Part shown: one piece after another, positions 1-64,000 of the stretch | Position numbering within the stretch: the first letter of the stretch is position 1 | How the letters are laid out: every line of letters starts with the position of its first letter | Source: Candidatus Kuenenia stuttgartensis | Lineage (GTDB): Bacteria; Planctomycetota; Phycisphaerae; Phycisphaerales; SM1A02 | Reading direction: 5' to 3' | Length of the DNA: 64,000 nucleotides | Assembly: GCA_945902075.1 (NCBI GenBank) | Contig: CAMDMA010000003.1 | Location: 69,022-133,021, forward strand | Notes under the pieces: model-generated | The model's input: only the letters and a program-made list of their open reading frames with translations | Told to the model about the DNA's origin: nothing | The model's database searches: none | Made by a program: the position numbers and the translations under genes

Positions 1-1
1 A

Positions 2-79
2 ATCGAGGGCGAACTCGAAATCGAGACCGCCACGGGCACCGGACGCGTTCCATTCACCATCTTTGCCCGCGCCCGGTGA
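2..79 (+). CDS. C-terminal end of an unidentified protein (5' truncated by window edge)
   Basis: An open frame enters from the left edge and stops with TGA at 77-79, leaving 25 residues that end in FTIFARAR. The next gene on the same strand starts 21 bases later, so the two probably share a transcript. Too little is visible to name a family. The alternating acidic and hydrophobic residues suggest a beta-rich C-terminus, which is only an impression. Confidence 0.45.
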   Translation: MEGELEIETATGTGRVPFTIFARAR

Positions 80-100
80 TCGACTCTCGAGACTCTACCG

Positions 101-988
101 ATGCACCGATGGGCCAATGACGCGTCCGCCTTCGCGGATCTCCTTGAGACTGCAGCGCGCCTTCTGCGCGATTCGCCTTACCGCGCGCGTTCGGCAGTGC
201 GGCTACCGAAGCGGGGGAGGTTACTCGCGACCGGCGACATGCACGACAACATCGCAAACCTCGATGCGGTGGTCCGGCTCGCGGCGCTTGACGAATCGCC
301 GCGCAATAGCGTGGTTTTCCACGAGTTGATTCACGGTGAGCTCGCGTATGACGGCGTTGATCGAAGTTTCCGCATGCTCGGCGTTGTGGCCGAACTCGTG
401 CTGCGTTATCCGCTGCAAGTGCATCCGATTCTCGCCAATCATGAGATCGCCCAGTGCCGCCGCCAGCCGATCACGAAGGGCGGGGCTGACAGTGTCGAGT
501 GTTTCGACGCGGGGCTTGAGTGGGCGTTCGGTGACGAGGCGGAGGTCGCCGCCGATGCGGTTGTAGCCTTTATTCGCGCGATGCCCATCGCGGTCCGCTG
601 CGACAACGGCTTGATGATCTCCCACTCGCTTCCCGCCGACGCAGCGATGCGATGGTTTGATACGCGGATTTTTGAGCGCGACTTGTTCGACGAAGATTTC
701 GATGGGCCTGATGGTTCGGCGTATCTCATGACATGGGGTCGTGCGCATTCACACGCGCAGCTTGAGCGCCTTGCAGATGAATGGAATGTCCGCACTTTTC
801 TCGTCGGCCATCAGCACGCGCCGCAGGGCATTGAGTATCGCGCGCCAAACCTCGTCATTCTCAACACCGATCACGACGCGGGTCGGGTCATCATGGTTGA
901 CCTTGAGCAGGACGTGCCCGATGCAGCCACCCTCGCAAACCGTGGAATCGAGCTCGTACAAACTGGGCCAACGCAGGACGGATCATGA
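101..988 (+). CDS. Calcineurin-like metallophosphoesterase
   Basis: A 295-residue protein of the calcineurin-like phosphoesterase superfamily, which uses two metal ions to hydrolyse phosphoesters. Visible motifs in order: GDMHDN near residue 45 (metal site GDxHDN), LANHE near residue 115 (normally GNHE, so Gly is replaced by Ala), and VGHQHAP near residue 247 for the C-terminal metal-binding GHxH. It has no signal peptide and is probably cytoplasmic. The substrate cannot be read from sequence; protein phosphatase-like or nucleotide-cleaving roles are both possible. Its stop overlaps the tsaB start by 4 bases (ATGA), implying translational coupling. The ATG at 101 is the first good start after the preceding gene. 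Confidence 0.85.
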   Translation: MHRWANDASAFADLLETAARLLRDSPYRARSAVRLPKRGRLLATGDMHDNIANLDAVVRLAALDESPRNSVVFHELIHGELAYDGVDRSFRMLGVVAELVLRYPLQVHPILANHEIAQCRRQPITKGGADSVECFDAGLEWAFGDEAEVAADAVVAFIRAMPIAVRCDNGLMISHSLPADAAMRWFDTRIFERDLFDEDFDGPDGSAYLMTWGRAHSHAQLERLADEWNVRTFLVGHQHAPQGIEYRAPNLVILNTDHDAGRVIMVDLEQDVPDAATLANRGIELVQTGPTQDGS

Positions 989-1692
989 GCCGGACCGTGC
1001 TCGCTATCGACTGCTCGCAGCGCGTGTCGCATCTCGTACTTGCAACCGCGGATCGAGTCCACGCGCGAACATCACTGTCAACAGAGCCAAGTGACCGCGA
1101 GGGCTTCTGGGACGAGCTTCGTACGCTCTTTGACGAGGCGCGATGCACGCCGGATACCGTCGAGGCCGTGGCGGTCGCAACGGGCCCGGGTGGATTCACC
1201 GGCCTCCGCGTCTCAATCGCCTTCGCGAAGGCGTTTGCGTTTGCCCGCAGCCTTCCCGTCATCGCGATTCCATCACCGATCGTCTTTGTTGCTTCCGATG
1301 CTGCGCGAGGCGGGCAGGGGCCCTGGTTGGTCGCGCTGGCGGCAAAGAACGCCACCGCCTGGTGCACGCGTGCCGCGGAGGTGCCGGAGGGTGGATTCGC
1401 GCTTGAGGAGCCAAGCGTGGTCGATGCGGGAGCTTTCGGGATGCGCGCGGCAGCGGTGGCGGCACTCGGCGGTGTTCTCCTCGCCGATGAACATCTTGGT
1501 GCATCCCTTGTTCAAACACTTGTGGAAGCACAACTTCCGCAGCGGCCGCTCCTTGTCGACCCTCGCGCACTCGCGGGGCAGGCGCTTCGGAGGCTTGAGC
1601 GGGGGATCACCATCGATCCACTCGCACTTGCGCCGATTTACGCGCGCGAACCCGAAGCCGTGACCAAGTGGCGCGAGCGCGCGTCCCACTGA
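985..1692 (+). CDS. tsaB: tRNA threonylcarbamoyladenosine biosynthesis protein TsaB
   Basis: A 235-residue TsaB of the ASKHA fold, a cytoplasmic subunit of the TsaD-TsaB-TsaE complex that transfers threonylcarbamoyl to A37 of ANN-decoding tRNAs. It opens with the family pattern LAIDCS and carries the signature ATGPGGFTGLR at residues 65-75. Length fits TsaB (about 230) rather than the longer TsaD, and the TsaD metal-binding HMxxH motif is absent. The start codon overlaps the end of the upstream phosphoesterase gene by 4 bases. The C-terminal end, PIYAREPEAV, is also typical of the family. Confidence 0.93.
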   Translation: MSRTVLAIDCSQRVSHLVLATADRVHARTSLSTEPSDREGFWDELRTLFDEARCTPDTVEAVAVATGPGGFTGLRVSIAFAKAFAFARSLPVIAIPSPIVFVASDAARGGQGPWLVALAAKNATAWCTRAAEVPEGGFALEEPSVVDAGAFGMRAAAVAALGGVLLADEHLGASLVQTLVEAQLPQRPLLVDPRALAGQALRRLERGITIDPLALAPIYAREPEAVTKWRERASH

Positions 1693-1751
1693 CAGCGCAC
1701 TTTCTGCGCGGCCGCTCCGGCTTCGATCGGAGACATGCCTCACTCCCTACA

Positions 1752-1770
1752 GATGGAACGCGGTTCCATC
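1752..1770. repeat. Perfect 8-bp inverted repeat, 3-base loop
   Basis: GATGGAAC (1752-1759), GCG, GTTCCATC (1763-1770) is a perfect dyad 60 bases after tsaB. No T-run follows, so an intrinsic terminator is unlikely; it may be an operator or part of the leader of the 1971 gene. Confidence 0.5.
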
Positions 1771-1813
1771 GTTGTGCGTGATCGTGTGTGCCTCGCGTGC
1801 AGTGATGGGGTGT

Positions 1814-1854
1814 GTTCTCCGATGTTGACCGGCACCTCTCAAGGTGCGGAGAAC
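1814..1854 (+). promoter_or_regulatory. Two-stem leader hairpin upstream of the REC/GAF gene
   Basis: An outer stem GTTCTCC (1814-1820) with GGAGAAC (1848-1854) encloses an inner stem GCACCT (1832-1837) with AGGTGC (1842-1847) and a CTCA loop. All 13 pairs are Watson-Crick, with an 11-nt bulge (1821-1831) on the 5' side only. It lies about 115 bases before the GTG start of the next gene and has no following T-run. It could be a cis-regulatory RNA or protein-binding leader. I recognise no known riboswitch class. The rest of 1693-1970 shows no convincing gene. Confidence 0.45.
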
Positions 1855-1970
1855 GATTGCGGCAGGGTTGGCCGCGTGCAAATGGCCGTCAGAACGCTTC
1901 GTCGAGGAACTCGGCGACGGACTGGCGTTGGTAACGCGCGGCTGAGGAGCTCGCGCAGCATGGAGGCGCT

Positions 1971-3170
1971 GTGAACCCGTCTGGTCCCGAACAAAACGAC
2001 TTCAATTTCGACGACGCAACGCCTGAGCGTGCGGCGCACCACGAGGCTCGCTCCAACCGGGCAGATGAGTCGCGTCCGAGTGCGCTCTGCGTCGGCTTTG
2101 ATTGCATCAGTAGCGTGCGCATCGGTGACCTACTTGAGCGGAGCGCGATCGACACGATCTACGAAGGCGGGCTTCACGCGGCGCTCGCTCATGTCGTTGG
2201 CGGCCGGGTCGACATCGTCATAGTCTGCGACACCACGTGCTTTCGGGAACTCTCGGACTTCACAGCGAAAATGCGGCGTGTGGCTCCCGCGGTCAAAGTC
2301 GTCGTGGCTGGTGACGCGCCGACGAATGGTCACCTGCTTCAGGCGGTTCGTGCCGGTGCGAGCGACTGGCTCGACTTTGGTTCCGATGAGGCTGATATGC
2401 ACTCGCGCATCGATGCAGCGCTTGAACTCGGGCGCGAAGAGCGCAGACGCGACGAACGTATCGCGCGACTCAAAGGCATCTGCCGCAAACTGAGTGTGAC
2501 GCGCGGCGAGTTTTCGAAGCAGATCGACTCGCTCTCTGAAGGCCTCAGTCACGCTATGAGCGATGCACGCGAGCGTCTCGATGAAGCGGCAATTGTCGGC
2601 GAGTTCCGCGGGCTTCTCTCACAGGAACTTGATGTTGAGGATCTTCTTCGTACCTCGTTGCAGTACATGCTCACGAAGACTGGCGCGACCAACGCGGCCG
2701 TGTTTCTTCCAGGCTCGAAGCCCACGCAATTTGGGCTCGGCGCCTATGTGCACTACGATTGTCCGCGTGCGTCCGCGCAACCGCTGCTTGCGCGACTTGC
2801 CTCCGATGTTTGCCCGCGACTCGCGACGACCGATGACATCGTGCGCTTTGCGGACACCGAAGAATTCGTTGATTCTCTCGGCGTTGAGGCCACGGTCCTT
2901 GAGGATTCCGAGCTCGTCGCATGGCCAGCCCGCCATGGTGACGAATGCATGGGTGTCTTCTTTCTGTTTCGCAACAAGTCGGAGCCATTCCGTGATGAAC
3001 TCGCGAGTCTGATTGATGCGTTGCGGCCAGTATTCGCCACGCAAATGGCGAAACTCGTGCGCGTGCATCATCGATCAAAGTTCGTGTGGCCGGAGTCCGG
3101 TGCCGAGTCGACCGACGACGAGGGCGACCGCGATTCAGACGAAGGCGAGAACTGGCGACGCGCGGCGTAA
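1971..3170 (+). CDS. Response-regulator-like protein with GAF domain
   Basis: A 399-residue signalling protein. Residues about 35-150 look like a REC fold, with alternating beta strands and helices (VDIVIVCDTT, VKVVVAGDAP, AVRAGASDWLDF). A linker of charged helix follows (about 150-215), then a GAF-like domain (about 215-365) with the pattern EFRGLLSQELDVEDLLRTSL. The tail is acidic. The usual phospho-Asp motif DxxMPxxxG is not visible, so phosphorylation is doubtful and it may be a pseudo-receiver. There is no DNA-binding or catalytic output domain. The start is GTG at 1971, preceded by GGAGG 5 bases away. The 278-base upstream region holds two inverted repeats. Its partner and signal are unknown. 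Confidence 0.7.
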   Translation: MNPSGPEQNDFNFDDATPERAAHHEARSNRADESRPSALCVGFDCISSVRIGDLLERSAIDTIYEGGLHAALAHVVGGRVDIVIVCDTTCFRELSDFTAKMRRVAPAVKVVVAGDAPTNGHLLQAVRAGASDWLDFGSDEADMHSRIDAALELGREERRRDERIARLKGICRKLSVTRGEFSKQIDSLSEGLSHAMSDARERLDEAAIVGEFRGLLSQELDVEDLLRTSLQYMLTKTGATNAAVFLPGSKPTQFGLGAYVHYDCPRASAQPLLARLASDVCPRLATTDDIVRFADTEEFVDSLGVEATVLEDSELVAWPARHGDECMGVFFLFRNKSEPFRDELASLIDALRPVFATQMAKLVRVHHRSKFVWPESGAESTDDEGDRDSDEGENWRRAA

Positions 3171-3210
3171 ACGCGCGAGGTGGGCGCATGACGGCTTGTA
3201 CGATGCGCGC

Positions 3211-3588
3211 ATGCCACGAAGAACTATCAGCGAATTCCGCGCCGAGCGCGCGAAGGGGCAGGAGCGCCTGCTCGACCACGAACACCTTGGGCTGAAGCGC
3301 TTTCTCCGTCTCGATTCGGCGGCATATGAGGATGGCGCGCTTTCTGGGCGCACGAAGGAGTTGCTCGGGCTCGTCGCCAGCGCGGTGCTGCGATGTAATG
3401 ACTGCATCGACTATCACCTTGAGCAGTGCGTCAAGCAGGGGTATTCCCGCGAGGAACTGGTCGATGCCCTCAACGTCTCATTGATTGTGGGAGGCTCGAT
3501 CGTGATTCCACACGCGCGGCACGCGATGCTCTCGATAGACGAACTGTTCGAAGAGAAGGGTATCGCGGACTCGCCGCACGACTCGTGA
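3211..3588 (+). CDS. Carboxymuconolactone decarboxylase / AhpD-like family protein
   Basis: A 125-residue protein of the CMD/AhpD family of helical proteins, many of which are peroxidase partners with a redox CxxC. The motif CNDCIDYHL (residues about 59-67) gives the CxxC followed by His, as in AhpD-type alkylhydroperoxidases. The core around it (GRTKELLGLVASAV, ELVDALNVSLIVGGS) is typical. I chose ATG 3211 because the family normally begins just before this point; an upstream in-frame ATG at 3013 would overlap the previous gene heavily. No peroxiredoxin gene is adjacent, so its electron donor or partner is unknown. Confidence 0.85.
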   Translation: MPRRTISEFRAERAKGQERLLDHEHLGLKRFLRLDSAAYEDGALSGRTKELLGLVASAVLRCNDCIDYHLEQCVKQGYSREELVDALNVSLIVGGSIVIPHARHAMLSIDELFEEKGIADSPHDS

Positions 3589-3594
3589 ACGCGG

Positions 3595-3627
3595 GCGCTT
3601 CATGTCCGCTTCATGCCCGCTTCATGC
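3595..3627. repeat. 11-bp tandem repeat, three copies
   Basis: Copies at 3595-3605, 3606-3616 and 3617-3627 read GCGCTTCATGT, CCGCTTCATGC and CCGCTTCATGC. The array covers the stop codon of the minus-strand psd gene, so indels here could change the last residues of Psd. Confidence 0.6.
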
Positions 3628-4270
3628 GCACAAGTATGGTGACGCCGCCTCGAACGCGCGCACCCTTCGTGACGAGCACCCGCTCGACTTCCGAGGTCGG
3701 AACAATCAGCTCCGTCGTCGAGCCAAACTTAATCATGCCGTAGCGTTCACCGCGCGCAAGCTGCTGCGCTGGAGTCACCGGGCAGACAATGTGGCGCGCG
3801 ATCTTTCCTGAGATCTGCTTGACTCCAAGCGCCAACCCGTTGGTCGAGCGGAGGCGCATGACCAACGACTCATTGACCTGCGCGCTCTCCTCAATACGAA
3901 CATCGAGGTACTTCCCAGGGGTGTGGAGTGTGTCGATGACGGTCGAGTCGCATGGCGCACGGTTGATGTGCACGTCAAGTACCGAGAGGTAGATGCGGAT
4001 GATGGTCGCTGGGCAGCCCGTGGCCACATGGTCTGGAACGCTTAGGACCGCGCTGACAAGGCCGTCGGCGGGGCTGACAAAATCGCGCGGGTCGGCGGTC
4101 GCAGGCTTGCGGAAGAGCGGATCACGAAAGAACGATGCGAGCGCGCACCAGACGATGCCGGCGGCGACCGCAAGCCACCACCAGCCCATCAAAACACCCG
4201 CCGCCGCGGGAACCGCAGCGGCGAGGGTAATGATCATCCATTCACGAAACCCGTAGCGCGTGAGCAGCAT
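3611..4270 (-). CDS. psd: Phosphatidylserine decarboxylase, short form
   Basis: A 219-residue pyruvoyl-dependent enzyme that converts phosphatidylserine to phosphatidylethanolamine at the membrane. The FGSTTEL motif near residue 185 is the self-cleavage site: cleavage before Ser yields alpha and beta chains and the pyruvoyl group. The N-terminus has two hydrophobic segments (residues about 12-45), followed by FFRDP and SPADG motifs typical of short (archaeal-type) Psd. His in the DVHINRAP stretch fits the catalytic region. It is downstream of the HTH/membrane protein gene with a 9-base gap, so they are probably cotranscribed. No pssA is visible nearby. Confidence 0.92.
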   Translation of the reverse strand: MLLTRYGFREWMIITLAAAVPAAAGVLMGWWWLAVAAGIVWCALASFFRDPLFRKPATADPRDFVSPADGLVSAVLSVPDHVATGCPATIIRIYLSVLDVHINRAPCDSTVIDTLHTPGKYLDVRIEESAQVNESLVMRLRSTNGLALGVKQISGKIARHIVCPVTPAQQLARGERYGMIKFGSTTELIVPTSEVERVLVTKGARVRGGVTILVRMKRA

Positions 4271-4279
4271 CGGGAGCGT

Positions 4280-5140
4280 TTACTCAGAGGCCTTGCCGAC
4301 GAAGAAGCCGACAAGACCAAAGACAGCGGTGATTCCCGCCAGGCTGCCGGCCCATGCGAGGATATTGCCCGAGAAGCTCGAGGCGACTGCCGAGCCAGCG
4401 CCCATGCTGACGCTGACGGCGATGACGCCAGCAACGACGATGCTTGCAAACGCAGCGATGAGGACACCGGTTCCGACGCCAGACCAAGCACCGTCGTAGG
4501 GCTCGGCCATCACCATGCCAGCGGCGCTGACGGGTGCGGCGGCGCCGAGAGATGAGTCATTGGTAACTGCATCGAAGAACCCACTTGCGCCAGCCTGCGC
4601 CTCGCCGTCGCCAGAGTAAACCTGGTCGATGAGTTCGGCGCCGAGCGCGGTTTCTTCGCTTTCGCGAGTGAGGTCAAGAAGTCCGGAGCCAGATCCGACG
4701 GTCTCGAGACCGATTTCGACCGAATCGCCGCGGCCAGCGCGACCCTTCCCGGACAGCGCGGAGATGCCGGTCTGCTCGGAAGAGTCAAAGGGCGAGGGCG
4801 CTCCGCGCGGAGTGGAATCGGCGAGGCCGAGGACGGAGTCGTCGAGCGGATTGGGGGCCGGGGCGCGCTTGCTCGTCATGCCAATGGCAGAGCCGGCAGA
4901 GCTGTCCGCGAGGCCGATTGTTGCGCCCGTATCGTCGAGCGGAATCATGTCCGGCGAGGGTGCTGCCGACCCTGCTCGGTTGCTGGCGAGAATCTCGACC
5001 TGCTCAAAGCGGAACTTGGCCTCTCCCTCGTGGTGCACGCGCTGAAGCTTTCCCGTATCCGCGATCTTGTTGATCTCGGCGGTCGACATGTTGAGGCGCT
5101 TGGCGGCTTCTTCGAGGGTGTAGAACGACTTGGTTGCCAT
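4280..5140 (-). CDS. Membrane-anchored excisionase/MerR-like HTH protein
   Basis: A 286-residue protein with three parts. Residues 1-52 form an excisionase-type winged HTH (YTLEEAAKRLNMSTAEINKIADTGKL then FRFEQVE). Residues about 55-215 are a low-complexity, acidic, Ser/Gly-rich linker containing recurring short motifs (IPLDDTG, IGLADSS, NPLDDSV, LGLADST). Residues about 222-283 contain two transmembrane helices. The layout implies a DNA- or protein-binding head held at the inner membrane by a flexible tether. The stop is 9 bases before psd on the same strand. The start has a GGAG ribosome site. The role is unknown; a membrane-linked regulator is only an inference. Confidence 0.75.
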   Translation of the reverse strand: MATKSFYTLEEAAKRLNMSTAEINKIADTGKLQRVHHEGEAKFRFEQVEILASNRAGSAAPSPDMIPLDDTGATIGLADSSAGSAIGMTSKRAPAPNPLDDSVLGLADSTPRGAPSPFDSSEQTGISALSGKGRAGRGDSVEIGLETVGSGSGLLDLTRESEETALGAELIDQVYSGDGEAQAGASGFFDAVTNDSSLGAAAPVSAAGMVMAEPYDGAWSGVGTGVLIAAFASIVVAGVIAVSVSMGAGSAVASSFSGNILAWAGSLAGITAVFGLVGFFVGKASE

Positions 5141-5289
5141 GGAGAACTCCAGTTGGCGGGCGTGAAACCCGCGAAGTCCCGTACGCTATCCACCGTCGGC
5201 GGATGCCGCAAGCACGGCCGATTGCTTGCGATGAGAAAGTTGTCTTAGTCCGCCGTCAGCGGAGGCGGCAGAGAACCGCGAACCACATC

Positions 5290-6390
5290 ATGTCGACTGG
5301 CACCCCCAACTCCCAATTGAACGGCTCAAAAGCCGGTTCCGAACGCATGCTGCGGTTGGCTGGGCACGTGGAAGTATGGTTTCGCAGCGCCGCGCGCGAC
5401 CTCCCCTGGAGGCGGTCGCGGAGCGGCTACCACGCACTTGTGAGCGAGCTGATGCTTCAGCAGACACAGGTCGCGCGGGTACTCGAAAAGTTCGGGCCAT
5501 TCGTCGCCCAGTTCCCCTCGGCAGCCTCACTTGCGGCAGCGCCCGAAGACGCGGTCCTCACGGCTTGGCAGGGCCTTGGCTATTACCGCCGGGCGAGGCT
5601 GCTCCACGCGGCGGCAAAGGCAGTGGTTGAGCGTCACGGGGGGCGGGTTCCCGTCGAGGACCACGCTGCGCTCCTCGCGCTCCCCGGGGTTGGGCGGTAC
5701 ACCGCAGGCGCGATCGCTTCGATTGTGGCAGGCGTGCGTGCGCCGATCGTTGACGGAAATGTGACGCGCGTCTTGCAGCGTTTGGCAGCCCGGGAGGGCA
5801 GCGCGAGTGAGCGCGCGGTGTCGGAATGGGCTTGGAGCGAGGCGGAGAGTTTCGTCGAAGTCGCAGTGGATCCGGCGGCCGCAAACGAAGGACTAATGGA
5901 GCTTGGCGCGACGGTGTGTACGCCCGCTACCCCGCGATGCGTTGCCTGTCCGCTCTCGCGCATGTGCCGCGCACACGAGGACGGGCGCGTCGCCGAGATT
6001 CCTGCTCCCAAGGTACGCCCGGTTCGCAAGGAACTTGTCTTGGTCACCGTTCAGCTGATCCGCGCCGATGGGGCAGTGTTACTCGAGCAGCGTGCGCGCG
6101 GCGGGTTGTGGGGCGGGCTCTGGCAGCCACCGACCATGGAAAGCGCCGACGGCGAGTCGTTGTCACCGACGGTCGCAGCGGAGCGACTCGCAATTCGCGC
6201 CGCGCTGACGCGTGTTGCCGTTGTCCCGTTTATGACAACGCATCGCTCGGTGCGGTTCATCGTGTTTCGCGGGCACATCCGAGATTCCGGCGCGTCGCAC
6301 GCCGTGGATGGTCGGCGGTTTGTTGCACGCGAAGACCTCGCAAGCTTCGCACTCTCGAACGCGGCAAAGCGTGTGCTCCTCGCGGAGTAG
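5290..6390 (+). CDS. mutY: A/G-specific adenine DNA glycosylase MutY
   Basis: A 366-residue base-excision repair enzyme that removes adenine mispaired with 8-oxoguanine. It shows catalytic Glu53 in SELMLQQTQV, the helix-hairpin-helix LPGVGRYTAGAI (131-142), catalytic Asp155 in IVDGNVTRV, and a 4Fe-4S ligand set C210-x6-C217-x2-C220-x5-C226. Residues about 240-360 form the NUDIX-like domain that recognises 8-oxoG. I prefer ATG 5290; an in-frame start at 5134 would overlap the divergent HTH gene and adds low-complexity residues. It converges with gatA, leaving only 24 bases between the stops. Confidence 0.95.
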   Translation: MSTGTPNSQLNGSKAGSERMLRLAGHVEVWFRSAARDLPWRRSRSGYHALVSELMLQQTQVARVLEKFGPFVAQFPSAASLAAAPEDAVLTAWQGLGYYRRARLLHAAAKAVVERHGGRVPVEDHAALLALPGVGRYTAGAIASIVAGVRAPIVDGNVTRVLQRLAAREGSASERAVSEWAWSEAESFVEVAVDPAAANEGLMELGATVCTPATPRCVACPLSRMCRAHEDGRVAEIPAPKVRPVRKELVLVTVQLIRADGAVLLEQRARGGLWGGLWQPPTMESADGESLSPTVAAERLAIRAALTRVAVVPFMTTHRSVRFIVFRGHIRDSGASHAVDGRRFVAREDLASFALSNAAKRVLLAE

Positions 6391-6414
6391 CCGGCGCAAA
6401 GACATCAAAACGCA

Positions 6415-7896
6415 TCAGTCCGCGCACGCGCGCTCGAGCATCGCCGCGGCGCGCAAGAGTGTTTCTTCGGCGAACGCGGGCGCTTGTAACTGGAGTCCCA
6501 CCGGAAGCTTCGTGCCGAGTTCATCGGCATAGCCGCCGTTGAAGGAAATCCCTGGAATTCCCGCGATATTCGTGTTCACGGTGTACACGTCACAGAGGTA
6601 CATCGAGAGCGGATCCTTCTTGCCACCGAACGGAAACGCGACGACCGGCGATGTTGGCCCGAGCACCACATCGCACTGGGTGAACGCGCGGTCAAACTCT
6701 TCTTTGATGAGCCGCCGCGCTTGCAACGCGCGTTTGTAGTACGCGTCGTAGTAGCCAGAGCTGAGGACGTAGGTACCAAGCATGATGCGGCGCTGGACCT
6801 CGGGGCCAAAACCCTCCGCGCGCGACTTCGAGTAGAGGTCCTCAAGATCGTCGCCCGGCGCGAGCGAAGCACGATGCCCGTAGCGAATGCCGTCGTAGCG
6901 CGCGAGGTTACTCGACGCTTCCGCTGGCGCGATCACGTAGTAGGTTGAAATGCCGATGTCCGTGAGCGGAAGATCGATATCGACAATTTCTGCGCCGAGC
7001 GCCTTTGCAGCGACGATCGCCTTCTCAAGGACTGCTGCAACAGCGGGGGCATTCGCGTCGCTTCGGTACTCGCGCGGAACACCGATACGAAGTTTCGTGA
7101 GCGGCTCTGCAACTTTCGCCGCAAGCGGCGTTGATGGCGAGTCTGCAGTTGTCGAGTCGAGTGCATCGCGTCCAACGATCGTGTCGTAGACGAGCGCTGC
7201 GTCCGCGACTGAGTGCGCGAACGGGCCTATCTGGTCGAGGCTCGAGCCGAATGCGACCAAGCCGTACCGCGAGACGCGGCCGTAGGTCGGCTTGAAGCCG
7301 ACGCAACCGCAGAGTGCCGCGGGCTGGCGAATCGAGCCGCCTGTATCTGAGCCAAGCGATGCATCGCAGAAGCCAGCCGCGACAGCAGCAGCACTCCCGC
7401 CCGAACTTCCACCGGGAACGCGCGAGGTATCCCAGGGATTTCGCGTCGCGCCGAACGCACTATTTTCGGTTGATGAACCCATCGCAAACTCGTCGAGGTT
7501 GGTTTTCCCGATGAAAATGGCACCCGCCGCACGCAGGCGCTCGATCACTGTTGCATCGAAGGGCGAACGGTAGTTTGCGAGCATTTTGGACGAGCAGGTC
7601 GTGTGCCCCTCGCGCATGACGATGTTGTCCTTGATCGCAATCACCGCGCCAGCAAGTGTGCCGGGGTCTCGACCCGCTTTCACTGTCGCATCGATCGCGT
7701 CGGCGGCGGCTCGTGCGGCGTCCGCGTGGACTTCGTTGAAAGCGTGGATCTCGCCGTCGCGTGCGGCGATTTCTGCGAGAAACGCATCAACGCGCACGCG
7801 CGCGCTTGACCGGCCAGCGCGTACGTCGGCGCAGATTTCAGCAAGCGACTTCGGGGATCGGATGGAGGCAACGCTTGAAGCATTGATCGCGTTCAT
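6415..7896 (-). CDS. gatA: Asp-tRNA(Asn)/Glu-tRNA(Gln) amidotransferase subunit A
   Basis: The 493-residue amidase subunit of GatCAB, which releases ammonia from glutamine to convert misacylated Glu-tRNA(Gln) or Asp-tRNA(Asn). The amidase-signature Ser-cisSer-Lys triad is present: Lys89 in IAIKDNI, Ser164 in PGGSSGGSAAA and Ser188 in SDTGGSIR. Length matches GatA (about 480-490). The start overlaps the end of gatC by 4 bases, so it is translated from the gatCA mRNA. gatB is not in this window. Confidence 0.97.
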   Translation of the reverse strand: MNAINASSVASIRSPKSLAEICADVRAGRSSARVRVDAFLAEIAARDGEIHAFNEVHADAARAAADAIDATVKAGRDPGTLAGAVIAIKDNIVMREGHTTCSSKMLANYRSPFDATVIERLRAAGAIFIGKTNLDEFAMGSSTENSAFGATRNPWDTSRVPGGSSGGSAAAVAAGFCDASLGSDTGGSIRQPAALCGCVGFKPTYGRVSRYGLVAFGSSLDQIGPFAHSVADAALVYDTIVGRDALDSTTADSPSTPLAAKVAEPLTKLRIGVPREYRSDANAPAVAAVLEKAIVAAKALGAEIVDIDLPLTDIGISTYYVIAPAEASSNLARYDGIRYGHRASLAPGDDLEDLYSKSRAEGFGPEVQRRIMLGTYVLSSGYYDAYYKRALQARRLIKEEFDRAFTQCDVVLGPTSPVVAFPFGGKKDPLSMYLCDVYTVNTNIAGIPGISFNGGYADELGTKLPVGLQLQAPAFAEETLLRAAAMLERACAD

Positions 7897-8201
7897 GCGC
7901 CACCGCCTTCGCCGAGAACCTTCGGCACCGCAAGAAATCGGTCGACCACGGCAGGAGCGTTCTTCAGAAACTCTTCAACGGGCATGCACGGCTTCGGCTC
8001 GTCCTCGCCGAGGCGGTTCACGATGCGCATCGGATGGGCCATCGGCTCGACACCCTCTGTGGGGAGCGCCTGCAATTTGGAGATGTGACCAAGGATGGAG
8101 GTGAGCTGCGTCCGCATCGCGGAAACCTGCGAATCCTCGACTCTGAGGCGGGAGAGCTTCGCCACGTGGCGGATATCGGCATCGGAAAGCGCTTCGGACA
8201 T
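7893..8201 (-). CDS. gatC: Asp-tRNA(Asn)/Glu-tRNA(Gln) amidotransferase subunit C
   Basis: The 102-residue small helical subunit that stabilises the GatA-GatB interface. It has the family opening DIRHVAKLSRLRV and the central LEALxTEGVEPMAH-like stretch (here LQALPTEGVEPMAH). It lies immediately upstream of gatA on the minus strand with an ATGA overlap, which is the usual gatCA order. It is divergent from the efflux adaptor gene, with 94 bases between the starts that must hold both promoters. Confidence 0.95.
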   Translation of the reverse strand: MSEALSDADIRHVAKLSRLRVEDSQVSAMRTQLTSILGHISKLQALPTEGVEPMAHPMRIVNRLGEDEPKPCMPVEEFLKNAPAVVDRFLAVPKVLGEGGGA

Positions 8202-8295
8202 GGCGCGAAAGGTAGCACACGCCGTGTGGTGCGGTGATGCGGACGATCCATCTATACTCGCGACCCTTCGAAACGCTCCTCATCACGAAAGACGC

Positions 8296-9681
8296 ATGAT
8301 CGAACAGCGACTCCCGACATCAGCCCTCCTCGTCCGCACGTTTGTGTGCGTGATGCTTCTCGCAATTGGCGTTGGAATTGCCGTTGCGCTCTTTGCGACA
8401 AAGCCTGACGCCAGTCGGAACGCTGTCGCTGCCCCACCGCCAAGGATCGCGGTGCTGGCCATCGCGCCGATCGAGATCGAGCGCTCGGTGCAGGGCTACG
8501 GAAGCGCACGGGCGCTTGATAGTGCTGATGTGCCCGCGCGCGTGGGAGCGGTTGTCGCTTCGCTTGGCTCGCAATTTTCAGCCGGTGCTGCGGTCTCGAA
8601 AGGCGATGTACTCGTTGCACTTGATGCAAGCGACTTTGAGCGCCAGGTCGAGATTGCGCGCGAAGGGATTCGATCGATCGACGCGCAGATCGTTGTGGTT
8701 GAGACTCAGGAGGGTGCCGCGCGGCAGACGGCTGAACTCGTACGCCGCGAGCGCGATCTCGCGGAGACCGACTTGCAGCGCGTGGTGCGGGCTGCAGCAG
8801 AGGGTGCTGCCCAAGAGCGCGAGGTCGATCGCGCGCGCGGCGGTCTTCTTGCAGCGAACCGGGCTCTGATCGCCGCGGAGGACATGGTCGCAGGCATTCA
8901 GCCGCGGCTCGCATCGCTCGCTGCGCAAAAAGCACTCGAAAGCGCGCGGCTTGGCCTTGCCCAAAGTTCTGCGGAACGATGCATCATTCGCGCGCCTATC
9001 GCTGGAGTACTGCAGATGGCCGACCTCGAACCGGGTGAGTTTGTGCAGCCCGGCCAGACGGTTGCGAGAATCGTCGACCGCTCTCGCATCGAGGTTCCGC
9101 TTCGGATTCCGGCATCGAGTCGTGCGTTGGCACCTGTGGGTGCGCGCGTCGAAGTTCTCTCATCCGTCGCGGACCGAAGTCGCAGTCTTGCGCGGCTCGA
9201 CACGAATAATGCCGAGTCCCAAAGGGTTGTCGAGAGGCACAAAAACTGGATCGGGACCGTCGCCCGAGTACAGCCCGAGGATGATCCTGTGACCCGCACA
9301 GCCACTGTCCTTGTCGAGTTTGAGCAAGACCCAACCCGTACCGATGCCATCGCTCCCGGAGCCTTTGTCGAGGCGCGACTCTCGGACGGCCAGCGTGTGC
9401 CGCGAACGGTTCTCCCTCGTCGCGCCATTCGCGATCAGTTCGTGATGGTCGTTGAGAATGGCATCATTCGTGAGCGTCGTGTGACTGTGGACTTTGGTCA
9501 TGTTGGAGCGATCGCCTCTACCGGCATTGCCGACGTCGACTGGGCAGTGCTCGTCGAGGATCTTCCGACGGGTACGCTCATTGTGCTAGACGGATCTCGC
9601 AGCCTCGTTGAAGGTCAGCGCATTGAGCCTGTCATCGTGTCGGAGCCTGCGGCCGTGTCTGCGAAGGACACGCATCGATGA
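8296..9681 (+). CDS. RND efflux periplasmic adaptor (membrane fusion protein, HlyD/AcrA family)
   Basis: A 461-residue adaptor that links an inner-membrane RND pump to an outer-membrane channel. It has an N-terminal membrane anchor (residues about 12-34), a first lipoyl half (VPARVGAVVASLGSQFSAGA), a long coiled-coil hairpin (about 115-215), the second lipoyl half (IIRAPIAGVLQMADLEPGEFVQPGQ), and C-terminal beta-barrel and membrane-proximal parts. I chose ATG 8296 because it places the anchor at the N-terminus; the open frame upstream overlaps gatC. The stop overlaps the pump start by 4 bases. No TolC-type gene is adjacent, so the channel must be encoded elsewhere. Confidence 0.9.
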   Translation: MIEQRLPTSALLVRTFVCVMLLAIGVGIAVALFATKPDASRNAVAAPPPRIAVLAIAPIEIERSVQGYGSARALDSADVPARVGAVVASLGSQFSAGAAVSKGDVLVALDASDFERQVEIAREGIRSIDAQIVVVETQEGAARQTAELVRRERDLAETDLQRVVRAAAEGAAQEREVDRARGGLLAANRALIAAEDMVAGIQPRLASLAAQKALESARLGLAQSSAERCIIRAPIAGVLQMADLEPGEFVQPGQTVARIVDRSRIEVPLRIPASSRALAPVGARVEVLSSVADRSRSLARLDTNNAESQRVVERHKNWIGTVARVQPEDDPVTRTATVLVEFEQDPTRTDAIAPGAFVEARLSDGQRVPRTVLPRRAIRDQFVMVVENGIIRERRVTVDFGHVGAIASTGIADVDWAVLVEDLPTGTLIVLDGSRSLVEGQRIEPVIVSEPAAVSAKDTHR

Positions 9682-12600
9682 TTCATACGCTCGTTGATTT
9701 CTGCGTACGTCGCAGCGTTCCGGTGACGCTACTGATGTGGACGCTCCTCATCGGCGGTGCCGTCGCGCTCGCCTCGATGCGTCGAGAGTTCTTTCCAGAA
9801 ACTGCGCCACAGGCGGCACGAATCGTACTTGTGTATCCCGGAGCCTCGCCGAAGGAAATCGAGGAGTCGATGGCGCGCAAGATCGAGGATCGCGTTGTCG
9901 ACGTTGAGGGCGTCGACCGAGTCGAAACGCGGCTCTCAGAAGGTACTGGCGGAATCACCGTCAAGCTAAAGCCCGGCTTCGACAGCGAGAAGGCAATCGA
10001 GGATATCCGTCTCGCGATCGAGCAGATCAACGATTTGCCACCCGAGGCTGAGCGGGTACGAGTATTCGACTTCAAGCCCAACTTTCCGACCATCATGGTG
10101 ACGGTGGCAAGCGATGCAGGAGAGGAGTACATCAAGCGCGAGCTTCGGCATATTCGCGACGACCTCAAATCGATTGATGGCATGGGAACGCTTGTTGAGA
10201 TTGGCCTACGCCCGCGTGAGATCCATGTCGATGTCGATCCCACAGCACTGCTTCGCCATGGAATCCGCCTCTCTGCGGTTGCGGATCTTGTGACTGCATC
10301 GATGGCTGAGGTTCCCGGTGGCACGGTGCGAACCGACGCAGCAAACCTCAGTGTGCGCACGATCGGAAGTACTGAGGATGTCGAGGCGATTCGCGGCATT
10401 GTTCTCAAGAGTGCAGCTGACGGGTCGAGCCTGCGGCTTGGGGAGATTGCGGATGTGCATGAAAATTTTGACGACGTCCCCCAGGTGAGGCGTTTCGGTG
10501 GGAAGCCCGCAGCGACGCTTGTTGCATTCAAAGAGGGCGATCAAGATGCGGTCGAAATTGCTGAGATTGTTCGCGGTTACGTCGCAGGGCGCAACGGAGA
10601 ACCCCCGCGAAATGGTCTCCGCGAGCGGGTACTCGCGACCGCATGGGAGCGCGGTTACATAGTCGGCCAATCGCGTCCTTCGATCGACGGGGTGCTTTCG
10701 CAACACAACGATCTTGCACGCATCATTGAAGGTCGCTTCGAGCTGCTTTCTACCAATGCCTTGCAGGGCGCGGTGCTCGTACTTCTTGTGCTCCTACTCG
10801 GACTCAATCGAACCGCAAGTTTCTGGGTGATGGTTGGAATTGTGATCGCAGTTGCCTGCACGCTGATGTTTATGCAGGTGACAGGCGTGACGCTCAATCT
10901 CATCACGATGTTCGGGCTTCTCATTGTGCTTGGCATGCTCGCGGATGACGCGATCGTTATGAGTGAGAACATTCTCAAGCGACATAAAGAACTCGGTGAG
11001 CCACCGCTCGTCGCAGCGGTGAATGGCGTGACCCAGGTATTTTGGCCAGTGGTCGGCAGCGTGACGACGACCATTGTGGCGTTTGTTCCGCTTGTCTTTA
11101 TTAAGGGAAACATCGGCGAACTCCTGGGAAATTTGCCGGTGGTCGTACTGATTGCGCTTGTCTCGAGTCTGTTTGAGGCGAGCTTCATGATGCCGAACCA
11201 CATGGCACACGCGCTAGCTCGCGAGGAACGCAGGGTCGCGCGGGGAGGTTCGCGCATCGATCGATTCCTCAAGCCGCTGGCAGATCGACGCGAGCGCGGG
11301 ATTGAGGCTTTGCTCCGCGGTTATGAGCGTGCGGTGCGCTGGTGCCTTCGCGAGCGCTACATCGTTCTTTCGGCCACGCTCGCAGTGCTCGTTGGCTCGG
11401 CTGGCATGATTCTTGGTGGAAGACTTCCATTTGTTTTTCTTCCTGCTGATGACACTGAGACCGTCATTGTTGATTTTCAACTGCCAATCGGCTCAACCAT
11501 GGAGCAGACGACAGCGGTCGCCAAGCGGATCGAAAATGCAGCGCGGGCGCAGACGGAAGTGCAAGCACTTACTTCGAGTCTTGGAAGCTCAGTCGACTTT
11601 GAGACTGGGGCAACCAATGCAGCGGCCACGCACATCGGACAGATCTTCATTGAGTTGTCGCCAGTCGAGACACGTAATCGCAGAAGTGCTGAGGTCATCG
11701 ACGCCATTCGCCTCGCGGCAGGTGTTCTCGATGAGGTCGAAACAGTGAAGTTTCAAGAGGTCTCTGGCGGCCCGGCGGGCGCAGATCTTTCGTACGAAGT
11801 GCGTGGTTCTGATGACGCGCTCGTCGACGAAGCAGTTGCGCGTATCAAGGTTGCACTCGGCGGATTCGCGGGTGTAAAGGACATTTCTGATGACGCTGAT
11901 GATGCGCAGCGCGAACTTCGAATTTCGCTCACGCCGCAGGCACTTGCGATGGGATTTACCACGGCGGATGTTGCGCGTCAGATCAGAACATCGGTGGTCG
12001 GTGTCGAGGCGCATACCTTTAGTGCCGAGCGCGAAGATGTTGACGTGCGTGTGCAGTTCGATGAGCACTCGCGTCGGCGACTTGCAACGCTTGAGGCGAT
12101 GTGGCTCGTTGGCCCGCAGGGCGCGGCCATTCCGCTCGTGGAGCTCGCGCGCGTCACCGAGGGCCGGGGCTACGCGACGATTCGCCGCGTGGACCGTGAA
12201 CGCACGGTGACGGTGAGTGGCGACTGTGATGACGACACAAATCCAGAGATCGTGGCGACTTCAATCGCGCCAGAGATTTCGGCGATTGCCGCGTCGCTGC
12301 CCGGCGTCAAGATTGGCGCGGCGGGCAGGCAAAAAGATCTGATCGATGCATTCTCAAACTTTCCACTTGCAATGGCCGCCGCATTTCTTGGCATCTACGT
12401 GATTCTTGCGTGGCTCTTCGAGAGCTATCTGCAACCACTTGCTGTCATGCTCGCCATTCCCTTCGGCCTGATCGGTATTGTCTGGGGCCATCTGCTCCTT
12501 GGCTTTGATCTCACCTTCTTGTCGATCATCGGATTCGTCGCGCTTGCGGGAGTTGTTGTGAACAACTCGCTCATCCTCGTGGAGTTCTCGAACGAGTTGC

Positions 12601-12911
12601 GGGAGAAGGGGCGATCGCTTTCAGATTCACTGGCGAATGCGGGGCGTTTGCGTCTGTTGCCTATTCTGCTCACGACCGTGACGACACTCGCCGGTTTGGC
12701 GCCACTGATGCTGGAGCAGAGTTTTCAGGCACGCTTCTTGATCCCGATGGCGATTTCTCTCGTCTTTGGGCTCATGAGTTCCACGGTTCTGACGCTGTTT
12801 GCGTTGCCCGCGACGATGGTTGCGATCGACGATGTCATCCGACTTTTTAAGCGTCTCTGGAATGGGCACTGGACGACTGAGGCGCAGCCGGAGCCAACGT
12901 CGAATCGGTGA
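9678..12911 (+). CDS. RND efflux transporter permease (AcrB/MMPL-type HAE family)
   Basis: A 1077-residue proton-driven inner-membrane pump with the standard two-fold repeat: TM1 (about 15-35), a large periplasmic loop, TM2-6 (about 355-500), TM7 (about 560-580), a second loop, and TM8-12 (about 890-1050). The relay region in TM4 reads GMLADDAIVMSENI, keeping the Asp-Asp pair. The loop motif PGASPKEIEESMARKIED is a family hallmark. It is coupled to the adaptor by an ATGA overlap. Substrate range is not predictable; the family covers drugs, metals and lipids. Lack of Cys/Met-rich motifs argues against a metal pump. Confidence 0.93.
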   Translation: MIHTLVDFCVRRSVPVTLLMWTLLIGGAVALASMRREFFPETAPQAARIVLVYPGASPKEIEESMARKIEDRVVDVEGVDRVETRLSEGTGGITVKLKPGFDSEKAIEDIRLAIEQINDLPPEAERVRVFDFKPNFPTIMVTVASDAGEEYIKRELRHIRDDLKSIDGMGTLVEIGLRPREIHVDVDPTALLRHGIRLSAVADLVTASMAEVPGGTVRTDAANLSVRTIGSTEDVEAIRGIVLKSAADGSSLRLGEIADVHENFDDVPQVRRFGGKPAATLVAFKEGDQDAVEIAEIVRGYVAGRNGEPPRNGLRERVLATAWERGYIVGQSRPSIDGVLSQHNDLARIIEGRFELLSTNALQGAVLVLLVLLLGLNRTASFWVMVGIVIAVACTLMFMQVTGVTLNLITMFGLLIVLGMLADDAIVMSENILKRHKELGEPPLVAAVNGVTQVFWPVVGSVTTTIVAFVPLVFIKGNIGELLGNLPVVVLIALVSSLFEASFMMPNHMAHALAREERRVARGGSRIDRFLKPLADRRERGIEALLRGYERAVRWCLRERYIVLSATLAVLVGSAGMILGGRLPFVFLPADDTETVIVDFQLPIGSTMEQTTAVAKRIENAARAQTEVQALTSSLGSSVDFETGATNAAATHIGQIFIELSPVETRNRRSAEVIDAIRLAAGVLDEVETVKFQEVSGGPAGADLSYEVRGSDDALVDEAVARIKVALGGFAGVKDISDDADDAQRELRISLTPQALAMGFTTADVARQIRTSVVGVEAHTFSAEREDVDVRVQFDEHSRRRLATLEAMWLVGPQGAAIPLVELARVTEGRGYATIRRVDRERTVTVSGDCDDDTNPEIVATSIAPEISAIAASLPGVKIGAAGRQKDLIDAFSNFPLAMAAAFLGIYVILAWLFESYLQPLAVMLAIPFGLIGIVWGHLLLGFDLTFLSIIGFVALAGVVVNNSLILVEFSNELREKGRSLSDSLANAGRLRLLPILLTTVTTLAGLAPLMLEQSFQARFLIPMAISLVFGLMSSTVLTLFALPATMVAIDDVIRLFKRLWNGHWTTEAQPEPTSNR

Positions 12912-12944
12912 GGATGATCAAGCACCCACGCTACACTCGACGTT

Positions 12945-13910
12945 ATGAAAATTCCGAAGGACCAATTCGTCGTCGGTGTCGACCTCGGTGGAACCAACAT
13001 GCAGATCGGTGTCGTTGGTGCCGACGGTCGCATGGTCGGGCGGTGTAAGCGCAAGACCAAAGCCAACGAGGGTCGCGATGCCGTGGTGCGGCGACTTGTG
13101 GAAGGCGTGCACCGCGCGCTTGACGATGCGAAGGTTTCGCGCGACAAGCTCTTCGGAGTTGGCGTCGGTGCGCCTAGCGCGGTTGACTGTGAGAAGGGCA
13201 TCGTGATCAAGGCGGGAAACCTCGGCTGGGAAAACGTGCCGCTCCGTGAGATTCTGACGAAGGAACTGCGTTGTCCGGTCGTGCTCGACAATGATGTCAA
13301 TGTCGCTGCATGGGGTGAGGTTCAACTCGGTGCCGCGCGTGGACGCGAAAATGTGCTTGCGGTGTGGGTCGGTACGGGCGTTGGTGCTGGGCTCGTTCTC
13401 AAGGGCGAACTTTGGCGCGGGCCGCGTCACACTGCCGGCGAAATCGGCCATGTGGTGCTTTTCCCCGGCGGCCAGCCAGGCTTCATGACCGTGGAGGATG
13501 TCTGTTCGCGTACGGGCATCGTGAATGCGCTGAGACGTCTGATGCCGATGTACCCCGAGAGCGCGCTGCACAAGCTCATTGCGGAGAAGGCGGACGACGC
13601 TGGATCGATCGGCTCGTCGACGATCGCGCGTGCGTACGCCCGCGAGGACGAACTCGTGCGAAAGGTCGTCGACAAAAGCGCTGATTTCCTAGGTATCGCC
13701 ATTGCGAACATCGTCACCATGCTGTCTATCGACTGCGTGGTACTCGGAGGCGGCGTGACCGAAGCTTTGGCTGAACCTTTCGTCGCACGCGTGCAGCGCA
13801 GTTTTGAGCGCACCGTGTTTCCCTCTACGCTTCGGAAGACTGAGATTCTCGCGAGCGTACTCAACGATGAGGCTGGTGTACTCGGCGCCGCAATGCTTCT
13901 CACCGCGTGA
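12945..13910 (+). CDS. ROK family sugar kinase (glucokinase-like)
   Basis: A 321-residue kinase of the ROK family, which usually phosphorylates glucose or N-acylhexosamines in the cytoplasm. It has the phosphate-binding motif VGVDLGGTNMQIGVV at the N-terminus, the LDNDVNVAAWGE substrate region with catalytic Asp, and HTAGEIGHVVL with the sugar-binding Glu-His. The canonical ROK zinc site CxCGxxGCxE is missing: the corresponding stretch reads FPGGQPGFMTVEDVCSR with a single Cys. Some glucokinases lack this motif, so activity is still plausible, but the substrate is uncertain. The stop overlaps the next gene's GTG start. Confidence 0.88.
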   Translation: MKIPKDQFVVGVDLGGTNMQIGVVGADGRMVGRCKRKTKANEGRDAVVRRLVEGVHRALDDAKVSRDKLFGVGVGAPSAVDCEKGIVIKAGNLGWENVPLREILTKELRCPVVLDNDVNVAAWGEVQLGAARGRENVLAVWVGTGVGAGLVLKGELWRGPRHTAGEIGHVVLFPGGQPGFMTVEDVCSRTGIVNALRRLMPMYPESALHKLIAEKADDAGSIGSSTIARAYAREDELVRKVVDKSADFLGIAIANIVTMLSIDCVVLGGGVTEALAEPFVARVQRSFERTVFPSTLRKTEILASVLNDEAGVLGAAMLLTA

Positions 13911-15049
13911 ATTCCATGACTTGCACACTCGCTGCTGCCATCACCTGTCTTCGCCGGATCGCGCCACTTGAACTCGCGGAGTCGTGGGATCGCGTGGGTC
14001 TACTTGTGGAGGGTGATGGCCGAGCGATCGCGCGCGTGCTCCTCGCGATCGATGTGACACCTGCTGTGCTCGAGGAGGCGCAATCGATCCGGGCGGATCT
14101 GATCGTTGGGTATCACCCGCTGTTGTTCAAACCGCTCGAGCGCCTTGATGGTGCGACGTGGCAGGGTCGCGTCGCGCTTAATGCTGTGCGCGCTGGAATC
14201 GCGATCTACTCTCCGCACACCGCCCTCGATGCGGTTGAGGGTGGTATCAACGACTGGCTTGTTGAAATCATGGGCGACGGGCGCGCAACCGAGGTGGCCG
14301 CGTTGCAACCGTCGAATCGCTTTGGCGGCAACACGCACCGAATCGTTGCGTTTGTCCCGGAATCTGCGGTTGACGAAGTACGCACCGCGCTGGCCGAGGC
14401 GGACGCGGGACGCATTGGCGCGTATTCACACTGCTCGTTTACGACGCGAGGAGAGGGTACGTTTTTCGGCCACTCTGGTACCCAGCCGACCGTTGGTAGG
14501 GAGGGACACCTTGAGCGCGTGCAGGAAATCCGGCTAGAGATGGCTTTCCACAAGCGAAATCTACGCGCGGTCGTCGCAGCTTTGCATGCGGCGCATCCAT
14601 ACGAAGAGCCTGCGTTCGATCTTCTCGCGCTCGACCCAATTCCAGCGGCGCCGCGCGTTGGAGCTGGGCGGATTGCATCCTTTGAAACGCCAGCGACGGT
14701 CGAGGAAATTGCGCGAAAGCTCGAACAGCAGCTGGCTTGCGGCCGAATCGAGCGGACCCGAGGTTCGGTCGGTCCCTCGCCCGCATCACGCCACCGAAAG
14801 TTCGCGGTGTGCGCAGGTAGCGGTGCGAGCCTTCTCGATGTGGCTGCGGCCCAGGGCGCCAGTCTGTTTCTGACTGGCGAGATGTCTCACCATGACGTTC
14901 TGCGCGCCCATGCTCTTGGTCTTGAGATTCTCCTCGCGGGGCATACCAACACCGAGCGCGGCTACCTGCCGCGGCTCGCAACGGCGATGGAGTCGAGTGG
15001 CCTTTCTGTCCTCATTTCCACTGCCGACCGCGATCCGCTCGTTCGCTGA
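13907..15049 (+). CDS. Nif3-like dinuclear metal-binding protein (YqfO/YbgI family)
   Basis: A 380-residue member of the Nif3/GTP cyclohydrolase I type 2-like family, toroidal hexamers with a di-metal centre and no firmly established function. Residues about 60-75 (LIVGYHPLLFKPL) and the C-terminal GEMSHHDVLRAHALG and GHTNTERGYL supply the metal-binding His and Glu residues. The long form carries a central PII/CutA-like insert (about 140-225), ending in HPYEEPAFDLLAL. The start is GTG 13907, overlapping the kinase stop (GTGA); ATG 13916 is an alternative. A 7-bp dyad (15052-15068) follows the stop. Confidence 0.9.
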   Translation: MNSMTCTLAAAITCLRRIAPLELAESWDRVGLLVEGDGRAIARVLLAIDVTPAVLEEAQSIRADLIVGYHPLLFKPLERLDGATWQGRVALNAVRAGIAIYSPHTALDAVEGGINDWLVEIMGDGRATEVAALQPSNRFGGNTHRIVAFVPESAVDEVRTALAEADAGRIGAYSHCSFTTRGEGTFFGHSGTQPTVGREGHLERVQEIRLEMAFHKRNLRAVVAALHAAHPYEEPAFDLLALDPIPAAPRVGAGRIASFETPATVEEIARKLEQQLACGRIERTRGSVGPSPASRHRKFAVCAGSGASLLDVAAAQGASLFLTGEMSHHDVLRAHALGLEILLAGHTNTERGYLPRLATAMESSGLSVLISTADRDPLVR

Positions 15050-15051
15050 GC

Positions 15052-15068
15052 CAGATCGCACCGATCTG
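15052..15068. repeat. 7-bp inverted repeat after the nif3-like gene
   Basis: CAGATCG (15052-15058), CAC, CGATCTG (15062-15068) is a perfect dyad starting 2 bases after the stop. No T-run follows, so it is at best a weak or factor-dependent 3' end. Confidence 0.4.
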
Positions 15069-15118
15069 CAGGACCGCCCGTCAGACTTTCAAATTCTCGC
15101 GAACTTCGCACGACAAGG

Positions 15119-15147
15119 TTGAAACGTCAGTCAAAGAGGACGACTAT
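15119..15147 (+). promoter_or_regulatory. Possible sigma-70 type promoter for phoH
   Basis: TTGAAA (15119-15124) is separated by 17 bases from GACTAT (15142-15147), about 50 bases before the phoH start. The -35 is good and the -10 is mediocre. A strong ribosome site AGGAGG follows at 15186-15191. Confidence 0.25.
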
Positions 15148-15197
15148 CTACATAGTGTCACCCATCTCAGCGCAGTTCCAGCCATAGGAGGGCTCGC

Positions 15198-16712
15198 ATG
15201 CTGAACGAGAACCGCACGGACGCCACGTTCGAAGGCACTCCCGCAACCACTTCCGCCTCAACTGACGGGGGGAAGGGTGTAGAAAAGAACGCACCCAAGG
15301 CGGCGCCGAAGCCCGCATCGGGTCGCGCAACGGCCGCCACGCGTAAGCACTTTGTCCTCGACACCAACGTTCTGCTTCATAACGCAGGCTCGATCTTCAA
15401 GTTTGCCGAGCACGAGGTCGTCATCCCCCTCGCGGTGATTGAGGAACTCGACAGTTTCAAGAAAAACAACGACGAGACCGGCCGCAACGCGCGCCAGGTC
15501 ACCCGCGCGCTTGATCGACTGCGCGGGCAAGGGGCGCTCTTTGAAGGCGTCATCTGGAACGAGCAGGGTGGTTCAATCCGGGTGGCCCGCTACACGCCCG
15601 CCGCGGACTTTGCGCTTGATCTTGATAAGGCCGACAACCGCATCCTCGGCGTTGCCCATGAGCTCCACAGCGGTGGCAAACACACGACCTTCATCTCGAA
15701 GGACATCAACGCGCGCGTCAAGAGCGACGCATTGGGCATTCCGGCGGAGGACTTCGAGCACGATCATATTGCGAGCGACTTTCTACACGCGGGTTATGTC
15801 GTTGCCAAGGTTCCTGGCGAGATCATCGACGAGCTCTACGACGAGCGCCAAATCCGTATCGAACGACTCGCGGAGTATGAGGCGCACGCGCCGGACGGCG
15901 GGCATGTCGTTCCAATCGACGCCGTCGCCAACCAGTTCGTGATGCTGATCGATGAAGCGGATGAGCATCACACTGGACTCGCACGAATCCTCGCTGATAC
16001 AGGCGTGGCGATTCCCGTCACTGGGCCGCGCAAACCCGTTTATGGAATCATGGGGCGCAACGTCCAACAGACCATGGCGCTCGAACTCCTGCTAGATGAC
16101 GACGTGAAGATCGTGACGCTTACTGGCCCTGCAGGGACCGGAAAGACACTTCTCGCGATCGCTGCTGGCCTTCACAAGACGATCAAGGAGGAGCGCTTCG
16201 ACAAGCTTCTGACTGCGCGCCCAATCATGCCGCTCGGCCGCGACATTGGCTACCTCCCCGGTGATAAGGACGAGAAGCTTGCAATGTGGATGCAGCCGAT
16301 CTTCGACAACATCACCTATCTGCTTTCGACCCGCGGAAGCCACGTCGATGAGCGCCCCGAGAGCCGTACGGCTGAGCAGCGACTTGATCAACTGATGGCG
16401 ACGGGCCGGGTGGTGATGGAGCCGCTGACCTACATCCGTGGCCGCTCCATTCCGCATCAGTTCATGATCGTGGACGAGGCGCAAAACCTCTCGCCCCACG
16501 AGATCAAGACGATTGTCTCTCGCGTCGGCGACGGAACAAAAATCGTCCTCTGCGGCGACATCCTGCAGATCGATAATCCCTATTTAGACGCCCAATCCAA
16601 CGGTCTCGCCCACTGCATCGAGCGGATGAAGGGTCAGCGGATCGCTGGGCATGTGTCACTCTCAAAGACCGAAAGATCAAATTTGGCGAGTTTGGCGGCG
16701 GAAATTCTCTAG
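15198..16712 (+). CDS. PIN domain-PhoH fusion protein (PhoH2-type RNA helicase/ATPase)
   Basis: A 504-residue two-domain protein. After a disordered N-terminus (1-48), residues about 50-195 form a PIN ribonuclease domain with acidic sites in VLDTNVLLHN, PLAVIEELDSFK and DKADNRIL. Residues about 270-500 are the PhoH ATPase, with Walker A GPAGTGKTLLAIAA near residue 308 and Walker B FMIVDEAQNLSPHE near 425. This PIN-PhoH layout is known in mycobacterial PhoH2, an unwinding ribonuclease. It is cytoplasmic and probably involved in RNA turnover. The ATG is fixed by AGGAGG 6 bases upstream. A structured region and an intrinsic terminator follow. Confidence 0.93.
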   Translation: MLNENRTDATFEGTPATTSASTDGGKGVEKNAPKAAPKPASGRATAATRKHFVLDTNVLLHNAGSIFKFAEHEVVIPLAVIEELDSFKKNNDETGRNARQVTRALDRLRGQGALFEGVIWNEQGGSIRVARYTPAADFALDLDKADNRILGVAHELHSGGKHTTFISKDINARVKSDALGIPAEDFEHDHIASDFLHAGYVVAKVPGEIIDELYDERQIRIERLAEYEAHAPDGGHVVPIDAVANQFVMLIDEADEHHTGLARILADTGVAIPVTGPRKPVYGIMGRNVQQTMALELLLDDDVKIVTLTGPAGTGKTLLAIAAGLHKTIKEERFDKLLTARPIMPLGRDIGYLPGDKDEKLAMWMQPIFDNITYLLSTRGSHVDERPESRTAEQRLDQLMATGRVVMEPLTYIRGRSIPHQFMIVDEAQNLSPHEIKTIVSRVGDGTKIVLCGDILQIDNPYLDAQSNGLAHCIERMKGQRIAGHVSLSKTERSNLASLAAEIL

Positions 16713-16935
16713 ATTTGAACCGGGGTTGGTGTACAGTCGATCCGCCCCGGTTTACATCGGGGTCCGCAGGACACCAAACCGGCGAGAGGCTTTCTGAACG
16801 GACCGTTCGGATGTGTCCTCGTCGCACGGCACACGTGGAACCGCCAGCGTCGCGAAATCGACGTAGGCGGAAAGGAAGCGCCAACGCTCTTGAATCCAGG
16901 AAACTGGAACCTCGAGAGCGTTGGCGTCTTTTTCG
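16713..16935 (+). ncRNA. Candidate structured RNA or long structured 3' UTR after phoH
   Basis: These 223 bases between phoH and the terminator are rich in dyads. CCGGGGTTGGTGT (16720-16732) pairs with ACACCAAACCGG (16771-16782), leaving a one-base size mismatch. Inside it, CCCCG (16745-16749) pairs with CGGGG (16758-16762). AACGG/CCGTT occurs around 16797-16807. The 3' end is a 12-bp terminator stem enclosing a small GAAA-tetraloop hairpin (TCCAG 16895-16899 with CTGGA 16904-16908). No open frame here looks real. It may be a free small RNA or only a phoH 3' UTR. It does not match 6S, SRP, tmRNA or RNase P signatures I know. Confidence 0.4.
16879..16933 (+). terminator. Strong intrinsic terminator after phoH
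   Basis: CGCCAACGCTCT (16879-16890) pairs perfectly with AGAGCGTTGGCG (16915-16926), followed by TCTTTTT (16927-16933). The loop contains a second small hairpin with a GAAA tetraloop. The T-run is on the plus-strand side only. Confidence 0.88.
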
Positions 16936-17002
16936 ACTTGCACATCGACTTGCACCGTGAGCGCTGTCCAAACTCAGCGGCAATGTGCGCGCGTGGAGCG
17001 GA

Positions 17003-17821
17003 TTACTTGCGCTCGCCGAACATTGCGGCAATGCGGAAGGCGATCTTCAAGGACTCGAGGTAAACCCACGCGAGGGTCACGATCAGTCCGAACGCGAGCA
17101 TCCATTCCATCGACTTTGGTGCACCAGCGGCGACCGCTTCGTCAATCTGCGCGAGATCGACGAGTAGCCACAACGATGCGAGCAACAAAATCGCGGCATT
17201 GATACCGAGACCAATCCATGCCGAAGTTCCGCCGTCGAAGGCAGAACCGAGATTCATGAACGGAACCGAAATGCCAAAGAGGCTGATCACGAAGCAGACA
17301 AGCATCGAGAGTATGACGCCGAGTGTGACGACGCTCAGCACCGACTGGAATCGCGGACCAGCACGAATGATGCCAAATGTGTGGAGCGCGAGCATCGAAG
17401 CCATCAGGCTGCCGGTGATGATGAACGCTTGGAGCGCGAGGCCGCCTGGGACAACGATTCCCTGCGCCTTCAGCATTCCCTCGAGCCCGAAGCTCAGGGC
17501 ACCGAGGAAGACGCCCTGCGTGATCGAGTAGATCGGGGCGCCGATCATCGCAACCTTCGGCGATGCCATCATCGCGAAGAAGAGAATCAGCGAGATCACC
17601 ATCGAGGCGATTGCGCTGATCCAGAGGATTGACGGGTAGGTCGTCACAAGCGAGTACCCAATGGCACCTGCACCGACCGCGAGGATCGTGCAGAAGCCCG
17701 TCTTGGCCATCACGCCTTGAACGGTCGCGGTGTTGGTGCGGACAGCGCCGCCTGATTCCGCAAAGATGCGGTCAAGCGATGTGTTGGAAAGAACGGGATT
17801 GGAAGAAGAGAGGAGGGACAT
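17003..17821 (-). CDS. Bax inhibitor-1/YccA family membrane protein
   Basis: A 272-residue integral membrane protein of the TMBIM/BI-1 family, some members of which are pH-sensitive calcium leak channels. The N-terminus SSNPVLSN matches the bacterial subgroup, and six to seven transmembrane helices span residues about 40-260 (including IGAPIYSITQGVFLGALSF, a conserved BI-1 stretch). The C-terminal helix contains the usual Asp in LLVDLAQIDEAV and ends EWMLAFGLIVTLAWVYLE. It is the last gene of a minus-strand run. The function in bacteria is not settled. Confidence 0.9.
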   Translation of the reverse strand: MSLLSSSNPVLSNTSLDRIFAESGGAVRTNTATVQGVMAKTGFCTILAVGAGAIGYSLVTTYPSILWISAIASMVISLILFFAMMASPKVAMIGAPIYSITQGVFLGALSFGLEGMLKAQGIVVPGGLALQAFIITGSLMASMLALHTFGIIRAGPRFQSVLSVVTLGVILSMLVCFVISLFGISVPFMNLGSAFDGGTSAWIGLGINAAILLLASLWLLVDLAQIDEAVAAGAPKSMEWMLAFGLIVTLAWVYLESLKIAFRIAAMFGERK

Positions 17822-17899
17822 GGTGGGTGCAGTATAGGTCGGGTGATCGGGGGGATTTCCTGCAGTGAAGATCGATCCTCGCGTGCACCAATCTCTCAG

Positions 17900-18685
17900 C
17901 TACGCGACGCCGAGCGAACGGCCGCACGCCGTGACCGCCCGGTCGCGGCGAATCACCGCCTCAACGAGCGGCGAGAGATCGCGACGCTTCACCGAGTCGA
18001 GGAGCGTGCCCGTGGTTTGGTCACTCGCCGCAAGAGTTTCGGCGGCTTCCCGGAGTTCGTGCTCCTGCACGCTATCCGCGGCGAGCCCATCCCAAGCAGC
18101 CAGGGCGGCGGCAGCGGTCGAACCGTCAGCCACAGTCTTTGACAGTTTGTCCTCGACAGGCGTACCAAGGTAGCCCAGTCGGTCGAGCGCCACGCGAACT
18201 GAGGCAGCTTCGAGGCGAAGGTCAGAGACTGCAGCAAGCTTCATCTTCGAATGTGCCGCACCTGGCGGGAGGGGTTGTGTCTTGTCTGCGAGGCGTTCGG
18301 CCCACGCGGGAAGCGGTGGCGCGACGACGGACAATCCAAATTCCCGCAGGGTGTTGTCGACGCGATTTACGAGGCGATCATGAGCGGCGAGCGCGCGGTG
18401 GAGGCCTTGTTCCCGCGCAAATCGGGTTTCGAGCCACGCACGAAACTTGGCACCGTTGGTTGTTGCGATCTCAAGGCACTTTGGGCAGATCGCACCAGAG
18501 AATGGGCGCACACAACGGGTGCAGAAAGGCTGCCAATTCGGCGTCGCGCAGCGACACGGAGCGAGTGAACCTTGCGTGCGCTCAGAACGACAAGTTGCGC
18601 ACCGCTCAATTGCGCGCGCAACGATTCGTTCATGGCCGGAGATGGGGGGTGGCTTCGTCAAAGGGCTCGATGCTGAAAGCGGCAC
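17900..18685 (-). CDS. Unknown protein with four cysteine pairs (zinc-ribbon-like head)
   Basis: A 261-residue protein I do not recognise. Cysteines at 29/32, 44/46, 55/58 and 67/70 form four closely spaced pairs, which would fit two structural zinc sites. The rest (about 75-261) is predicted mostly helical and charged, with no membrane segment. Two long open frames on the plus strand overlap this region, but their composition (very rich in Arg and Ser) looks like shadow translation. The orderly Cys pattern and the shared strand with neighbours favour this frame. It may be cotranscribed with the cobalamin protein upstream (125-base gap). Confidence 0.6.
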   Translation of the reverse strand: MPLSASSPLTKPPPISGHERIVARAIERCATCRSERTQGSLAPCRCATPNWQPFCTRCVRPFSGAICPKCLEIATTNGAKFRAWLETRFAREQGLHRALAAHDRLVNRVDNTLREFGLSVVAPPLPAWAERLADKTQPLPPGAAHSKMKLAAVSDLRLEAASVRVALDRLGYLGTPVEDKLSKTVADGSTAAAALAAWDGLAADSVQEHELREAAETLAASDQTTGTLLDSVKRRDLSPLVEAVIRRDRAVTACGRSLGVA

Positions 18686-18810
18686 AAAATTGGAGCCGAT
18701 TCAAACCACCTTCGCAAGGCGACTCGCTCCGCAATACAGACGAGTGTTTAGGGCATCGAGATCGCTCGAATGTTGCCAAAGAGGGCAGGTCTCGCGCGAG
18801 GAAGTTTGCA

Positions 18811-19908
18811 TCAGGCACACACGCGGCCCGCTGCGCGGACTGCGTCGCTCGCCGAGCGAGCGCAGCCATCGGCGCCCACAACTTTCCAAAGATCGGGGAT
18901 CTGAGCGAACGGACCACCGCCAACGAGAATTGCCGGGCAGCGGGTGGATGGGGTTGTACCCGTCGCTGCCTCGCGAATCGCCGAAATGGTGTTCGCAACC
19001 ATGCGCAATGCGAGGCCGGTGCTCGCTGAGAGTGCGACGATGTCGAACTGCGCTTCACCATTTCCGTCAAAGAGTTGCTCGACAATGTCCGCCGGGGGCA
19101 TGTTCGCACCTAGGCAATCAACATGCCAACCATCTGATTCGAGGAGGTCTGCGACCATCCTGATGCCGACATCGTGCAAGTCGCCGCCGACACTCGCAGC
19201 AAGAATGCGCTTGCCATTTGGTTCTGCCATCGGGAGCCGTGACCGCAGCAAAGACATCGCCGACTGCGTGGCTGCGGTGACGTAATGCTCGTCGGCGACG
19301 GTCGCCTCCTTGAGGTGCCACATGCGGCCTACCTCTGCCAAGGCCGGAGTAATGATGGTCTCGTACACCTCTGAGACAGTCTTTCCGCTGAGGACGCCAT
19401 CGAGAAGCACATCAACGGCCTTCGCCTGCTTTCGCTCCAAGAGATGGAGGAGGTACAGGGACGCCCGCATTGAGTCGACATTTTCGTTTTCGAGCTCACT
19501 CGCGATCGGCCCTCGCCAAAGTGCTGGCTTTGAGCGAGCGATGAGAATGCCCTCCGCGATAAACTTTCCAGCACGCGCCGCGATTTGAGCTGGAAGCTCT
19601 GCACGGAGGGTCAGGTCAAGCGCGAGCAGACTCTCAACGAGGTCCGCAACCGGCATTTCGCGGGCGACAAATGCTGCGCGGGCCCATTCAACCGACTGGG
19701 TGAACACCACCGGGCGATCGACAGCAATCGCCTCGGCGAGATACTGGAGCCGGTTGACCATTTCGCCTTTCCAGAGGTAGCGTCCATTTGAGCCGTAGAG
19801 CCCGTCGAAGCCCGGATTCCGCTCGTAAAGCAGCGCGACCGCCCACTCTGCGAGCGCACGGGAGACGCCGTCGATCGATTCTGCAAACTGGGTATCAAGG
19901 GGCAACAT
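18811..19908 (-). CDS. Cobalamin-binding protein with CarH-type light-sensor signature, no DNA-binding domain
   Basis: A 365-residue protein. Residues about 150-220 form a B12-binding-2 helical cap, with W197-x9-E207-H208 matching the W-x9-EH motif that in CarH-type photoreceptors packs on the adenosyl group. Residues about 233-360 form the Rossmann B12-binding domain with D243-L-H245-D-V-G248, the DxHxxG motif whose His is the lower cobalt ligand. The N-terminal 130 residues are helical and unlike the MerR DNA-binding domain of CarH. It lies between GH15 and the zinc-ribbon gene. It is likely a cobalamin-dependent sensor or corrinoid protein; light sensing is an inference. Confidence 0.85.
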   Translation of the reverse strand: MLPLDTQFAESIDGVSRALAEWAVALLYERNPGFDGLYGSNGRYLWKGEMVNRLQYLAEAIAVDRPVVFTQSVEWARAAFVAREMPVADLVESLLALDLTLRAELPAQIAARAGKFIAEGILIARSKPALWRGPIASELENENVDSMRASLYLLHLLERKQAKAVDVLLDGVLSGKTVSEVYETIITPALAEVGRMWHLKEATVADEHYVTAATQSAMSLLRSRLPMAEPNGKRILAASVGGDLHDVGIRMVADLLESDGWHVDCLGANMPPADIVEQLFDGNGEAQFDIVALSASTGLALRMVANTISAIREAATGTTPSTRCPAILVGGGPFAQIPDLWKVVGADGCARSASDAVRAAGRVCA

Positions 19909-19983
19909 GGAAAAAACCGTGGTCCAAATCGGAGCCTTTGTTTCGGCGGTGCGGAGCTTCGGATTCGCCGACCACGAATTGCA

Positions 19984-21996
19984 TCATCGCGATTTTCCGA
20001 ATGCTCGTTCGGCGAGACTTCCGGACGGTCTGCCGGTTAGTTGCGCGTGCTTCAGCAGATACTTGATCGTGGCGATCATCACGGTGGCATGTGACCAAGT
20101 CAGTGGACTCACCGAGATTGCTGCCCCGGTGTATGGGTCAAACTGCTCGGCGAGCACGCCTGACGGGAATGCGCGATCCGCCGTCCAATGGAGGTACGGC
20201 AGCGCTTGCTCAAGCTGTTCGATCGTCTCCGCGCACTCGATGAGCCATTGGGCGACCCACAGCGTACAGATAACCCATGGATTTCCCGGGACGTCGCGCA
20301 GGTTCGAGTGCTCAATGCGGTGGTAGTAATCGTTTTCGTATCGGGCAAGGCCGCCGATGTGGGTCTTCACCCAAAGCCGATCGCGCACAGCCTCCATCAT
20401 TGCCACAACTTTCGGGTCGCGCGCGTCCATCGCGCCAAACGCGAAGAGCGAGAACGCGCTTGAGTCAATGGTCATGTCAAGGCGATAGGTCCCGTCTGAG
20501 AGCGGCGTTGCCATCCGCGCAAAACGGTTGCGGTCTGGCTCCCACATGTGACGAATCATCGCGCCGCGCATCCGCTCCGCGCCTTCGTGATACTCCGAGG
20601 CGCGGTCGTATGCACCCATATCCTGCGCGAAACTTGCGGCTGCTTTGAGCGCACCGATGGTGGACGCAACCGTGAAGAGGTGTACCCCGCGTCGCTCCTC
20701 CCAGAGATCCCACGAGGGCAGTGGAAGCCCATTGTGATCGCGGTATCGAAGGATCCAATTCGCCGGTTCCACGACGAGGGTGTTGTAAGTCGTCTTGATA
20801 AACTCGACGTCACGAAACACCTGAAAGTGCCGGCGCAGAGCCCAAATCACCAACGATGTCTCGTCCTGCTGGATCGGCAGTACCCGCTCTCCATCAAGCA
20901 CCGAAGGATGCCAGCTTGAGGCGAGCGTTCCGGAGGGGTTGTACTTGTGCTGAAAGTAGCCGTCCTTGGTGATCACCTTCTCGCAGAAGCGGAAGAAGTT
21001 TCGCGAAAGCTCACCGTGGCCTGCAAGTACCAATGCGTGCGAAACGAGCGCGCCGTCGCGCGGCCACATGTATGAGTACGTATCGCCTGCGAAGTGGGTA
21101 ATGTCGTAGTCATTCGCGGCGATGATCGCGCCGTTGTTATCGATTTGTGTGCGGCAAATCACTTGACTGCGCACAAACATGTCGCGAAGTCGCTCAGGAA
21201 GTGGCGACAGATCAAGCGGCTCCTTGAGCGCCCACAATCGCCAATACGCTTCCGTACGGTCCATCATGCGTTGTGGCGTCTTGGCGCGCACTTTGTCATT
21301 CAGCGCGATGACCGCCTCATGCGTTCGCCCAGCGGCGAGCCAGCAGTGCATTGAGCCTGAGCCCCACGGCGAAAGCGCGATGCTAAAGCCGATCGTTGAA
21401 TCGACTGAGCCTTGCGCGATTGCGTGCCGCGACAACAAGCCATCTTCCGCATCGCGCCACGTTCCCTCTGCGTCGCCGATGCGCTTCGCGCCCGTCGCCC
21501 AGTAATCGATTCCGAAACGGCCTGATGAGCAGCCATTCAGAAGAAAGTACACGTTGTCCTTGTAGTGCACGAGTCCGCCGGTTTGCGGGTCGAACATCAC
21601 CGTATCGCCGACAGGAGACTCGTTCACACTGATGTCATGATGGAAAAAAATGCGTACATCACGCGCTTTCCCAAGAATGTCAGTGACGACCACGCGGCGA
21701 AAGTAGACGGGACTCCAATAGTCGACGGCGTCGTTACAGATGAGTTCCACCCCGAGGCGTTCATGGCGAAGTCGCACCTCGGTGACCATCGTGTCCGGCT
21801 TGTAGCGCAGGTCGCGCGTCCATCCCGGCGAGTCGATCCACGCAAACTGCCCGTCTGCCCACACGCCGAAGCGTTGGAGATGACCACAAGTGTGATTGGG
21901 CTGTCCGACGTGCGGCCAGTAGAGGTCGCGCATGCGGTATTGGTCGTCGAAAGCGACGAGCATTTCGCCGTTTCCGACAGGGATATTGCGGGGCAT
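19984..21996 (-). CDS. Glycoside hydrolase family 15 protein (glucoamylase-like)
   Basis: A 670-residue cytoplasmic enzyme. Residues about 1-250 form an N-terminal beta-sandwich, and about 270-645 form the (alpha/alpha)6 barrel of GH15, which hydrolyses alpha-glucosidic bonds. The acid and base Glu candidates are in DLWEERRG and GVLAEQFDP, both at the expected barrel positions; SYMWPRDGALVSHALVLAG is another family hallmark. There is no signal peptide, so an internal substrate such as glycogen, maltodextrin or trehalose is likely. It is followed 75 bases later by the cobalamin protein gene and preceded by a FliN-like gene. Confidence 0.92.
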   Translation of the reverse strand: MPRNIPVGNGEMLVAFDDQYRMRDLYWPHVGQPNHTCGHLQRFGVWADGQFAWIDSPGWTRDLRYKPDTMVTEVRLRHERLGVELICNDAVDYWSPVYFRRVVVTDILGKARDVRIFFHHDISVNESPVGDTVMFDPQTGGLVHYKDNVYFLLNGCSSGRFGIDYWATGAKRIGDAEGTWRDAEDGLLSRHAIAQGSVDSTIGFSIALSPWGSGSMHCWLAAGRTHEAVIALNDKVRAKTPQRMMDRTEAYWRLWALKEPLDLSPLPERLRDMFVRSQVICRTQIDNNGAIIAANDYDITHFAGDTYSYMWPRDGALVSHALVLAGHGELSRNFFRFCEKVITKDGYFQHKYNPSGTLASSWHPSVLDGERVLPIQQDETSLVIWALRRHFQVFRDVEFIKTTYNTLVVEPANWILRYRDHNGLPLPSWDLWEERRGVHLFTVASTIGALKAAASFAQDMGAYDRASEYHEGAERMRGAMIRHMWEPDRNRFARMATPLSDGTYRLDMTIDSSAFSLFAFGAMDARDPKVVAMMEAVRDRLWVKTHIGGLARYENDYYHRIEHSNLRDVPGNPWVICTLWVAQWLIECAETIEQLEQALPYLHWTADRAFPSGVLAEQFDPYTGAAISVSPLTWSHATVMIATIKYLLKHAQLTGRPSGSLAERAFGKSR

Positions 21997-22050
21997 TCGC
22001 GGGAACTCTCTCTAGGGACGTGGGACTTGCGAAAGGGAAAGCTGGGGGTG

Positions 22051-22335
22051 TCATCCGCCAAGCGCTGCGACGCGCTCGATGAGCGCGCCGACCTGCGTCA
22101 TGCGAACGCCGAAATTCTCGCCGACTTTCACCGCGCGCCCTGAGCCGATCCGGCTGTTGTTCACCAGCACGTCGAGTTCCTCCTCGATTTGCTTGGGGAG
22201 CTCAATGATCGACCCGTGGGTGAGCGCCGTGACCTCGGACAGCGGCATCCGCCGTTCCGCGATCTGCACGATCAGCGGAACCTCGAGGCGGAGGATGCGG
22301 TTGAGGTCATTCGACATGGGGGCTTTATCGGCCAA
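22051..22335 (-). CDS. FliN/SpoA-domain protein (flagellar motor switch-like)
   Basis: A 94-residue protein consisting almost wholly of one SpoA (surface presentation of antigens) domain, the fold of the FliN C-terminus. Typical features are VPLIVQIAERRMPLSEV, LTHGSIIELPKQIEEELDVLVN and the end VGENFGVRMTQV. FliN forms the C-ring of the flagellar switch. ATG 22317 (MSNDLN) is an alternative start. There are no other flagellar genes in the window, so it may be a dispersed fliN or a paralogue used elsewhere. Confidence 0.85.
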   Translation of the reverse strand: MADKAPMSNDLNRILRLEVPLIVQIAERRMPLSEVTALTHGSIIELPKQIEEELDVLVNNSRIGSGRAVKVGENFGVRMTQVGALIERVAALGG

Positions 22336-22400
22336 GGACGGGGTCGCGCTTTCGCGGGAATGCTCCGATTGGAGAATCCCTGAGATACCCTTCGTCTTTG

Positions 22401-22425
22401 GAAAAACGCGCCAAGAAGGCGTGTT
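22401..22425 (-). terminator. Intrinsic terminator after fabF
   Basis: On the minus strand AACACGCC (22425-22418) pairs with GGCGCGTT (22412-22405) through one G-T pair, with a 5-base loop, and is followed by further T residues to 22402. It lies about 90 bases after the fabF stop and ends the fatty-acid cluster. The rest of 22336-22514 shows nothing else. Confidence 0.75.
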
Positions 22426-22514
22426 CTTGTGACGGGCGCATGAAAGGGCGACGAAACCTCGTCAGGGCCACTTGAGGCAGTCCTTAGCCTTGCGCCGCGG
22501 ACGAAACCGGCCGC

Positions 22515-23771
22515 CTAGGCAAAGCGTCGGAACACAAGCGAGACATTGTGCCCGCCGAATCCGAAGGTGTTGTTGAGCGTGACATCAACCTTGGCCTCTT
22601 GTGCCACATGGGGAACAAAATTCAGGTCAAAGCCCTCATCAGGGTTGTCAAGGTTGATTGTGGGGGCAAGAACACCTTCGTAGATCGCCATGATCGCGGC
22701 GATCGATTCAAGTCCGCCCGCGGCACCAAGCGCATGACCAGTCATTGACTTCGTCGAACTCATCGCGAGGCGATAGACATGATCCCCAAAGAGCCGCTTC
22801 ACCGCCGTCACCTCGGCTCGGTCGCCTTGGGGGGTGGAGGTTCCATGAGCATTGATGTAGCCAACCTCAGAGGCGTTGGTTTCAGCATCGCGAAGCGCGA
22901 CCTCCATCGCCTTGAACGCGCCGGAGCCATGTTCGTCTGGGGCAGCGATGTGATGCGCATCGCCTGTTGCGCCGTAGCCGACGACCTCAGCGTAGATACG
23001 CGCACCGCGGCGTTTTGCGTGTTCGAGTTCCTCGAGCACAAGGATCGCAGAGCCCTCAGAGAGCACAAAGCCGTCGCGATCGCGGTCGAACGGGCGTGAC
23101 GCGCGCTGTGGATCGTCGTTTCGGGTCGAAAGTGCCTTCATAGAGGCGAACGCCGAGAGGGTCAGTGGGGTAATCGCGGCTTCTGCACCGCCCGCAAGCA
23201 TCACGTCGCAGTCGCCGCGCTGAATAAGTTGCATAGCAGTACCGACGGCATGGCCACTCGACGCGCACGCCGAAGCCATCGCAGTACTTGGGCCACGGAG
23301 ATTGAACTGGATAGAGACATTGCCGGGCGCGGCGTTGACCATGAGTCGCGGCACGACAAATGGGCTCACGCGGCGTGGGCCGGTTTGGAGCAGTTTGGTG
23401 TGCCCTTCCTCCATCGTGAGCACGCCGCCGATGCCCGAGCCGATGATCGTGCCATTACGGTACGGATCGGCAGCGTTGCGAAAATCGTAACCCGAATCGC
23501 GCACCGCCTCGTCGGCGGCGACCATCGCAAACAAGGCGACGCGATCGATGCGCTTCTGTTCGCGGCCGTCCACCACGCCGGAGGGATTGAAGTCGTGGAT
23601 TTCGCCCGCGAACCGGACGGTCCAATCCTCGCTCTGCGGAAAGGAGCGCAGCGGCGAAATGCCGGAGCGCCCGGATTTCATCGCGGACCATGTGGTTACG
23701 GCGGTGGGGCCGAGGTTGGACACCCCGCCCATCCCGGTGACGACGACTCGGCGATGCGTGACGGTTCTCAT
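22515..23771 (-). CDS. fabF: 3-oxoacyl-ACP synthase II
   Basis: A 418-residue KAS II condensing enzyme that elongates acyl-ACP with malonyl-ACP. It shows the active-site Cys in MASACASSGHAVG, the two catalytic His in NAHGTSTPQGDRAE and SMTGHALGAAGG, and the C-terminal NNTFGFGGHNVSLVF. I chose ATG 23771 (MRTVTHRRVVVTGMG); a start at 23813 would add 14 residues made from the tandem repeat region. It is the last gene of the cluster, after two ACP genes. A 13-bp triplicate repeat sits just upstream. Confidence 0.96.
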   Translation of the reverse strand: MRTVTHRRVVVTGMGGVSNLGPTAVTTWSAMKSGRSGISPLRSFPQSEDWTVRFAGEIHDFNPSGVVDGREQKRIDRVALFAMVAADEAVRDSGYDFRNAADPYRNGTIIGSGIGGVLTMEEGHTKLLQTGPRRVSPFVVPRLMVNAAPGNVSIQFNLRGPSTAMASACASSGHAVGTAMQLIQRGDCDVMLAGGAEAAITPLTLSAFASMKALSTRNDDPQRASRPFDRDRDGFVLSEGSAILVLEELEHAKRRGARIYAEVVGYGATGDAHHIAAPDEHGSGAFKAMEVALRDAETNASEVGYINAHGTSTPQGDRAEVTAVKRLFGDHVYRLAMSSTKSMTGHALGAAGGLESIAAIMAIYEGVLAPTINLDNPDEGFDLNFVPHVAQEAKVDVTLNNTFGFGGHNVSLVFRRFA

Positions 23772-23794
23772 CGTGCTTCGCTCCTGCTGAACTC

Positions 23795-23833
23795 GCCCGC
23801 AGAATTCACCCACAGAATTCGCCCACAGAATTC
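23795..23833. repeat. 13-bp tandem repeat, three copies, in the fabF leader
   Basis: Copies at 23795-23807, 23808-23820 and 23821-23833 read GCCCGCAGAATTC, ACCCACAGAATTC and GCCCACAGAATTC. The array lies 24-62 bases upstream of the fabF start, in the 113-base gap after the second ACP gene. Confidence 0.75.
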
Positions 23834-23884
23834 TTTCGGGCGGGCCTGGAGAAGTGTTTGGCGTTGCGGACAGCCCCGCGGTGA

Positions 23885-24142
23885 CTACTGCCCGCCGCTG
23901 AGCGTCCGCTGGATGAACTCAATCGCATCCGCAACGGTCTTCAGCTTGCTTGCAGCTTCATCGGTGATGGAGATTTCGAAGAGGTCTTCGAACTCCATCA
24001 TCAGTTCGGCCTTATCGAGGCTGTCGCAAATGGCGTCGAACTCGCTCGCCCGACTGACATCAGCCTTGGCGACACCAAGTTGGTCGGCGATGGCCTCGAT
24101 GACCTTCGCCTCGACTTCTGAATCCGTTGGGGAGGCAGACAT
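23885..24142 (-). CDS. Second acyl carrier protein
   Basis: An 85-residue acidic four-helix ACP with the phosphopantetheine-attachment Ser41 in ICDSLDKAEL. It differs clearly from the neighbouring ACP: Cys before the DSL motif, MMEFEDLFEISI in helix II, and a tail LSGGQ. Being 22 bases from acpP and on the same strand, the two are surely cotranscribed. A second ACP may serve fatty acid elongation with FabF or a specialised lipid; the sequence does not decide. Confidence 0.92.
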   Translation of the reverse strand: MSASPTDSEVEAKVIEAIADQLGVAKADVSRASEFDAICDSLDKAELMMEFEDLFEISITDEAASKLKTVADAIEFIQRTLSGGQ

Positions 24143-24163
24143 GATCGTGCGGATTCCGCGGCA

Positions 24164-24412
24164 TCAAGCCTGCGGACGATTCGCCTTGATGAAGTCGATA
24201 GCCTGACCCACGGTGTGAATCTTTTCGGCCTGCTCATCGGGGATCTTCGTTCCGAACTGCGCCTCGAACTCCATGAGCAGCTCGACGATATCGAGGCTGT
24301 CGGCATTGAGGTCGTTGGTGAAGCTCGTCTCACGGGTGATCGACTCGGGCTCGGCATCGGTGTGCTGAGCGACGATGTCGATGACCTTCTTCTCGATCTC
24401 GGCGTCGGTCAC
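24164..24412 (-). CDS. acpP: Acyl carrier protein
   Basis: An 82-residue ACP, the central acyl carrier of type II fatty acid synthesis. The motif NADSLDIVELLMEFE contains Ser39 for 4'-phosphopantetheine. I chose GTG 24412 (MTDAEIEKKV), which gives the normal ACP length and N-terminus; a longer frame from 24565 would add 51 residues overlapping fabG. It lies 137 bases after the fabG stop. It is closer to canonical AcpP than the second ACP. Confidence 0.94.
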   Translation of the reverse strand: MTDAEIEKKVIDIVAQHTDAEPESITRETSFTNDLNADSLDIVELLMEFEAQFGTKIPDEQAEKIHTVGQAIDFIKANRPQA

Positions 24413-24548
24413 GGTCTGACTCCTTCGTAGCTGCCAGTGATGGCGTGGTTTTCGGGACTTGAATCCCGAGGACGTAGTGTCGTCGGGGGGCGGAATATAG
24501 CGAAAAGAACGCGACCCTGCCCGACGGGCGGGAATCGGCGAAACAGCT

Positions 24549-25283
24549 TCAGGCCGCCATTCCACCGTCGACGACGATGGTCTGCGCGGTCATGAATCCG
24601 GCCTCGTCGCTGGAGGCAAACGCGACGGCTGCGGCAATCTCCTCAGGCTTGCCGAAACGGCGCACGGGAATGTTTGGCAGAACAGCGGTCTTGATCGCAT
24701 CACCAAGCGCATGGGTCATGTCGGTTTCGATGAAGCCAGGAGCGACGACATTCGCGGTGATGCCCTTCGCGCCCATCTCTTTGGCGATGGTCTTGGTAAA
24801 GCCCACAAGCGCGGCCTTCGCAGCGGCGTAGTTGGCCTGCCCCGCGTTGCCATTGAGCCCGGAGACGCTGCCAATGTTCACAATGCGGCCGAACTTGCCA
24901 CGCATCATCGGCCGGATGGCCGCCCGGCACGCGATGAAGACGGAGCGCAGATTCACATTGAGCACTTCGTCCCACTGTTCGTCGGTCATTCGAAGAAGCA
25001 GCGTGTCGCGCGTGATTCCAGCGTTGTTTACCAAGATGTCGAGACGACCGTGTGTCTCGGCGACGCCTTCGACCAGCGCGTGAACTGCTGCGCCATCGGC
25101 GATGTCGCATGGTCGAATCTCGCAAGAACCGCCTGCGGATCGAATCGCTGCGTCGACGGCGGCGAGGCCATCGGCGGTTCGCGCGACAAGCACGACATGG
25201 CGGCCGTCGCGCGCGAGGCGTTCTGCGATGGCGCGGCCGATGCCGCGACTTGCTCCGGTGACGATAGCGACGCGCTTCTCGAT
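24549..25283 (-). CDS. fabG: 3-oxoacyl-ACP reductase, probable AUC start codon
   Basis: A NADPH-dependent SDR that reduces 3-oxoacyl-ACP. It has TGASRGIG near residue 10, NNAG, catalytic Ser in IGSVSG and Tyr-x3-Lys in ANYAAAKAAL. The first in-frame ATG/GTG is GTG 25193, which would remove the nucleotide-binding TGxxxGIG. The frame is open upstream and reads (I)EKRVAIVTGASRGIG. The codon at 25283-25281 is ATC, placed 8 bases after a perfect GGAGG (25296-25292), and this gives exactly 244 residues, the normal FabG length. I infer initiation at AUC; a base error turning ATG into ATC is the alternative. Confidence 0.9.
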   Translation of the reverse strand: MEKRVAIVTGASRGIGRAIAERLARDGRHVVLVARTADGLAAVDAAIRSAGGSCEIRPCDIADGAAVHALVEGVAETHGRLDILVNNAGITRDTLLLRMTDEQWDEVLNVNLRSVFIACRAAIRPMMRGKFGRIVNIGSVSGLNGNAGQANYAAAKAALVGFTKTIAKEMGAKGITANVVAPGFIETDMTHALGDAIKTAVLPNIPVRRFGKPEEIAAAVAFASSDEAGFMTAQTIVVDGGMAA

Positions 25284-25291
25284 GACGTTGG

Positions 25292-25296
25292 CCTCC
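25292..25296 (-). promoter_or_regulatory. Ribosome binding site of fabG (GGAGG before ATC)
   Basis: A perfect GGAGG on the minus strand, 8 bases before the ATC codon at 25283. No ATG, GTG or TTG in the fabG frame lies within a usable distance, which is why this site decides the start. Confidence 0.65.
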
Positions 25297-25350
25297 AGAC
25301 ATCGCGGGATGCGATGTGGGCGGGGATTCTAGTGGAAGCAGCGCACGATG

Positions 25351-25407
25351 TGCGCGCGCGAAGTGCCAGCTTGCGCGCGCGAGGTGCCAGCTTGCGCGCG
25401 CGAGGAG
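25351..25407. repeat. 21-bp tandem repeat, about 2.7 copies
   Basis: Copies at 25351-25371 and 25372-25392 differ at one base, with a partial third to 25407. Each combines a GCGCGCGC run with AGGTGCCAGCT or AAGTGCCAGCT. It lies in the 298-base gap between the lipoprotein gene and fabG, between the terminator and the fabG start. Confidence 0.7.
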
Positions 25408-25446
25408 TTGAAAACGAAACAGGCCGCCTGCGGATGCGGGCGGCCT
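25406..25446 (-). terminator. Intrinsic terminator after the lipoprotein gene
   Basis: On the minus strand AGGCCGCC (25446-25439) pairs with GGCGGCCT (25428-25421), followed by TGTTTCGTTTTC. It lies 136 bases after the lipoprotein stop, so it could split the fab cluster into an upstream rpmF-plsX-fabH-fabD-lipoprotein unit and a downstream fabG-acp-acp-fabF unit. Confidence 0.65.
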
Positions 25447-25581
25447 AAATCAGTAGAACAAGATCGGAAGAACACGATCCGAAGCGCGAGCCATACGGCC
25501 TCAAGTAACTCGTGTCCGATCAGTCGATGATCATCGCCCACAGAGTTCGATGGTCGCTGCGTGCGCGGCGGCCGTTGCGAG

Positions 25582-26358
25582 TTACTGTTGGCCGAATCCC
25601 GGCGGCTTCGGCGGCTTGATCGGGGCGCCTGGCGTTCGCTTACCCGGCATTCCGCCGGGCGTACCTGGCGTGGCGGGTCCGCTACCGGATGGCTTCTCCG
25701 CCTCAGCTTCGGTGAAGTCTTTCTGCGGAATCTCGAGGACGGTGTCTGGCTCGTCTGCCTTTGCGATCTCCAACTGCACGATCTCATACCAAGCGGCGAT
25801 GTGATTCTCGCCGCTCAAGCGATCCATGATGTTCGGTGGGGTCGCGAATGCGTCAAACTCCGTCGTTTCACCAATCGGCCCGCCGACTTTGTAGACCCAA
25901 AGTTGAGGCTGGAACTTGTCGGCAACGTGAAACACCGCAAGGGTGCACGCATCAGCTTTCTGCGTGCCGCAACGCACGTCAATTCGCGTGATCGGATCGG
26001 TGTTCTGCTTGAACGCGCCGCTTGCGACGAGCTTGTCGAGCTCGAATTGATCGGGCGGAGAAAGCATGGGCTTCAGCGCGTCTGCGTTTCCGCGGGCGAA
26101 CACATCGAAGAACTTGAGCACGGCGATGCGCTCAGGATCGGTCGCTGGTGCGCGCTCCTCGGGGAGATTCACGCGTGGATCGATGTCATACTTCGCCATC
26201 AGCTCCGAGATTGGCGTGACCTTGGGTGCTTCCGGCGCGGCGACCTTTGGGGCCGGCGGCGGCGGTGGTGGCGGCGGGGGAGCATCTTCTCCACAGCCGA
26301 CGAGTGCAGTACTCGCTGCAAGCGCGGAGAGTGTGAGAATGAGGTGTTTACGCTGCAT
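25582..26358 (-). CDS. Proline-rich lipoprotein within the fatty-acid cluster
   Basis: A 258-residue predicted lipoprotein. The signal peptide MQRKHLILTLSALAASTALVGC ends in the lipobox ALVGC, giving lipidated Cys22. A proline run and Pro/Ala-rich linker follow (about 27-47), then a mixed domain (about 50-215) with two Cys (RCGTQKADAC) that could form a disulfide, and a Pro/Gly-rich tail. I recognise no family. ATG 26358 is chosen because it starts the signal peptide; it overlaps the end of fabD by 11 bases, so it is coupled to fabD translation. Its role with lipid synthesis is unknown. Confidence 0.8.
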   Translation of the reverse strand: MQRKHLILTLSALAASTALVGCGEDAPPPPPPPPPAPKVAAPEAPKVTPISELMAKYDIDPRVNLPEERAPATDPERIAVLKFFDVFARGNADALKPMLSPPDQFELDKLVASGAFKQNTDPITRIDVRCGTQKADACTLAVFHVADKFQPQLWVYKVGGPIGETTEFDAFATPPNIMDRLSGENHIAAWYEIVQLEIAKADEPDTVLEIPQKDFTEAEAEKPSGSGPATPGTPGGMPGKRTPGAPIKPPKPPGFGQQ

Positions 26359-27322
26359 GGGAAGGCATGTCGGTTGGAACGTCATGTGGTGTGACCTCGC
26401 ATGTCTTGTCGATCCGGCGCATCAAACCCTTGAGCACGTTGCCGGGAGCGAGCTCGTGGAATGCAGAGTGGGCGCGCGTACCGTCGGCGGTCATCGTCTC
26501 GAGCAACGCGGAGCAACTCTGGCTCCATCGTACAGGGGAGACAAGTTGTTCCACCAGCCGCTGCCGAAGAAGTTCGGCATTTGTGCGCTCATGCGGCTTG
26601 GCGGTCACGTTTGACCAAACTTCGGCAGAAAGTGGCGACAGCGCGATCTTCGCGAGGACGTCCCTCATCTGTTCAGCCGCTGGAGCCATGAGTGGACTGT
26701 GAAAAGCACCAGCAACCTGTAGTTTCGTGCCGCGCACCCCGACTTCACCCGCGACTGCGACTGCTCGGTCGCACGCGTCGGCGGAGCCAGAGAGGACGAT
26801 CTGTCCGGGAGCGTTGAAGTTGGCGGGGACAAGAACCCCGTTCCCTGCAGCGCGCGCGCAGACTTCGAGGGCTTGTGCCTCGTCCGCGCCGATCAGGGCA
26901 ACCATGCCTCCGTGTGAAGTTTCCGCGGCCTGCTGCATGAGCTGCCCGCGGCGCATCACGAGGCGAAGGCCGTCTTCGAAACTGAATGCTCCGGCAAGGT
27001 GAAGCGCGGTGTACTCGCCGAGTGAAAGCCCGGCGATGGCTCGAATCGTCTTCGAAGCGAACAGTTCGTCGAGCGCGTGAAAGCAGGCGACAGCTGCGCT
27101 GAAAAGTGCTGGTTGGCTGAGGTCGGTGCGATTGAGCGTCTCTTGAGGGCCGGAAAATGCGATGTCGGAGAGCGTCCGGCCACCAGGACCGGCGCCAAAA
27201 ATGCGATCTGCCTCATCCATGACCTGCCGCGCACGCGGACTCGCAGCGCACCATGCTTTCGCCATGCCGACCGCCTGCGCGCCCTGTCCCGGGCAAAGAA
27301 GAACGATGTTTGTCGCGCTCAT
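26348..27322 (-). CDS. fabD: Malonyl-CoA:ACP transacylase
   Basis: A 324-residue enzyme that loads malonyl groups onto ACP. It has the N-terminal LLCPGQGAQAVGM, the nucleophile in AGLSLGEYTAL and the catalytic His in GAFHSPLM. I chose ATG 27322 (MSATNIVLL); the frame from 27340 would read through the repeat region. It sits 82 bases after the fabH stop, and the gap is filled by a 16-bp triplicate repeat. The lipoprotein gene overlaps its 3' end. Confidence 0.96.
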   Translation of the reverse strand: MSATNIVLLCPGQGAQAVGMAKAWCAASPRARQVMDEADRIFGAGPGGRTLSDIAFSGPQETLNRTDLSQPALFSAAVACFHALDELFASKTIRAIAGLSLGEYTALHLAGAFSFEDGLRLVMRRGQLMQQAAETSHGGMVALIGADEAQALEVCARAAGNGVLVPANFNAPGQIVLSGSADACDRAVAVAGEVGVRGTKLQVAGAFHSPLMAPAAEQMRDVLAKIALSPLSAEVWSNVTAKPHERTNAELLRQRLVEQLVSPVRWSQSCSALLETMTADGTRAHSAFHELAPGNVLKGLMRRIDKTCEVTPHDVPTDMPSHAA

Positions 27323-27371
27323 AATGCTTCTCAAACCCAATGCTTCTCAAACCCAAATGCTTCTCAAACCC
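27323..27371. repeat. 16-bp tandem repeat, three copies, at the fabD ribosome site
   Basis: On the plus strand the unit is AATGCTTCTCAAACCC, at 27323-27338, 27339-27354 and 27355-27371 (the last with one extra A). On the minus strand each unit is GGGTTTGAGAAGCATT, and the copy nearest fabD places GAGAAG 5 bases before the ATG. The array therefore multiplies a Shine-Dalgarno-like sequence. Confidence 0.8.
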
Positions 27372-27404
27372 AAATATTTTCCGGAACCAGAGGTGATTTG
27401 CGCG

Positions 27405-28415
27405 TCAGGTGTTCCAAACGCTGCTTGCCCACGTGAGGCCGCCACCAAAGGCAACCATCATGAAAGGCTGTCCCTTCGTGATTTTTCCCGCACGCCAAAG
27501 TTCGTCGAGACAGAGCCCGACAGAGCCGGCGCTTGAATTGCCGTATCGATCGATGTTCACATAAATCTTCGACGGATCGATGTTCAGCTTTTCGCGCGCG
27601 GCGTCGATGATCCGGATGTTCGATTGATGGCAGACGACCTGGCTCACATCGTCGGGCGTGAGGCCAGTCTTGGTGAACGCGTCTTCGATCACTTCTTTGA
27701 ACTTTGTGACCGCGAAACGGAAGACTTCTTTGCCGTTCATGCGGAGATTGCCGAGGCGGATTGGATTCGTGGCATCCTCAGCCGGAATGTCGGATTCGCG
27801 CCGCGGAATGTAGAGCGCGTGCCAGCCGGTGCCGTCGGCACCCATGTGCTGGTAGATGCAGCCAATCGACGGATTGGGATCCGCTTGCAGGATCGCACAG
27901 CCCGAAGCATCACCGAAGAGGATCGAGACCGACCTGTCGGTGTAGTCAATGATGGAACTCATCGCTTCGGCGCCGATCACAGCAACGGTGCGCGCGCGGC
28001 CGGCGCGGATCATCGCCTCGCCAGTATTGACTGCGTAGACAAATCCACTACAGGCTGCACCAAGATCAAACGCGGCCGCATTCTTCGCGCCAACCGCACC
28101 AGCGATGCGGCAGGCTACTGATGGACAAGTCATCTCCATCGTGACAGTCGCCACGATGACAAGATCAAGTTCATCCGCTTGAACGCCAGAATTTTCGAGC
28201 GCGCGCTCAAGCGCCAGTTGCGCCAATGTGGAGCAGCCTTGCGTGCGAAGATCAAGCACACGACGCTCGCGGATACCAGTTCGTTGGGTAATCCACTCGT
28301 CGCTCGTGTCGAGCATGCGCGCAAAATCATCGTTCGTGAGCCGCCGATCAGGAACTGCGGAACCGGTTCCGCGGATTCGCACGCCGCAGGCGCCGCTGGG
28401 AAGCGCGCCCATCAT
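27405..28415 (-). CDS. fabH: 3-oxoacyl-ACP synthase III
   Basis: A 336-residue KAS III that starts fatty acid synthesis by condensing acyl-CoA with malonyl-ACP. The triad is visible as Cys122 in LGAACSGFVYA, His in VCHQSNIRI and Asn in YGNSSAGSVG. I chose ATG 28415 (ATGATG; 28412 is also possible) because it overlaps the plsX stop by 4 bases and removes a 44-residue shadow extension. Order plsX-fabH-fabD is the usual one. Confidence 0.96.
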   Translation of the reverse strand: MMGALPSGACGVRIRGTGSAVPDRRLTNDDFARMLDTSDEWITQRTGIRERRVLDLRTQGCSTLAQLALERALENSGVQADELDLVIVATVTMEMTCPSVACRIAGAVGAKNAAAFDLGAACSGFVYAVNTGEAMIRAGRARTVAVIGAEAMSSIIDYTDRSVSILFGDASGCAILQADPNPSIGCIYQHMGADGTGWHALYIPRRESDIPAEDATNPIRLGNLRMNGKEVFRFAVTKFKEVIEDAFTKTGLTPDDVSQVVCHQSNIRIIDAAREKLNIDPSKIYVNIDRYGNSSAGSVGLCLDELWRAGKITKGQPFMMVAFGGGLTWASSVWNT

Positions 28416-29452
28416 GTCGTCGGCTCTTGGATCGTCTCGAGGCGTGTGTTGATGATTTCGTTGAGCCCACTGAGGACGAACTGTCGCGCGCGGAGAATTG
28501 CGTTTGTCATCGTGCGCGCAACACTTGAGCCGTGCGAGATGAGACACGTTCCGTTCACGCCAAGCAGCGGTGCGCCGCCGTACTCGTGGTAGTCATGCTT
28601 TGCGTAGATCGCCTTGACGACAGGCTCCAGACGAATCGCAAGCTCTGGGTCAGTTTCGAGAACCTGCTGCGCAATCGCTTGGAAGAGGCCCTTCGAAAGT
28701 CCCTCCGCAAGCTTGATCATGACGTTGCCGACGACGCCGTTGGTGATGACGACATCGGCGTCACCATCAAACACCCCGCGCCCCTCGACATATCCGATGA
28801 AATGGAGATTCTCTGCGCCGCGAAGTAGGTCGCGAGCAATCTTGATTTCGCTTGTTCCCTTCTGTTCTTCGCCGCCGACATTCATCAGGGCGACGCGCGG
28901 GTTCTTGATGCCGAGCACAGCGCGTGCATATGCGTCGCCCATGACACCGTACTGGGCGAGATGCACGGGCTTTGGCTCGATGTTCGCACCGACATCGATC
29001 AGGACGATCGGTCCGGCGAAGGTCGGAACAGTGACAGCGATTCCCGGACGAATGACGTTGGGAAGTCGACGCATGTACATCTGGCTCGCGGTGACGCAGG
29101 CGCCTGTGTTCCCGGCACTGATCCACGCGTCGATGCGGTTTGGGTGCTTCTGCGAGGCGTACTCGGCGGCACGGGAAATCGAGCTGTCGCGCTTCGAGCG
29201 GACGGCTTCAACAGCCGGATCCGTCATCTCGATGACCTCGCTGCAGTGCACGACTTCAATCGTGGCGCGAGTCCCTTCGGGCGCGCCGATTCGTGCGAGA
29301 CCACGGTCCTTCATCGATTCCTCGATGATGTCACCCTTTCCAAACAGCACGAGGCTGTCCTCGGGGGGGAGTTTCGCCAGTGCGGCGAAGCAGCCCTTCA
29401 GAATCTCGTCGGGGGCGTTGTCGCCACCCATCACATCGACACCGATACGCAT
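28412..29452 (-). CDS. plsX: Phosphate acyltransferase PlsX
   Basis: A 346-residue enzyme that makes acyl-phosphate from acyl-ACP for phospholipid synthesis. It opens with IGVDVMGGDNAPDEIL and contains WISAGNTGACV and LIDVGANIEPKP, all typical. It lies between rpmF (285-base gap) and fabH (ATGA overlap). That gap shows no gene or clear structure. PlsX is the branch point between the fab genes here and phospholipid genes elsewhere (PlsY is not in the window). Confidence 0.96.
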   Translation of the reverse strand: MRIGVDVMGGDNAPDEILKGCFAALAKLPPEDSLVLFGKGDIIEESMKDRGLARIGAPEGTRATIEVVHCSEVIEMTDPAVEAVRSKRDSSISRAAEYASQKHPNRIDAWISAGNTGACVTASQMYMRRLPNVIRPGIAVTVPTFAGPIVLIDVGANIEPKPVHLAQYGVMGDAYARAVLGIKNPRVALMNVGGEEQKGTSEIKIARDLLRGAENLHFIGYVEGRGVFDGDADVVITNGVVGNVMIKLAEGLSKGLFQAIAQQVLETDPELAIRLEPVVKAIYAKHDYHEYGGAPLLGVNGTCLISHGSSVARTMTNAILRARQFVLSGLNEIINTRLETIQEPTT

Positions 29453-29736
29453 TGCGTGTGGCCTCTAGAAAGTGGGAGATTCGAATCGATCGCCTCTGAA
29501 GGAAGTCGAAGATCGGCGGCGGAGCAAACTCGATGGATCGGATATCGAGTGCTTGCGCTTCATGTCTATGTCACAACCATGTAGGTCACAACCATCACTA
29601 CGCTGAGAGCGGAGCAAGTCGGAACGAAAGTGGCACCAACGGTCGCACGACAACTCGGAACAAGCACAACACAACAAGTTCCGTGGTAGATCCGACCCGC
29701 GCAGCATTGAGAAAGCGCAGCCATCAAGCGTTGCTA

Positions 29737-29922
29737 TCAAGATGCGGGCTTGCTCGTCTTCAGCTGCAGGCCCGGGCGGACGTAGCCGCACGAAGAGCAT
29801 GCTGTGTGTGAACGCTTGGCTGCGCCGCAGTTCGGGCAGAGCGTGGTGTGCGACGCCTTGATCGCCTGGTGGGCGCGACGACGACGGGTACGACCGGGGG
29901 AGCAGCGGAAGGGAGGAACCAT
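29737..29922 (-). CDS. rpmF: 50S ribosomal protein L32
   Basis: A 61-residue zinc-ribbon ribosomal protein. It has a basic N-terminus ([14 protein letters not shown]) and Cys pairs CPNC and CSSC (C29/C32, C42/C45). The usual VPKR start is altered to VPPFRCSPG. It heads the minus-strand cluster with plsX and the fab genes, an arrangement seen in many bacteria that may couple lipid and ribosome synthesis. A perfect 12-bp palindrome lies 9 bases upstream of the ATG, and there is no clear GGAGG. Confidence 0.93.
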
Positions 29923-29931
29923 GGTTCAGAA

Positions 29932-29943
29932 ACTTTCGAAAGT
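29932..29943. promoter_or_regulatory. 12-bp perfect palindrome before rpmF
   Basis: ACTTTCGAAAGT lies 9 bases upstream of the rpmF start, at the head of the lipid cluster. Its position suits an operator or a translation-level site. The divergent gap 29923-30167 shows no other clear element. Confidence 0.45.
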
Positions 29944-30167
29944 GGCGTTCGAGTGGTGCTCGTTTGCCCGTTGCATGTGCGGCCGTGCATTCGGTCGCGC
30001 GGTGAATTCAGAATCGATAGTTTAGAGAAACCACTGCTTCTGTCAAGGTTGCGGCACGCGAGGCTGCTCCGGGTTGATAACCGTTTGCCGCCAAAACGCA
30101 GGAATTCCGCGCATGATCAGTCCACGATCCATGTTGCGCAGCGCGGCGTTGTACGCTCCGCGCCTCT

Positions 30168-30608
30168 ATGCCTCCAGTCTTTGACGTTGAGTTGTTCACC
30201 GACGGCGCCTGCTCGGGAAATCCAGGACCCGGGGGTTGGGGCTTTGTGCTTCGCCTCAACGGAGTGGAGACCGAGGGATCAGGTGGCGAGCCTCGGACCA
30301 CGAACAACCGCATGGAATTGCTTGGCGCGATTGAGGGGCTTCGACAGATCGAGAAGCCGAGCCGGGTTCGGCTTGTGTCTGACTCTCAATATGTCGTCAA
30401 GGGCCTTAATGAATGGATCGATGGCTGGAAGCGACGCGGTTGGCGTCGCAAGGAAGGCCCGGTCCTCAATGTCGAGTTGTGGCAGGAACTCGATCGCCTT
30501 CGCGCAATCCACCAAATCAAGGCCGAGTGGGTGCGCGGGCACGTCGGTCACGCAGAGAACGAACGCTGCGACAAACTTGCGGTCGCGGTTATTGACCGAT
30601 TCCGCTAG
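30168..30608 (+). CDS. rnhA: Ribonuclease HI
   Basis: A 146-residue enzyme that cuts RNA in RNA-DNA hybrids. The catalytic carboxylates are Asp12 ([15 protein letters not shown]), Glu50 ([10 protein letters not shown]), Asp72 (SDSQYVVKG) and Asp135 (NERCDKLA), with His125 in [11 protein letters not shown]. Length fits bacterial RNase HI without an extra hybrid-binding domain. It is divergent from rpmF and 109 bases before rpsL. A GC-rich dyad GGGCCG/CGGCCC (30634-30651) follows the gene but has only a weak T-run. Confidence 0.96.
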
Positions 30609-30717
30609 CAGCCATTTTTCGCACGATTTCAGCGGGCCGCGCGCACGGCCCCTTTGCAAGACTTGCGTCAAGTCGCGCACGTCGTTACGCTTGTCGATCC
30701 TACTCCAAGAGTCACCG

Positions 30718-31110
30718 ATGCCCACGATCAATCAGCTCGTCCGTAAACCCCGCGTTGTCCAAGCCTCCAAGTCGAAGGTGAAGGACCTCATGGCATGCCC
30801 GCAAAAGCGCGGCGTTTGCCTGCAGGTCCGCACTGTTACGCCGAAGAAGCCGAACTCCGCGCTCCGCAAGGTTTGCCGCGTTCGCCTCACCAACGGCAAG
30901 GAAGTCACGGCGTACATCGGTGGCGAAGGCCACAATTTGCAGGAGCACTCCATCGTGCTCGTGCGCGGTGGACGCGTCCGCGATCTCCCCGGTGTGCGAT
31001 ACCACGTTGTACGTGGCGCGCTTGACTGCCTCGGCGTCGACGGCCGCAAAAAGGGCCGCTCGCAGTATGGCGTCAAGAAGAAGGCCGCGACCGCTGCCAA
31101 GAAGAAGTAA
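30718..31110 (+). CDS. rpsL: 30S ribosomal protein S12
   Basis: A 130-residue S12, part of the decoding centre. The conserved core [21 protein letters not shown] and loop [19 protein letters not shown] are intact; Lys43 and Lys88-type positions associated with streptomycin resistance appear wild type ([15 protein letters not shown] with Arg in one position). ATG 30718 is chosen; a long in-frame extension upstream is a shadow. It has a basic [11 protein letters not shown] tail. It is upstream of rpsG as in the str operon. Confidence 0.97.
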
Positions 31111-31134
31111 CGCATTCGCCACGCCGCAAAGTTG

Positions 31135-31162
31135 CTGGGCACGCCTTTCGGGTGTTGCCCGG
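31135..31162 (+). promoter_or_regulatory. Hairpin 1 between rpsL and rpsG
   Basis: CTGGGCA (31135-31141) and CGCC (31142-31145) pair with GGTG (31151-31154) and TGCCCGG (31156-31162) around a TTTCG loop, leaving one bulged T. It is 25 bases after the rpsL stop. No T-run follows directly, so readthrough into rpsG is likely. Confidence 0.6.
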
Positions 31163-31190
31163 CCTTTCGGATGGCGCAGGTCAGTTTCAA

Positions 31191-31212
31191 GTTCTAGAGG
31201 TGGCTCTAGAAC
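31191..31212 (+). promoter_or_regulatory. Hairpin 2 between rpsL and rpsG (perfect 9-bp stem)
   Basis: GTTCTAGAG (31191-31199), loop GTGG, CTCTAGAAC (31204-31212). It is about 105 bases before the rpsG start. Together with hairpin 1 this resembles a regulatory intercistronic region. In E. coli the S12-S7 spacer is the S7 autoregulatory target, so a similar role is an inference from position. Confidence 0.6.
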
Positions 31213-31317
31213 GGCGAGTAATCGCGGATCCGAACTTCGGGAATGCCCATCTCCCATCCGCGGTGAAGAGCGGTCGTCGCACTCGGCGTCGACCAACAGC
31301 CATCAGGAGTGTTCAAT

Positions 31318-31833
31318 ATGGCACGTCACTACAAGCGTCCCGATGATTACTGGCTGAAGCCCGATCCCCGCTTCCAGGACAAGATCCTGTCGAAGTTCAT
31401 CAACTGCGTCATGATCGGCGGCGAAAAGGCCACCGCGCAGCGCTGCGTGTACGGCGCACTCGAGGCGATTCAAATTCGTCTTGAGAAGGAGCGTGCCGCG
31501 GACAAGGAGAAGGCGGAGAACATGCCGCGTTCGTCCATCGAATTGTTTCACCTTGCGCTTGAGAACGTCCGTCCGGCAGTCGAGGTCCGCTCTAAGCGCG
31601 TTGGTGGTGCGAACTACCAAGTGCCGATGCAGCTGAACCGTCGCCGTCAGCAGTCGCTCTCGTTCCGTTGGATCATCGACGCAGCGCGTGACGAGAAGGG
31701 CCGTCCGATGCACCTTCGACTCGCCAAGGAATTTTGGGACGCGGCAAAGAACGAAGGCAAGGCCGTGACCACGAAGGAAAATACGCACCGCATGGCGGAT
31801 GCGAACAAGGCGTTTGCCCACTTCGCATGGTGA
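31318..31833 (+). CDS. rpsG: 30S ribosomal protein S7
   Basis: A 171-residue S7, which nucleates the 30S head on 16S rRNA. Conserved ALENVRPAVEVRSKRVGGANYQVP and HRMADANKAFAHF blocks are clear. Compared with E. coli S7 it has about 14 extra charged residues after the LEAI helix (around residues 48-70). It ends shortly after AHFAW, without the longer E. coli tail. ATG 31318 follows AGGAG at good spacing; an in-frame start 3 codons upstream is unlikely. A strong terminator follows. Confidence 0.96.
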   Translation: MARHYKRPDDYWLKPDPRFQDKILSKFINCVMIGGEKATAQRCVYGALEAIQIRLEKERAADKEKAENMPRSSIELFHLALENVRPAVEVRSKRVGGANYQVPMQLNRRRQQSLSFRWIIDAARDEKGRPMHLRLAKEFWDAAKNEGKAVTTKENTHRMADANKAFAHFAW

Positions 31834-31919
31834 GTGGTTGCCGAGAGGCGATTGAGCTTCCATTCTGAGTTGGTGGTAGCGAACTCTCCTTTCCGAATCT
31901 CTCAAATGATCAGTTTCAC

Positions 31920-31953
31920 GACGGCACCTGCAAGGGTGCCGTCGTTCGCTTTT
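31920..31953 (+). terminator. Intrinsic terminator of the rpsL-rpsG unit
   Basis: GACGGCACC (31920-31928) pairs with GGTGCCGTC (31935-31943) around a 6-base loop, followed by GTTCGCTTTT. It separates the ribosomal genes from the H-NOX gene, which starts at 32005. Confidence 0.85.
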
Positions 31954-32004
31954 CAGAGCCAAGTGGGCCAAGTACAGATTGGATCCCCGCGCTACGCTGC
32001 GCGA

Positions 32005-32571
32005 ATGTACGGACTCATCAACAAGGCCGTCGAGGGACTCGTTCGCAGCAAGTTCGGTGATGTGGCGTGGGATCGCATCCGTACCCGAGCTGGGCTTCCC
32101 GATGAGCCGTTCATTTCGATGGAGCAGTACGACGACCGCACGACCTACGACCTGGTCGGCGCGGCGAGCGTAGAACTCGGCGCGCCTGCGGAAGCAATCC
32201 TTGAGGAGTTCGGACGCTACTGGACTGTGTACACCGCAGAGGCGGGTTACGGCGATCTCATAAAGAGTGCGGGAAAGACGTTGCCAGAGTTTCTCAAGAA
32301 TCTTGACCAATTGCATACGCGCGTCAAACTTGCATTTCCCCAACTTGCGCCGCCAAGTTTTTCCGTGAGAGACGAAACACCAACAGGCCTCACCTTGCAG
32401 TATTTCTCCGACCGACCGAGCCTTGCCCCGCTTGTTGTCGGTCTCTTGAAGGGTCTCGGCGAGCGATTTGAACTCGAAGTTGCTGTACGCGGCGAGCACG
32501 TCGAGACTCCGAGGCCTCACCATCGCTTCTTCGTCACATGGGTCGCTCGTGATACGGGAGTGCGCCATTGA
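32005..32571 (+). CDS. H-NOX heme nitric-oxide/oxygen-binding sensor
   Basis: A 188-residue single-domain H-NOX protein. His104 in NLDQLHTRV is the proximal heme ligand, and Y133-x-S135-x-R137 is the porphyrin-propionate motif YxSxR. The N-terminus MYGLINKAVEGLV is typical. I see no Tyr at the distal position that stabilises O2 in thermophilic O2-binding H-NOX, so NO selectivity is likely, by alignment only. ATG 32005 is chosen because an upstream open frame reads through the terminator region. Its stop overlaps the histidine kinase start by 4 bases, so the two are made together. Confidence 0.94.
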   Translation: MYGLINKAVEGLVRSKFGDVAWDRIRTRAGLPDEPFISMEQYDDRTTYDLVGAASVELGAPAEAILEEFGRYWTVYTAEAGYGDLIKSAGKTLPEFLKNLDQLHTRVKLAFPQLAPPSFSVRDETPTGLTLQYFSDRPSLAPLVVGLLKGLGERFELEVAVRGEHVETPRPHHRFFVTWVARDTGVRH

Positions 32572-34226
32572 GTGATGCGGAACTTTTCGGGCACGAGTGG
32601 GCGGAGCTGATCGGGAAACTTTTTCCGTTTCACTTTGCGATTGATGCTGACGGTCACATTGTTCTCGCGGGTCCGCGTTGGGCGAAGATCGCGCCATTCC
32701 TATGCGTCGGGGCGAAGTTCAGCGAGCAACTTGAGATCGATCGGCCCACCGGAGTCGCTGATTTTTGCACGATCACGCAACATGATGAAAGCGTTTTTCT
32801 CCTCTCGCTCCGACAACGGCCGCAGTTCAAGCTTCGTGGACAGTTCATTCCGATCCCAAATCAAGCCCGCGCATCACACGTACTTTTTGTCGGCGGTCCA
32901 TGGATCACGCGCCTTACTGACATGGCAGAGCACGGGCTTGAGGTCCACGACTTCCCGCCTCACGACCCTCGCGGCGATTTGCTCGTCTTGCTCCAGACTC
33001 ATGAGTCCACGCTCGCCGATCTGAAAGCGCTCACGTGCCGACTGCGTGCGCAGATGGAGCGACAGGGGCAACTCGAAGCGCAGTTACGCCAGATTCAGAA
33101 GATGGAGCTCGTTGGACGGTTCGCTGGCGGCATGGCGCACAACTTCAACAACATTCTTATGGCGATCCACGGATACGCCGCACTCGCGCTCTCGAGGGTT
33201 CCTGCTGGTGACCCGATGCGAGGTTGGGTGGAACAGATTCGCTCGGCGGCGGACCACGCAGCATCACTTACGCGCGAACTTCTCGCGATGAGTCGACAGC
33301 ATCCGATTCGGCTCGAAAAACTGGATCTCCGCCGCGAGTTGGCGGAGACTGAGATGCTGCTTCGTCCATTGCTCGGCGAGCGCATCGAACTCACCTGCGA
33401 GGTTGATTTCACGACCGGTCATGTGATCGCCGATAGCGCAGCGCTCAAGCAGATCATCATGAATCTCGTCATCAATGCGCGCGACGCCATGCCCGACGGA
33501 GGTGCGGTAAAAATTTCCGTCGCTCCAGCGGCCAAGGCACCGAGCGAATCTCTCCGAAAGGGCGATTTCATCGAGATTCGTGTGGCCGATACGGGGATCG
33601 GAATGGACGAGGCAACCAAGTCGCGAATCTTCGAACCGTTTTTTACAACGAAAGAAGTCGGGAAGGGCGTAGGTCTTGGGCTCTCGTCGGTGTATGGACT
33701 TGTGGAACAAGTGGGTGGTTTGATCGAGGTCGAGAGTGAACTCGGCTGCGGCACGACGTTTCACGTGCTGCTGCCGCGCGTGGAGGGGATCGGTGAGGTG
33801 GCAGCCGAAGCGGTCATTGCGCCGAGTGGTGGCCGTGGTGAGCGGATCTTGCTTGTGGAGGATGAGCCACTTGTGCGCAAGTTGCTTGAGCAACTCCTCT
33901 CGCGCGCGGGCTATCAAGTTTCGTCAAGCCTTGGCTCAGACGCAGCTCTTGAGATGGTGAAGCGCGGGCGCCCGTTTGAACTCCTCATCACCGATGTCGT
34001 GATGCCGGGATTGAGCGGTCCGCAACTTGCAGAGCGGATCGAGGACACCTTCGGTTCGACGCCGACCATCTTCATGTCCGGCTATAGCGAGGATGTCGCG
34101 TTGCGCAAGGACATGCTGAAGCCACACCAGCGCTACATGCCCAAGCCATTCGCACCTCCGGAACTGCTTGCGTCTATCCGAGAGCTGCTCACGCGATATC
34201 CCGTCATCGTGCCACCGATGGTGTGA
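32568..34226 (+). CDS. HNOBA hybrid histidine kinase with C-terminal receiver
   Basis: A 552-residue signalling protein. Residues about 1-145 resemble an HNOBA/PAS-like sensor that pairs with H-NOX (FPFHFAIDADGHIVLAGPRW). A coiled coil follows (about 150-185), then HisKA with His191 in AGGMAHNFNNILMAI, a HATPase with N, G1 and G2 boxes (NLVINARDAMPDGG, VADTGIGMD, KGVGLGLSSVYGL), and a REC domain with Asp476 in LLITDVVMPG. There are no membrane segments, so it is cytoplasmic. The upstream H-NOX gene overlaps by 4 bases. The likely circuit is NO binding to H-NOX, which changes kinase activity and relay to the internal receiver; the final output is not in the window. Confidence 0.92.
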   Translation: MSDAELFGHEWAELIGKLFPFHFAIDADGHIVLAGPRWAKIAPFLCVGAKFSEQLEIDRPTGVADFCTITQHDESVFLLSLRQRPQFKLRGQFIPIPNQARASHVLFVGGPWITRLTDMAEHGLEVHDFPPHDPRGDLLVLLQTHESTLADLKALTCRLRAQMERQGQLEAQLRQIQKMELVGRFAGGMAHNFNNILMAIHGYAALALSRVPAGDPMRGWVEQIRSAADHAASLTRELLAMSRQHPIRLEKLDLRRELAETEMLLRPLLGERIELTCEVDFTTGHVIADSAALKQIIMNLVINARDAMPDGGAVKISVAPAAKAPSESLRKGDFIEIRVADTGIGMDEATKSRIFEPFFTTKEVGKGVGLGLSSVYGLVEQVGGLIEVESELGCGTTFHVLLPRVEGIGEVAAEAVIAPSGGRGERILLVEDEPLVRKLLEQLLSRAGYQVSSSLGSDAALEMVKRGRPFELLITDVVMPGLSGPQLAERIEDTFGSTPTIFMSGYSEDVALRKDMLKPHQRYMPKPFAPPELLASIRELLTRYPVIVPPMV

Positions 34227-34323
34227 TGTTTTTTGAGAGGGAAAATCTAGCCGTAAAAGTGTCGAAGGTTGCGGGAGCGACCATGGACCGCTGTACCTTT
34301 GCAAGCTGTGAACGATCGGTCTA

Positions 34324-34352
34324 GGCAGGCCGTCTCAGGGGTGCGGCCTGCC
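34324..34352 (+). terminator. Possible terminator or dyad after the kinase gene
   Basis: GGCAGGCCG (34324-34332) pairs perfectly with CGGCCTGCC (34344-34352) around an 11-base loop. The following GGTGTTTGGG is only mildly T-rich, so termination strength is unclear. The remainder of 34227-34445 shows nothing else. Confidence 0.45.
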
Positions 34353-34445
34353 GGTGTTTGGGTTGATGGAAGTCCGTCGACAACCGTCGATATGCATCGA
34401 CAGCCATTCGATGTTTTTGGTCCGAAGGGACGGAAAGAGGGGTCC

Positions 34446-35930
34446 GTGGTGAACGGCATAGGTTGTTCTTTTTTGAAGAGGCTTGTGGCTTGCGCGCATG
34501 CTCTGAGGTGTCGGAAGATCATTGCACTTCCGGTGCTGGTCGGTGTGTTGCTGGCTGAAGTGCAAACGAATGTCGCTCTCGCAATGCGGGCCCCGCCAGC
34601 AGATATAAAGCGTCGGGTTGAGGCGCTTGCTGCCGAAGCGGCGGATTCCATGCGCGCATCTGCATGGGGCTTCGAAATCTCGCCAGTCATTCGGATTTCA
34701 GACGACCTCGAAACGCAAGACATCCTTGCCTACTTGGTGACGCCGATCGACATCCGGCCTCGTGGCGAGTGGAAGGCACTGCGGCTCGGCGTAGCGATCG
34801 AATCCGTGCCGTCGCAGCGCCGTTTGACGTGCCAGCTTTCAGATGATGATCTCAACGGAGCGTGCGCGTTGCTCGTGCGGTACGCGGCTCTTGCACGCCT
34901 TGAGGATGACATTCAGTTCCCACCAGACACGCTTCGTCAGATACTCGAAGCGCTTCCACGGCCTCCACTGAATCCAGGCGCTACGCCGGGACTTCGGCGC
35001 GCGGTTGCCCGACTCGAACGAGCGGGAAAGCTGAGCACATCTGCGTCGGTCGAGGCACGCGCGTTGTGTGCGGATCTCAATGACGCGCGTCTCGAGGCGC
35101 GGGTGTGGGTCGGGCGGTTTGAGGATCTGTATTTGCGTCTTACACGCCGCGCCGATGGGGCGGAGGGTCGCGCGATCGTCCAACTCGCCCGCGCATTACG
35201 CTTTGCGGAGGCCGGTTGGGACGCGCAAGAGGTTGCCGCAGTCGCCCAACCCTCCGAATTCCGCGCATCCGTGACCCACCGTACGATCGACCGCGTGGGT
35301 GCAGATATCCGACTCGCGCGGACCGCTGGATGCGCGTGCCATGCGTTGGCGGAAATGCTTGTCGCCGTTGAGCCAATCGAGCGACTGTCGATTGAGTCGA
35401 TGATCATCGATGCCGACTCGCGCCTCCGTGTCGGACGACGAACGATCGGTGTCACTGAAGAGCGAATCGACCGTTGGCGGAGGGACTGCGGGATTCGTCG
35501 AACGGAACGAGGATGGGAGGGAGAGTCTTTTCGTCCGCGGCCGCGCACACCCCGGCTGAGAGACGCGCCTTTCGGTATCAAGCCGCTTTCGTTCCGCTAC
35601 CCTCTCGGCGATGCCATCGACTCTCGATCGATATCGCAGGCAAATGCAACTTCCGGCGTTCGGCGAAGCGGGTCAGGCGCGATTGCGCTCCGCGCGCGTG
35701 CTGGTCGCCGGTTGTGGCGCACTGGGGACGGTGGTGTGCGAGCAGCTCGCGCGCGCGGGAGTGGGGACTCTCACGATCATCGACCGAGATGTTGTGGAGC
35801 GTTCAAACCTCCAGCGCCAGACCCTGTTCACGGAGGTCGATGCGGCTCGCGGTGTGCCAAAGGCAGAAGCTGCGAAGGCACGCCTCGCCCAGGTCAACGG
35901 GGAGATCATCGTTCGGGCATTCGTCGATGA
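34446..35930 (+). CDS. Secreted protein of unknown family, overlapping the next gene
   Basis: A predicted 494-residue frame that I do not recognise. It starts at GTG 34446 (or 34449) after a GAGGGG site. The N-terminus looks like a signal peptide (CRKIIALPVLVGVLLAEVQ, then NVALA and cleavage), so the product is probably exported. The body (about 60-370) is rich in charged helices with no clear motif. The frame continues 320 bases into the ThiF-like gene, and its last ~110 residues become Arg/Ser-rich, like shadow translation. A TGA in the +1 frame at 35557-35559 suggests that a one-base shift may have destroyed the true stop. Real coding probably ends near 35560. Confidence 0.5.
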   Translation: MVNGIGCSFLKRLVACAHALRCRKIIALPVLVGVLLAEVQTNVALAMRAPPADIKRRVEALAAEAADSMRASAWGFEISPVIRISDDLETQDILAYLVTPIDIRPRGEWKALRLGVAIESVPSQRRLTCQLSDDDLNGACALLVRYAALARLEDDIQFPPDTLRQILEALPRPPLNPGATPGLRRAVARLERAGKLSTSASVEARALCADLNDARLEARVWVGRFEDLYLRLTRRADGAEGRAIVQLARALRFAEAGWDAQEVAAVAQPSEFRASVTHRTIDRVGADIRLARTAGCACHALAEMLVAVEPIERLSIESMIIDADSRLRVGRRTIGVTEERIDRWRRDCGIRRTERGWEGESFRPRPRTPRLRDAPFGIKPLSFRYPLGDAIDSRSISQANATSGVRRSGSGAIALRARAGRRLWRTGDGGVRAARARGSGDSHDHRPRCCGAFKPPAPDPVHGGRCGSRCAKGRSCEGTPRPGQRGDHRSGIRR

Positions 35931-36819
35931 TCTCGTTTCGGCAAACGCGCTTCGATACACCCGAGAGTGCGATCTGCTCGTCGATTGTCTCGACAACTTC
36001 GAGACTCGCTACCTCTTGAACGACTGCGCAGTCGCCCAAGGGTTACCACTGGTCTATGGCGGGGCGGTTGGCTTCCGTGGTATGGCAGCGGCGCTTCTGC
36101 CAATCACCGGTGCCGATCGCGGCGGTGCGGTGTCTTGGAACGTCGGGCAGTCGACACCGTGTCTCCGTTGTATCGCGCCCGATGCACCGCTGCCTGGAGA
36201 AGTGGAGACATGCGAGAGTTCCGGGGTATTGGCGAGCGCAGTCGGAATCGCCGCTTCGATTGAAGCTGCGCTCGCGTTGCGCCTACTCGCGGAGTCGCCG
36301 CTCATACTTCCTGCGAGGTTGGTGCGATTCGATCTCGCACGACTCGATTTCACATCCTCCTCGATCGCTGGCGCGCGGGATGAAGACTGCCCCTGTTGCG
36401 CTGCGCATAGGTTCGCCTCGCTTGAGCGTCAAACAGGTGCTGGAGGCGAGGGGAATTGCCGGGTGCTCTGCGGTCGCAATGCGGTCGAGCTTCGTATCGC
36501 TGGAGCACTTGCGGAGGCGGAACTTGAGCGCATCGCGGTACGGCTTGCGGCGCAGGGAATGGTCGTGCGTGATCGGGTTGGCGCGACGACGACGCTGACG
36601 GTGCGGTTTCACGGATCGGCTCATGACATCAGGCAATTTGCCTTGGATGACGTTCGGTCTGCTCCGGGAACGAGCGAAATTCCTGCAGAGTTGGATGGAT
36701 GGAGCGGCAGCGTTGCGTTGACCGTACTCGCCGCGGAGAGAGCGACATTTGCCATCATCACGGGTACCACCGATCCTGAGCGTGCCCGTGCACTCTTCGC
36801 GCGGGTTGTGGGTCTCTGA
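35611..36819 (+). CDS. ThiF/MoeB/HesA family adenylyltransferase
   Basis: A 402-residue E1-like enzyme that adenylates the C-terminus of a sulfur-carrier protein. It has the family start DRYRRQMQLPAFGEAGQARL, the nucleotide motif VLVAGCGALGT, DRDVVERSNLQRQ, and the DCLDNFETRYLLND stretch. CLRC and CPCC supply a likely structural zinc site. The C-terminal 120 residues are unlike rhodanese and may form a small extra domain. No ThiS or MoaD gene is next to it, so thiamin, molybdopterin or another pathway cannot be chosen. ATG 35611 fits the family start, although it lies inside the preceding frame. Confidence 0.9.
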   Translation: MPSTLDRYRRQMQLPAFGEAGQARLRSARVLVAGCGALGTVVCEQLARAGVGTLTIIDRDVVERSNLQRQTLFTEVDAARGVPKAEAAKARLAQVNGEIIVRAFVDDLVSANALRYTRECDLLVDCLDNFETRYLLNDCAVAQGLPLVYGGAVGFRGMAAALLPITGADRGGAVSWNVGQSTPCLRCIAPDAPLPGEVETCESSGVLASAVGIAASIEAALALRLLAESPLILPARLVRFDLARLDFTSSSIAGARDEDCPCCAAHRFASLERQTGAGGEGNCRVLCGRNAVELRIAGALAEAELERIAVRLAAQGMVVRDRVGATTTLTVRFHGSAHDIRQFALDDVRSAPGTSEIPAELDGWSGSVALTVLAAERATFAIITGTTDPERARALFARVVGL

Positions 36820-36977
36820 GTGCAGGCGTGAGTCCCGGGAACCATTGCCCATCCGAGCTTGAAATCGCCGCTTTCGCTTGGCGATCTTGGCATGGAAGTT
36901 ACACTTTGAATGTGGGGCTTCGGACCGAGCCTCGGCAGAAGCGCCGTAGATCACGCGGCGGGAAGGAGCAATGCGCG

Positions 36978-37583
36978 ATGGCGATGACCTTTGCGGAACT
37001 TGTCGGACGCATCGCAGAGATTGGCTGCGATTTTCGGGCCTCACGCGAGCATTCTGAGGTCGTCGTAGCGGTTCCGACGGAGCATTACATCGATCCGCAT
37101 GATGGCGAGAAGAGCCTGCTCCTCCACGTCATGCTTCAAGAAGAGGGCCGGATGCTGCGCATCTGCGTGCCAGAGGTCTACGCGGTGACCGAGTTTGCCA
37201 ATCGGGGCGCGATGTGCGAGGCGATGCTCGCCGCCAATTGGCGTGTCCGGGTCGCGAGTTACGTGCTCGATGAGTCGGATAGTGAGGTTCGCGTGGTTTG
37301 CGATTCTCCGCTTGAGGACGGCGTTCTCACGAGTAACCAGTTGTCGCGGATGCTGACGCTCGTGGCGTGGACCGTCGACCAATTCGACCCAGTGATCCGT
37401 GCGGCAGGCGCCACCGGAACGATCGATTTCAAGCAGGTTGATGATCGAGTGCTCAAAAAGTCGCCGGATCCAAGGCGCCGGAAAGCCCGCTCGAAGCGTG
37501 AACGTCGGGAGCTCGCCGACCTTATCAAGGCGGCAGGTGGCGTGGAAGGTCTGCGGAAGTTACTCGAGGAACATGGTCTGTAG
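36978..37583 (+). CDS. YbjN-like protein (putative)
   Basis: A 201-residue soluble protein. The N-terminal 130 residues show an alpha-beta pattern (MTFAELVGRIAEIGCDF, LRICVPEVYAV, NWRVRVASYVLD, VRVVCDSPLEDGVLTSNQL) that resembles the YbjN/T3SS-chaperone-like fold. The remainder is a basic, disordered stretch (RRRKARSKRERREL) and a short helix. ATG 36978 follows GGAG and starts the conserved part; an upstream start at 36828 adds a low-quality N-terminus. Function is unknown; binding or chaperone-like roles are only guesses. Confidence 0.65.
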   Translation: MAMTFAELVGRIAEIGCDFRASREHSEVVVAVPTEHYIDPHDGEKSLLLHVMLQEEGRMLRICVPEVYAVTEFANRGAMCEAMLAANWRVRVASYVLDESDSEVRVVCDSPLEDGVLTSNQLSRMLTLVAWTVDQFDPVIRAAGATGTIDFKQVDDRVLKKSPDPRRRKARSKRERRELADLIKAAGGVEGLRKLLEEHGL

Positions 37584-37645
37584 CTTGCGAACACAGGCTG
37601 TAGGCAGCGGGCAGCGTGCTCGACGCGTGCGATCGCAATGAACCG

Positions 37646-37819
37646 ATGCTTGGATTTCTCGGAAACATGTTCGCGCATCTGCTTGAGCAGCACGACCGTA
37701 TGCATCGAGGCGGGCTCGGTGAGTCGCCCGATGGGCTGCGCGCCTATCGGCGCAACCGTTGGATCCTGTCGATCGTCTCGCTCATTGTGTTGCTACTCAT
37801 GCTGTTTCTCACGAGGTAG
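37646..37819 (+). CDS. Small membrane protein with one TM helix
   Basis: A 57-residue protein with a soluble, charged N-terminal half (LEQHDRMHRGGLGES) and one transmembrane helix near the C-terminus (WILSIVSLIVLLLMLFLT). It is encoded 62 bases after the YbjN-like gene and 39 bases before the DinB-like gene, on the same strand. ATG 37646 is preferred over 37616, which adds ten residues. No family is recognised; confidence rests on the clean TM helix and tight spacing. Confidence 0.5.
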   Translation: MLGFLGNMFAHLLEQHDRMHRGGLGESPDGLRAYRRNRWILSIVSLIVLLLMLFLTR

Positions 37820-37858
37820 TCGCGCAGCGCACGCGTGAATGCTTACACTCGACATCCA

Positions 37859-38380
37859 ATGAGCACCTCCACTGCATCGAACGCCACCGGCACCATGATC
37901 GCCTCGAGCCTTGCGCTCTCACTTCGCTACACGGAGAGCCTTGTGAGCACTATTCCCGCCGAACGATTTTGCGAGATGCCGACAAAGGACATGAATCACC
38001 CTGCTTTCTGTATCGGGCACCTCGCGATCTACGCGAATCGCGTGCTCGACATGATGGGGCGCGGGGATCTGCGCATCGAAATGCCGTTCACGGACGAGCA
38101 CTTCAAGAATGGCGTTCCATGCGTTGCGCAGGATGGTCGCTATCCCTCGAAGGAGGTTCTGTGCGACACATTTTTCAAGGGCTGGCGAACAGTGCTCTCA
38201 ACGCTTCCGACCGTTGAAGACGGCGTGTTCGCCCGGGAAAACCCGGCGGAAGGCCGATTCAAGGAGATGTTTCCGACGGTCGGCGGAGCGGTGAATTTCC
38301 TCGGCGGTGGCCACAACATGATGCATCTCGGGCAGGTCTCGACTTGGCGTCGTGCTGCAGGCCTCGGTTCGGCCGACTGA
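37859..38380 (+). CDS. DinB-superfamily protein
   Basis: A 173-residue four-helix-bundle protein of the DinB/YfiT superfamily, metal-dependent enzymes often used in thiol-dependent detoxification. Candidate metal-binding His residues lie in HPAFCIGHLAIYANR and GGGHNMMHLGQVSTWRRA, the second being a family hallmark. It is cytoplasmic. ATG 37859 is preferred over 37835. The substrate and thiol cofactor are unknown. Confidence 0.8.
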   Translation: MSTSTASNATGTMIASSLALSLRYTESLVSTIPAERFCEMPTKDMNHPAFCIGHLAIYANRVLDMMGRGDLRIEMPFTDEHFKNGVPCVAQDGRYPSKEVLCDTFFKGWRTVLSTLPTVEDGVFARENPAEGRFKEMFPTVGGAVNFLGGGHNMMHLGQVSTWRRAAGLGSAD

Positions 38381-38463
38381 AGTCTCGCGCAGACGCTGTG
38401 ATCTCGGCGTCCTAAGTTGTCTTGGGTGGTTTCCGGCCTCGTATCGCGGCTGTGTGGCTTCAC

Positions 38464-38488
38464 GCCGCGTGTCGCGGCTGAGTTTTTA
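38464..38488 (+). terminator. Intrinsic terminator after the DinB-like gene
   Basis: GCCGCG (38464-38469), loop TGT, CGCGGC (38473-38478), then TGAGTTTTTA. It lies about 85 bases after the stop. The remaining gap to 38596 shows no other element. Confidence 0.7.
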
Positions 38489-38596
38489 TTCACCGTTTCG
38501 ATCGCGGAATGCCTATTGAGGGCGCGAGGGTCGCATACCCTGCGCCGCGAACGACGCATGGTTGTCGTTGGACTTCACTTCTTTGGGGAACATGCG

Positions 38597-41173
38597 ATGC
38601 GCTGGATGCGGACGAGCCGACGTTTCATTACATCAATGATGGCGATCTTTGCCGTTGTGCTTGCTGTCGCGCATGCGCCATCCGCGAGTGCACAGCGGGC
38701 GACCGACATCATTGGCGGCCCCATCACAACCAACCGGTTCGAGCGACTTGTCCAGGCCTACATCACGCCGTCCGATGCGGAGATGGGCGCGCTTGATCGC
38801 CTCCATGAGGGGTATCTCGAGAAGTTCCGTGCGGAGGTTGAGCCGGAGATTGACGTGATCATGTCGTCGATAAACCGAGGTGCTCCGAACCAGGATCAAT
38901 TCGAGAAGTTGATGCGCGATATCGATCGCATCAACGTGCGCATCAGCGAGGCGGACAACGCTTTCCTGACGGCAGCGACTGAGTTACTTGCGGAAGATCG
39001 TCGCGCAGGAATGCTTCGTGTGCGAGAGGCACGCGAACGGCAGCGTCTGTTGTCTGGCATCGTGCAAATGGGGCCGATGATGATGGGGAGCGGGGCGGGC
39101 TTTACCGATCTCCCGAATCTGATTCTGCGTGACGCGGTGTTGGCTGGCTTGCGACCGGAAAATCGTGAGGCCTTCGACGCGGCACTTCGTTCGATTGAGC
39201 AACGTACGCTCTCGCAGGCTCGCGCCCACAATGCGGAAACACGCAAAGCAATCTTGAGTTTTTTCCCCGTCTACAGCGCTGCGGCGGCGTCCATGGAAGA
39301 CGTTGGCGGTGAAGGGGTTGATGCAGATGCGGCGGCGGATGGACAGATGCGAAACATGGAGGAACAACAGCGGCAGATTGAGACGGCGATGCGAGAGGTT
39401 GGCCGCGAGCTGCGAAAGGGAATCAAGTCGAACTTCGCAGCGAATTGCGCTGCTTGCGCACAACTCGCTTCGCTGTTGCCGGAATCTGCCGTGTTGTCGC
39501 TGCGCACGGAGCTCGCGCGGCGCACCACGGGAATGATGGGTATGTCGCTCGGTATCGCCGACCGAGACGGTCCGAAGATCGTCGCGAATCGGATTCGACG
39601 CGATTCGGAGATTTCAGCGGAGGTGAAGGCTGGATTGACGCCGATCCTCGAAACTTGGTCGAAAGCGCATGCAGACGCGATGGAATCGTTGGCGAAGGTA
39701 CTTGTCGATTCGGAGGATCCGCTTCGCATGGTATTTGGCGGGATGGACGACGGGAGCGTCGAAACGCCAGTGAGTCTCGCAACAGCACAGCTCCGCGCGG
39801 TTTCGAATGATGCGTTCCGACAGATGACTGTCCTGCTCGGTGAAAGAGCTGATCAGTTCATTCTCCGCGTGGAGCAGCCGGACGATTCAGACGTGTCGCG
39901 CGAATACTTCATGCCGGTTCCAAAGAAGCCGACAGGCGACGGCGGAAGTGACGAAGGCACGACCGGGGACGTGAGCGTTGGGGCGTTTGCTGTCAGTGGG
40001 CTACTAGGCGGGTTTAGCGGCCCTCTGCCTTTCGAAGCTGCGGATGTTGCTCGGATTGGCGCGGTCGTTGGGCTTGACACTTCATCGCTGAGTGTGATCG
40101 AAGCTGTGGTTGACGCATGGAAATCTGCGCAATGGGACGCACAGATGGATCCGATTGAAGAGCGATTGACTAATGCGTGGCGGACGCGGGTGAGCTCGGG
40201 TGACGATGGGGTCATGATCTACGATCCAAAGTCGGTCAGGGCTTCGTTTGAGGCGCGTGCGGAGGCAGGGCGACTGCTCTTCGACCTTGATGAAAGGCTC
40301 TACGCAGATCTCGCTGGTGCTCTCGGAATCCCGAGTGACGATGTCTTATTGCTTCTACTCCGGCTTGAGCGAGCGAACCTGCTTGCGCGCCAATCACCCG
40401 CGATGGAAGGCGTGCCAATATCCGTTTGGCGCGTCTTTACAGCAGCATCGGTTGATCCAAAAGTTGCACGCGGAATCATCGAGGAAGCGAAGTCAGAACT
40501 CTCGGTAAGTGCTGCGGAGCTTCCGAAGCTATTGACAGAGCGCCTCGCGACGGCAGAGAAGATCGAGGCTGCCGAACGAGTCTTCGCCACACGCGACCAG
40601 AGTGCGATCGAGCGCGCCTCGCGCGACTACACCGAGTTTCTTCATCAGGACAGGAAAGCGAACGGAGAGTGGGGCGAACGTGTGATGGCGATCTTCGATG
40701 CGGCATGCGTCGCGTACGAAACGGATGTCGAGACCATCGCCTCGATGAAGCGCGCGCGGTTGCGCAGCACGTATCCCGATATCTATCGTTCCGCGGACAG
40801 CGCGGAACGGCAACTTGCGGATGCCACGCGACTTCCCGGTCTGAGCGACGATCAGCGGGTGCGCATCGACGCGCTCCGAGCGGAGTACGACGCGGTTTAT
40901 GCGAAGCTTTGCGGCGAGATGGCGGAACTCTCTGGCACGACAAATCCCGGCTTTCAGGTAGACATGGATTGGGAGTCGTATGCAAAGAAAATGGCGCAAG
41001 TCGAGCGCATTCGATTCGTTCGTAAAGAACGGACAGACAAGGCACTCGCTGAGTTACGTCGCGTCCTCGGCCCCGATCGTGCGGTTGAAGTGCGCGGTTT
41101 GGTGAAAGACGCAGATGAGGAAGCGGAGCCAAATCAAAGACAGTTTTTAGAATGGGCGAGCGACGAGGATTAG
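38597..41173 (+). CDS. Large secreted helical protein of unknown family
   Basis: An 858-residue protein. ATG 38597 starts a signal peptide (RRFITSMMAIFAVVLAVAHA, cleavage after PSASA) and follows GGGGAA. The mature protein is rich in charged amphipathic helices and probable coiled coils, with short Gly/Asp-rich breaks (near residues 240 and 450). Two Cys in NCAACAQL may pair. I recognise no catalytic motif. It may be periplasmic or envelope-associated; a structural or chaperone-like role is possible but unproven. It is monocistronic: a terminator precedes it and a structured region follows it. Confidence 0.75.
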   Translation: MRWMRTSRRFITSMMAIFAVVLAVAHAPSASAQRATDIIGGPITTNRFERLVQAYITPSDAEMGALDRLHEGYLEKFRAEVEPEIDVIMSSINRGAPNQDQFEKLMRDIDRINVRISEADNAFLTAATELLAEDRRAGMLRVREARERQRLLSGIVQMGPMMMGSGAGFTDLPNLILRDAVLAGLRPENREAFDAALRSIEQRTLSQARAHNAETRKAILSFFPVYSAAAASMEDVGGEGVDADAAADGQMRNMEEQQRQIETAMREVGRELRKGIKSNFAANCAACAQLASLLPESAVLSLRTELARRTTGMMGMSLGIADRDGPKIVANRIRRDSEISAEVKAGLTPILETWSKAHADAMESLAKVLVDSEDPLRMVFGGMDDGSVETPVSLATAQLRAVSNDAFRQMTVLLGERADQFILRVEQPDDSDVSREYFMPVPKKPTGDGGSDEGTTGDVSVGAFAVSGLLGGFSGPLPFEAADVARIGAVVGLDTSSLSVIEAVVDAWKSAQWDAQMDPIEERLTNAWRTRVSSGDDGVMIYDPKSVRASFEARAEAGRLLFDLDERLYADLAGALGIPSDDVLLLLLRLERANLLARQSPAMEGVPISVWRVFTAASVDPKVARGIIEEAKSELSVSAAELPKLLTERLATAEKIEAAERVFATRDQSAIERASRDYTEFLHQDRKANGEWGERVMAIFDAACVAYETDVETIASMKRARLRSTYPDIYRSADSAERQLADATRLPGLSDDQRVRIDALRAEYDAVYAKLCGEMAELSGTTNPGFQVDMDWESYAKKMAQVERIRFVRKERTDKALAELRRVLGPDRAVEVRGLVKDADEEAEPNQRQFLEWASDED

Positions 41174-41234
41174 TGTGCAGGGAGGCGGCCGCGAGGATTT
41201 CACCTCGTACGCGTTACGAGTTGCACACTTCTTA
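41173..41234 (+). terminator. Possible branched 3' structure after the secreted protein gene
   Basis: GTGTGCA (41173-41179) pairs with TGCACAC (41222-41228), enclosing a hairpin CGAGG (41192-41196)/CCTCG (41203-41207). TTCTTA follows the outer stem. It starts at the last base of the stop codon. It may act as a terminator, but the T-run is short. Confidence 0.35.
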
Positions 41235-41326
41235 GCGCTTGGAACCGCGTTCACGGTGGTTCGTCAGCATCTGACAAGCGGATGGCGGCTTTGTGCCCAA
41301 TCGCGCATGATGCGCGAGGAGGCCCA

Positions 41327-42823
41327 ATGACCGCGACCAAGCCCATTCTCTCGCTCGACTGCGGCACCACGAGCGTGCGCGCGATTTTATATGATCGCGA
41401 TCAGCGGATCGCGATCTCCCAACGCGAGTTTGCGCAGCACTTCCCAAAACCTGCTTGGGTCGAGCACGATGCGAATGAGATTTGGGAGGCACTACTCGCT
41501 TGCATGCGCGAGGCGGTGAGCAAGTCTGGACGAAACGCTGCAGATATTGCTGCGATTGGTATCACGAACCAACGTGAAACGGTGGTTGTGTGGGACCGCG
41601 TCACAGGTGAACCTCTTCACCGCGCGATTGTGTGGCAAGACCGCCGCACGGAACCGCGCATGGCTGAATTGCGCGCCGCCGGCCATGAACCTTCTGTGAG
41701 ATCGCTGACGGGGCTTCGGCTTGATCCGTACTTCAGTGCATCGAAAATCGCGTGGATTCTCGACGCAGTCCCCGGTGCGCGCGCGCGTGCCGAGCGAGGC
41801 GAACTCGCTGCTGGCACGATCGATTCTTGGGTGCTTTGGCGGCTGACCGCTGGTCGTGTGCACACGACGGATGCGTCGAATGCGTCGCGCACGATGCTTG
41901 CGCGCATCGGTGGTCGTGAAGGATGCGCGTGGGATGACGCGCTTTGCACGCTGTTTCGGGTTCCGCGCGTGATGCTGCCGGAGATCATCGAGAGTGCTGG
42001 TCATCTTGCTGAGATCGATGTGGCGCATCTCGGCGCGTCGATACCCGTTTGTGGCATTGCTGGCGATCAGCAAGCCGCGCTTTTCGGACAACGATGCTTC
42101 ACCAAAGGTGACGCGAAATGCACGTTTGGTACCGGCTGCTTTTTACTCGCGAACGCAGGTGAGTCGGCTCCGCCCGCGCCGAATGGACTCCTGACGACTG
42201 TCGCGTGGAAGATCGCGGGCCGCACAACCTACGCAGTCGAGGGCTCGGTCTTTGTCGGTGGGAGCGCCATTCAGTGGCTTCGCGATGGACTGGGCTTCTT
42301 TGTCGCGGCAGCCGAAGTCAATCCGCTCGCAGCAAGCGTAGCGGACAGTGATGGCGTGGTCGTCGTTCCGGCATTTGCAGGGCTTGGCGCGCCGTGGTGG
42401 GATGCGGACGCGCGCGGCGCGATTCTTGGGCTCACCCGCGGCTCGACGAAAGCGCACATCGCGCGCGCGACGATTGATGGAATCGCCCATCAAGTGGCGG
42501 ATCTTGTTGAGGCGATTGAGGTTGGCGGCGTTTCAATTCGTGAACTTCGCGTTGATGGTGGCGCGGCGGCGAGCGATGTGCTCTTGCAGTCCCAGGCGGA
42601 TATGTTGTCGCGCCCGGTCCGGCGGCCTGCTGCGCTTGAGTCGACAGCCCTCGGTGCAGCCATGCTCGCGGCCGTGGGGCTCAGTGGGGATTTGCCCGAA
42701 GCACCAACCTCTGCGGACAGCGTCTGCTTTCAGTCAGCCGCAACCACCATCGACCGAGAGCGTGCGCGGACACGATGGAAGCGCGCGGTCGATACGGTAC
42801 GCTCGTTTGGGAGCCATTCATGA
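41327..42823 (+). CDS. glpK: Glycerol kinase
   Basis: A 498-residue FGGY-family kinase that converts glycerol to glycerol 3-phosphate. It has the phosphate-1 motif LSLDCGTTSVRAILYD, AIGITNQRET, the catalytic Asp region CGIAGDQQAALFGQ, and the C-terminal LRVDGGAAASDVLLQSQAD. ATG 41327 is fixed by GAGGAGG upstream. The stop overlaps glpD by 4 bases. There is no glycerol facilitator (glpF) or regulator in view, so uptake is by another gene or diffusion. Confidence 0.96.
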   Translation: MTATKPILSLDCGTTSVRAILYDRDQRIAISQREFAQHFPKPAWVEHDANEIWEALLACMREAVSKSGRNAADIAAIGITNQRETVVVWDRVTGEPLHRAIVWQDRRTEPRMAELRAAGHEPSVRSLTGLRLDPYFSASKIAWILDAVPGARARAERGELAAGTIDSWVLWRLTAGRVHTTDASNASRTMLARIGGREGCAWDDALCTLFRVPRVMLPEIIESAGHLAEIDVAHLGASIPVCGIAGDQQAALFGQRCFTKGDAKCTFGTGCFLLANAGESAPPAPNGLLTTVAWKIAGRTTYAVEGSVFVGGSAIQWLRDGLGFFVAAAEVNPLAASVADSDGVVVVPAFAGLGAPWWDADARGAILGLTRGSTKAHIARATIDGIAHQVADLVEAIEVGGVSIRELRVDGGAAASDVLLQSQADMLSRPVRRPAALESTALGAAMLAAVGLSGDLPEAPTSADSVCFQSAATTIDRERARTRWKRAVDTVRSFGSHS

Positions 42824-44397
42824 CGAGACCATTCGAACGTTCCGTGCAACTCGCCTCGCTTCGAGCGCTTGACTTCGAGGTACTTGTCATCGGTGGGGGA
42901 GCCAGTGGACTTGGCATCGCCGTCGACGCGGTGTCTCGCGGCTATCGAACGGCGCTCATCGAAGCGCATGATTTCGCGAAATGCACCTCATCGCGAAGTA
43001 CGAAACTTGTCCACGGTGGTGTGCGTTATCTCGAGCAAATGCAGTTTGCCCTCGTCAAGGAAGCACTTGAGGAGCGCGCGATTCTTTGCGCGAATGCTCC
43101 GCATCTTGCCCACGATCTTGCGTTTGTGGTGCCAAAGTTTCACTGGTGGGAAGGACCGTTCTACGGCGCCGGCCTGAAACTCTACGACGCGCTTGCGGGC
43201 AAGCACAGTTTCGGAAAGAGTCGATCACTTTCGCGCGAAGAGACGATGCGCGCAATTCCTGGCATTCGCGAGGACGGACTCCTTGGCGGCATTGAATACC
43301 ACGATGCGCAATTCGATGATGCACGCATGGCTCTCGCACTTGCGCGCACTGCTGCGACGCTCGGCGCGAGTGTGGTGAATCGCGTGCGTTGCATCGGCCT
43401 TCTAAAGGAAGAGGGACAGATCAACGGCGCCGAGGTGCGCGACGAGGAGTCGGGGCAGACATTCAAGGTCCGCGCAACAATTGTGATCAATGCGACCGGT
43501 GTATTCGCTGACGAACTCAGGCAAGTCGATGATGCCGCCGCAAAGCCGAGCCTTGAACCGTCGCGTGGCGTACATATCGTGCTTCCACGACGGTTTCTGC
43601 CTGCAGATCACGCGATCATGGTGCCACACACGGACGACGGGCGCGTGCTTTTCGTCATTCCTTGGCATGGTCGGACGCTCGTCGGAACAACCGATTCTGA
43701 GGTCAAAGACGTCGATGTCGAGCCGCGCGCGACGGCGGAAGACATCGAATTCATTCTGCGCAACGCTGGTCGCTATCTCGCCGAAACGCCCACGCATGCG
43801 GACATCCTCTCGGTCTTCGCTGGGCTTCGGCCGCTCGCGCGTCCGAGTGAGGACAAGTCATCGAAGCGTGTTTCACGCGAACACGCGATTGAGGTTTCGG
43901 CGAGTGGACTCGTGACGGTGACCGGTGGAAAGTGGACGACCTATCGCCGCATGGCAGAGGATGTCGTTGCGGTCGCGATGGAAACCGCTGGGCTTGAGGT
44001 TGGCGTGTGTACGACTGAGACTCTGCACCTCCATGGGTTTGACTTGGAAGCCGGCCTTGAGGCAGGGCTACCTGATCCACGACGGATGTACGGCAGCGAT
44101 CGCCTTGAACTCGAAAAAATCGAGCGCGCCGACCGATTCCATGCTGCTCCGATGCATCCAAACCTGCCGGTGACGCAGTCTGAAGTGATCTTCGCCGTGC
44201 GTTCAGAAATGGCGCGGAGCGTCGACGATGTGCTTTCGCGGCGGACGCGTTCACTGCTGCTCGATGCAAGGGCAGCAATTGAAATCGCGAGTGAAACTGC
44301 GCGGGTGATGGGGCGCGAGCTCGGGTGGAGCGATGCGCAGTGTGCAGCGAGCGCCGCGGAGTTTGTCGCGATCGCGCGCGGCTATCTGCCTGGGTGA
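42820..44397 (+). CDS. glpD: Glycerol-3-phosphate dehydrogenase, FAD-dependent
   Basis: A 525-residue membrane-associated flavoenzyme that oxidises glycerol 3-phosphate to dihydroxyacetone phosphate and feeds electrons to quinone. It has the FAD motif VLVIGGGASGLGIAVDA, SRSTKLVHGGVRYLE, and LLGTTDSEV-like TLVGTTDSEVKD, plus the C-terminal DAP-type domain (about 390-525). ATG 42820 overlaps glpK (ATGA). Together the pair forms a glycerol-use operon. An earlier in-frame ATG at 42775 is a shadow. Confidence 0.96.
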   Translation: MTRPFERSVQLASLRALDFEVLVIGGGASGLGIAVDAVSRGYRTALIEAHDFAKCTSSRSTKLVHGGVRYLEQMQFALVKEALEERAILCANAPHLAHDLAFVVPKFHWWEGPFYGAGLKLYDALAGKHSFGKSRSLSREETMRAIPGIREDGLLGGIEYHDAQFDDARMALALARTAATLGASVVNRVRCIGLLKEEGQINGAEVRDEESGQTFKVRATIVINATGVFADELRQVDDAAAKPSLEPSRGVHIVLPRRFLPADHAIMVPHTDDGRVLFVIPWHGRTLVGTTDSEVKDVDVEPRATAEDIEFILRNAGRYLAETPTHADILSVFAGLRPLARPSEDKSSKRVSREHAIEVSASGLVTVTGGKWTTYRRMAEDVVAVAMETAGLEVGVCTTETLHLHGFDLEAGLEAGLPDPRRMYGSDRLELEKIERADRFHAAPMHPNLPVTQSEVIFAVRSEMARSVDDVLSRRTRSLLLDARAAIEIASETARVMGRELGWSDAQCAASAAEFVAIARGYLPG

Positions 44398-44409
44398 TAC
44401 GCTTCCGAC

Positions 44410-46374
44410 ATGTCGCCGAGTTTCCTTGCAGCAATCGCGCTCGCACTTGTGGGTTCATCTGTATCTGAACTCACCCCAACGGTTGTCACCCAGCAGGCCG
44501 AGCAGGAAACACCTTGGCCCGTTCTACTTGGACTACGCACGGCCGCGCTGGAGCGCAGTTGGCCGGTGATCGACCAGGTGGTGCTCGTTCCGGACGGCCG
44601 CACTTATCTCGATGAGATTTCAAAGTGGAGCGAGAAGGCGCGTTGGCCCGTGCTTTTTGAGGACGACCTGTACGCGCCGCTGTTTGTGCGCGGCTTCGCA
44701 CCCGCACGCGTCGTGCGTCGCGCGTCGCTTGGCACGATGCCCGCTGAGCGCAGCGATCGCGAACGCCTCATTCAAACCAGCGCAGCCGAGGCGATCTTTG
44801 ATGGATCGAAGGACATCATCGGCGCCTGCGGTGCCCGCGGATTCGCACCACCGATGATCGTGTTGACCAATGCGGACGACCCGGCGTGGACGGCCGCCGC
44901 CGCCCTCGCGGCCGGTCGAGGCGCACCAATCAGTTTCAATTCGGAGCCGCTCGGAAGTCCGAACGACAAGATCGATGCAAAGACATTTGCGCTGCTTTCC
45001 GCGGAGTTAGAAAAGGCTGCGGATCGCACAGGGCTTCCCTGGAAGGGGCTTGGTGATGCGATCGACGCGTTTGTGATTTGTCGGGATTTCGGTTGGAAAT
45101 GCGATCCGGATCTCGCGCCCGGACTTCGCCTCGAGATTCCCGGCGGTCCATTCCCAACCGGTCCCGGCCAGCCACTCGCGACGTTGAACACGCTTGGTCG
45201 GCATTCGGACGGCATGTGGTGGGCGATCGGATCGGGCATCGTCGGATCAGAGGCGCGAAGTGCGTATGTGGCGATGGCGTCACTCTTCGCGCCACGCCGG
45301 AGTGCGTGGCTGTTCAACACCTACGACAGTGGACCAGGCTGGAACGACTACGACGCGACTGCTGCCGCGCCGATCCTTGAAAAGCAGGGGCTCGTTGTGC
45401 AGTCGTGGGGGCGTGACCAGGCCACCCTTGATGGTTGGCGTCGAATCCTCATGGGTGGTTTTGGTTCCGATGTGCTCTTCGTGAACTCCCACGGAGTCTT
45501 CACGCAGTTTGGACTCGCCGCGGGTGGGACTGCAACGACGCGTGACGTGCCCGTCTTTGATCGTCCGGTGATGGTGCACTTTCTCCATTCATTTTCGCTT
45601 GAGTTTCCAAGCAGCGCCGATTGCGTGGGTGGCGCGTTTCTTGATCACGGAGCCTATGCGTACTTTGGCTCGGTGTACGAGCCGCTGCTCACGGCTTTCG
45701 TGCCGCCGCTGTTGATTGCCCAACGTGCAGACGTGATGGTGCCGTTCGCCGTTGCGGCGCGGCAACTTGAAGGAGCGTTCGCGCGGCCATGGCGGACGAT
45801 GTCCTACGGTGATCCGCTTGCACTGCTGGCGACACAGAAAAAGATTGGAGTCCGGCGTGATCCACCGGCCGCGGACGGGATCGAAACGCTGCGCGATGTG
45901 TCATCGACGGCGCTTCGTGCGTTTCGTGATTCGAAGGATTCGGCTTCGCTTGTCGTCGCGCTGCGAGCGCTTGAACTCTGTGGCGATGATTCGAAGGTGA
46001 AGCAGCTCTGGAGCCTCGCGCAAGCAACAGATGCCGCTGGTGGTGCAGCACCGTTTGCGCTCGGTGCGCTCTTTCGTGCGCGCGACTTTGAGGCCTACGC
46101 TGCCGCGTTTGCCGCGAGCGCGACGAAGTCGAGTATCGCAAAGGAAATGCTCTGGCAACTCGCGGTGCCGCGTTTCACGACGATGTCCGATGCGCGCATC
46201 GCTGCCTTGCTTGGGCGAAATCTCCGGGGACCTGATGTGTCGATGGATCTCGTCAGCTTTCGCGCTACCGCGATCCGTCTACTCGGGCAGTCCGGATGGA
46301 ACTCAATTTGCGACGCCGCGCACCGCGAAGCTTCAAGTGACACCACGCGCGAGCGGATCGAATCAATTCGTTGA
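44410..46374 (+). CDS. Large exported protein with faint caspase/gingipain-like pattern
   Basis: A 654-residue protein with an uncharged signal-like N-terminus (FLAAIALALVGSSVS). Residues about 340-430 contain FVNSHGVFTQFG, then VMVHFLHSFS, then CVGGAFLDHGAYAYFGSVYEP. The last segment resembles the strand-helix pattern of C25 (gingipain-like) peptidases, where a His-Gly and a Cys form the dyad. Here the His is present but the Cys position reads Ser, so catalysis is doubtful. The C-terminal third is helical repeats. It follows glpD by 12 bases and may be cotranscribed. It converges with the SGNH gene, overlapping it by 12 bases. The family assignment is tentative. Confidence 0.6.
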   Translation: MSPSFLAAIALALVGSSVSELTPTVVTQQAEQETPWPVLLGLRTAALERSWPVIDQVVLVPDGRTYLDEISKWSEKARWPVLFEDDLYAPLFVRGFAPARVVRRASLGTMPAERSDRERLIQTSAAEAIFDGSKDIIGACGARGFAPPMIVLTNADDPAWTAAAALAAGRGAPISFNSEPLGSPNDKIDAKTFALLSAELEKAADRTGLPWKGLGDAIDAFVICRDFGWKCDPDLAPGLRLEIPGGPFPTGPGQPLATLNTLGRHSDGMWWAIGSGIVGSEARSAYVAMASLFAPRRSAWLFNTYDSGPGWNDYDATAAAPILEKQGLVVQSWGRDQATLDGWRRILMGGFGSDVLFVNSHGVFTQFGLAAGGTATTRDVPVFDRPVMVHFLHSFSLEFPSSADCVGGAFLDHGAYAYFGSVYEPLLTAFVPPLLIAQRADVMVPFAVAARQLEGAFARPWRTMSYGDPLALLATQKKIGVRRDPPAADGIETLRDVSSTALRAFRDSKDSASLVVALRALELCGDDSKVKQLWSLAQATDAAGGAAPFALGALFRARDFEAYAAAFAASATKSSIAKEMLWQLAVPRFTTMSDARIAALLGRNLRGPDVSMDLVSFRATAIRLLGQSGWNSICDAAHREASSDTTRERIESIR

Positions 46375-47361
46375 TTGCGGAGGACTTGCGGGCTTCGGGC
46401 GTGGCTTGAGTTCGCCGCGGGCGCGCTCGAAAGTTTCCGTTGGTTCGGGCTCGCACATGGGCGCGACTGCTGCCGTGACTCCCGAGGATTGCTGCACTGC
46501 AAGCTTGAGCGCACTGGCCGTTGCACAGGCGATTCCGGCGAGGCCGCGCGGAGTCGGATGGAGTTGATCTCGCTGGAGAAGTGGTGCCGCGCTTGTTGCG
46601 ACGAGTCGCTTTCCATCGTGCTCGAAGACGCCCTCATTCATGAGCTGCTGCTGCATTCGCGCGAGCGGCATCATGCAGACGTTGGGACGTTCCTTTGCCC
46701 AAGCCGCAAACCGTGCGTTGACTTTGATGAGTGTCTCGGCGGAAGGCATCTGCGAGGCCGAAAGCATGCGCCCAACAGCGCGTGACATATCCGGCACATC
46801 GCCGACGACGAGTGGGATTTTGAATCGATCAAGTTCTGCGAGTCCCTTCTCGAACTTCACGAGTCGCTGTTCCTCGTTTTTGAGTGGGCCGCCGTCGGGG
46901 GAGTCGTCGCCGTAGCAGTACCAAAAGAGAAAGTCGACGGCGACAACGCAGTCAGGCTTGAACTCCGCCGCGCGTTTGACCGCCTTCGCGCCATTCGCGA
47001 TCGGTGCGAGAAAGAAAAATCCGCTCGACATATCGCTTGTCAGCAACTTGAGGTCAGGGCACGCAAGTTTGACCATATCGACAAGCCGAAAGCCACAGGA
47101 GTATTCGGTGTCGTCGCGGCGCTCACGCTGGACGCAGCCGAATCCCGCTGATGCACTCGCGCCGATGAAGGCGACTCGCAGGGGCTGAATGCTCGCAGAA
47201 GGAGTTTCAGGCGTGTGCGGAGCGGCGACGGCCGGCGGGTCGGTGCTGATGAGAGTCGTGGCGATCGGCGTAGCAAACGTCACCGGTACGCAACAAACGA
47301 GCGCGAGAAATGCGGTCAGAATGAGGAGACTGACGGCACGGTTCGATGGTCGCGTGGGCAT
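46363..47361 (-). CDS. SGNH/GDSL-like hydrolase, exported
   Basis: A 332-residue protein with an N-terminal signal (SLLILTAFLALVCCVPVTFA). The SGNH block I reads FIGASASAGFG (GDS changed to GAS, with Ser kept), and block V DQLHPTPRGLAGIA supplies the Asp and His of the triad. Such enzymes hydrolyse esters, often acyl groups on polysaccharides. ATG 47361 is preferred to 47391 because it starts the signal peptide. The last bases overlap the convergent gene by 12 bases. The substrate is unknown. Confidence 0.78.
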   Translation of the reverse strand: MPTRPSNRAVSLLILTAFLALVCCVPVTFATPIATTLISTDPPAVAAPHTPETPSASIQPLRVAFIGASASAGFGCVQRERRDDTEYSCGFRLVDMVKLACPDLKLLTSDMSSGFFFLAPIANGAKAVKRAAEFKPDCVVAVDFLFWYCYGDDSPDGGPLKNEEQRLVKFEKGLAELDRFKIPLVVGDVPDMSRAVGRMLSASQMPSAETLIKVNARFAAWAKERPNVCMMPLARMQQQLMNEGVFEHDGKRLVATSAAPLLQRDQLHPTPRGLAGIACATASALKLAVQQSSGVTAAVAPMCEPEPTETFERARGELKPRPKPASPPQSTN

Positions 47362-47454
47362 ACGGCCACGATACGCGCGCAGGTGAACCAAGTCTCTCGT
47401 TGCGTTCGGTGTTTGTCGCGGATGCGATCGTTCGACTTCGACCGACGAGCCTCA

Positions 47455-48396
47455 TCAGAGTCCGAGTGCAGTGGCCATCGTCGAGCCAAGATCCGCAGGG
47501 CTTTCAGCAACCGCGATACCGCATGCCTTGAGCGCTTCGATCTTCGCTTGTGCGGTATCATCCGCGCCGCCGATGATCGCACCCGCGTGACCCATGCGCT
47601 TACCCTTCGGCGCGGTGCGGCCGGCAATAAACCCAGCGACTGGCTTCGTCATGTGCGCCTTGATCCACTTTGCGGCCTCGACCTCGTCCGTGCCGCCAAT
47701 TTCGCCGATCATCACGACGCCATCGGTGTGCGGGTCTTTATTAAACAGTTCAAGTGCCTCGAGGAATCCGAGCCCACGAACCGGATCGCCACCAATACCA
47801 ACGCAGGTCGACTGGCCGATTCCACGTTGCGAAGTCTGCCACACTGCTTCATAGGTGAGAGTCCCCGAGCGGCTGACGATGCCGACCGCGCGACCGGTGG
47901 ATGCGTCGGCGCGGTGGGTATGGATGTAACCCGGCATGATGCCGATCTTGCAGCCGCCCTCAAACTTCGCCGTTGGTCCCTCACCGGAAATCCGCCGCGC
48001 AGGAGTAATAATTCCTGGACAGTTCGGGCCGATCAGCGTCGCATGCGGATAGGCCTTCAGAGCTTCCTTCACGCGGATCATGTCAAGAACGGGAACGCCT
48101 TCCGTGATCGCGCAGATCACGCGGATGCCGGCGTCGGCAGCCTCCATGATGGCGTCGGCCGCGCCCGCAGGCGGGACGAAGATCATCGTCGCGTCGGCAC
48201 CGGTGGCCTTCACGGCCTGCAGCACGGTGTCGAAAATGGGAAGCCCGTTCGCGTCGGTCAGCCCGCCCTTACCTGGCGTCACACCGCCAACCATCTTCGT
48301 GCCGTAGTCAAAGCATCCCTTGGTGTGGGAGGCGCCTGCGCTGCCGGTGATGCCTTGGCAGATCACCTTGGTGTTTCCATCGACGAGAATAGCCAT
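47455..48396 (-). CDS. sucD: Succinyl-CoA synthetase alpha subunit
   Basis: A 313-residue subunit carrying the CoA-binding domain and the phosphohistidine. It shows [25 protein letters not shown] and catalytic His in [10 protein letters not shown]. An insert of about 10 residues ([11 protein letters not shown]) sits after MPGYI compared with short SucD. sucC is not adjacent, which is unusual, because it normally precedes sucD; here the upstream neighbour is the divergent purM. Confidence 0.95.
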
Positions 48397-48480
48397 AGGG
48401 GGAAGAGCATAGCGGACGGCGCACGAGTTCGCGGTGGCTGAAAGCGAGCGATTCCCGTTCGTCGCTACACTCGCGACCCC

Positions 48481-49665
48481 ATGGCCCGAACCGCGTCCGC
48501 GAAGAAGTCCGTCCGCATGTCCGCATCCACCTTGCCGACGAAATCGCCGACGAAATCGCCGACGAAATCGCCGACGAAATCAGGCGCAAAATCGCGCTCG
48601 AAGCCGAGTGGCCTCACATACGCGCAGGCAGGAGTCGACATCGACGCGGGCGACGAGGTCGTCGATCGCATCAAGCCGATCGTGCGCCGGACATACTCGC
48701 CGCGGGTGATGGGATTGCACGGCGCCTTCGCGGGTATGTTTCGCCTAGACAACAACCGCGCTTTCAAAAAGAACTATCGCAATCCGGTCCTCGTCGCCTG
48801 TACCGATGGAGTGGGAACCAAGGTCAAGCTCGCCGCAGAGTTCAAGATCTATGACACCGTCGGCATCGACTGTGTCGCAATGAATGTGAACGACCTCATC
48901 GTGCAGGGCGCGGAGCCGCTCTTCTTTCTCGACTATCTCGGTCTCTCCAAGTTGAACCCGGCCGACACGACCGCGATGATCGCCGGAGTTGCCAAGGGCT
49001 GTGAGATCGCTGGCTGTGCGCTCATCGGTGGCGAATGTGCGGAAATGCCGGACATCTACGCGCCGGGCGACTTCGATGTCGCAGGTTTTTGCGTCGGCGT
49101 GGTTGAGCTTGAGCACACCAAGCGCCAACTTCCGGTGCAAAAGGGCGACATCATCATTGGGCTTCCATCAAGCGGCGTCCATTCGAATGGCTACACGCTC
49201 GTGCGTCGCATCGTCAAGGATGCGAAGCTTAGCTACACGCGGAAGTACGCTGAACTCGGCGGAAAGCGACTGATCGATGTGTTGCTTGAGCCGACGCGCA
49301 TTTATGCGAAGGAAATCGTTGGGCTCCTTGAAGCACTCGGTAAGAAAAACGTAATCAGCGGCATGGCGCATATCACGGGTGGCGGGTTGCCAGGAAATGT
49401 TTGTCGCGCGCTCGGCGAACAGGTCGACGCGGTCATCTCCGCCAAAGCATGGGAGCCGCCAGCGATCTTTCCATTTCTTCAGAAGCATGGCGGCGTCGCG
49501 ACGGATGAGATGTTCCGGGTGTTTAATATGGGAATCGGTTACACCCTCATCGTTCGCCCCGACGCAGCGGCGACTGTGTTGAAGGCGCTCCGCAAGCTCG
49601 GTGAGAAGCCGATACTCATCGGTGTGGTTGATCTCGGTGCCGGTGAAGCGCGCATCGTGCACTGA
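48481..49665 (+). CDS. purM: Phosphoribosylformylglycinamidine cyclo-ligase with basic N-terminal extension
   Basis: A 394-residue AIR synthetase, step 5 of purine synthesis. The core begins at [17 protein letters not shown] (about residue 43) and includes [28 protein letters not shown] and [16 protein letters not shown]. The first 40 residues are Lys/Ser/Thr-rich and contain four PTKS-type repeats encoded by a 12-bp tandem array. The extension is not part of the fold and may be a flexible tail. ATG 48517 is an alternative start that keeps the array. It is divergent from sucD, with 84 bases between. Confidence 0.94.
48534..48581 (+). repeat. 12-bp in-frame tandem repeat in purM, four copies
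   Basis: The unit GCCGACGAAATC occurs four times (48534-48581), encoding repeated Pro-Thr-Lys-Ser. Copies are identical, so the array is probably recent and could vary in number without a frameshift. Confidence 0.88.
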
Positions 49666-49703
49666 GCGTTCGCCCACCAACGCGACGACAAGTGCGAGTG
49701 AAA

Positions 49704-50174
49704 CTATTGATCGCCACTGCGGCGCTGACGTTTTTTTTCGCCCTCGCGCTTTTTCGCATCAATTCGGCGCTCAACGCTTCCGCGCGTGGGTTTCGTCTTT
49801 CGCCGAACTTTTGGTCGCTTTGCAGCCATCGAGACAAGTGTCTTGAGGCGATCGATGCACGCGTCTCGATTGTCTGCTTGCGAGCGCGAGGAGTGGTCGC
49901 TGATCAGAATCGCTTCGTCCGCGCCCTCGCCAACAAGATGTGATCCAGCGATGAAGCGCAATCGCGCAATGCCCGCAACGTCGAGCCCACGAAGCTCAGC
50001 AAGCAGTACGCGCAACTGCGCCTTGGTGCTCGTCTTGTTGACATGTTGACCGCCTGGCCCGCTCCCGCGCACGAAGGAAAAATCAAGCGCGCCCGGCGCG
50101 ATGGTGCAGCCGTTGCCGAGGCGGAGACTTCCGTCTGGTGCATGCGATGCGGGTCGTGGCTTCGGAACATCCAT
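49704..50174 (-). CDS. arfB: Alternative ribosome-rescue peptidyl-tRNA hydrolase ArfB
   Basis: A 156-residue ICT1/YaeJ-type rescue factor. It has the GGQ loop in VRGSGPGGQHVNKTST, which hydrolyses peptidyl-tRNA on stalled ribosomes, and a basic C-terminal tail (KRPKVRRKTKPTRGSVERRI, then EGEKKRQRR) that enters the mRNA channel. Length fits ArfB rather than RF1/RF2, with no codon-recognition domain. It converges with purM across a 38-base gap. Confidence 0.93.
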   Translation of the reverse strand: MDVPKPRPASHAPDGSLRLGNGCTIAPGALDFSFVRGSGPGGQHVNKTSTKAQLRVLLAELRGLDVAGIARLRFIAGSHLVGEGADEAILISDHSSRSQADNRDACIDRLKTLVSMAAKRPKVRRKTKPTRGSVERRIDAKKREGEKKRQRRSGDQ

Positions 50175-50224
50175 GGGTCGTTCGAGGTCGTTTCATGAGC
50201 AGCGTCGTGCGCCTTCGACTCGGC

Positions 50225-51079
50225 TCAGAATGCAAGCCGAATGCCGGCATGAAGACCCTGAAGGCTGCCGTCGAGCGACATGTCGTCGCCCTCAAAAGAA
50301 CCGCCAACGAGTCGGTAGCCGAAGTAGACCGCTCCCTCTTGGCAGAACCACGCAGAAATGTTGGCCTCTACGCGCGACGCGCCGCCGAGATCACCGCCGC
50401 CAGTTGGAACGCTCAAGCCGTATGCAGCCTCTGCACCGATGTCGATTCGACGAAGGATTGGAAGCGTCGGGCTGGTGTCGAAGCCGAGATGAAATCCAAG
50501 ACCCACTTCGAACGCTGCGAAACTCTCGTTTGCAGCAGTCGATAGCCCACTCGTCGCGTCAGAAATGGTGCGTGACATCGCGTCGATATCCGCGGAGAGC
50601 AACAGAAACACTGAGAAATCGGTGGCATTTGCCGCAGGCTCCCAGTCGGCACGAGGATCACTCCACGCGGTTGGGCGCTCTGCGAGCGGTCGGTAGATGT
50701 CATACGCGATTTCCAAACCCGCCGACCACCATGAAAAGTCGGAAGTGAAAGTGTCGCCAGTTGAAATCGTGATTCCGCCGAGCGTGGATGGTGTTGTCGC
50801 AACACCTCCTCCATCGGTTGAAAACGAGAATCCGCGGATGGTCACATCAAGTCGGTCACGCGTCATGGTGAGCGCGCCTGCGAAGGTCGCGGCGGCGTCG
50901 TGGAGATCGATCGTCCGCACATCAACCTTGGCGCCTGCGTCGGTGAAATCTCCCTCAAGACGGGGGAGCCATGCATCAAGCGCGAGAGAAAGCTGGAATT
51001 CCGCCGGCTCTGAGGTGATCGGTGCCGCCTCGGGTTCGAGCGCGAGTGCTGCGGCGAGTGGAAGAAGTGCGACATCCAT
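50225..51079 (-). CDS. Outer-membrane beta-barrel-like protein, unknown
   Basis: A 284-residue protein with a short hydrophobic N-terminus and many alternating strands (SLALDAWLPRLEG, VYFGYRLVGGSFE) ending in Phe (LHAGIRLAF), the usual signal for outer-membrane insertion. A barrel of roughly 10-12 strands is plausible. No specific family is recognised. The gene is 12 bases after the metallophosphoesterase gene on the same strand, so they are probably cotranscribed. An outer membrane in this organism is consistent with the RND adaptor upstream. Confidence 0.65.
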   Translation of the reverse strand: MDVALLPLAAALALEPEAAPITSEPAEFQLSLALDAWLPRLEGDFTDAGAKVDVRTIDLHDAAATFAGALTMTRDRLDVTIRGFSFSTDGGGVATTPSTLGGITISTGDTFTSDFSWWSAGLEIAYDIYRPLAERPTAWSDPRADWEPAANATDFSVFLLLSADIDAMSRTISDATSGLSTAANESFAAFEVGLGFHLGFDTSPTLPILRRIDIGAEAAYGLSVPTGGGDLGGASRVEANISAWFCQEGAVYFGYRLVGGSFEGDDMSLDGSLQGLHAGIRLAF

Positions 51080-51091
51080 TCGCGCAGCGTA

Positions 51092-51937
51092 TCAGCGCGA
51101 ACGCATTTCGATGACGGCGATCTCTGGCGGACAGTTGAGTCGCAACGGAAACCAAGCACCAACGCCATTTGTCACGTAGAGATTCGACTCTCCGCGCCGA
51201 TAGAGGCCCGCCGAAAGCCGCTGCGTGAACACCAAGTTGTGGCGCCGATTTCCACGACGCGCGACCTGCCCTCCATGCGTGTGCCCCGAAAGCGTGAGTG
51301 GAATCCCGCGTTCTTCCGCCGCTACGAAAGCTTTCGGGTTATGAGCTAGCAACAGGTCGGCGCGGGCGACTCCGCATCGACGAAGCCGCTCACCGCATCC
51401 TGGAATCGACTTCGACCAATCGATGCCGGCCACCAAAAGCCCATCTCGGCCCCCGGCGCGAACCGACTCATCCATCAAGGGAATAAGGCCAGCATCGCGC
51501 GCGCCGCGAACGATGGAACGTGGATGGTCAAGATGGTCGTGGTTTCCGAGCACGACGAACACTCCGAGCCGCGCCTGAAGTAACGCGAGTCGCTCAAAGA
51601 GCAGCGGCGACTCATGCGCCGAGAGGTCAATCAAATCGCCCGTGATCGCGATCAGATCGGCGCGCACGGCGCGTACGGCGTCAATGGCTTGCATGAGTCG
51701 CACTTCGCCGAGCAGATGACCAAAGTGGATGTCGGAAAGATGTGCGATTCGAAGTCCGTCGAACTCCCTCGGCCAAACCGCGCTCTCAAGGGTGAGTTCC
51801 TCGATACGGATCGCCTGGGCAACATGACGCGATTTCAGTCGACCTCCCACGAGCGAATCAGGAAGTTTCGTGAGGAGCATGTTGCGGACGGTGGCTGTGT
51901 GATAGCCAAGCGATCTTGGAGGACGTGCGTCACTCAT
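51092..51937 (-). CDS. Metallophosphoesterase (YaeI/LpxG-like)
   Basis: A 281-residue calcineurin-like phosphoesterase. The di-metal motifs are IAHLSDIHFGH, AITGDLIDL, VVLGNHDHLD and LSGHTHGGQ, a complete set. The layout resembles membrane-associated YaeI-type enzymes, with a hydrophobic stretch before the first motif. Its start overlaps the decarboxylase stop by 4 bases (ATGA), so it is coupled to that gene. Substrate is unknown; lipid phosphate is one possibility. Confidence 0.88.
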   Translation of the reverse strand: MSDARPPRSLGYHTATVRNMLLTKLPDSLVGGRLKSRHVAQAIRIEELTLESAVWPREFDGLRIAHLSDIHFGHLLGEVRLMQAIDAVRAVRADLIAITGDLIDLSAHESPLLFERLALLQARLGVFVVLGNHDHLDHPRSIVRGARDAGLIPLMDESVRAGGRDGLLVAGIDWSKSIPGCGERLRRCGVARADLLLAHNPKAFVAAEERGIPLTLSGHTHGGQVARRGNRRHNLVFTQRLSAGLYRRGESNLYVTNGVGAWFPLRLNCPPEIAVIEMRSR

Positions 51938-53412
51938 GCGGCGTCAGCCTCACGCAAGAGGAGTTCGGTGAGTGCAGCGACGTGCGAGCGTTGCGTTGCT
52001 TGCGCACCGATTGAAACGCGCAGCACCAGGCGCCCATGAAAACGGCAGTGGGAAACGAGAAAACGCCCGTCTTGGTTCACCCTATCGATTAGCCGTTGTG
52101 TCGCTGCATCACCGTCGCAGTGCGCGATAGCGACGAGGTTCAGTAGCGGATCGGTCAGCAGCTCAAGCCGAGCATGTGCGCGGACGCGCGCAGCGAGGTC
52201 TTGGGCCATCTCAACATGCCCGCGTACAAGTTCGCGCAGGCCACCAACACCAAACGAGCGGAGTACGAACCAGAGTTTCAGCGCACGAAACCGCCGACCA
52301 AGCGGAATCTGCCAGTCGCGATAGTCGATCACCTTGCCTGAGTCGGTCGCAGCGTTACGGAGATATTCAGGAAGTACCGAGAGCGCTCGCACCAATTCCG
52401 CACGGTCAGCGATCCAGAGCACATCGCAGTCGAAATTGACCGGCATCCACTTGTGTGGATTGAAGCACCAACTGTCCGCGAACTCAGCACCATCGTTCAC
52501 AAAGCGAAATTCCTCGCAAAATGCAGCAGTTCCGCTCATCGCAGCATCGACATGCAGCCAGAGCCCATGCGTACGGCAAATGCGACCAATGTCGGCGACA
52601 GGGTCCATTGCGTTGACACCGGTTGTGCCGACAGTGGTGGACACAAATGCCGGAATGTATCCTTGCGCATGATCACGCGCGATCTCTGCTTCGAGTAGGT
52701 CGACACGCATTGCGCCACCCGCGTCCACAGGAATCAGTCGCACAAACTCCTTGCCAATACCTGCGATCCGGGCTGCTTTTTCGACCGACGAATGCGCTTG
52801 GTCGCTCGTGTAGACCACGATGTTTCGCGCGACCGTTGCGAGGCCTCGCGCATCGCTCGCAAAACTCGTGGCGCGCTCACGTGCGGCGACGAGCGCAACA
52901 AGCACAGCCGAACTTGCAGTGTCTTGAAGCACGCCGCCACCGCGGCCCGTGGAAAGAAACCGTTCCGGAAGTGCAAGTGCGTGGACGAGCCAATCGAGGA
53001 CATGCGTCTCAAGCTCGGTACACGCGGGGCTCGTGGACCAAAGCATTCCTTGCACGCCAAGACCAGCGCTCGCGAGTTCGCCAAGGATCGATTCGTAACT
53101 TGAGTTCGCAGGGAAGTAGGCGAACCAGCCAGGATGCTGCCAGTGCACGATTCCAGGCATCAACACGCGATCAAGATCGCCGAGAATTTGCGCAATCGGC
53201 TCGCCGCGTTCCGGCGCGCGGTCCGGCATCATCGCACGAATCGCACCCGGCACCGGAAGATGTGCGACGGACCGATCGCCGATGGTTTCGCGATACTCCA
53301 CAATCCAATCGATGAGAGCGTGGCCTGCGCGACGAAATCCCTCGCGATCGAGTGGTCCATGCGCACGGGTATCGCGGGCATTCTGCGAGGAGTTGGTCGC
53401 TGCCGTAGTCAT
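51934..53412 (-). CDS. Group II pyridoxal-dependent decarboxylase
   Basis: A 492-residue enzyme of the aromatic-amino-acid/histidine/glutamate-type PLP family. The PLP Lys is in FNPHKWMPVNFDCD, PLP-contact Asp in LWLHVDAAMSG, and the family start LDREGFRRAGHALIDWIVEYRE and VHWQHPGWFAYFPAN is typical of aromatic decarboxylases. ATG 53412 (MTTAATNSS) is chosen over 53496. The substrate cannot be fixed; phenylalanine, tyrosine, tryptophan or DOPA are all possible. It heads a run with the phosphoesterase and barrel genes. Confidence 0.92.
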   Translation of the reverse strand: MTTAATNSSQNARDTRAHGPLDREGFRRAGHALIDWIVEYRETIGDRSVAHLPVPGAIRAMMPDRAPERGEPIAQILGDLDRVLMPGIVHWQHPGWFAYFPANSSYESILGELASAGLGVQGMLWSTSPACTELETHVLDWLVHALALPERFLSTGRGGGVLQDTASSAVLVALVAARERATSFASDARGLATVARNIVVYTSDQAHSSVEKAARIAGIGKEFVRLIPVDAGGAMRVDLLEAEIARDHAQGYIPAFVSTTVGTTGVNAMDPVADIGRICRTHGLWLHVDAAMSGTAAFCEEFRFVNDGAEFADSWCFNPHKWMPVNFDCDVLWIADRAELVRALSVLPEYLRNAATDSGKVIDYRDWQIPLGRRFRALKLWFVLRSFGVGGLRELVRGHVEMAQDLAARVRAHARLELLTDPLLNLVAIAHCDGDAATQRLIDRVNQDGRFLVSHCRFHGRLVLRVSIGAQATQRSHVAALTELLLREADAA

Positions 53413-53525
53413 AGCGGGAGCGTAGCCCGCGTCGTAGCACCGTGCCTGCGGGGATTGCACCGCTTTCCGGTCGACGGCACCCCCCGCGCAGCACAAGTTT
53501 GCAAAAGTGGAGAGTTTCGAAAGGC

Positions 53526-55217
53526 CTAGTTGGCCGTAAGTTCTTTATCGACTTCTCGAGCGAGTTCATTCATGAGCTTCGAGGTGAGATCGAGGCGGAG
53601 TCCTGCTGCGTGAAACAACTCGGGGAGCGGTCGTGATCCACCCAGTGCTAGGCCCTTGCGATAGTTTGCCAAGGCGGTTGCCTGATCACGACGCGCGTGA
53701 ATCCACATCTGAATCGCGCCGGTCTCCGCGATGCCATATTCGATGTAGTAAAACGGCATACCAAAGAGGTGCAGTTGACGCTGCCAGGTTGCGTCGTGCG
53801 CATCTTCGCACCCCTCCCACGAAATGTCATTGCCGAAACGGGCGCAAAGTACGCGCCACATGTTCGTGCGTTCGTCGCGGGTGTGGCCGGGGTTTGTGTA
53901 CACCCAGTGTTGAAATGCATCGATCGTCGCGATCCAAGTCATGACCGTCGGGAATCGTTCGAGGCGTTCACGCAGCGCTCGACGACATTCCTCATCGGAA
54001 TAAAACTCGCCGTGGTAGGGCAGTGTGAGTAACTCCATCGACATAGACGCGACTTCGCTGAACTCTGTCGGCGCGTTCCGATAGTCGACGATGGGATCAT
54101 CTTTCGAGAGTAGCGAATGAAACGCGTGGCCCGCTTCATGCACCATCGTCACGAGATCCCGATGCATTCCTGCGGCATTCATAAAGATAAACGGACGACG
54201 CGAGTGTTGGCGTTGGTACTGGTAGCCACCCGGTGCCTTCGCAGCCCTCGACTCAAGATCGAGGCAATCGCCCTCGCGGAGGGTGTCAAACATATCACCG
54301 AGTCCGCCGCCCATCGCATGAAACATCCGCGAGCATCCGTCGACGAGTTGCTGCGCTCCCTCAAACGGTCGAAGTGGCTTCCGACCGAGCACATCAACCG
54401 AGAGATCCCATGGACGCAGCGGCGAAACGCCGAGTCGCTGTGCCCGTTCCACGTCAAGTCGGCGCTGAATGGGGACAAGAGCCTCGTAGATTGCATCGTG
54501 CATCGACATGCAGTCCGATGGTGAGTAGTCGAAGCGTTTGAAGCGACGGTGCTGGAAATCACGAAAATTGTCGTAACCTGCGTTTTGCGCAATGCGGTGC
54601 CGCAGTGCGAGCATTCGATCGTAGATATCGTCGATCGCATCACGATCTTGCAGTCGGCGCGCGGCAATCGCCTTCCATGCACGCTCGCGGGTGCCACGGT
54701 CCGTTTCCTCGAGATAGCGCGCCATCTGCGGCATCGTGCGAACTTGCCCGTCGAACTCCACCGACATGCGTCCAGCAATCTGGTTGTACTTCTGATCGAG
54801 TTCTGCGATTTCAGTTTCAAGTGCAATGTTCTCCTCGCGGAACAATTCGATGTCCACGCGCAGGCCGCGAAGCAAGACTTCATAGCGTTCCGTCGAGAGC
54901 AAACTCGCCAACGAACTAGTCGCGATCTTTTGATCAAGCGCGCTCGAGATCGGTTTAAGCTTCGGTTCCACGTCGCGGACGAAGGCGAGATACGCGGCCT
55001 CGGCAGCCTTATCTTCGGTGTTTCGCGTCGTCGCGATGTAGATGTCAGCGTTGCGCTCCGCGACGAAGGCATCAATATCACTGCGATCAAAAATCAGCTG
55101 CTCGAGATCGTCCGCGGAGTGGAGCTCACGATCGAGGAGTTCGCGATAGTGCGGTTCGAGCGCATCAAACTTGGTGGCATCGAGCGTGGTCGGTGCATAA
55201 GGTCGAGGAGTTGCCAT
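53526..55217 (-). CDS. M3 family oligoendopeptidase (PepF-like)
   Basis: A 563-residue zinc metallopeptidase of the thimet oligopeptidase/PepF group. The zinc motif HEAGH is in LVTMVHEAGHAFHSL, with the third ligand Glu in PTEFSEVASMSMELL. There is no signal peptide, so it acts on short peptides in the cytoplasm. ATG 55217 (MATPRPYAPT) is preferred to 55247. It is divergent from ispE, with 73 bases between the starts. Confidence 0.93.
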   Translation of the reverse strand: MATPRPYAPTTLDATKFDALEPHYRELLDRELHSADDLEQLIFDRSDIDAFVAERNADIYIATTRNTEDKAAEAAYLAFVRDVEPKLKPISSALDQKIATSSLASLLSTERYEVLLRGLRVDIELFREENIALETEIAELDQKYNQIAGRMSVEFDGQVRTMPQMARYLEETDRGTRERAWKAIAARRLQDRDAIDDIYDRMLALRHRIAQNAGYDNFRDFQHRRFKRFDYSPSDCMSMHDAIYEALVPIQRRLDVERAQRLGVSPLRPWDLSVDVLGRKPLRPFEGAQQLVDGCSRMFHAMGGGLGDMFDTLREGDCLDLESRAAKAPGGYQYQRQHSRRPFIFMNAAGMHRDLVTMVHEAGHAFHSLLSKDDPIVDYRNAPTEFSEVASMSMELLTLPYHGEFYSDEECRRALRERLERFPTVMTWIATIDAFQHWVYTNPGHTRDERTNMWRVLCARFGNDISWEGCEDAHDATWQRQLHLFGMPFYYIEYGIAETGAIQMWIHARRDQATALANYRKGLALGGSRPLPELFHAAGLRLDLTSKLMNELAREVDKELTAN

Positions 55218-55290
55218 ATTGCCAAAGAATAGCGTTTTGCATCGCAAATCGCCGCGTCACATCGAAGCTTTGCAGGGTTATGCTCTTCGT

Positions 55291-56259
55291 ATGCACTCTG
55301 TGGTTCGCGCCTTCTCGCCCGCCAAGATCAACCTCGCGCTGTCTGTAGGCGCGCTAGACGCAGGAGGGATGCATGAAATCGCTTCGTGGATGGCCACGTG
55401 CGAGTTTGGCGACGAACTTGAAATCAAGCGACTGCTTCCTGATCGGATGTCGAGGTTTTCGATCGACTGGCATTCCGAGGCGCGGCGGCGCACCGAGGTG
55501 GATTGGCCGATTCGCAAGGATCTCGCTGTGCGCGCACACGCGCTGTTGGAGCAAAGGCTCGGGAAAAACCTTCCGATCCAACTCAGGCTTCAGAAGCGCA
55601 TCCCTGTTGGCGGCGGTTTGGGCGGCGGTTCGTCGAATGCGGCCGCGATGCTCCGAGCACTCGATGCGCTTTTCGACTTGCACCTTCGCGCTGAGTACCT
55701 CGAAGCGATTTCGAGTGAACTTGGCAGCGATGTTCCATTTCTGGTTCGCGGTGGAAGCGCGATTGTTGAGGGAACGGGCGAGTTGCTGGAACCTGCGCCG
55801 CTACAAAATGTGCATCTTGTGCTTGTATTTCCTGAGGTCCAGTGTCCCACGGGAGCGGTGTACCGCGCTTTCGATGCGCTTTACCCGGCCGCACGACTTG
55901 ACCGTGATCGCGTACGCGCGATTGCCGTGGACTTTGTGCGTGCGGATACCCCGTTCAACGATCTTGCGGAAGCAGCGTGTCGTGTCGCACCCACGCTTGG
56001 GGAGTTGCGTGCAAAGGTCGCCGCAATCGCAGAGCTTCCAGTACACGTCAGTGGATCAGGTTCCACTCTCTTTGTGGTGTGTGACTCGGCGCTTCATGCC
56101 GAGGCACTCGCGGGCGCCATTGAAATGCGACTGCACCTTCCCGCGGTCGCAACCCGCACCGCACCGACGATGGTCGAGGAGATCGACGGCGAGCCGCGCG
56201 CCTCACCGCTCGGGCACATGAGTTTGCTCGAGGAAATTGAGCCTGATGACGATCGGTAA
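55291..56259 (+). CDS. ispE: 4-diphosphocytidyl-2-C-methyl-D-erythritol kinase
   Basis: A 322-residue GHMP kinase of the MEP isoprenoid pathway. It has the start AFSPAKINLALSV, the ATP motif VGGGLGGGSSNAA and the C-terminal VHVSGSGSTLFVV. ATG 55291 is chosen; an in-frame start at 55219 would overlap the divergent gene. The window contains no other MEP genes. Confidence 0.95.
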   Translation: MHSVVRAFSPAKINLALSVGALDAGGMHEIASWMATCEFGDELEIKRLLPDRMSRFSIDWHSEARRRTEVDWPIRKDLAVRAHALLEQRLGKNLPIQLRLQKRIPVGGGLGGGSSNAAAMLRALDALFDLHLRAEYLEAISSELGSDVPFLVRGGSAIVEGTGELLEPAPLQNVHLVLVFPEVQCPTGAVYRAFDALYPAARLDRDRVRAIAVDFVRADTPFNDLAEAACRVAPTLGELRAKVAAIAELPVHVSGSGSTLFVVCDSALHAEALAGAIEMRLHLPAVATRTAPTMVEEIDGEPRASPLGHMSLLEEIEPDDDR

Positions 56260-56307
56260 CGAGGACAAGCCGCGCGGCAAGAGTCGTGATAAAGGAAACC
56301 TCGTGCT

Positions 56308-56814
56308 ATGATTTTACTTTTCAATCTCGGCCATAAAAGACGCTTCGGTCCGAGCACGCCACTCACGCCGAGCCAACTGCGGATGACGCGGATTTTTCTG
56401 TGGTCTATCGCCGCAATTGTTCAATTGATTGGTGCAGTGCTTCTTGTTCGCGTTGAATCCTGGCGCGATGGGAGTCTCGTCACAAGCGGCAAGGTGGTCG
56501 ATCACCAAGTCCACAGCGGAAACAAAGGTGGCAAGACATATTCGGAGGTCGTCGAGTTCAACATCGCGGATGGTCGTGTGATCCGCTTCGACGATCCATC
56601 GAGTTCGAATCAGCCGTTTGCGAAGGGCGACATTGTCGCAGTGCGGTATCAACCTCTTGATCCATCAGACGCGTCGATTGACGAGTGGCACCGCATCTGG
56701 GGTGCGCCGATCGCGCTGCTTTCGACTGGTGTCATGTTCTTTGTCGTGGGGTCATTTGCGCGTGCGCCGAAGTCTCCGGCAACGGATGTGCCCGAAACCT
56801 CTGGCGTTGCGTAG
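56308..56814 (+). CDS. DUF3592 membrane protein
   Basis: A 168-residue protein with TM helices at about 27-47 and 130-150 and a beta-rich domain between them. VTSGKVVDHQVHSGNKGGKTYSEVVEF and FAKGDIVAVRYQPLDPSDA match the DUF3592 pattern. The central domain is probably outside the membrane. Function is unknown. It lies 48 bases after ispE and 9 bases before nadA on the same strand, suggesting a shared transcript. Confidence 0.82.
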   Translation: MILLFNLGHKRRFGPSTPLTPSQLRMTRIFLWSIAAIVQLIGAVLLVRVESWRDGSLVTSGKVVDHQVHSGNKGGKTYSEVVEFNIADGRVIRFDDPSSSNQPFAKGDIVAVRYQPLDPSDASIDEWHRIWGAPIALLSTGVMFFVVGSFARAPKSPATDVPETSGVA

Positions 56815-56823
56815 ACTGCGCCC

Positions 56824-58026
56824 ATGCTTTGGCAGCCGTCCCTTCCCGAACGCTATCTCCAGGCGACCGAAGACGAACTCTGCGTTGCAATCGCAGGGCG
56901 CCGGCGGGAACTCGGATCGAAACTGCTCGTGCTCGGACATCACTACCAACAGGACGATGTGATCCGTCATGCTGATCTTGTTGGAGACAGTTTGAAACTC
57001 TCGCAGATGGCTGCGATCGAGGCGCCGAAACGCGGTGCAAAGCACATCATGTTTTGCGGCGTGCACTTCATGGCGGAAACCGCCGACATTTTGACCGACG
57101 ATGATGTTGGGGTGATTCTCCCGGATCTCTCTGCAGGTTGTTCGATGGCAGATATGGCCAGCTACGAAGACACCGTAGACGCCTGGGAGTCGATCCACGC
57201 CGCAATCCGCGCGGCCAATACGAATCAACGTGTTGTGCCATTGACCTACGTCAATTCCACGGCCGCGATCAAGGCGTTCGTTGGCCAGCATGGTGGCGCG
57301 TGTTGCACAAGTTCAAACGCCGCGCGCGTTTTCGAGTGGGCACTCGCAGGCGGCGATTCGCCAAAGACGCGGGGGGAAGAGATCAAGATTCTGTTTCTTC
57401 CCGACCAGCATCTTGGGCGCAACACCGCGAAGACCCATGATTTCGTGACCGAAGTCGATGCAGCCGCGAGGGGCGGAATCGCTGAAACCGCGCTTTGGAA
57501 TCCGAAGCTTGATCACGGCGGGTTGGCCCATGATCGGATCGTCGATGCGAAAGTCCTTCTTTGGGCCGGACATTGCAGCGTGCACAAGCTGTTTCGTCCC
57601 GAGCATGTCGCCGACGCGCGCGCTGCTGGGCGGACGGTGCTTGTTCACCCTGAGTGCGCGCAAGAGGTTGTCGATCTCGCGGATCTTGCTGGATCAACTG
57701 AGTTTATCATTGACACGATTGATCGCGCCGCGCCTGGATCGCAATGGTCGGTTGGTACTGAGATTCACCTTGTGAATCGCATTGCCCGTCGCGCGGTCGA
57801 GCGAAGCGTGGACGTGCGCATCCTGAGCGATTGCCAATGTCTCTGCACCACGATGTATCGCATCGACCAAGCGCACATGGCATGGTGCCTTGATCAACTT
57901 GCTGCTGGCAAAGTCGTGAATCGCATTTCGGTGCACCCTGAGGCGAAACGCCTTGCGAGACTTGCCCTCGAGCGCATGTTGCGACTGACTCCAACCCGGT
58001 ACGGTGCGCTTTCGAGCGCGGACTAA
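56824..58026 (+). CDS. nadA: Quinolinate synthase
   Basis: A 400-residue NadA that condenses iminoaspartate with DHAP to form quinolinate for NAD. It has LGHHYQQDDVIRHADLVGDS, and candidate Fe-S Cys in IMFCGVHFMAE, ACCTSSNAARVFEW and CQCLCTTMYRI. LVHPECAQEVVDLAD is typical of the longer NadA class. ATG 56824 follows the DUF3592 gene by 9 bases. nadB and nadC are not in the window. Confidence 0.96.
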   Translation: MLWQPSLPERYLQATEDELCVAIAGRRRELGSKLLVLGHHYQQDDVIRHADLVGDSLKLSQMAAIEAPKRGAKHIMFCGVHFMAETADILTDDDVGVILPDLSAGCSMADMASYEDTVDAWESIHAAIRAANTNQRVVPLTYVNSTAAIKAFVGQHGGACCTSSNAARVFEWALAGGDSPKTRGEEIKILFLPDQHLGRNTAKTHDFVTEVDAAARGGIAETALWNPKLDHGGLAHDRIVDAKVLLWAGHCSVHKLFRPEHVADARAAGRTVLVHPECAQEVVDLADLAGSTEFIIDTIDRAAPGSQWSVGTEIHLVNRIARRAVERSVDVRILSDCQCLCTTMYRIDQAHMAWCLDQLAAGKVVNRISVHPEAKRLARLALERMLRLTPTRYGALSSAD

Positions 58027-58137
58027 CGCAAACACGATTGTCTGACGGAAAGTTCCGGGGAATGCGCGATGTCGACGGGTCGACGTTTCGGCGCTGCTAT
58101 TGTCGCGGCTCGTGTTTGAATCCTTGGAGTCGAATGT

Positions 58138-61100
58138 ATGAAGCGCAAACTTCTCAAGATCTGTCTCGCGTCCACAGCGGTGTTGTTCGTCGGTGTCTTA
58201 CTCGCGCCCACGTTGCTCTCGGGTTATGTCGGAGGTGTCGTGGTTCGAGAGCTCGGCGCGCGCGTTCGGGGCAAAGTCACGCTCGCAGGGGTTTCCCTCG
58301 GTTGGTTCGGCGGGCAGCAGGTGAGAGGTCTCGCGATTGACGGAGGCCGCGATGTCGGCTCGATGCAGATGGACGCCAAGATCACCCAAGGACTTTTCGC
58401 ACTCGCGACGGGTGATGAAGTCGACGTGATCCTCGGCGGACGAATGACGACGCCCGTTGCTGCCGATGGAAGTATTGGAATCGCTGGGCTTTTTACGCAT
58501 GACGAGAACGATGTTGGCTCGGGCAAGCCGACTCCGCGTCCGACCAAGGATGAGGGCGGCGCAGTCCTCGGAGGGCGGAAAATTCGGATTGAGTTTGACG
58601 GCATAAATCTGAGCGCAACACGTGCGGATGCGCCGCTCTACGCGATTGAGGCACTTCGGGGTTCGGTTGCGCTTGAGGATGCGACAGCGAATGGGAGTCT
58701 CACCACGCGTGGCGAACTCGCCGCGAAGACACGCGTGGCGGGTGTGTCGCCAACCATACGCGAGGGCGATTTCACGCTGAAGTTTGCAGGTTCCTTGCCG
58801 CGAAGGACTGATGGCGGCATCGATGCTCTGCAGACTACGGGGTCGCTTGAGTTCAGAGGTTCCAACCTTCCGGTCCCGAGTGCGAGCGGTGACATCGTTG
58901 CGGAAAGTGCCACGGCGTCACTCGAACTCACACGCGATGGCGCGACCGTTGACCTCAGCGCACGCGCAAGCGTCGGCGGTGCGCAAGCCTCGACTGTGTT
59001 GGTCCAGTTGCAAACGGGTCCGCTCGTTGACCCGAGCGGACGCGTTGCAATCGATGCTGCGTCGCTCGAGGCAAACATCGATGTGCGCGCGTTGCCAATG
59101 GCAGCGCTGCAGCCCTACGTACCCGAGGTTGCGCCCGGTGTCCGACCCGACCTCGTTGCCGATCTTGGAGAGTTCGCTGACCTCCGGGTTACCAAGGCGC
59201 GCGCGAATGTTGGTGCGGCATCGAGCGCGTCAAAGATCATGGTGGAACTCGACGCGCGCCGGCTGAAATTCAAGTTTGAGGCTGATGCAGCCGCTGATGG
59301 GTCAAGTCTCGCGAACGGTGTACTCGCGGCGAGTGCTTCGATCCGCCCAGAACTCTTGCGTTCGCTTGGTTCGGAGACGCAGACGCCACTCGTGGTGACC
59401 GCAACCGGCGATCGGATCGTATGGCGTAAAAGCGACGATGCGATGCGAGCGGTGGGAGGCGAGTTTGCGATGACGCTCGCGAAACCGTTTGAATGGAACG
59501 GCCTTCGCGACGGCGCACTCGCTGGGATTGGCGTCCGCGCGGAGCGTGTCGCGGCGACCGTGACGAAGTCTCCGAATGCATCGTCGGCGCGGATCATGGC
59601 TGAGCTCGGCGCCGCGTACGCGACGGAGGGAACGGCAAGCCTTTCAGCGTCGGTGGATGTCGATCTTGACTCAAAGGCGATGGCGCGAGGTGTCGTCGAG
59701 GCGAACCTTGGTCTCGACGCCGAGCTGCTAACGAAACTCACCAATGGCGCCATCGCATCGCGTGCCGGTCAGCCATCGTTGCGTGTCTCTGTTTCGGATT
59801 TCGGATTCACGCCCGGTGCATCGCCGACGGGCCGTGGTCGCGCCGAACTCAGTGGAGCGCTCATGCTTCGAGGGGGTTCGACGACGGTCGCGCTGAATGA
59901 TTGCGCCGTTGACCTTGTGCTTCCATCAGCCGCAGCCAGCGGATCGCTCGAAGTAGCTGCCAAGATCGACGGCGCGCAAGCGCGTGTTTCGCAGCGGTTT
60001 ATTGCAATTCCCTCCGCGTTTGATGATCCCGCTGCACTCGGCCTTGCCGGAAGCGTCGAGGTTGCCGGGCTTGATCCTGCGTTCATCGCGCGACTCATTT
60101 CGGCAGCAGAGGTTGAGCAGGGCATACAGGCGTCGGATGCGGGTTCGTCAGCTGGCTCGAGTATTGCGACTGGTTCGAGTGTTGCGACTGGTTCGAGTGT
60201 TGCGACTGGCTCGAGTGTTGCGACTGGCTCGAGTGTCGCGACTGGTTCGAGTGTCGCGACTGGCTCGAGTGTTGCGACTGGTTCGAGTGTTGCGACTGGT
60301 TCGAGTGTTGCGACTGGACGCCAATCCCCCAGCGGAATGACCGCGGCGCTTGGGCTCCTTGGTCGTGCGCCGATACGTTTGAACGCGCGAAACAAAACGG
60401 AGGGCAACACTCTTGTCGTCGACTTTGATCTCGCCGCCGCGACGCTCGCCGCGACCGGGTCGGCGCGGTACGGAAAGGATTTGCTCGGGCTCACGGGCCT
60501 CGCCTGCGATGCGACGCTTACCCGTGAGGCACTCGCATCGCTCCCACTCAGCGACGGCGTCGAGCTTGAGCCCGGAACGAAAGTCGCATTGCGCGTGCCA
60601 TCGTTCGCGCTCGCGCGGACTTCGGATGGTTGGAAGCCGTCGGGGGATCTTGCGGCAAAGGCCACAGTGACCGCGCTTCGCGTGAAACGGGCACCGGGAT
60701 TGGTGGGGTCGCTCGCGATCGCACGAGTGGAAGCGGATGCTGCCTACGCATTCCGCGACGAACGGGCAACTGTGAAGGGTGCAGCGCAGTTCGGCGAAAC
60801 CGGTGGCGATGGTGCGCTGACCTTCGACTTGGCATGGCGCAAACCGGTGGAGGCGAAGCTGTTTGCCGGTGCCGAAGGTTCGCTCGCGCTCGCGCGCTTC
60901 GATCTCTCGCGATTTGAGCAGGCATTCGGTCTTCCGCCGGGGGGATACTCCGGTGTGCTCGGCGGTGCGGGCAATCTCGCGATCGTGTTCCACGAGCGTG
61001 AGGTTGCGCATGCGGAGATCAAAGCGGAGTTCCCGAAGGCTCGTGCCGACTTTGCGATGGATGTTCTCGAAAGTGTCGGAACTGTTCAACCTGCGGCTGA

Positions 61101-62493
61101 TGCGGGCCCCACTGGCGCGGCTCGTCGGGTCGTTGAGGCCAAAGGAAAGGCTTCCGCGGAGATTGGCGCTGAGGCCGTTGCCAAACTCGCGGGTCTTGGT
61201 GCAGATCCGAAGCGGCGAATCACGGGGCCGGTGCAAGCGTCATTCGACGTCTCAGCACTTGCGATTCCTCTCAACGCCGCGATGAAGCCGCAGGTTGCTG
61301 CGCTTCGTCTTGAGGCAACTGGCTCGCTTTCACCGATTTCAGTTGAGGTCACAGACGCAACTGGTGCGCGCTCGAGCATCTCAACGGGTCCGCTCGCGCT
61401 TGTTGTACGCAGCGCGCGGCTCGCTGACGAAATTGTTGTGCGTCTCTCAAGCGGCGTCGCAGCAGCTGGAGCAATCGAGGTCGATGCAAAAATCCGTGGC
61501 GCGGTCGCAGTCGCACCGCAGACCACAGCAAACCCCGTCCTTGACGCGACGGTAAAAGCGACAAAGTATCCCGCTGCTGCACTTGATGCGCTTGCGTCGA
61601 CAAAGGGCGCGATCGGCAAATACATCGGCGACTCAATCGATGCGGACATCGTGGCCAACGGACTCGCGGCAGACCGTGGCGCACTCAAAGTGCGAATCAC
61701 TTCACAATTGGCATCGCTCGATGCACCCGAACTCTCGATCAGCGGCGGATTCGCTCGTGTTTCAGCGGGGAAGCCAGTCAAGGCCACCATCTCGCTCTCG
61801 CCGACGGTAAGACAGGAGCTCCTTGCCGCCATCAATCCTGTGTTCGCAGATGTGTCGACTGGAGCGCCTGCGCGGTTCACACTGACCAACCTCGCGTGGC
61901 CGCTTGATGGCGACAAACGCAAGTTTGATGGGTCGTTTCTTTTAGAGACAGGTGAAGTCAAACTCACGAACTCTGGTCCGCTGTCATTCCTTCTCACAGC
62001 GTTGGGAGCTGGGCGCGCGGATGGCTTCGAGGCATATCTCGAACCGTTGCGAGGGACCATCACGAAAGGTCGCCTGACCTACAAGGATTTCGCACTGCGT
62101 GCTGGGAAGACTGCGCAGCAAACATGGAAAAACTCGTTGCTGTTTGCAGGCGATATCGATCTTGCAACTGTCCCGATGCGTGCGTACTCCATCTCGACGG
62201 GTGTGCCGCTGTCTGACGCTGCAAACTGGTCGAGTGATGCGAAGCGGGTGTTTGATGGTCTTGGTGCGGTGAGTCCTGAGCTTCTCAAGTCGCTTGTGGT
62301 CGGCGTCGATTTGAGTGGGCCACTGTTCGATGCAGCGGGTCGGCCGGCGAAACTCGAGATGAAACTCAAACTCCCCGATATCGGAGATGTCGTGCGCGAC
62401 AATCCCGGAGCGATCATCGATGCGGCAGGTTCGATCTTTGATGCGATTCGCAATCGTGGCAAAAAGAAGGACACGCCACCTGCGAAGCCCTAG
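58138..62493 (+). CDS. Giant AsmA/TamB-like envelope protein with an 18-bp repeat
   Basis: A 1451-residue protein with an N-terminal membrane anchor (residues about 4-35), then VVVRELGARVRGKVTLAGVSLGWFGGQQVRG, which resembles the start of AsmA-like proteins. Most of the chain is repeating beta strands of the type expected for a lipid-transport groove in the AsmA/TamB/YhdP group. Residues about 673-726 contain nine GSSVAT-type repeats. The C-terminal part (about 1260-1440) has LTYKDFALRAGK and DIDLATVPMRAYSIS. A role in lipid or envelope transport is inferred by similarity. It ends in a terminator that overlaps nuoI. Confidence 0.78.
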   Translation: MKRKLLKICLASTAVLFVGVLLAPTLLSGYVGGVVVRELGARVRGKVTLAGVSLGWFGGQQVRGLAIDGGRDVGSMQMDAKITQGLFALATGDEVDVILGGRMTTPVAADGSIGIAGLFTHDENDVGSGKPTPRPTKDEGGAVLGGRKIRIEFDGINLSATRADAPLYAIEALRGSVALEDATANGSLTTRGELAAKTRVAGVSPTIREGDFTLKFAGSLPRRTDGGIDALQTTGSLEFRGSNLPVPSASGDIVAESATASLELTRDGATVDLSARASVGGAQASTVLVQLQTGPLVDPSGRVAIDAASLEANIDVRALPMAALQPYVPEVAPGVRPDLVADLGEFADLRVTKARANVGAASSASKIMVELDARRLKFKFEADAAADGSSLANGVLAASASIRPELLRSLGSETQTPLVVTATGDRIVWRKSDDAMRAVGGEFAMTLAKPFEWNGLRDGALAGIGVRAERVAATVTKSPNASSARIMAELGAAYATEGTASLSASVDVDLDSKAMARGVVEANLGLDAELLTKLTNGAIASRAGQPSLRVSVSDFGFTPGASPTGRGRAELSGALMLRGGSTTVALNDCAVDLVLPSAAASGSLEVAAKIDGAQARVSQRFIAIPSAFDDPAALGLAGSVEVAGLDPAFIARLISAAEVEQGIQASDAGSSAGSSIATGSSVATGSSVATGSSVATGSSVATGSSVATGSSVATGSSVATGSSVATGRQSPSGMTAALGLLGRAPIRLNARNKTEGNTLVVDFDLAAATLAATGSARYGKDLLGLTGLACDATLTREALASLPLSDGVELEPGTKVALRVPSFALARTSDGWKPSGDLAAKATVTALRVKRAPGLVGSLAIARVEADAAYAFRDERATVKGAAQFGETGGDGALTFDLAWRKPVEAKLFAGAEGSLALARFDLSRFEQAFGLPPGGYSGVLGGAGNLAIVFHEREVAHAEIKAEFPKARADFAMDVLESVGTVQPAADAGPTGAARRVVEAKGKASAEIGAEAVAKLAGLGADPKRRITGPVQASFDVSALAIPLNAAMKPQVAALRLEATGSLSPISVEVTDATGARSSISTGPLALVVRSARLADEIVVRLSSGVAAAGAIEVDAKIRGAVAVAPQTTANPVLDATVKATKYPAAALDALASTKGAIGKYIGDSIDADIVANGLAADRGALKVRITSQLASLDAPELSISGGFARVSAGKPVKATISLSPTVRQELLAAINPVFADVSTGAPARFTLTNLAWPLDGDKRKFDGSFLLETGEVKLTNSGPLSFLLTALGAGRADGFEAYLEPLRGTITKGRLTYKDFALRAGKTAQQTWKNSLLFAGDIDLATVPMRAYSISTGVPLSDAANWSSDAKRVFDGLGAVSPELLKSLVVGVDLSGPLFDAAGRPAKLEMKLKLPDIGDVVRDNPGAIIDAAGSIFDAIRNRGKKKDTPPAKP
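60154..60315 (+). repeat. 18-bp in-frame tandem repeat, nine copies
   Basis: Nine units beginning GGCTCGAGT or GGTTCGAGT run from 60154 to 60315, encoding one GSSIAT and eight GSSVAT. Units differ mainly at third-codon positions. It is inside the AsmA-like gene, between two beta-rich regions, and probably forms a flexible linker. It is not a CRISPR because there are no spacers. Confidence 0.93.
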
Positions 62494-62553
62494 TGGCGAT
62501 CTCGATCGATTGCGTCAGTGTGAGGCGCGACTATGGGAGTCGCGAGCGAGTTT

Positions 62554-62573
62554 GCCCATTTACATGGGCTTTT
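62554..62573 (+). terminator. Intrinsic terminator of the AsmA-like gene inside the nuoI 3' end
   Basis: GCCCAT (62554-62559), TTAC, ATGGGC (62564-62569), then TTTT. The stem overlaps the nuoI stop codon region (62560-62562). A second perfect dyad CGCGACT/AGTCGCG occurs just before it (62526-62544). Confidence 0.8.
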
Positions 62574-63117
62574 CGCCGACCGTCTCGTCGTACACCTGCA
62601 GCAACTTGGTTTTATCGAAGATGAGCTCCTGTCGTGAAAGTCCCGTGACTTCGTAGTGCGGCGTCAGTTCGATCGCATCGCAGGGGCAGGCCTCTTCGCA
62701 CATGCCGCAGTAAATGCAGCGCAGCTCATCGATGTCAAACTGCTTCGGGTACTTCTCCCGGTCCGACCACGGGCTCTCGTCCGCGACGATGTGAATGCAG
62801 TTTGCTGGGCAAGCGGTTGCGCACATAAAGCATGCAACGCAGCGAACGCGACCGTCTTCGTCTTTGTTGAGCCGATGTACGCCGCGGAAGTTGGGGCGGT
62901 ACTGGCCGCCCTCCTCGACCGGTCGATCGTCGCGCTTCTGCTCCGGGTACTGCAGCACCCAGATATTCTTCTTGTTCGTTCCACCACGGCCAACGTTTTC
63001 GAAGCAGTGACGCAAGGTCGTGCCAAGACCCTTGAAGATCGTGGGAAGGAAAAGACTCTCGCCGCGGGTGAGGCGGGTGGGGGTCACGTCAATGACTTCG
63101 TCGTCGCGGATCGCCAT
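62560..63117 (-). CDS. nuoI: NADH-quinone oxidoreductase subunit I
   Basis: A 185-residue Complex I subunit with two 4Fe-4S clusters. The motifs are CVACFMCATACP and CIYCGMCEEACP, the second being the cluster set close to quinone (N6a/N6b). The N-terminus is longer than in E. coli NuoI and contains LPTIFKGLGTTLRH. ATG 63117 is chosen; the longer frame to 63198 is a shadow of the divergent gene. No other nuo genes are in the window, and the next gene on this strand would be upstream of the divergent ATP synthase genes. Confidence 0.95.
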   Translation of the reverse strand: MAIRDDEVIDVTPTRLTRGESLFLPTIFKGLGTTLRHCFENVGRGGTNKKNIWVLQYPEQKRDDRPVEEGGQYRPNFRGVHRLNKDEDGRVRCVACFMCATACPANCIHIVADESPWSDREKYPKQFDIDELRCIYCGMCEEACPCDAIELTPHYEVTGLSRQELIFDKTKLLQVYDETVGEKPM

Positions 63118-63142
63118 GGGGCCGGGATGGTACGGTGTCGGG

Positions 63143-63580
63143 GTGACCGACGAAAGCCGACCGCCCATGCCACCGACGGACGCTCCACCGCACAACACGC
63201 GCTCCCGCGGCCGCGCAAAGCCATTCTTCGCGTCCGTGGATGCGTCTTTGCTTGGACTCGGTTCGCAGATGATGAGTGAGGTGGCAGCGGGTGTTCTGCT
63301 GGGTCTTGGACTCGACTACATCTTTGGAACAAAAAATCGTTGGGTTGTGGTGGGATCGATCGCCGGCGTCGCAGTTGCGATGGTGACGGTCTTTCGGCTC
63401 GCACTCAAGTCGTCGCCACCGCGGCGGCTCCCGCCCGGAACTCGCGCGACGGACCTCGGGCCAGTGTCCACCCCAGTCGCGCCGCCGATTGCGCATCCAC
63501 CGAACTCAAACGGCGGAACTTCGACGGTTGAAACCCAATCACGGCCAAGCGAAAGCACTCCTCAGGACCACACGCCATGA
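63143..63580 (+). CDS. AtpZ/AtpI-like small membrane protein of the ATP synthase operon
   Basis: A 145-residue protein with a soluble, Pro-rich N-terminus and two TM helices (SEVAAGVLLGLGLDYIFGT and VVVGSIAGVAVAMVTVFRL), the pattern of AtpZ-type proteins that precede atpI and the F0F1 genes. The tail is Pro/Ser-rich. The start is uncertain: GTG 63143 or ATG 63167. It is divergent from nuoI, with only 25 bases between the starts if 63143 is used. Its stop overlaps the next gene by 4 bases. Confidence 0.75.
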   Translation: MTDESRPPMPPTDAPPHNTRSRGRAKPFFASVDASLLGLGSQMMSEVAAGVLLGLGLDYIFGTKNRWVVVGSIAGVAVAMVTVFRLALKSSPPRRLPPGTRATDLGPVSTPVAPPIAHPPNSNGGTSTVETQSRPSESTPQDHTP

Positions 63581-64000
63581 AGCAGACCCTTCAGCCCGGC
63601 CCATATCCAACGACGCGACTGCTTCTCGTGATCGCCCTCTCTGGCGCGGGACTCGCCGTTCTCTGGACCGTCATCCGATCCGGGTGGGGGCTCGAGCAAG
63701 AGGTCTATCGTGGCGGACTTATAGGACTTGCAGCTGCTGTGATCGCGCATCTCGCGGGGACCTTGGCGGGCGCGTTTCTCGCGCCGACCCAGGGGGTGCT
63801 GCCGGCGTACCTCGCGTCGACGGTCGTGCGCTTCATCGCCACACCTGCATTGGCCATCTCGTTATACTTTCTCCTCCCCGTGAAGCCCCAACCACTTCTG
63901 GTCGGCGCGCTGATGGGATATCTCCTGATTCTTGTTGCGGATATCGCGACGTTGATGAGGGCGACGCAGCAGCCGCTGCGGTCGGGCGACGGATCGACTT
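63577..64000 (+). CDS. AtpI-like ATP synthase assembly membrane protein (3' end truncated by window edge)
   Basis: ATG 63577 overlaps the AtpZ-like stop (ATGA) and the frame is open to the edge, giving 141 residues. Four hydrophobic segments are visible (LLLVIALSGAGLAVLWTVI, GLIGLAAAVIAHLAGTLAGA, FIATPALAISLYFLLPV, LVGALMGYLLILVADIAT), as in AtpI-type proteins that help assemble the c-ring. The remainder of the F0F1 operon is expected just outside. The exact family rests on context and topology. Confidence 0.65.
   Translation, partial: MKQTLQPGPYPTTRLLLVIALSGAGLAVLWTVIRSGWGLEQEVYRGGLIGLAAAVIAHLAGTLAGAFLAPTQGVLPAYLASTVVRFIATPALAISLYFLLPVKPQPLLVGALMGYLLILVADIATLMRATQQPLRSGDGST

Follow-up and report, generated by a model that had tools for sequence, protein, structure and literature searches.

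A probable NO-responsive two-component sensor of the sGC type in a Planctomycetota genome: an H-NOX protein and its HNOBA-headed hybrid histidine kinase

At positions 32005–34226 of the window, the whole stretch of 64,000 nucleotides that was analysed, an H-NOX gene adjoins a hybrid histidine kinase gene, and the two probably encode a NO-responsive two-component sensor of the sGC type, working by the mechanism proposed below. The pair is an intact and rather ordinary example of an already described kind, related to the animal NO receptor; kinases with an H-NOXA/HNOBA head appear in passages of PMC2904703 and PMC2828450, the former citing Iyer et al. 2003 for bacterial homologues. The wider family, in which the outputs are exchanged, is more interesting than the window copy. 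A preliminary description had proposed an intact H-NOX, an HNOBA head, a hybrid kinase, sensing of NO rather than O2 and the absence of an adjacent regulator, all of which the sequence supports, NO being the more likely ligand; it lends no support to proteobacterial relatives, a lineage-specific layout or equal synthesis of the two proteins.

The H-NOX gene (188 aa, plus strand, 32005..32571) runs from ATG at 32005 to TGA at 32571 and the kinase gene (552 aa, plus strand, 32568..34226) from TTG at 32568 to TGA at 34226. The four-base overlap is real: it is the TTGA at 32568..32571 (plus strand), which joins the H-NOX stop to the kinase TTG start, and an in-frame ATG at 32538 meets a stop four codons on. 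The overlap suggests translational coupling. Equal synthesis had been read from it, but this is unsupported, as the kinase starts with TTG and an overlap bears on coupling, not on a ratio. Terminator-like hairpins enclose both genes, one of 12 pairs (8 GC) between rpsG and the H-NOX gene (31918..31945, plus strand) and one covering the kinase stop codon (34205..34228, plus strand), and the pair therefore looks like one short transcription unit; terminator-like sites are frequent here (11 found in 3 kb, 3.3 expected), and no sigma-70-like promoter was found in 31600–34600. The genes for ribosomal proteins S12 and S7 lie 5′ of the pair, rpsG (Ribosomal_S7, 168.3 bits) ending at 31833. At codon positions 1, 2 and 3, the H-NOX genes of the window and of a relative (L192) differ by 0.15, 0.11 and 0.55 per site, an order that the other domains and relatives share. 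To judge from the sequence, these are real genes and not chance frames.

The source genome (3.3 Mb, 97% complete, 70 contigs) holds one H-NOX and one HNOBA protein in total. The gene order rpsG–H-NOX–kinase–ThiF recurs in the genus: frames clustering with those of the window were found for rpsG in 12 of 15 loci, and for the kinase and the downstream frames in 14 of 15 each, the rest being mostly cut by contig ends. At 34257–36819, the ThiF-like gene shares about 320 bases with a 557-aa frame, which gave no Pfam match over the 553 aa scanned; some relatives have a single long frame that clusters with the two.

The H-NOX gives a Pfam HNOB match of 162.8 bits (E 8.6e-48; cut-off 25.5 bits). Alignment places the proximal heme ligand, His104, at 32314..32316 and the YxSxR motif, Y133-F-S135-D-R137, at 32401..32415 (both plus strand), so the domain is intact, as originally described. 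Among 193 HNOBA-paired copies, in which some genomes are counted twice, H104, Y133 and R137 are present in 192, the remaining copy having a gap; at position 135, 182 copies have Ser and 10 have Thr. An AlphaFold2 model (mean pLDDT 92.9) has the H-NOX fold, with a TM score of 0.89 to Nostoc 2o09, the best match, followed by human sGC beta-1 (TM 0.81–0.88).

Comparison with solved structures places the protein more closely. It scores 181 bits against Nostoc Alr2278 and 101–105 bits against human sGC beta-1, and 22–27 bits against the Shewanella, Kordia-type and Thermoanaerobacter H-NOX structures. An HNOBA-less H-NOX of the same phylum behaves in the opposite way, with 145 bits to Shewanella woodyi and 25 to Alr2278, sGC not being among the matches listed. 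Trp73 (codon 32221..32223, plus strand, from alignment) marks the HNOBA-paired H-NOXs: in the phylum sample, 21 of 22 paired copies carry Trp here, against 1 of 30 unpaired ones, with one gap in each group. By these structure scores and the split at position 73, the phylum holds two H-NOX subfamilies and the window member is of the sGC type. The positions that separate paired from unpaired H-NOX are probably a clade signature and not independent events. In a 2006 phylogeny, cyanobacterial H-NOB is closest to animal sGC (PMC1435932). The proteobacterial H-NOX/kinase pairs invoked as precedent by the preliminary description were thus misplaced, since their H-NOXs belong to the other subfamily (Shewanella 22–26 bits, Alr2278 181 bits).

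All four domains of the kinase exceed their Pfam cut-offs (HNOBA 69.9, HisKA 30.3, HATPase_c 83.1 and Response_reg 70.6 bits; HNOBA cut-off 23.4), and no key residue of kinase or receiver is lost, which bears out the HNOBA-headed hybrid kinase. On the plus strand, the PAS-like HNOBA head, from Pfam and structure matches, spans about aa 13–165 (32604..33062), HisKA 33114..33299 with the phosphoacceptor His191 at 33138–33140, HATPase_c 33432..33779, and the receiver 33846..34178 with Asp476 at 33993–33995 and Lys526. H191, N303, G369, G371, D432, D476 and K526 are invariant in 60 rows, namely the window kinase plus 59 out of 75 further kinases listed with a receiver. Residues 13–125 match the PAS domain of a histidine kinase, 2p04/2p08 (E 3e-14; 2p08 2.9e-14), the closest relative of the head with a solved structure, whose organism is Nostoc punctiforme (PMC3765656), and residues 17–171 match Manduca sGC beta-1 from the PAS domain into the coiled coil (E 5e-10). 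In the AlphaFold2 model (pLDDT 80, pTM 0.42, domain packing not reliable), a single long helix, aa 134–210 (32967..33197, plus strand), leads from HNOBA into the DHp helix, with a pLDDT of 56–66 in part of aa 171–200. Foldseek with the whole model returned kinase cores among the 50 matches listed and was uninformative on the HNOBA head. For the kinase core, the best NCBIfam model is CckA, under its cut-off, and the CckA core 5idj aligns at 162 bits. Feedback of c-di-GMP on the kinase, as in CckA, was considered: of the CckA site residues that we take to be Tyr514, Lys518 and Trp523, only the first is conserved, and the remainder of the site falls beyond the aligned chain.

Anatomy, residues, subfamily and adjacency can be read from the sequence, and from there we infer heme, NO, docking, the sign of the effect and the target. 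The pair most likely works like a split sGC: the HNOBA head would be the docking site of a separate H-NOX, and a kinase would take the place of the cyclase driven by the coiled coil. By analogy with sGC and the Nostoc relatives, the free H-NOX would bind ferrous heme, exclude O2 for want of a distal Tyr, and attach in trans to the dimeric HNOBA head and the helix that follows. NO at the His104 heme would move the H-NOX and thereby change the coiled coil running into the DHp helix; this change would switch autophosphorylation of His191 on or off, and phosphate would pass from His191 to Asp476 of the attached receiver, and then to an HPt or a separate regulator. Passages of PMC6839917 state that H-NOX residues 82–126 of sGC touch the PAS domain and the PAS–coiled-coil linker, a contact also supported in PMC3765656, and that activation straightens the coiled coil.

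Outside the kinase, no receiver, kinase or GGDEF match lies within 5 kb in the window or in the 14 fetched genus loci, several of them cut by contig ends, in agreement with the earlier remark that no output regulator is adjacent. A conserved third gene acting as regulator was considered for the genus and rejected, as the recurring neighbours include none. The genome as a whole gives 26 receiver matches (25 above cut-off), 3 GGDEF matches, 4 Hpt matches and 17 HATPase_c matches above cut-off. All but one of the Hpt matches are in frames of 800–963 aa; the exception, a small HPt of 127 aa, is an orphan whose gene overlaps a REC-GGDEF gene, with recO and an HDOD-GGDEF gene coming next. This HPt, the genome's only orphan, is our tentative first candidate and would give NO control of c-di-GMP. 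The search for an orphan HPt or regulator, proposed at the outset, thus yielded one HPt before a REC-GGDEF gene, in an operon that does not track H-NOX by genus. Across 45 genera, both are present in 12, H-NOX alone in 7, the operon alone in 16 and neither in 10 (p = 1); by genome (n = 181) the corresponding counts are 63, 34, 38 and 46, a weak association (p = 0.011). These tests count any H-NOX, HNOBA-paired or not, and the statistics ignore kinship. The REC-GGDEF gene occurs in 101 of 181 family genomes, and the family has at least 43 Hpt places, mostly short frames (three >300 aa), 36 of the 43 lying within 300 bases of a REC-GGDEF gene in a partial count. Genome G459 (99% complete), whose kinase falls on the window's side of the kinase tree, is neither among the Hpt matches listed nor in the REC-GGDEF list. 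The same HPt could also serve at least four other frames of the source genome that combine HATPase_c with a receiver. Since H-NOX and the operon are out of step by genus and G459 is in neither list, the HPt/REC-GGDEF operon is a candidate and not a demonstrated partner; a dedicated partnership was rejected on these grounds, together with the weak association by genome.

The same genome, G459, which keeps the H-NOX/kinase pair, favours another possible though not probable account, namely that the attached receiver is the end point, a phosphate sink or intramolecular switch, and that the output runs through another regulator touched by the DHp. The 15 genus loci, several cut by contig ends, point the same way, none having a receiver match beside the pair. 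Hybrid kinases with a CckA-like core, the type to which the window kinase comes closest (best NCBIfam CckA, below cut-off), usually relay phosphate onward, which speaks against a terminal receiver.

A c-di-GMP phosphodiesterase of the REC-HD-GYP type, the output suggested by other genera of the family, is an unlikely target here. In 13 family loci from four genera (L195, L196, L202, L204, L208, L210, L212–L215, L228, L233 and L243) a REC-HD-GYP gene lies behind the kinase gene in the same orientation; in 12 of them the two overlap or are no more than 51 bases apart, and in L210 the distance is 338 bases. In one genome of the family, a different H-NOX is paired with a GAF-HD-GYP protein. All these HD-GYP genes next to H-NOX genes encode separate proteins. 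The L214 HD-GYP looks degenerate by eye (HN for HD, GFP for GYP) and is still matched by Pfam. However, in an 82-row kinase tree, built by a quick method with a midpoint root and several long branches, the REC-HD-GYP kinases lie across the root from the window group, with none among the 38 rows on the window's side, and the source genome has no close copy, its best HD-GYP matches being 40–42% identical; a REC-HD-GYP-like protein is encoded on its contig C13. On account of this split in the tree, we reject extending the REC-HD-GYP link to the window.

As to the ligand, NO is the better reading of the sequence than O2. The window H-NOX has Leu143 (codon 32431..32433, plus strand, from alignment) in place of the distal Tyr of O2-binding H-NOX, as first claimed. 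Leu143 aligns with M144 of Alr2278, which we take to be the distal position, equivalent to Tyr-140. HNOBA-paired copies have L, F, M or V at this position, never Tyr, and Tyr is found in none of the 228 copies with a residue there (231 aligned; some genomes twice). At the positions of the O2-type Trp-9 and Asn-74 the window protein has V9 and W73, an equivalence that we presume beyond the alignment of 73 to 74; the V9 assignment assumes a gap-free N-terminus, and the 73/74 equivalence comes from alignment to Alr2278. Both O2-type residues are reported beside the distal Tyr in a passage of PMC1435932, which likewise describes O2-binding H-NOX in some anaerobes. That precedent and the invariant Trp73, which might change ligand choice, speak for O2 or CO sensing, an account that we hold to be quite improbable. 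Cysteine-based, heme-independent redox sensing, the Cys/zinc route described for Vibrio cholerae H-NOX in part of PMC8738867, has a negligible chance, being closed to the window H-NOX because its sequence contains no cysteine.

The pair belongs to a widespread module. Of the 392 genomes in the phylum sample, 42 carry H-NOX and 22 carry HNOBA; 20 of these 22 also have H-NOX (counted by hand), against 42 of 392 overall. An sGC-type H-NOX/HNOBA module in print for Nostoc and animals is here documented in a Planctomycetota family, where 97 of 181 genomes carry H-NOX, not all of the window's type. A literature search found no paper on H-NOX with Planctomycetes and histidine kinase, or with Planctomycetota, which does not prove absence. 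The hybrid layout, previously regarded as peculiar to the lineage, is the commonest in the family: HNOBA-kinase-REC is seen in 63 of 87 fetched loci (including the window, and some cut by contig ends), 17 of them with two tandem H-NOX genes; 4 have an HNOBA-kinase with no receiver seen, 13 an HNOBA without a kinase-profile match, and in 7 no HNOBA was found. This count leaves aside weak or partial H-NOX places, as well as a number of genomes such as G402, G403, G410, G436, G444–G446, G486–G488, G493, G506, G507, G521 and G523. Among the matches listed, the named records with the nearest H-NOX are mostly Planctomycetota, Planctomycetaceae, Phycisphaera and Phycisphaerales, with some labelled "uncultured bacterium" and two labelled otherwise, a Candidatus Kuenenia MAG and a Limnohabitans MAG. 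The named-genome scan (at least 80 loci), whose search pattern was derived from paired H-NOX and so favours that type, as the phylum sample does not, found HNOBA pairs in records labelled Verrucomicrobia, Acidobacteria, Chloroflexi, Bacteroidetes, Cyanobacteria and Proteobacteria at least, and it is this span of phyla that makes the module widespread.

Several variants were seen in passing. Two H-NOX genes, 44–78% identical and both with the heme His, Trp73 and YxS/TxR, stand beside one HNOBA kinase in L052, L096, L097, L173, L200, L204, L205, L211, L212, L223–L227, L229–L231, L234 and L235; L096/L173 and L097/L200 look like the same loci from two collections. HNOBA is joined to HWE kinases in eight loci (L198, L199, L201, L207, L209, L217, L220 and L222), joined to a SpoIIE-type phosphatase with HATPase in L038, and joined to GGDEF, as detected with our own profile, in L154, L155, L157 and L166. 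One genome (locus L245) combines HNOBA with a class III nucleotide cyclase in a split, sGC-like layout, the sole such case among the scanned loci; its HNOBA scores 20.6 bits, below the 23.4 cut-off, and E 2e-20 with our own profile. HNOBA-less H-NOX genes overlap or adjoin genes for GAF-HD-GYP and GGDEF-EAL proteins in L247 (G489) and L250 (G438). In L075 and L076 (genome G360, 98% complete) both H-NOX copies are split over two frames, by decay or assembly error. The pair of L041 (G054) belongs to a different family (f51) and yet falls, on a long branch, beside the window in the tree, its H-NOX being 60% identical, which suggests horizontal transfer.

More speculatively, and with less expectation of being right, the sensor half of sGC (a free H-NOX with an HNOBA–coiled-coil protein) may be a module that related Planctomycetota lineages join to varied outputs, namely hybrid or HWE kinases, a SpoIIE phosphatase and one class III cyclase, the window holding the kinase form and leading from NO to c-di-GMP via the orphan HPt and REC-GGDEF. 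In an H-NOX/PAS/coiled-coil switch made of two proteins acting in trans, the sensor could be taken away or swapped for another while the enzyme stays as it is. With so few receivers in the genome (26 matches, 25 above cut-off) and one orphan HPt, the downstream pathway lends itself to testing.

Among known systems, the proteobacterial HnoX/HnoK-type pairs likewise have an H-NOX gene adjoining a kinase gene, with NO control proposed, but their H-NOX is of the Shewanella/Vibrio subfamily and the window's is not; Caulobacter, the sole H-NOX carrier of 14 control genomes, has no HNOBA match. Nostoc (Alr2278 and the N. punctiforme kinase 2p04/2p08) has a stand-alone H-NOX of the same subfamily as the window's, 43–48% identical in structure matches, and its kinase shares the PAS head. 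In Nostoc parmelioides (L153) the gene order is that of the window, but there are two receivers where the window kinase has one, and the core of the window kinase, nearest CckA, lies in a different part of the tree from the cyanobacterial system. The window pair differs from animal sGC in that the H-NOX is a separate protein, the source genome holds only one H-NOX and one HNOBA protein, and a hybrid kinase, where sGC has a cyclase, provides the output; Pfam gives no class III cyclase match in the kinase, which is not itself an sGC. In animal sGC beta-1, the H-NOX, PAS (HNOBA) and coiled coil follow one another in the same order as in the window pair.
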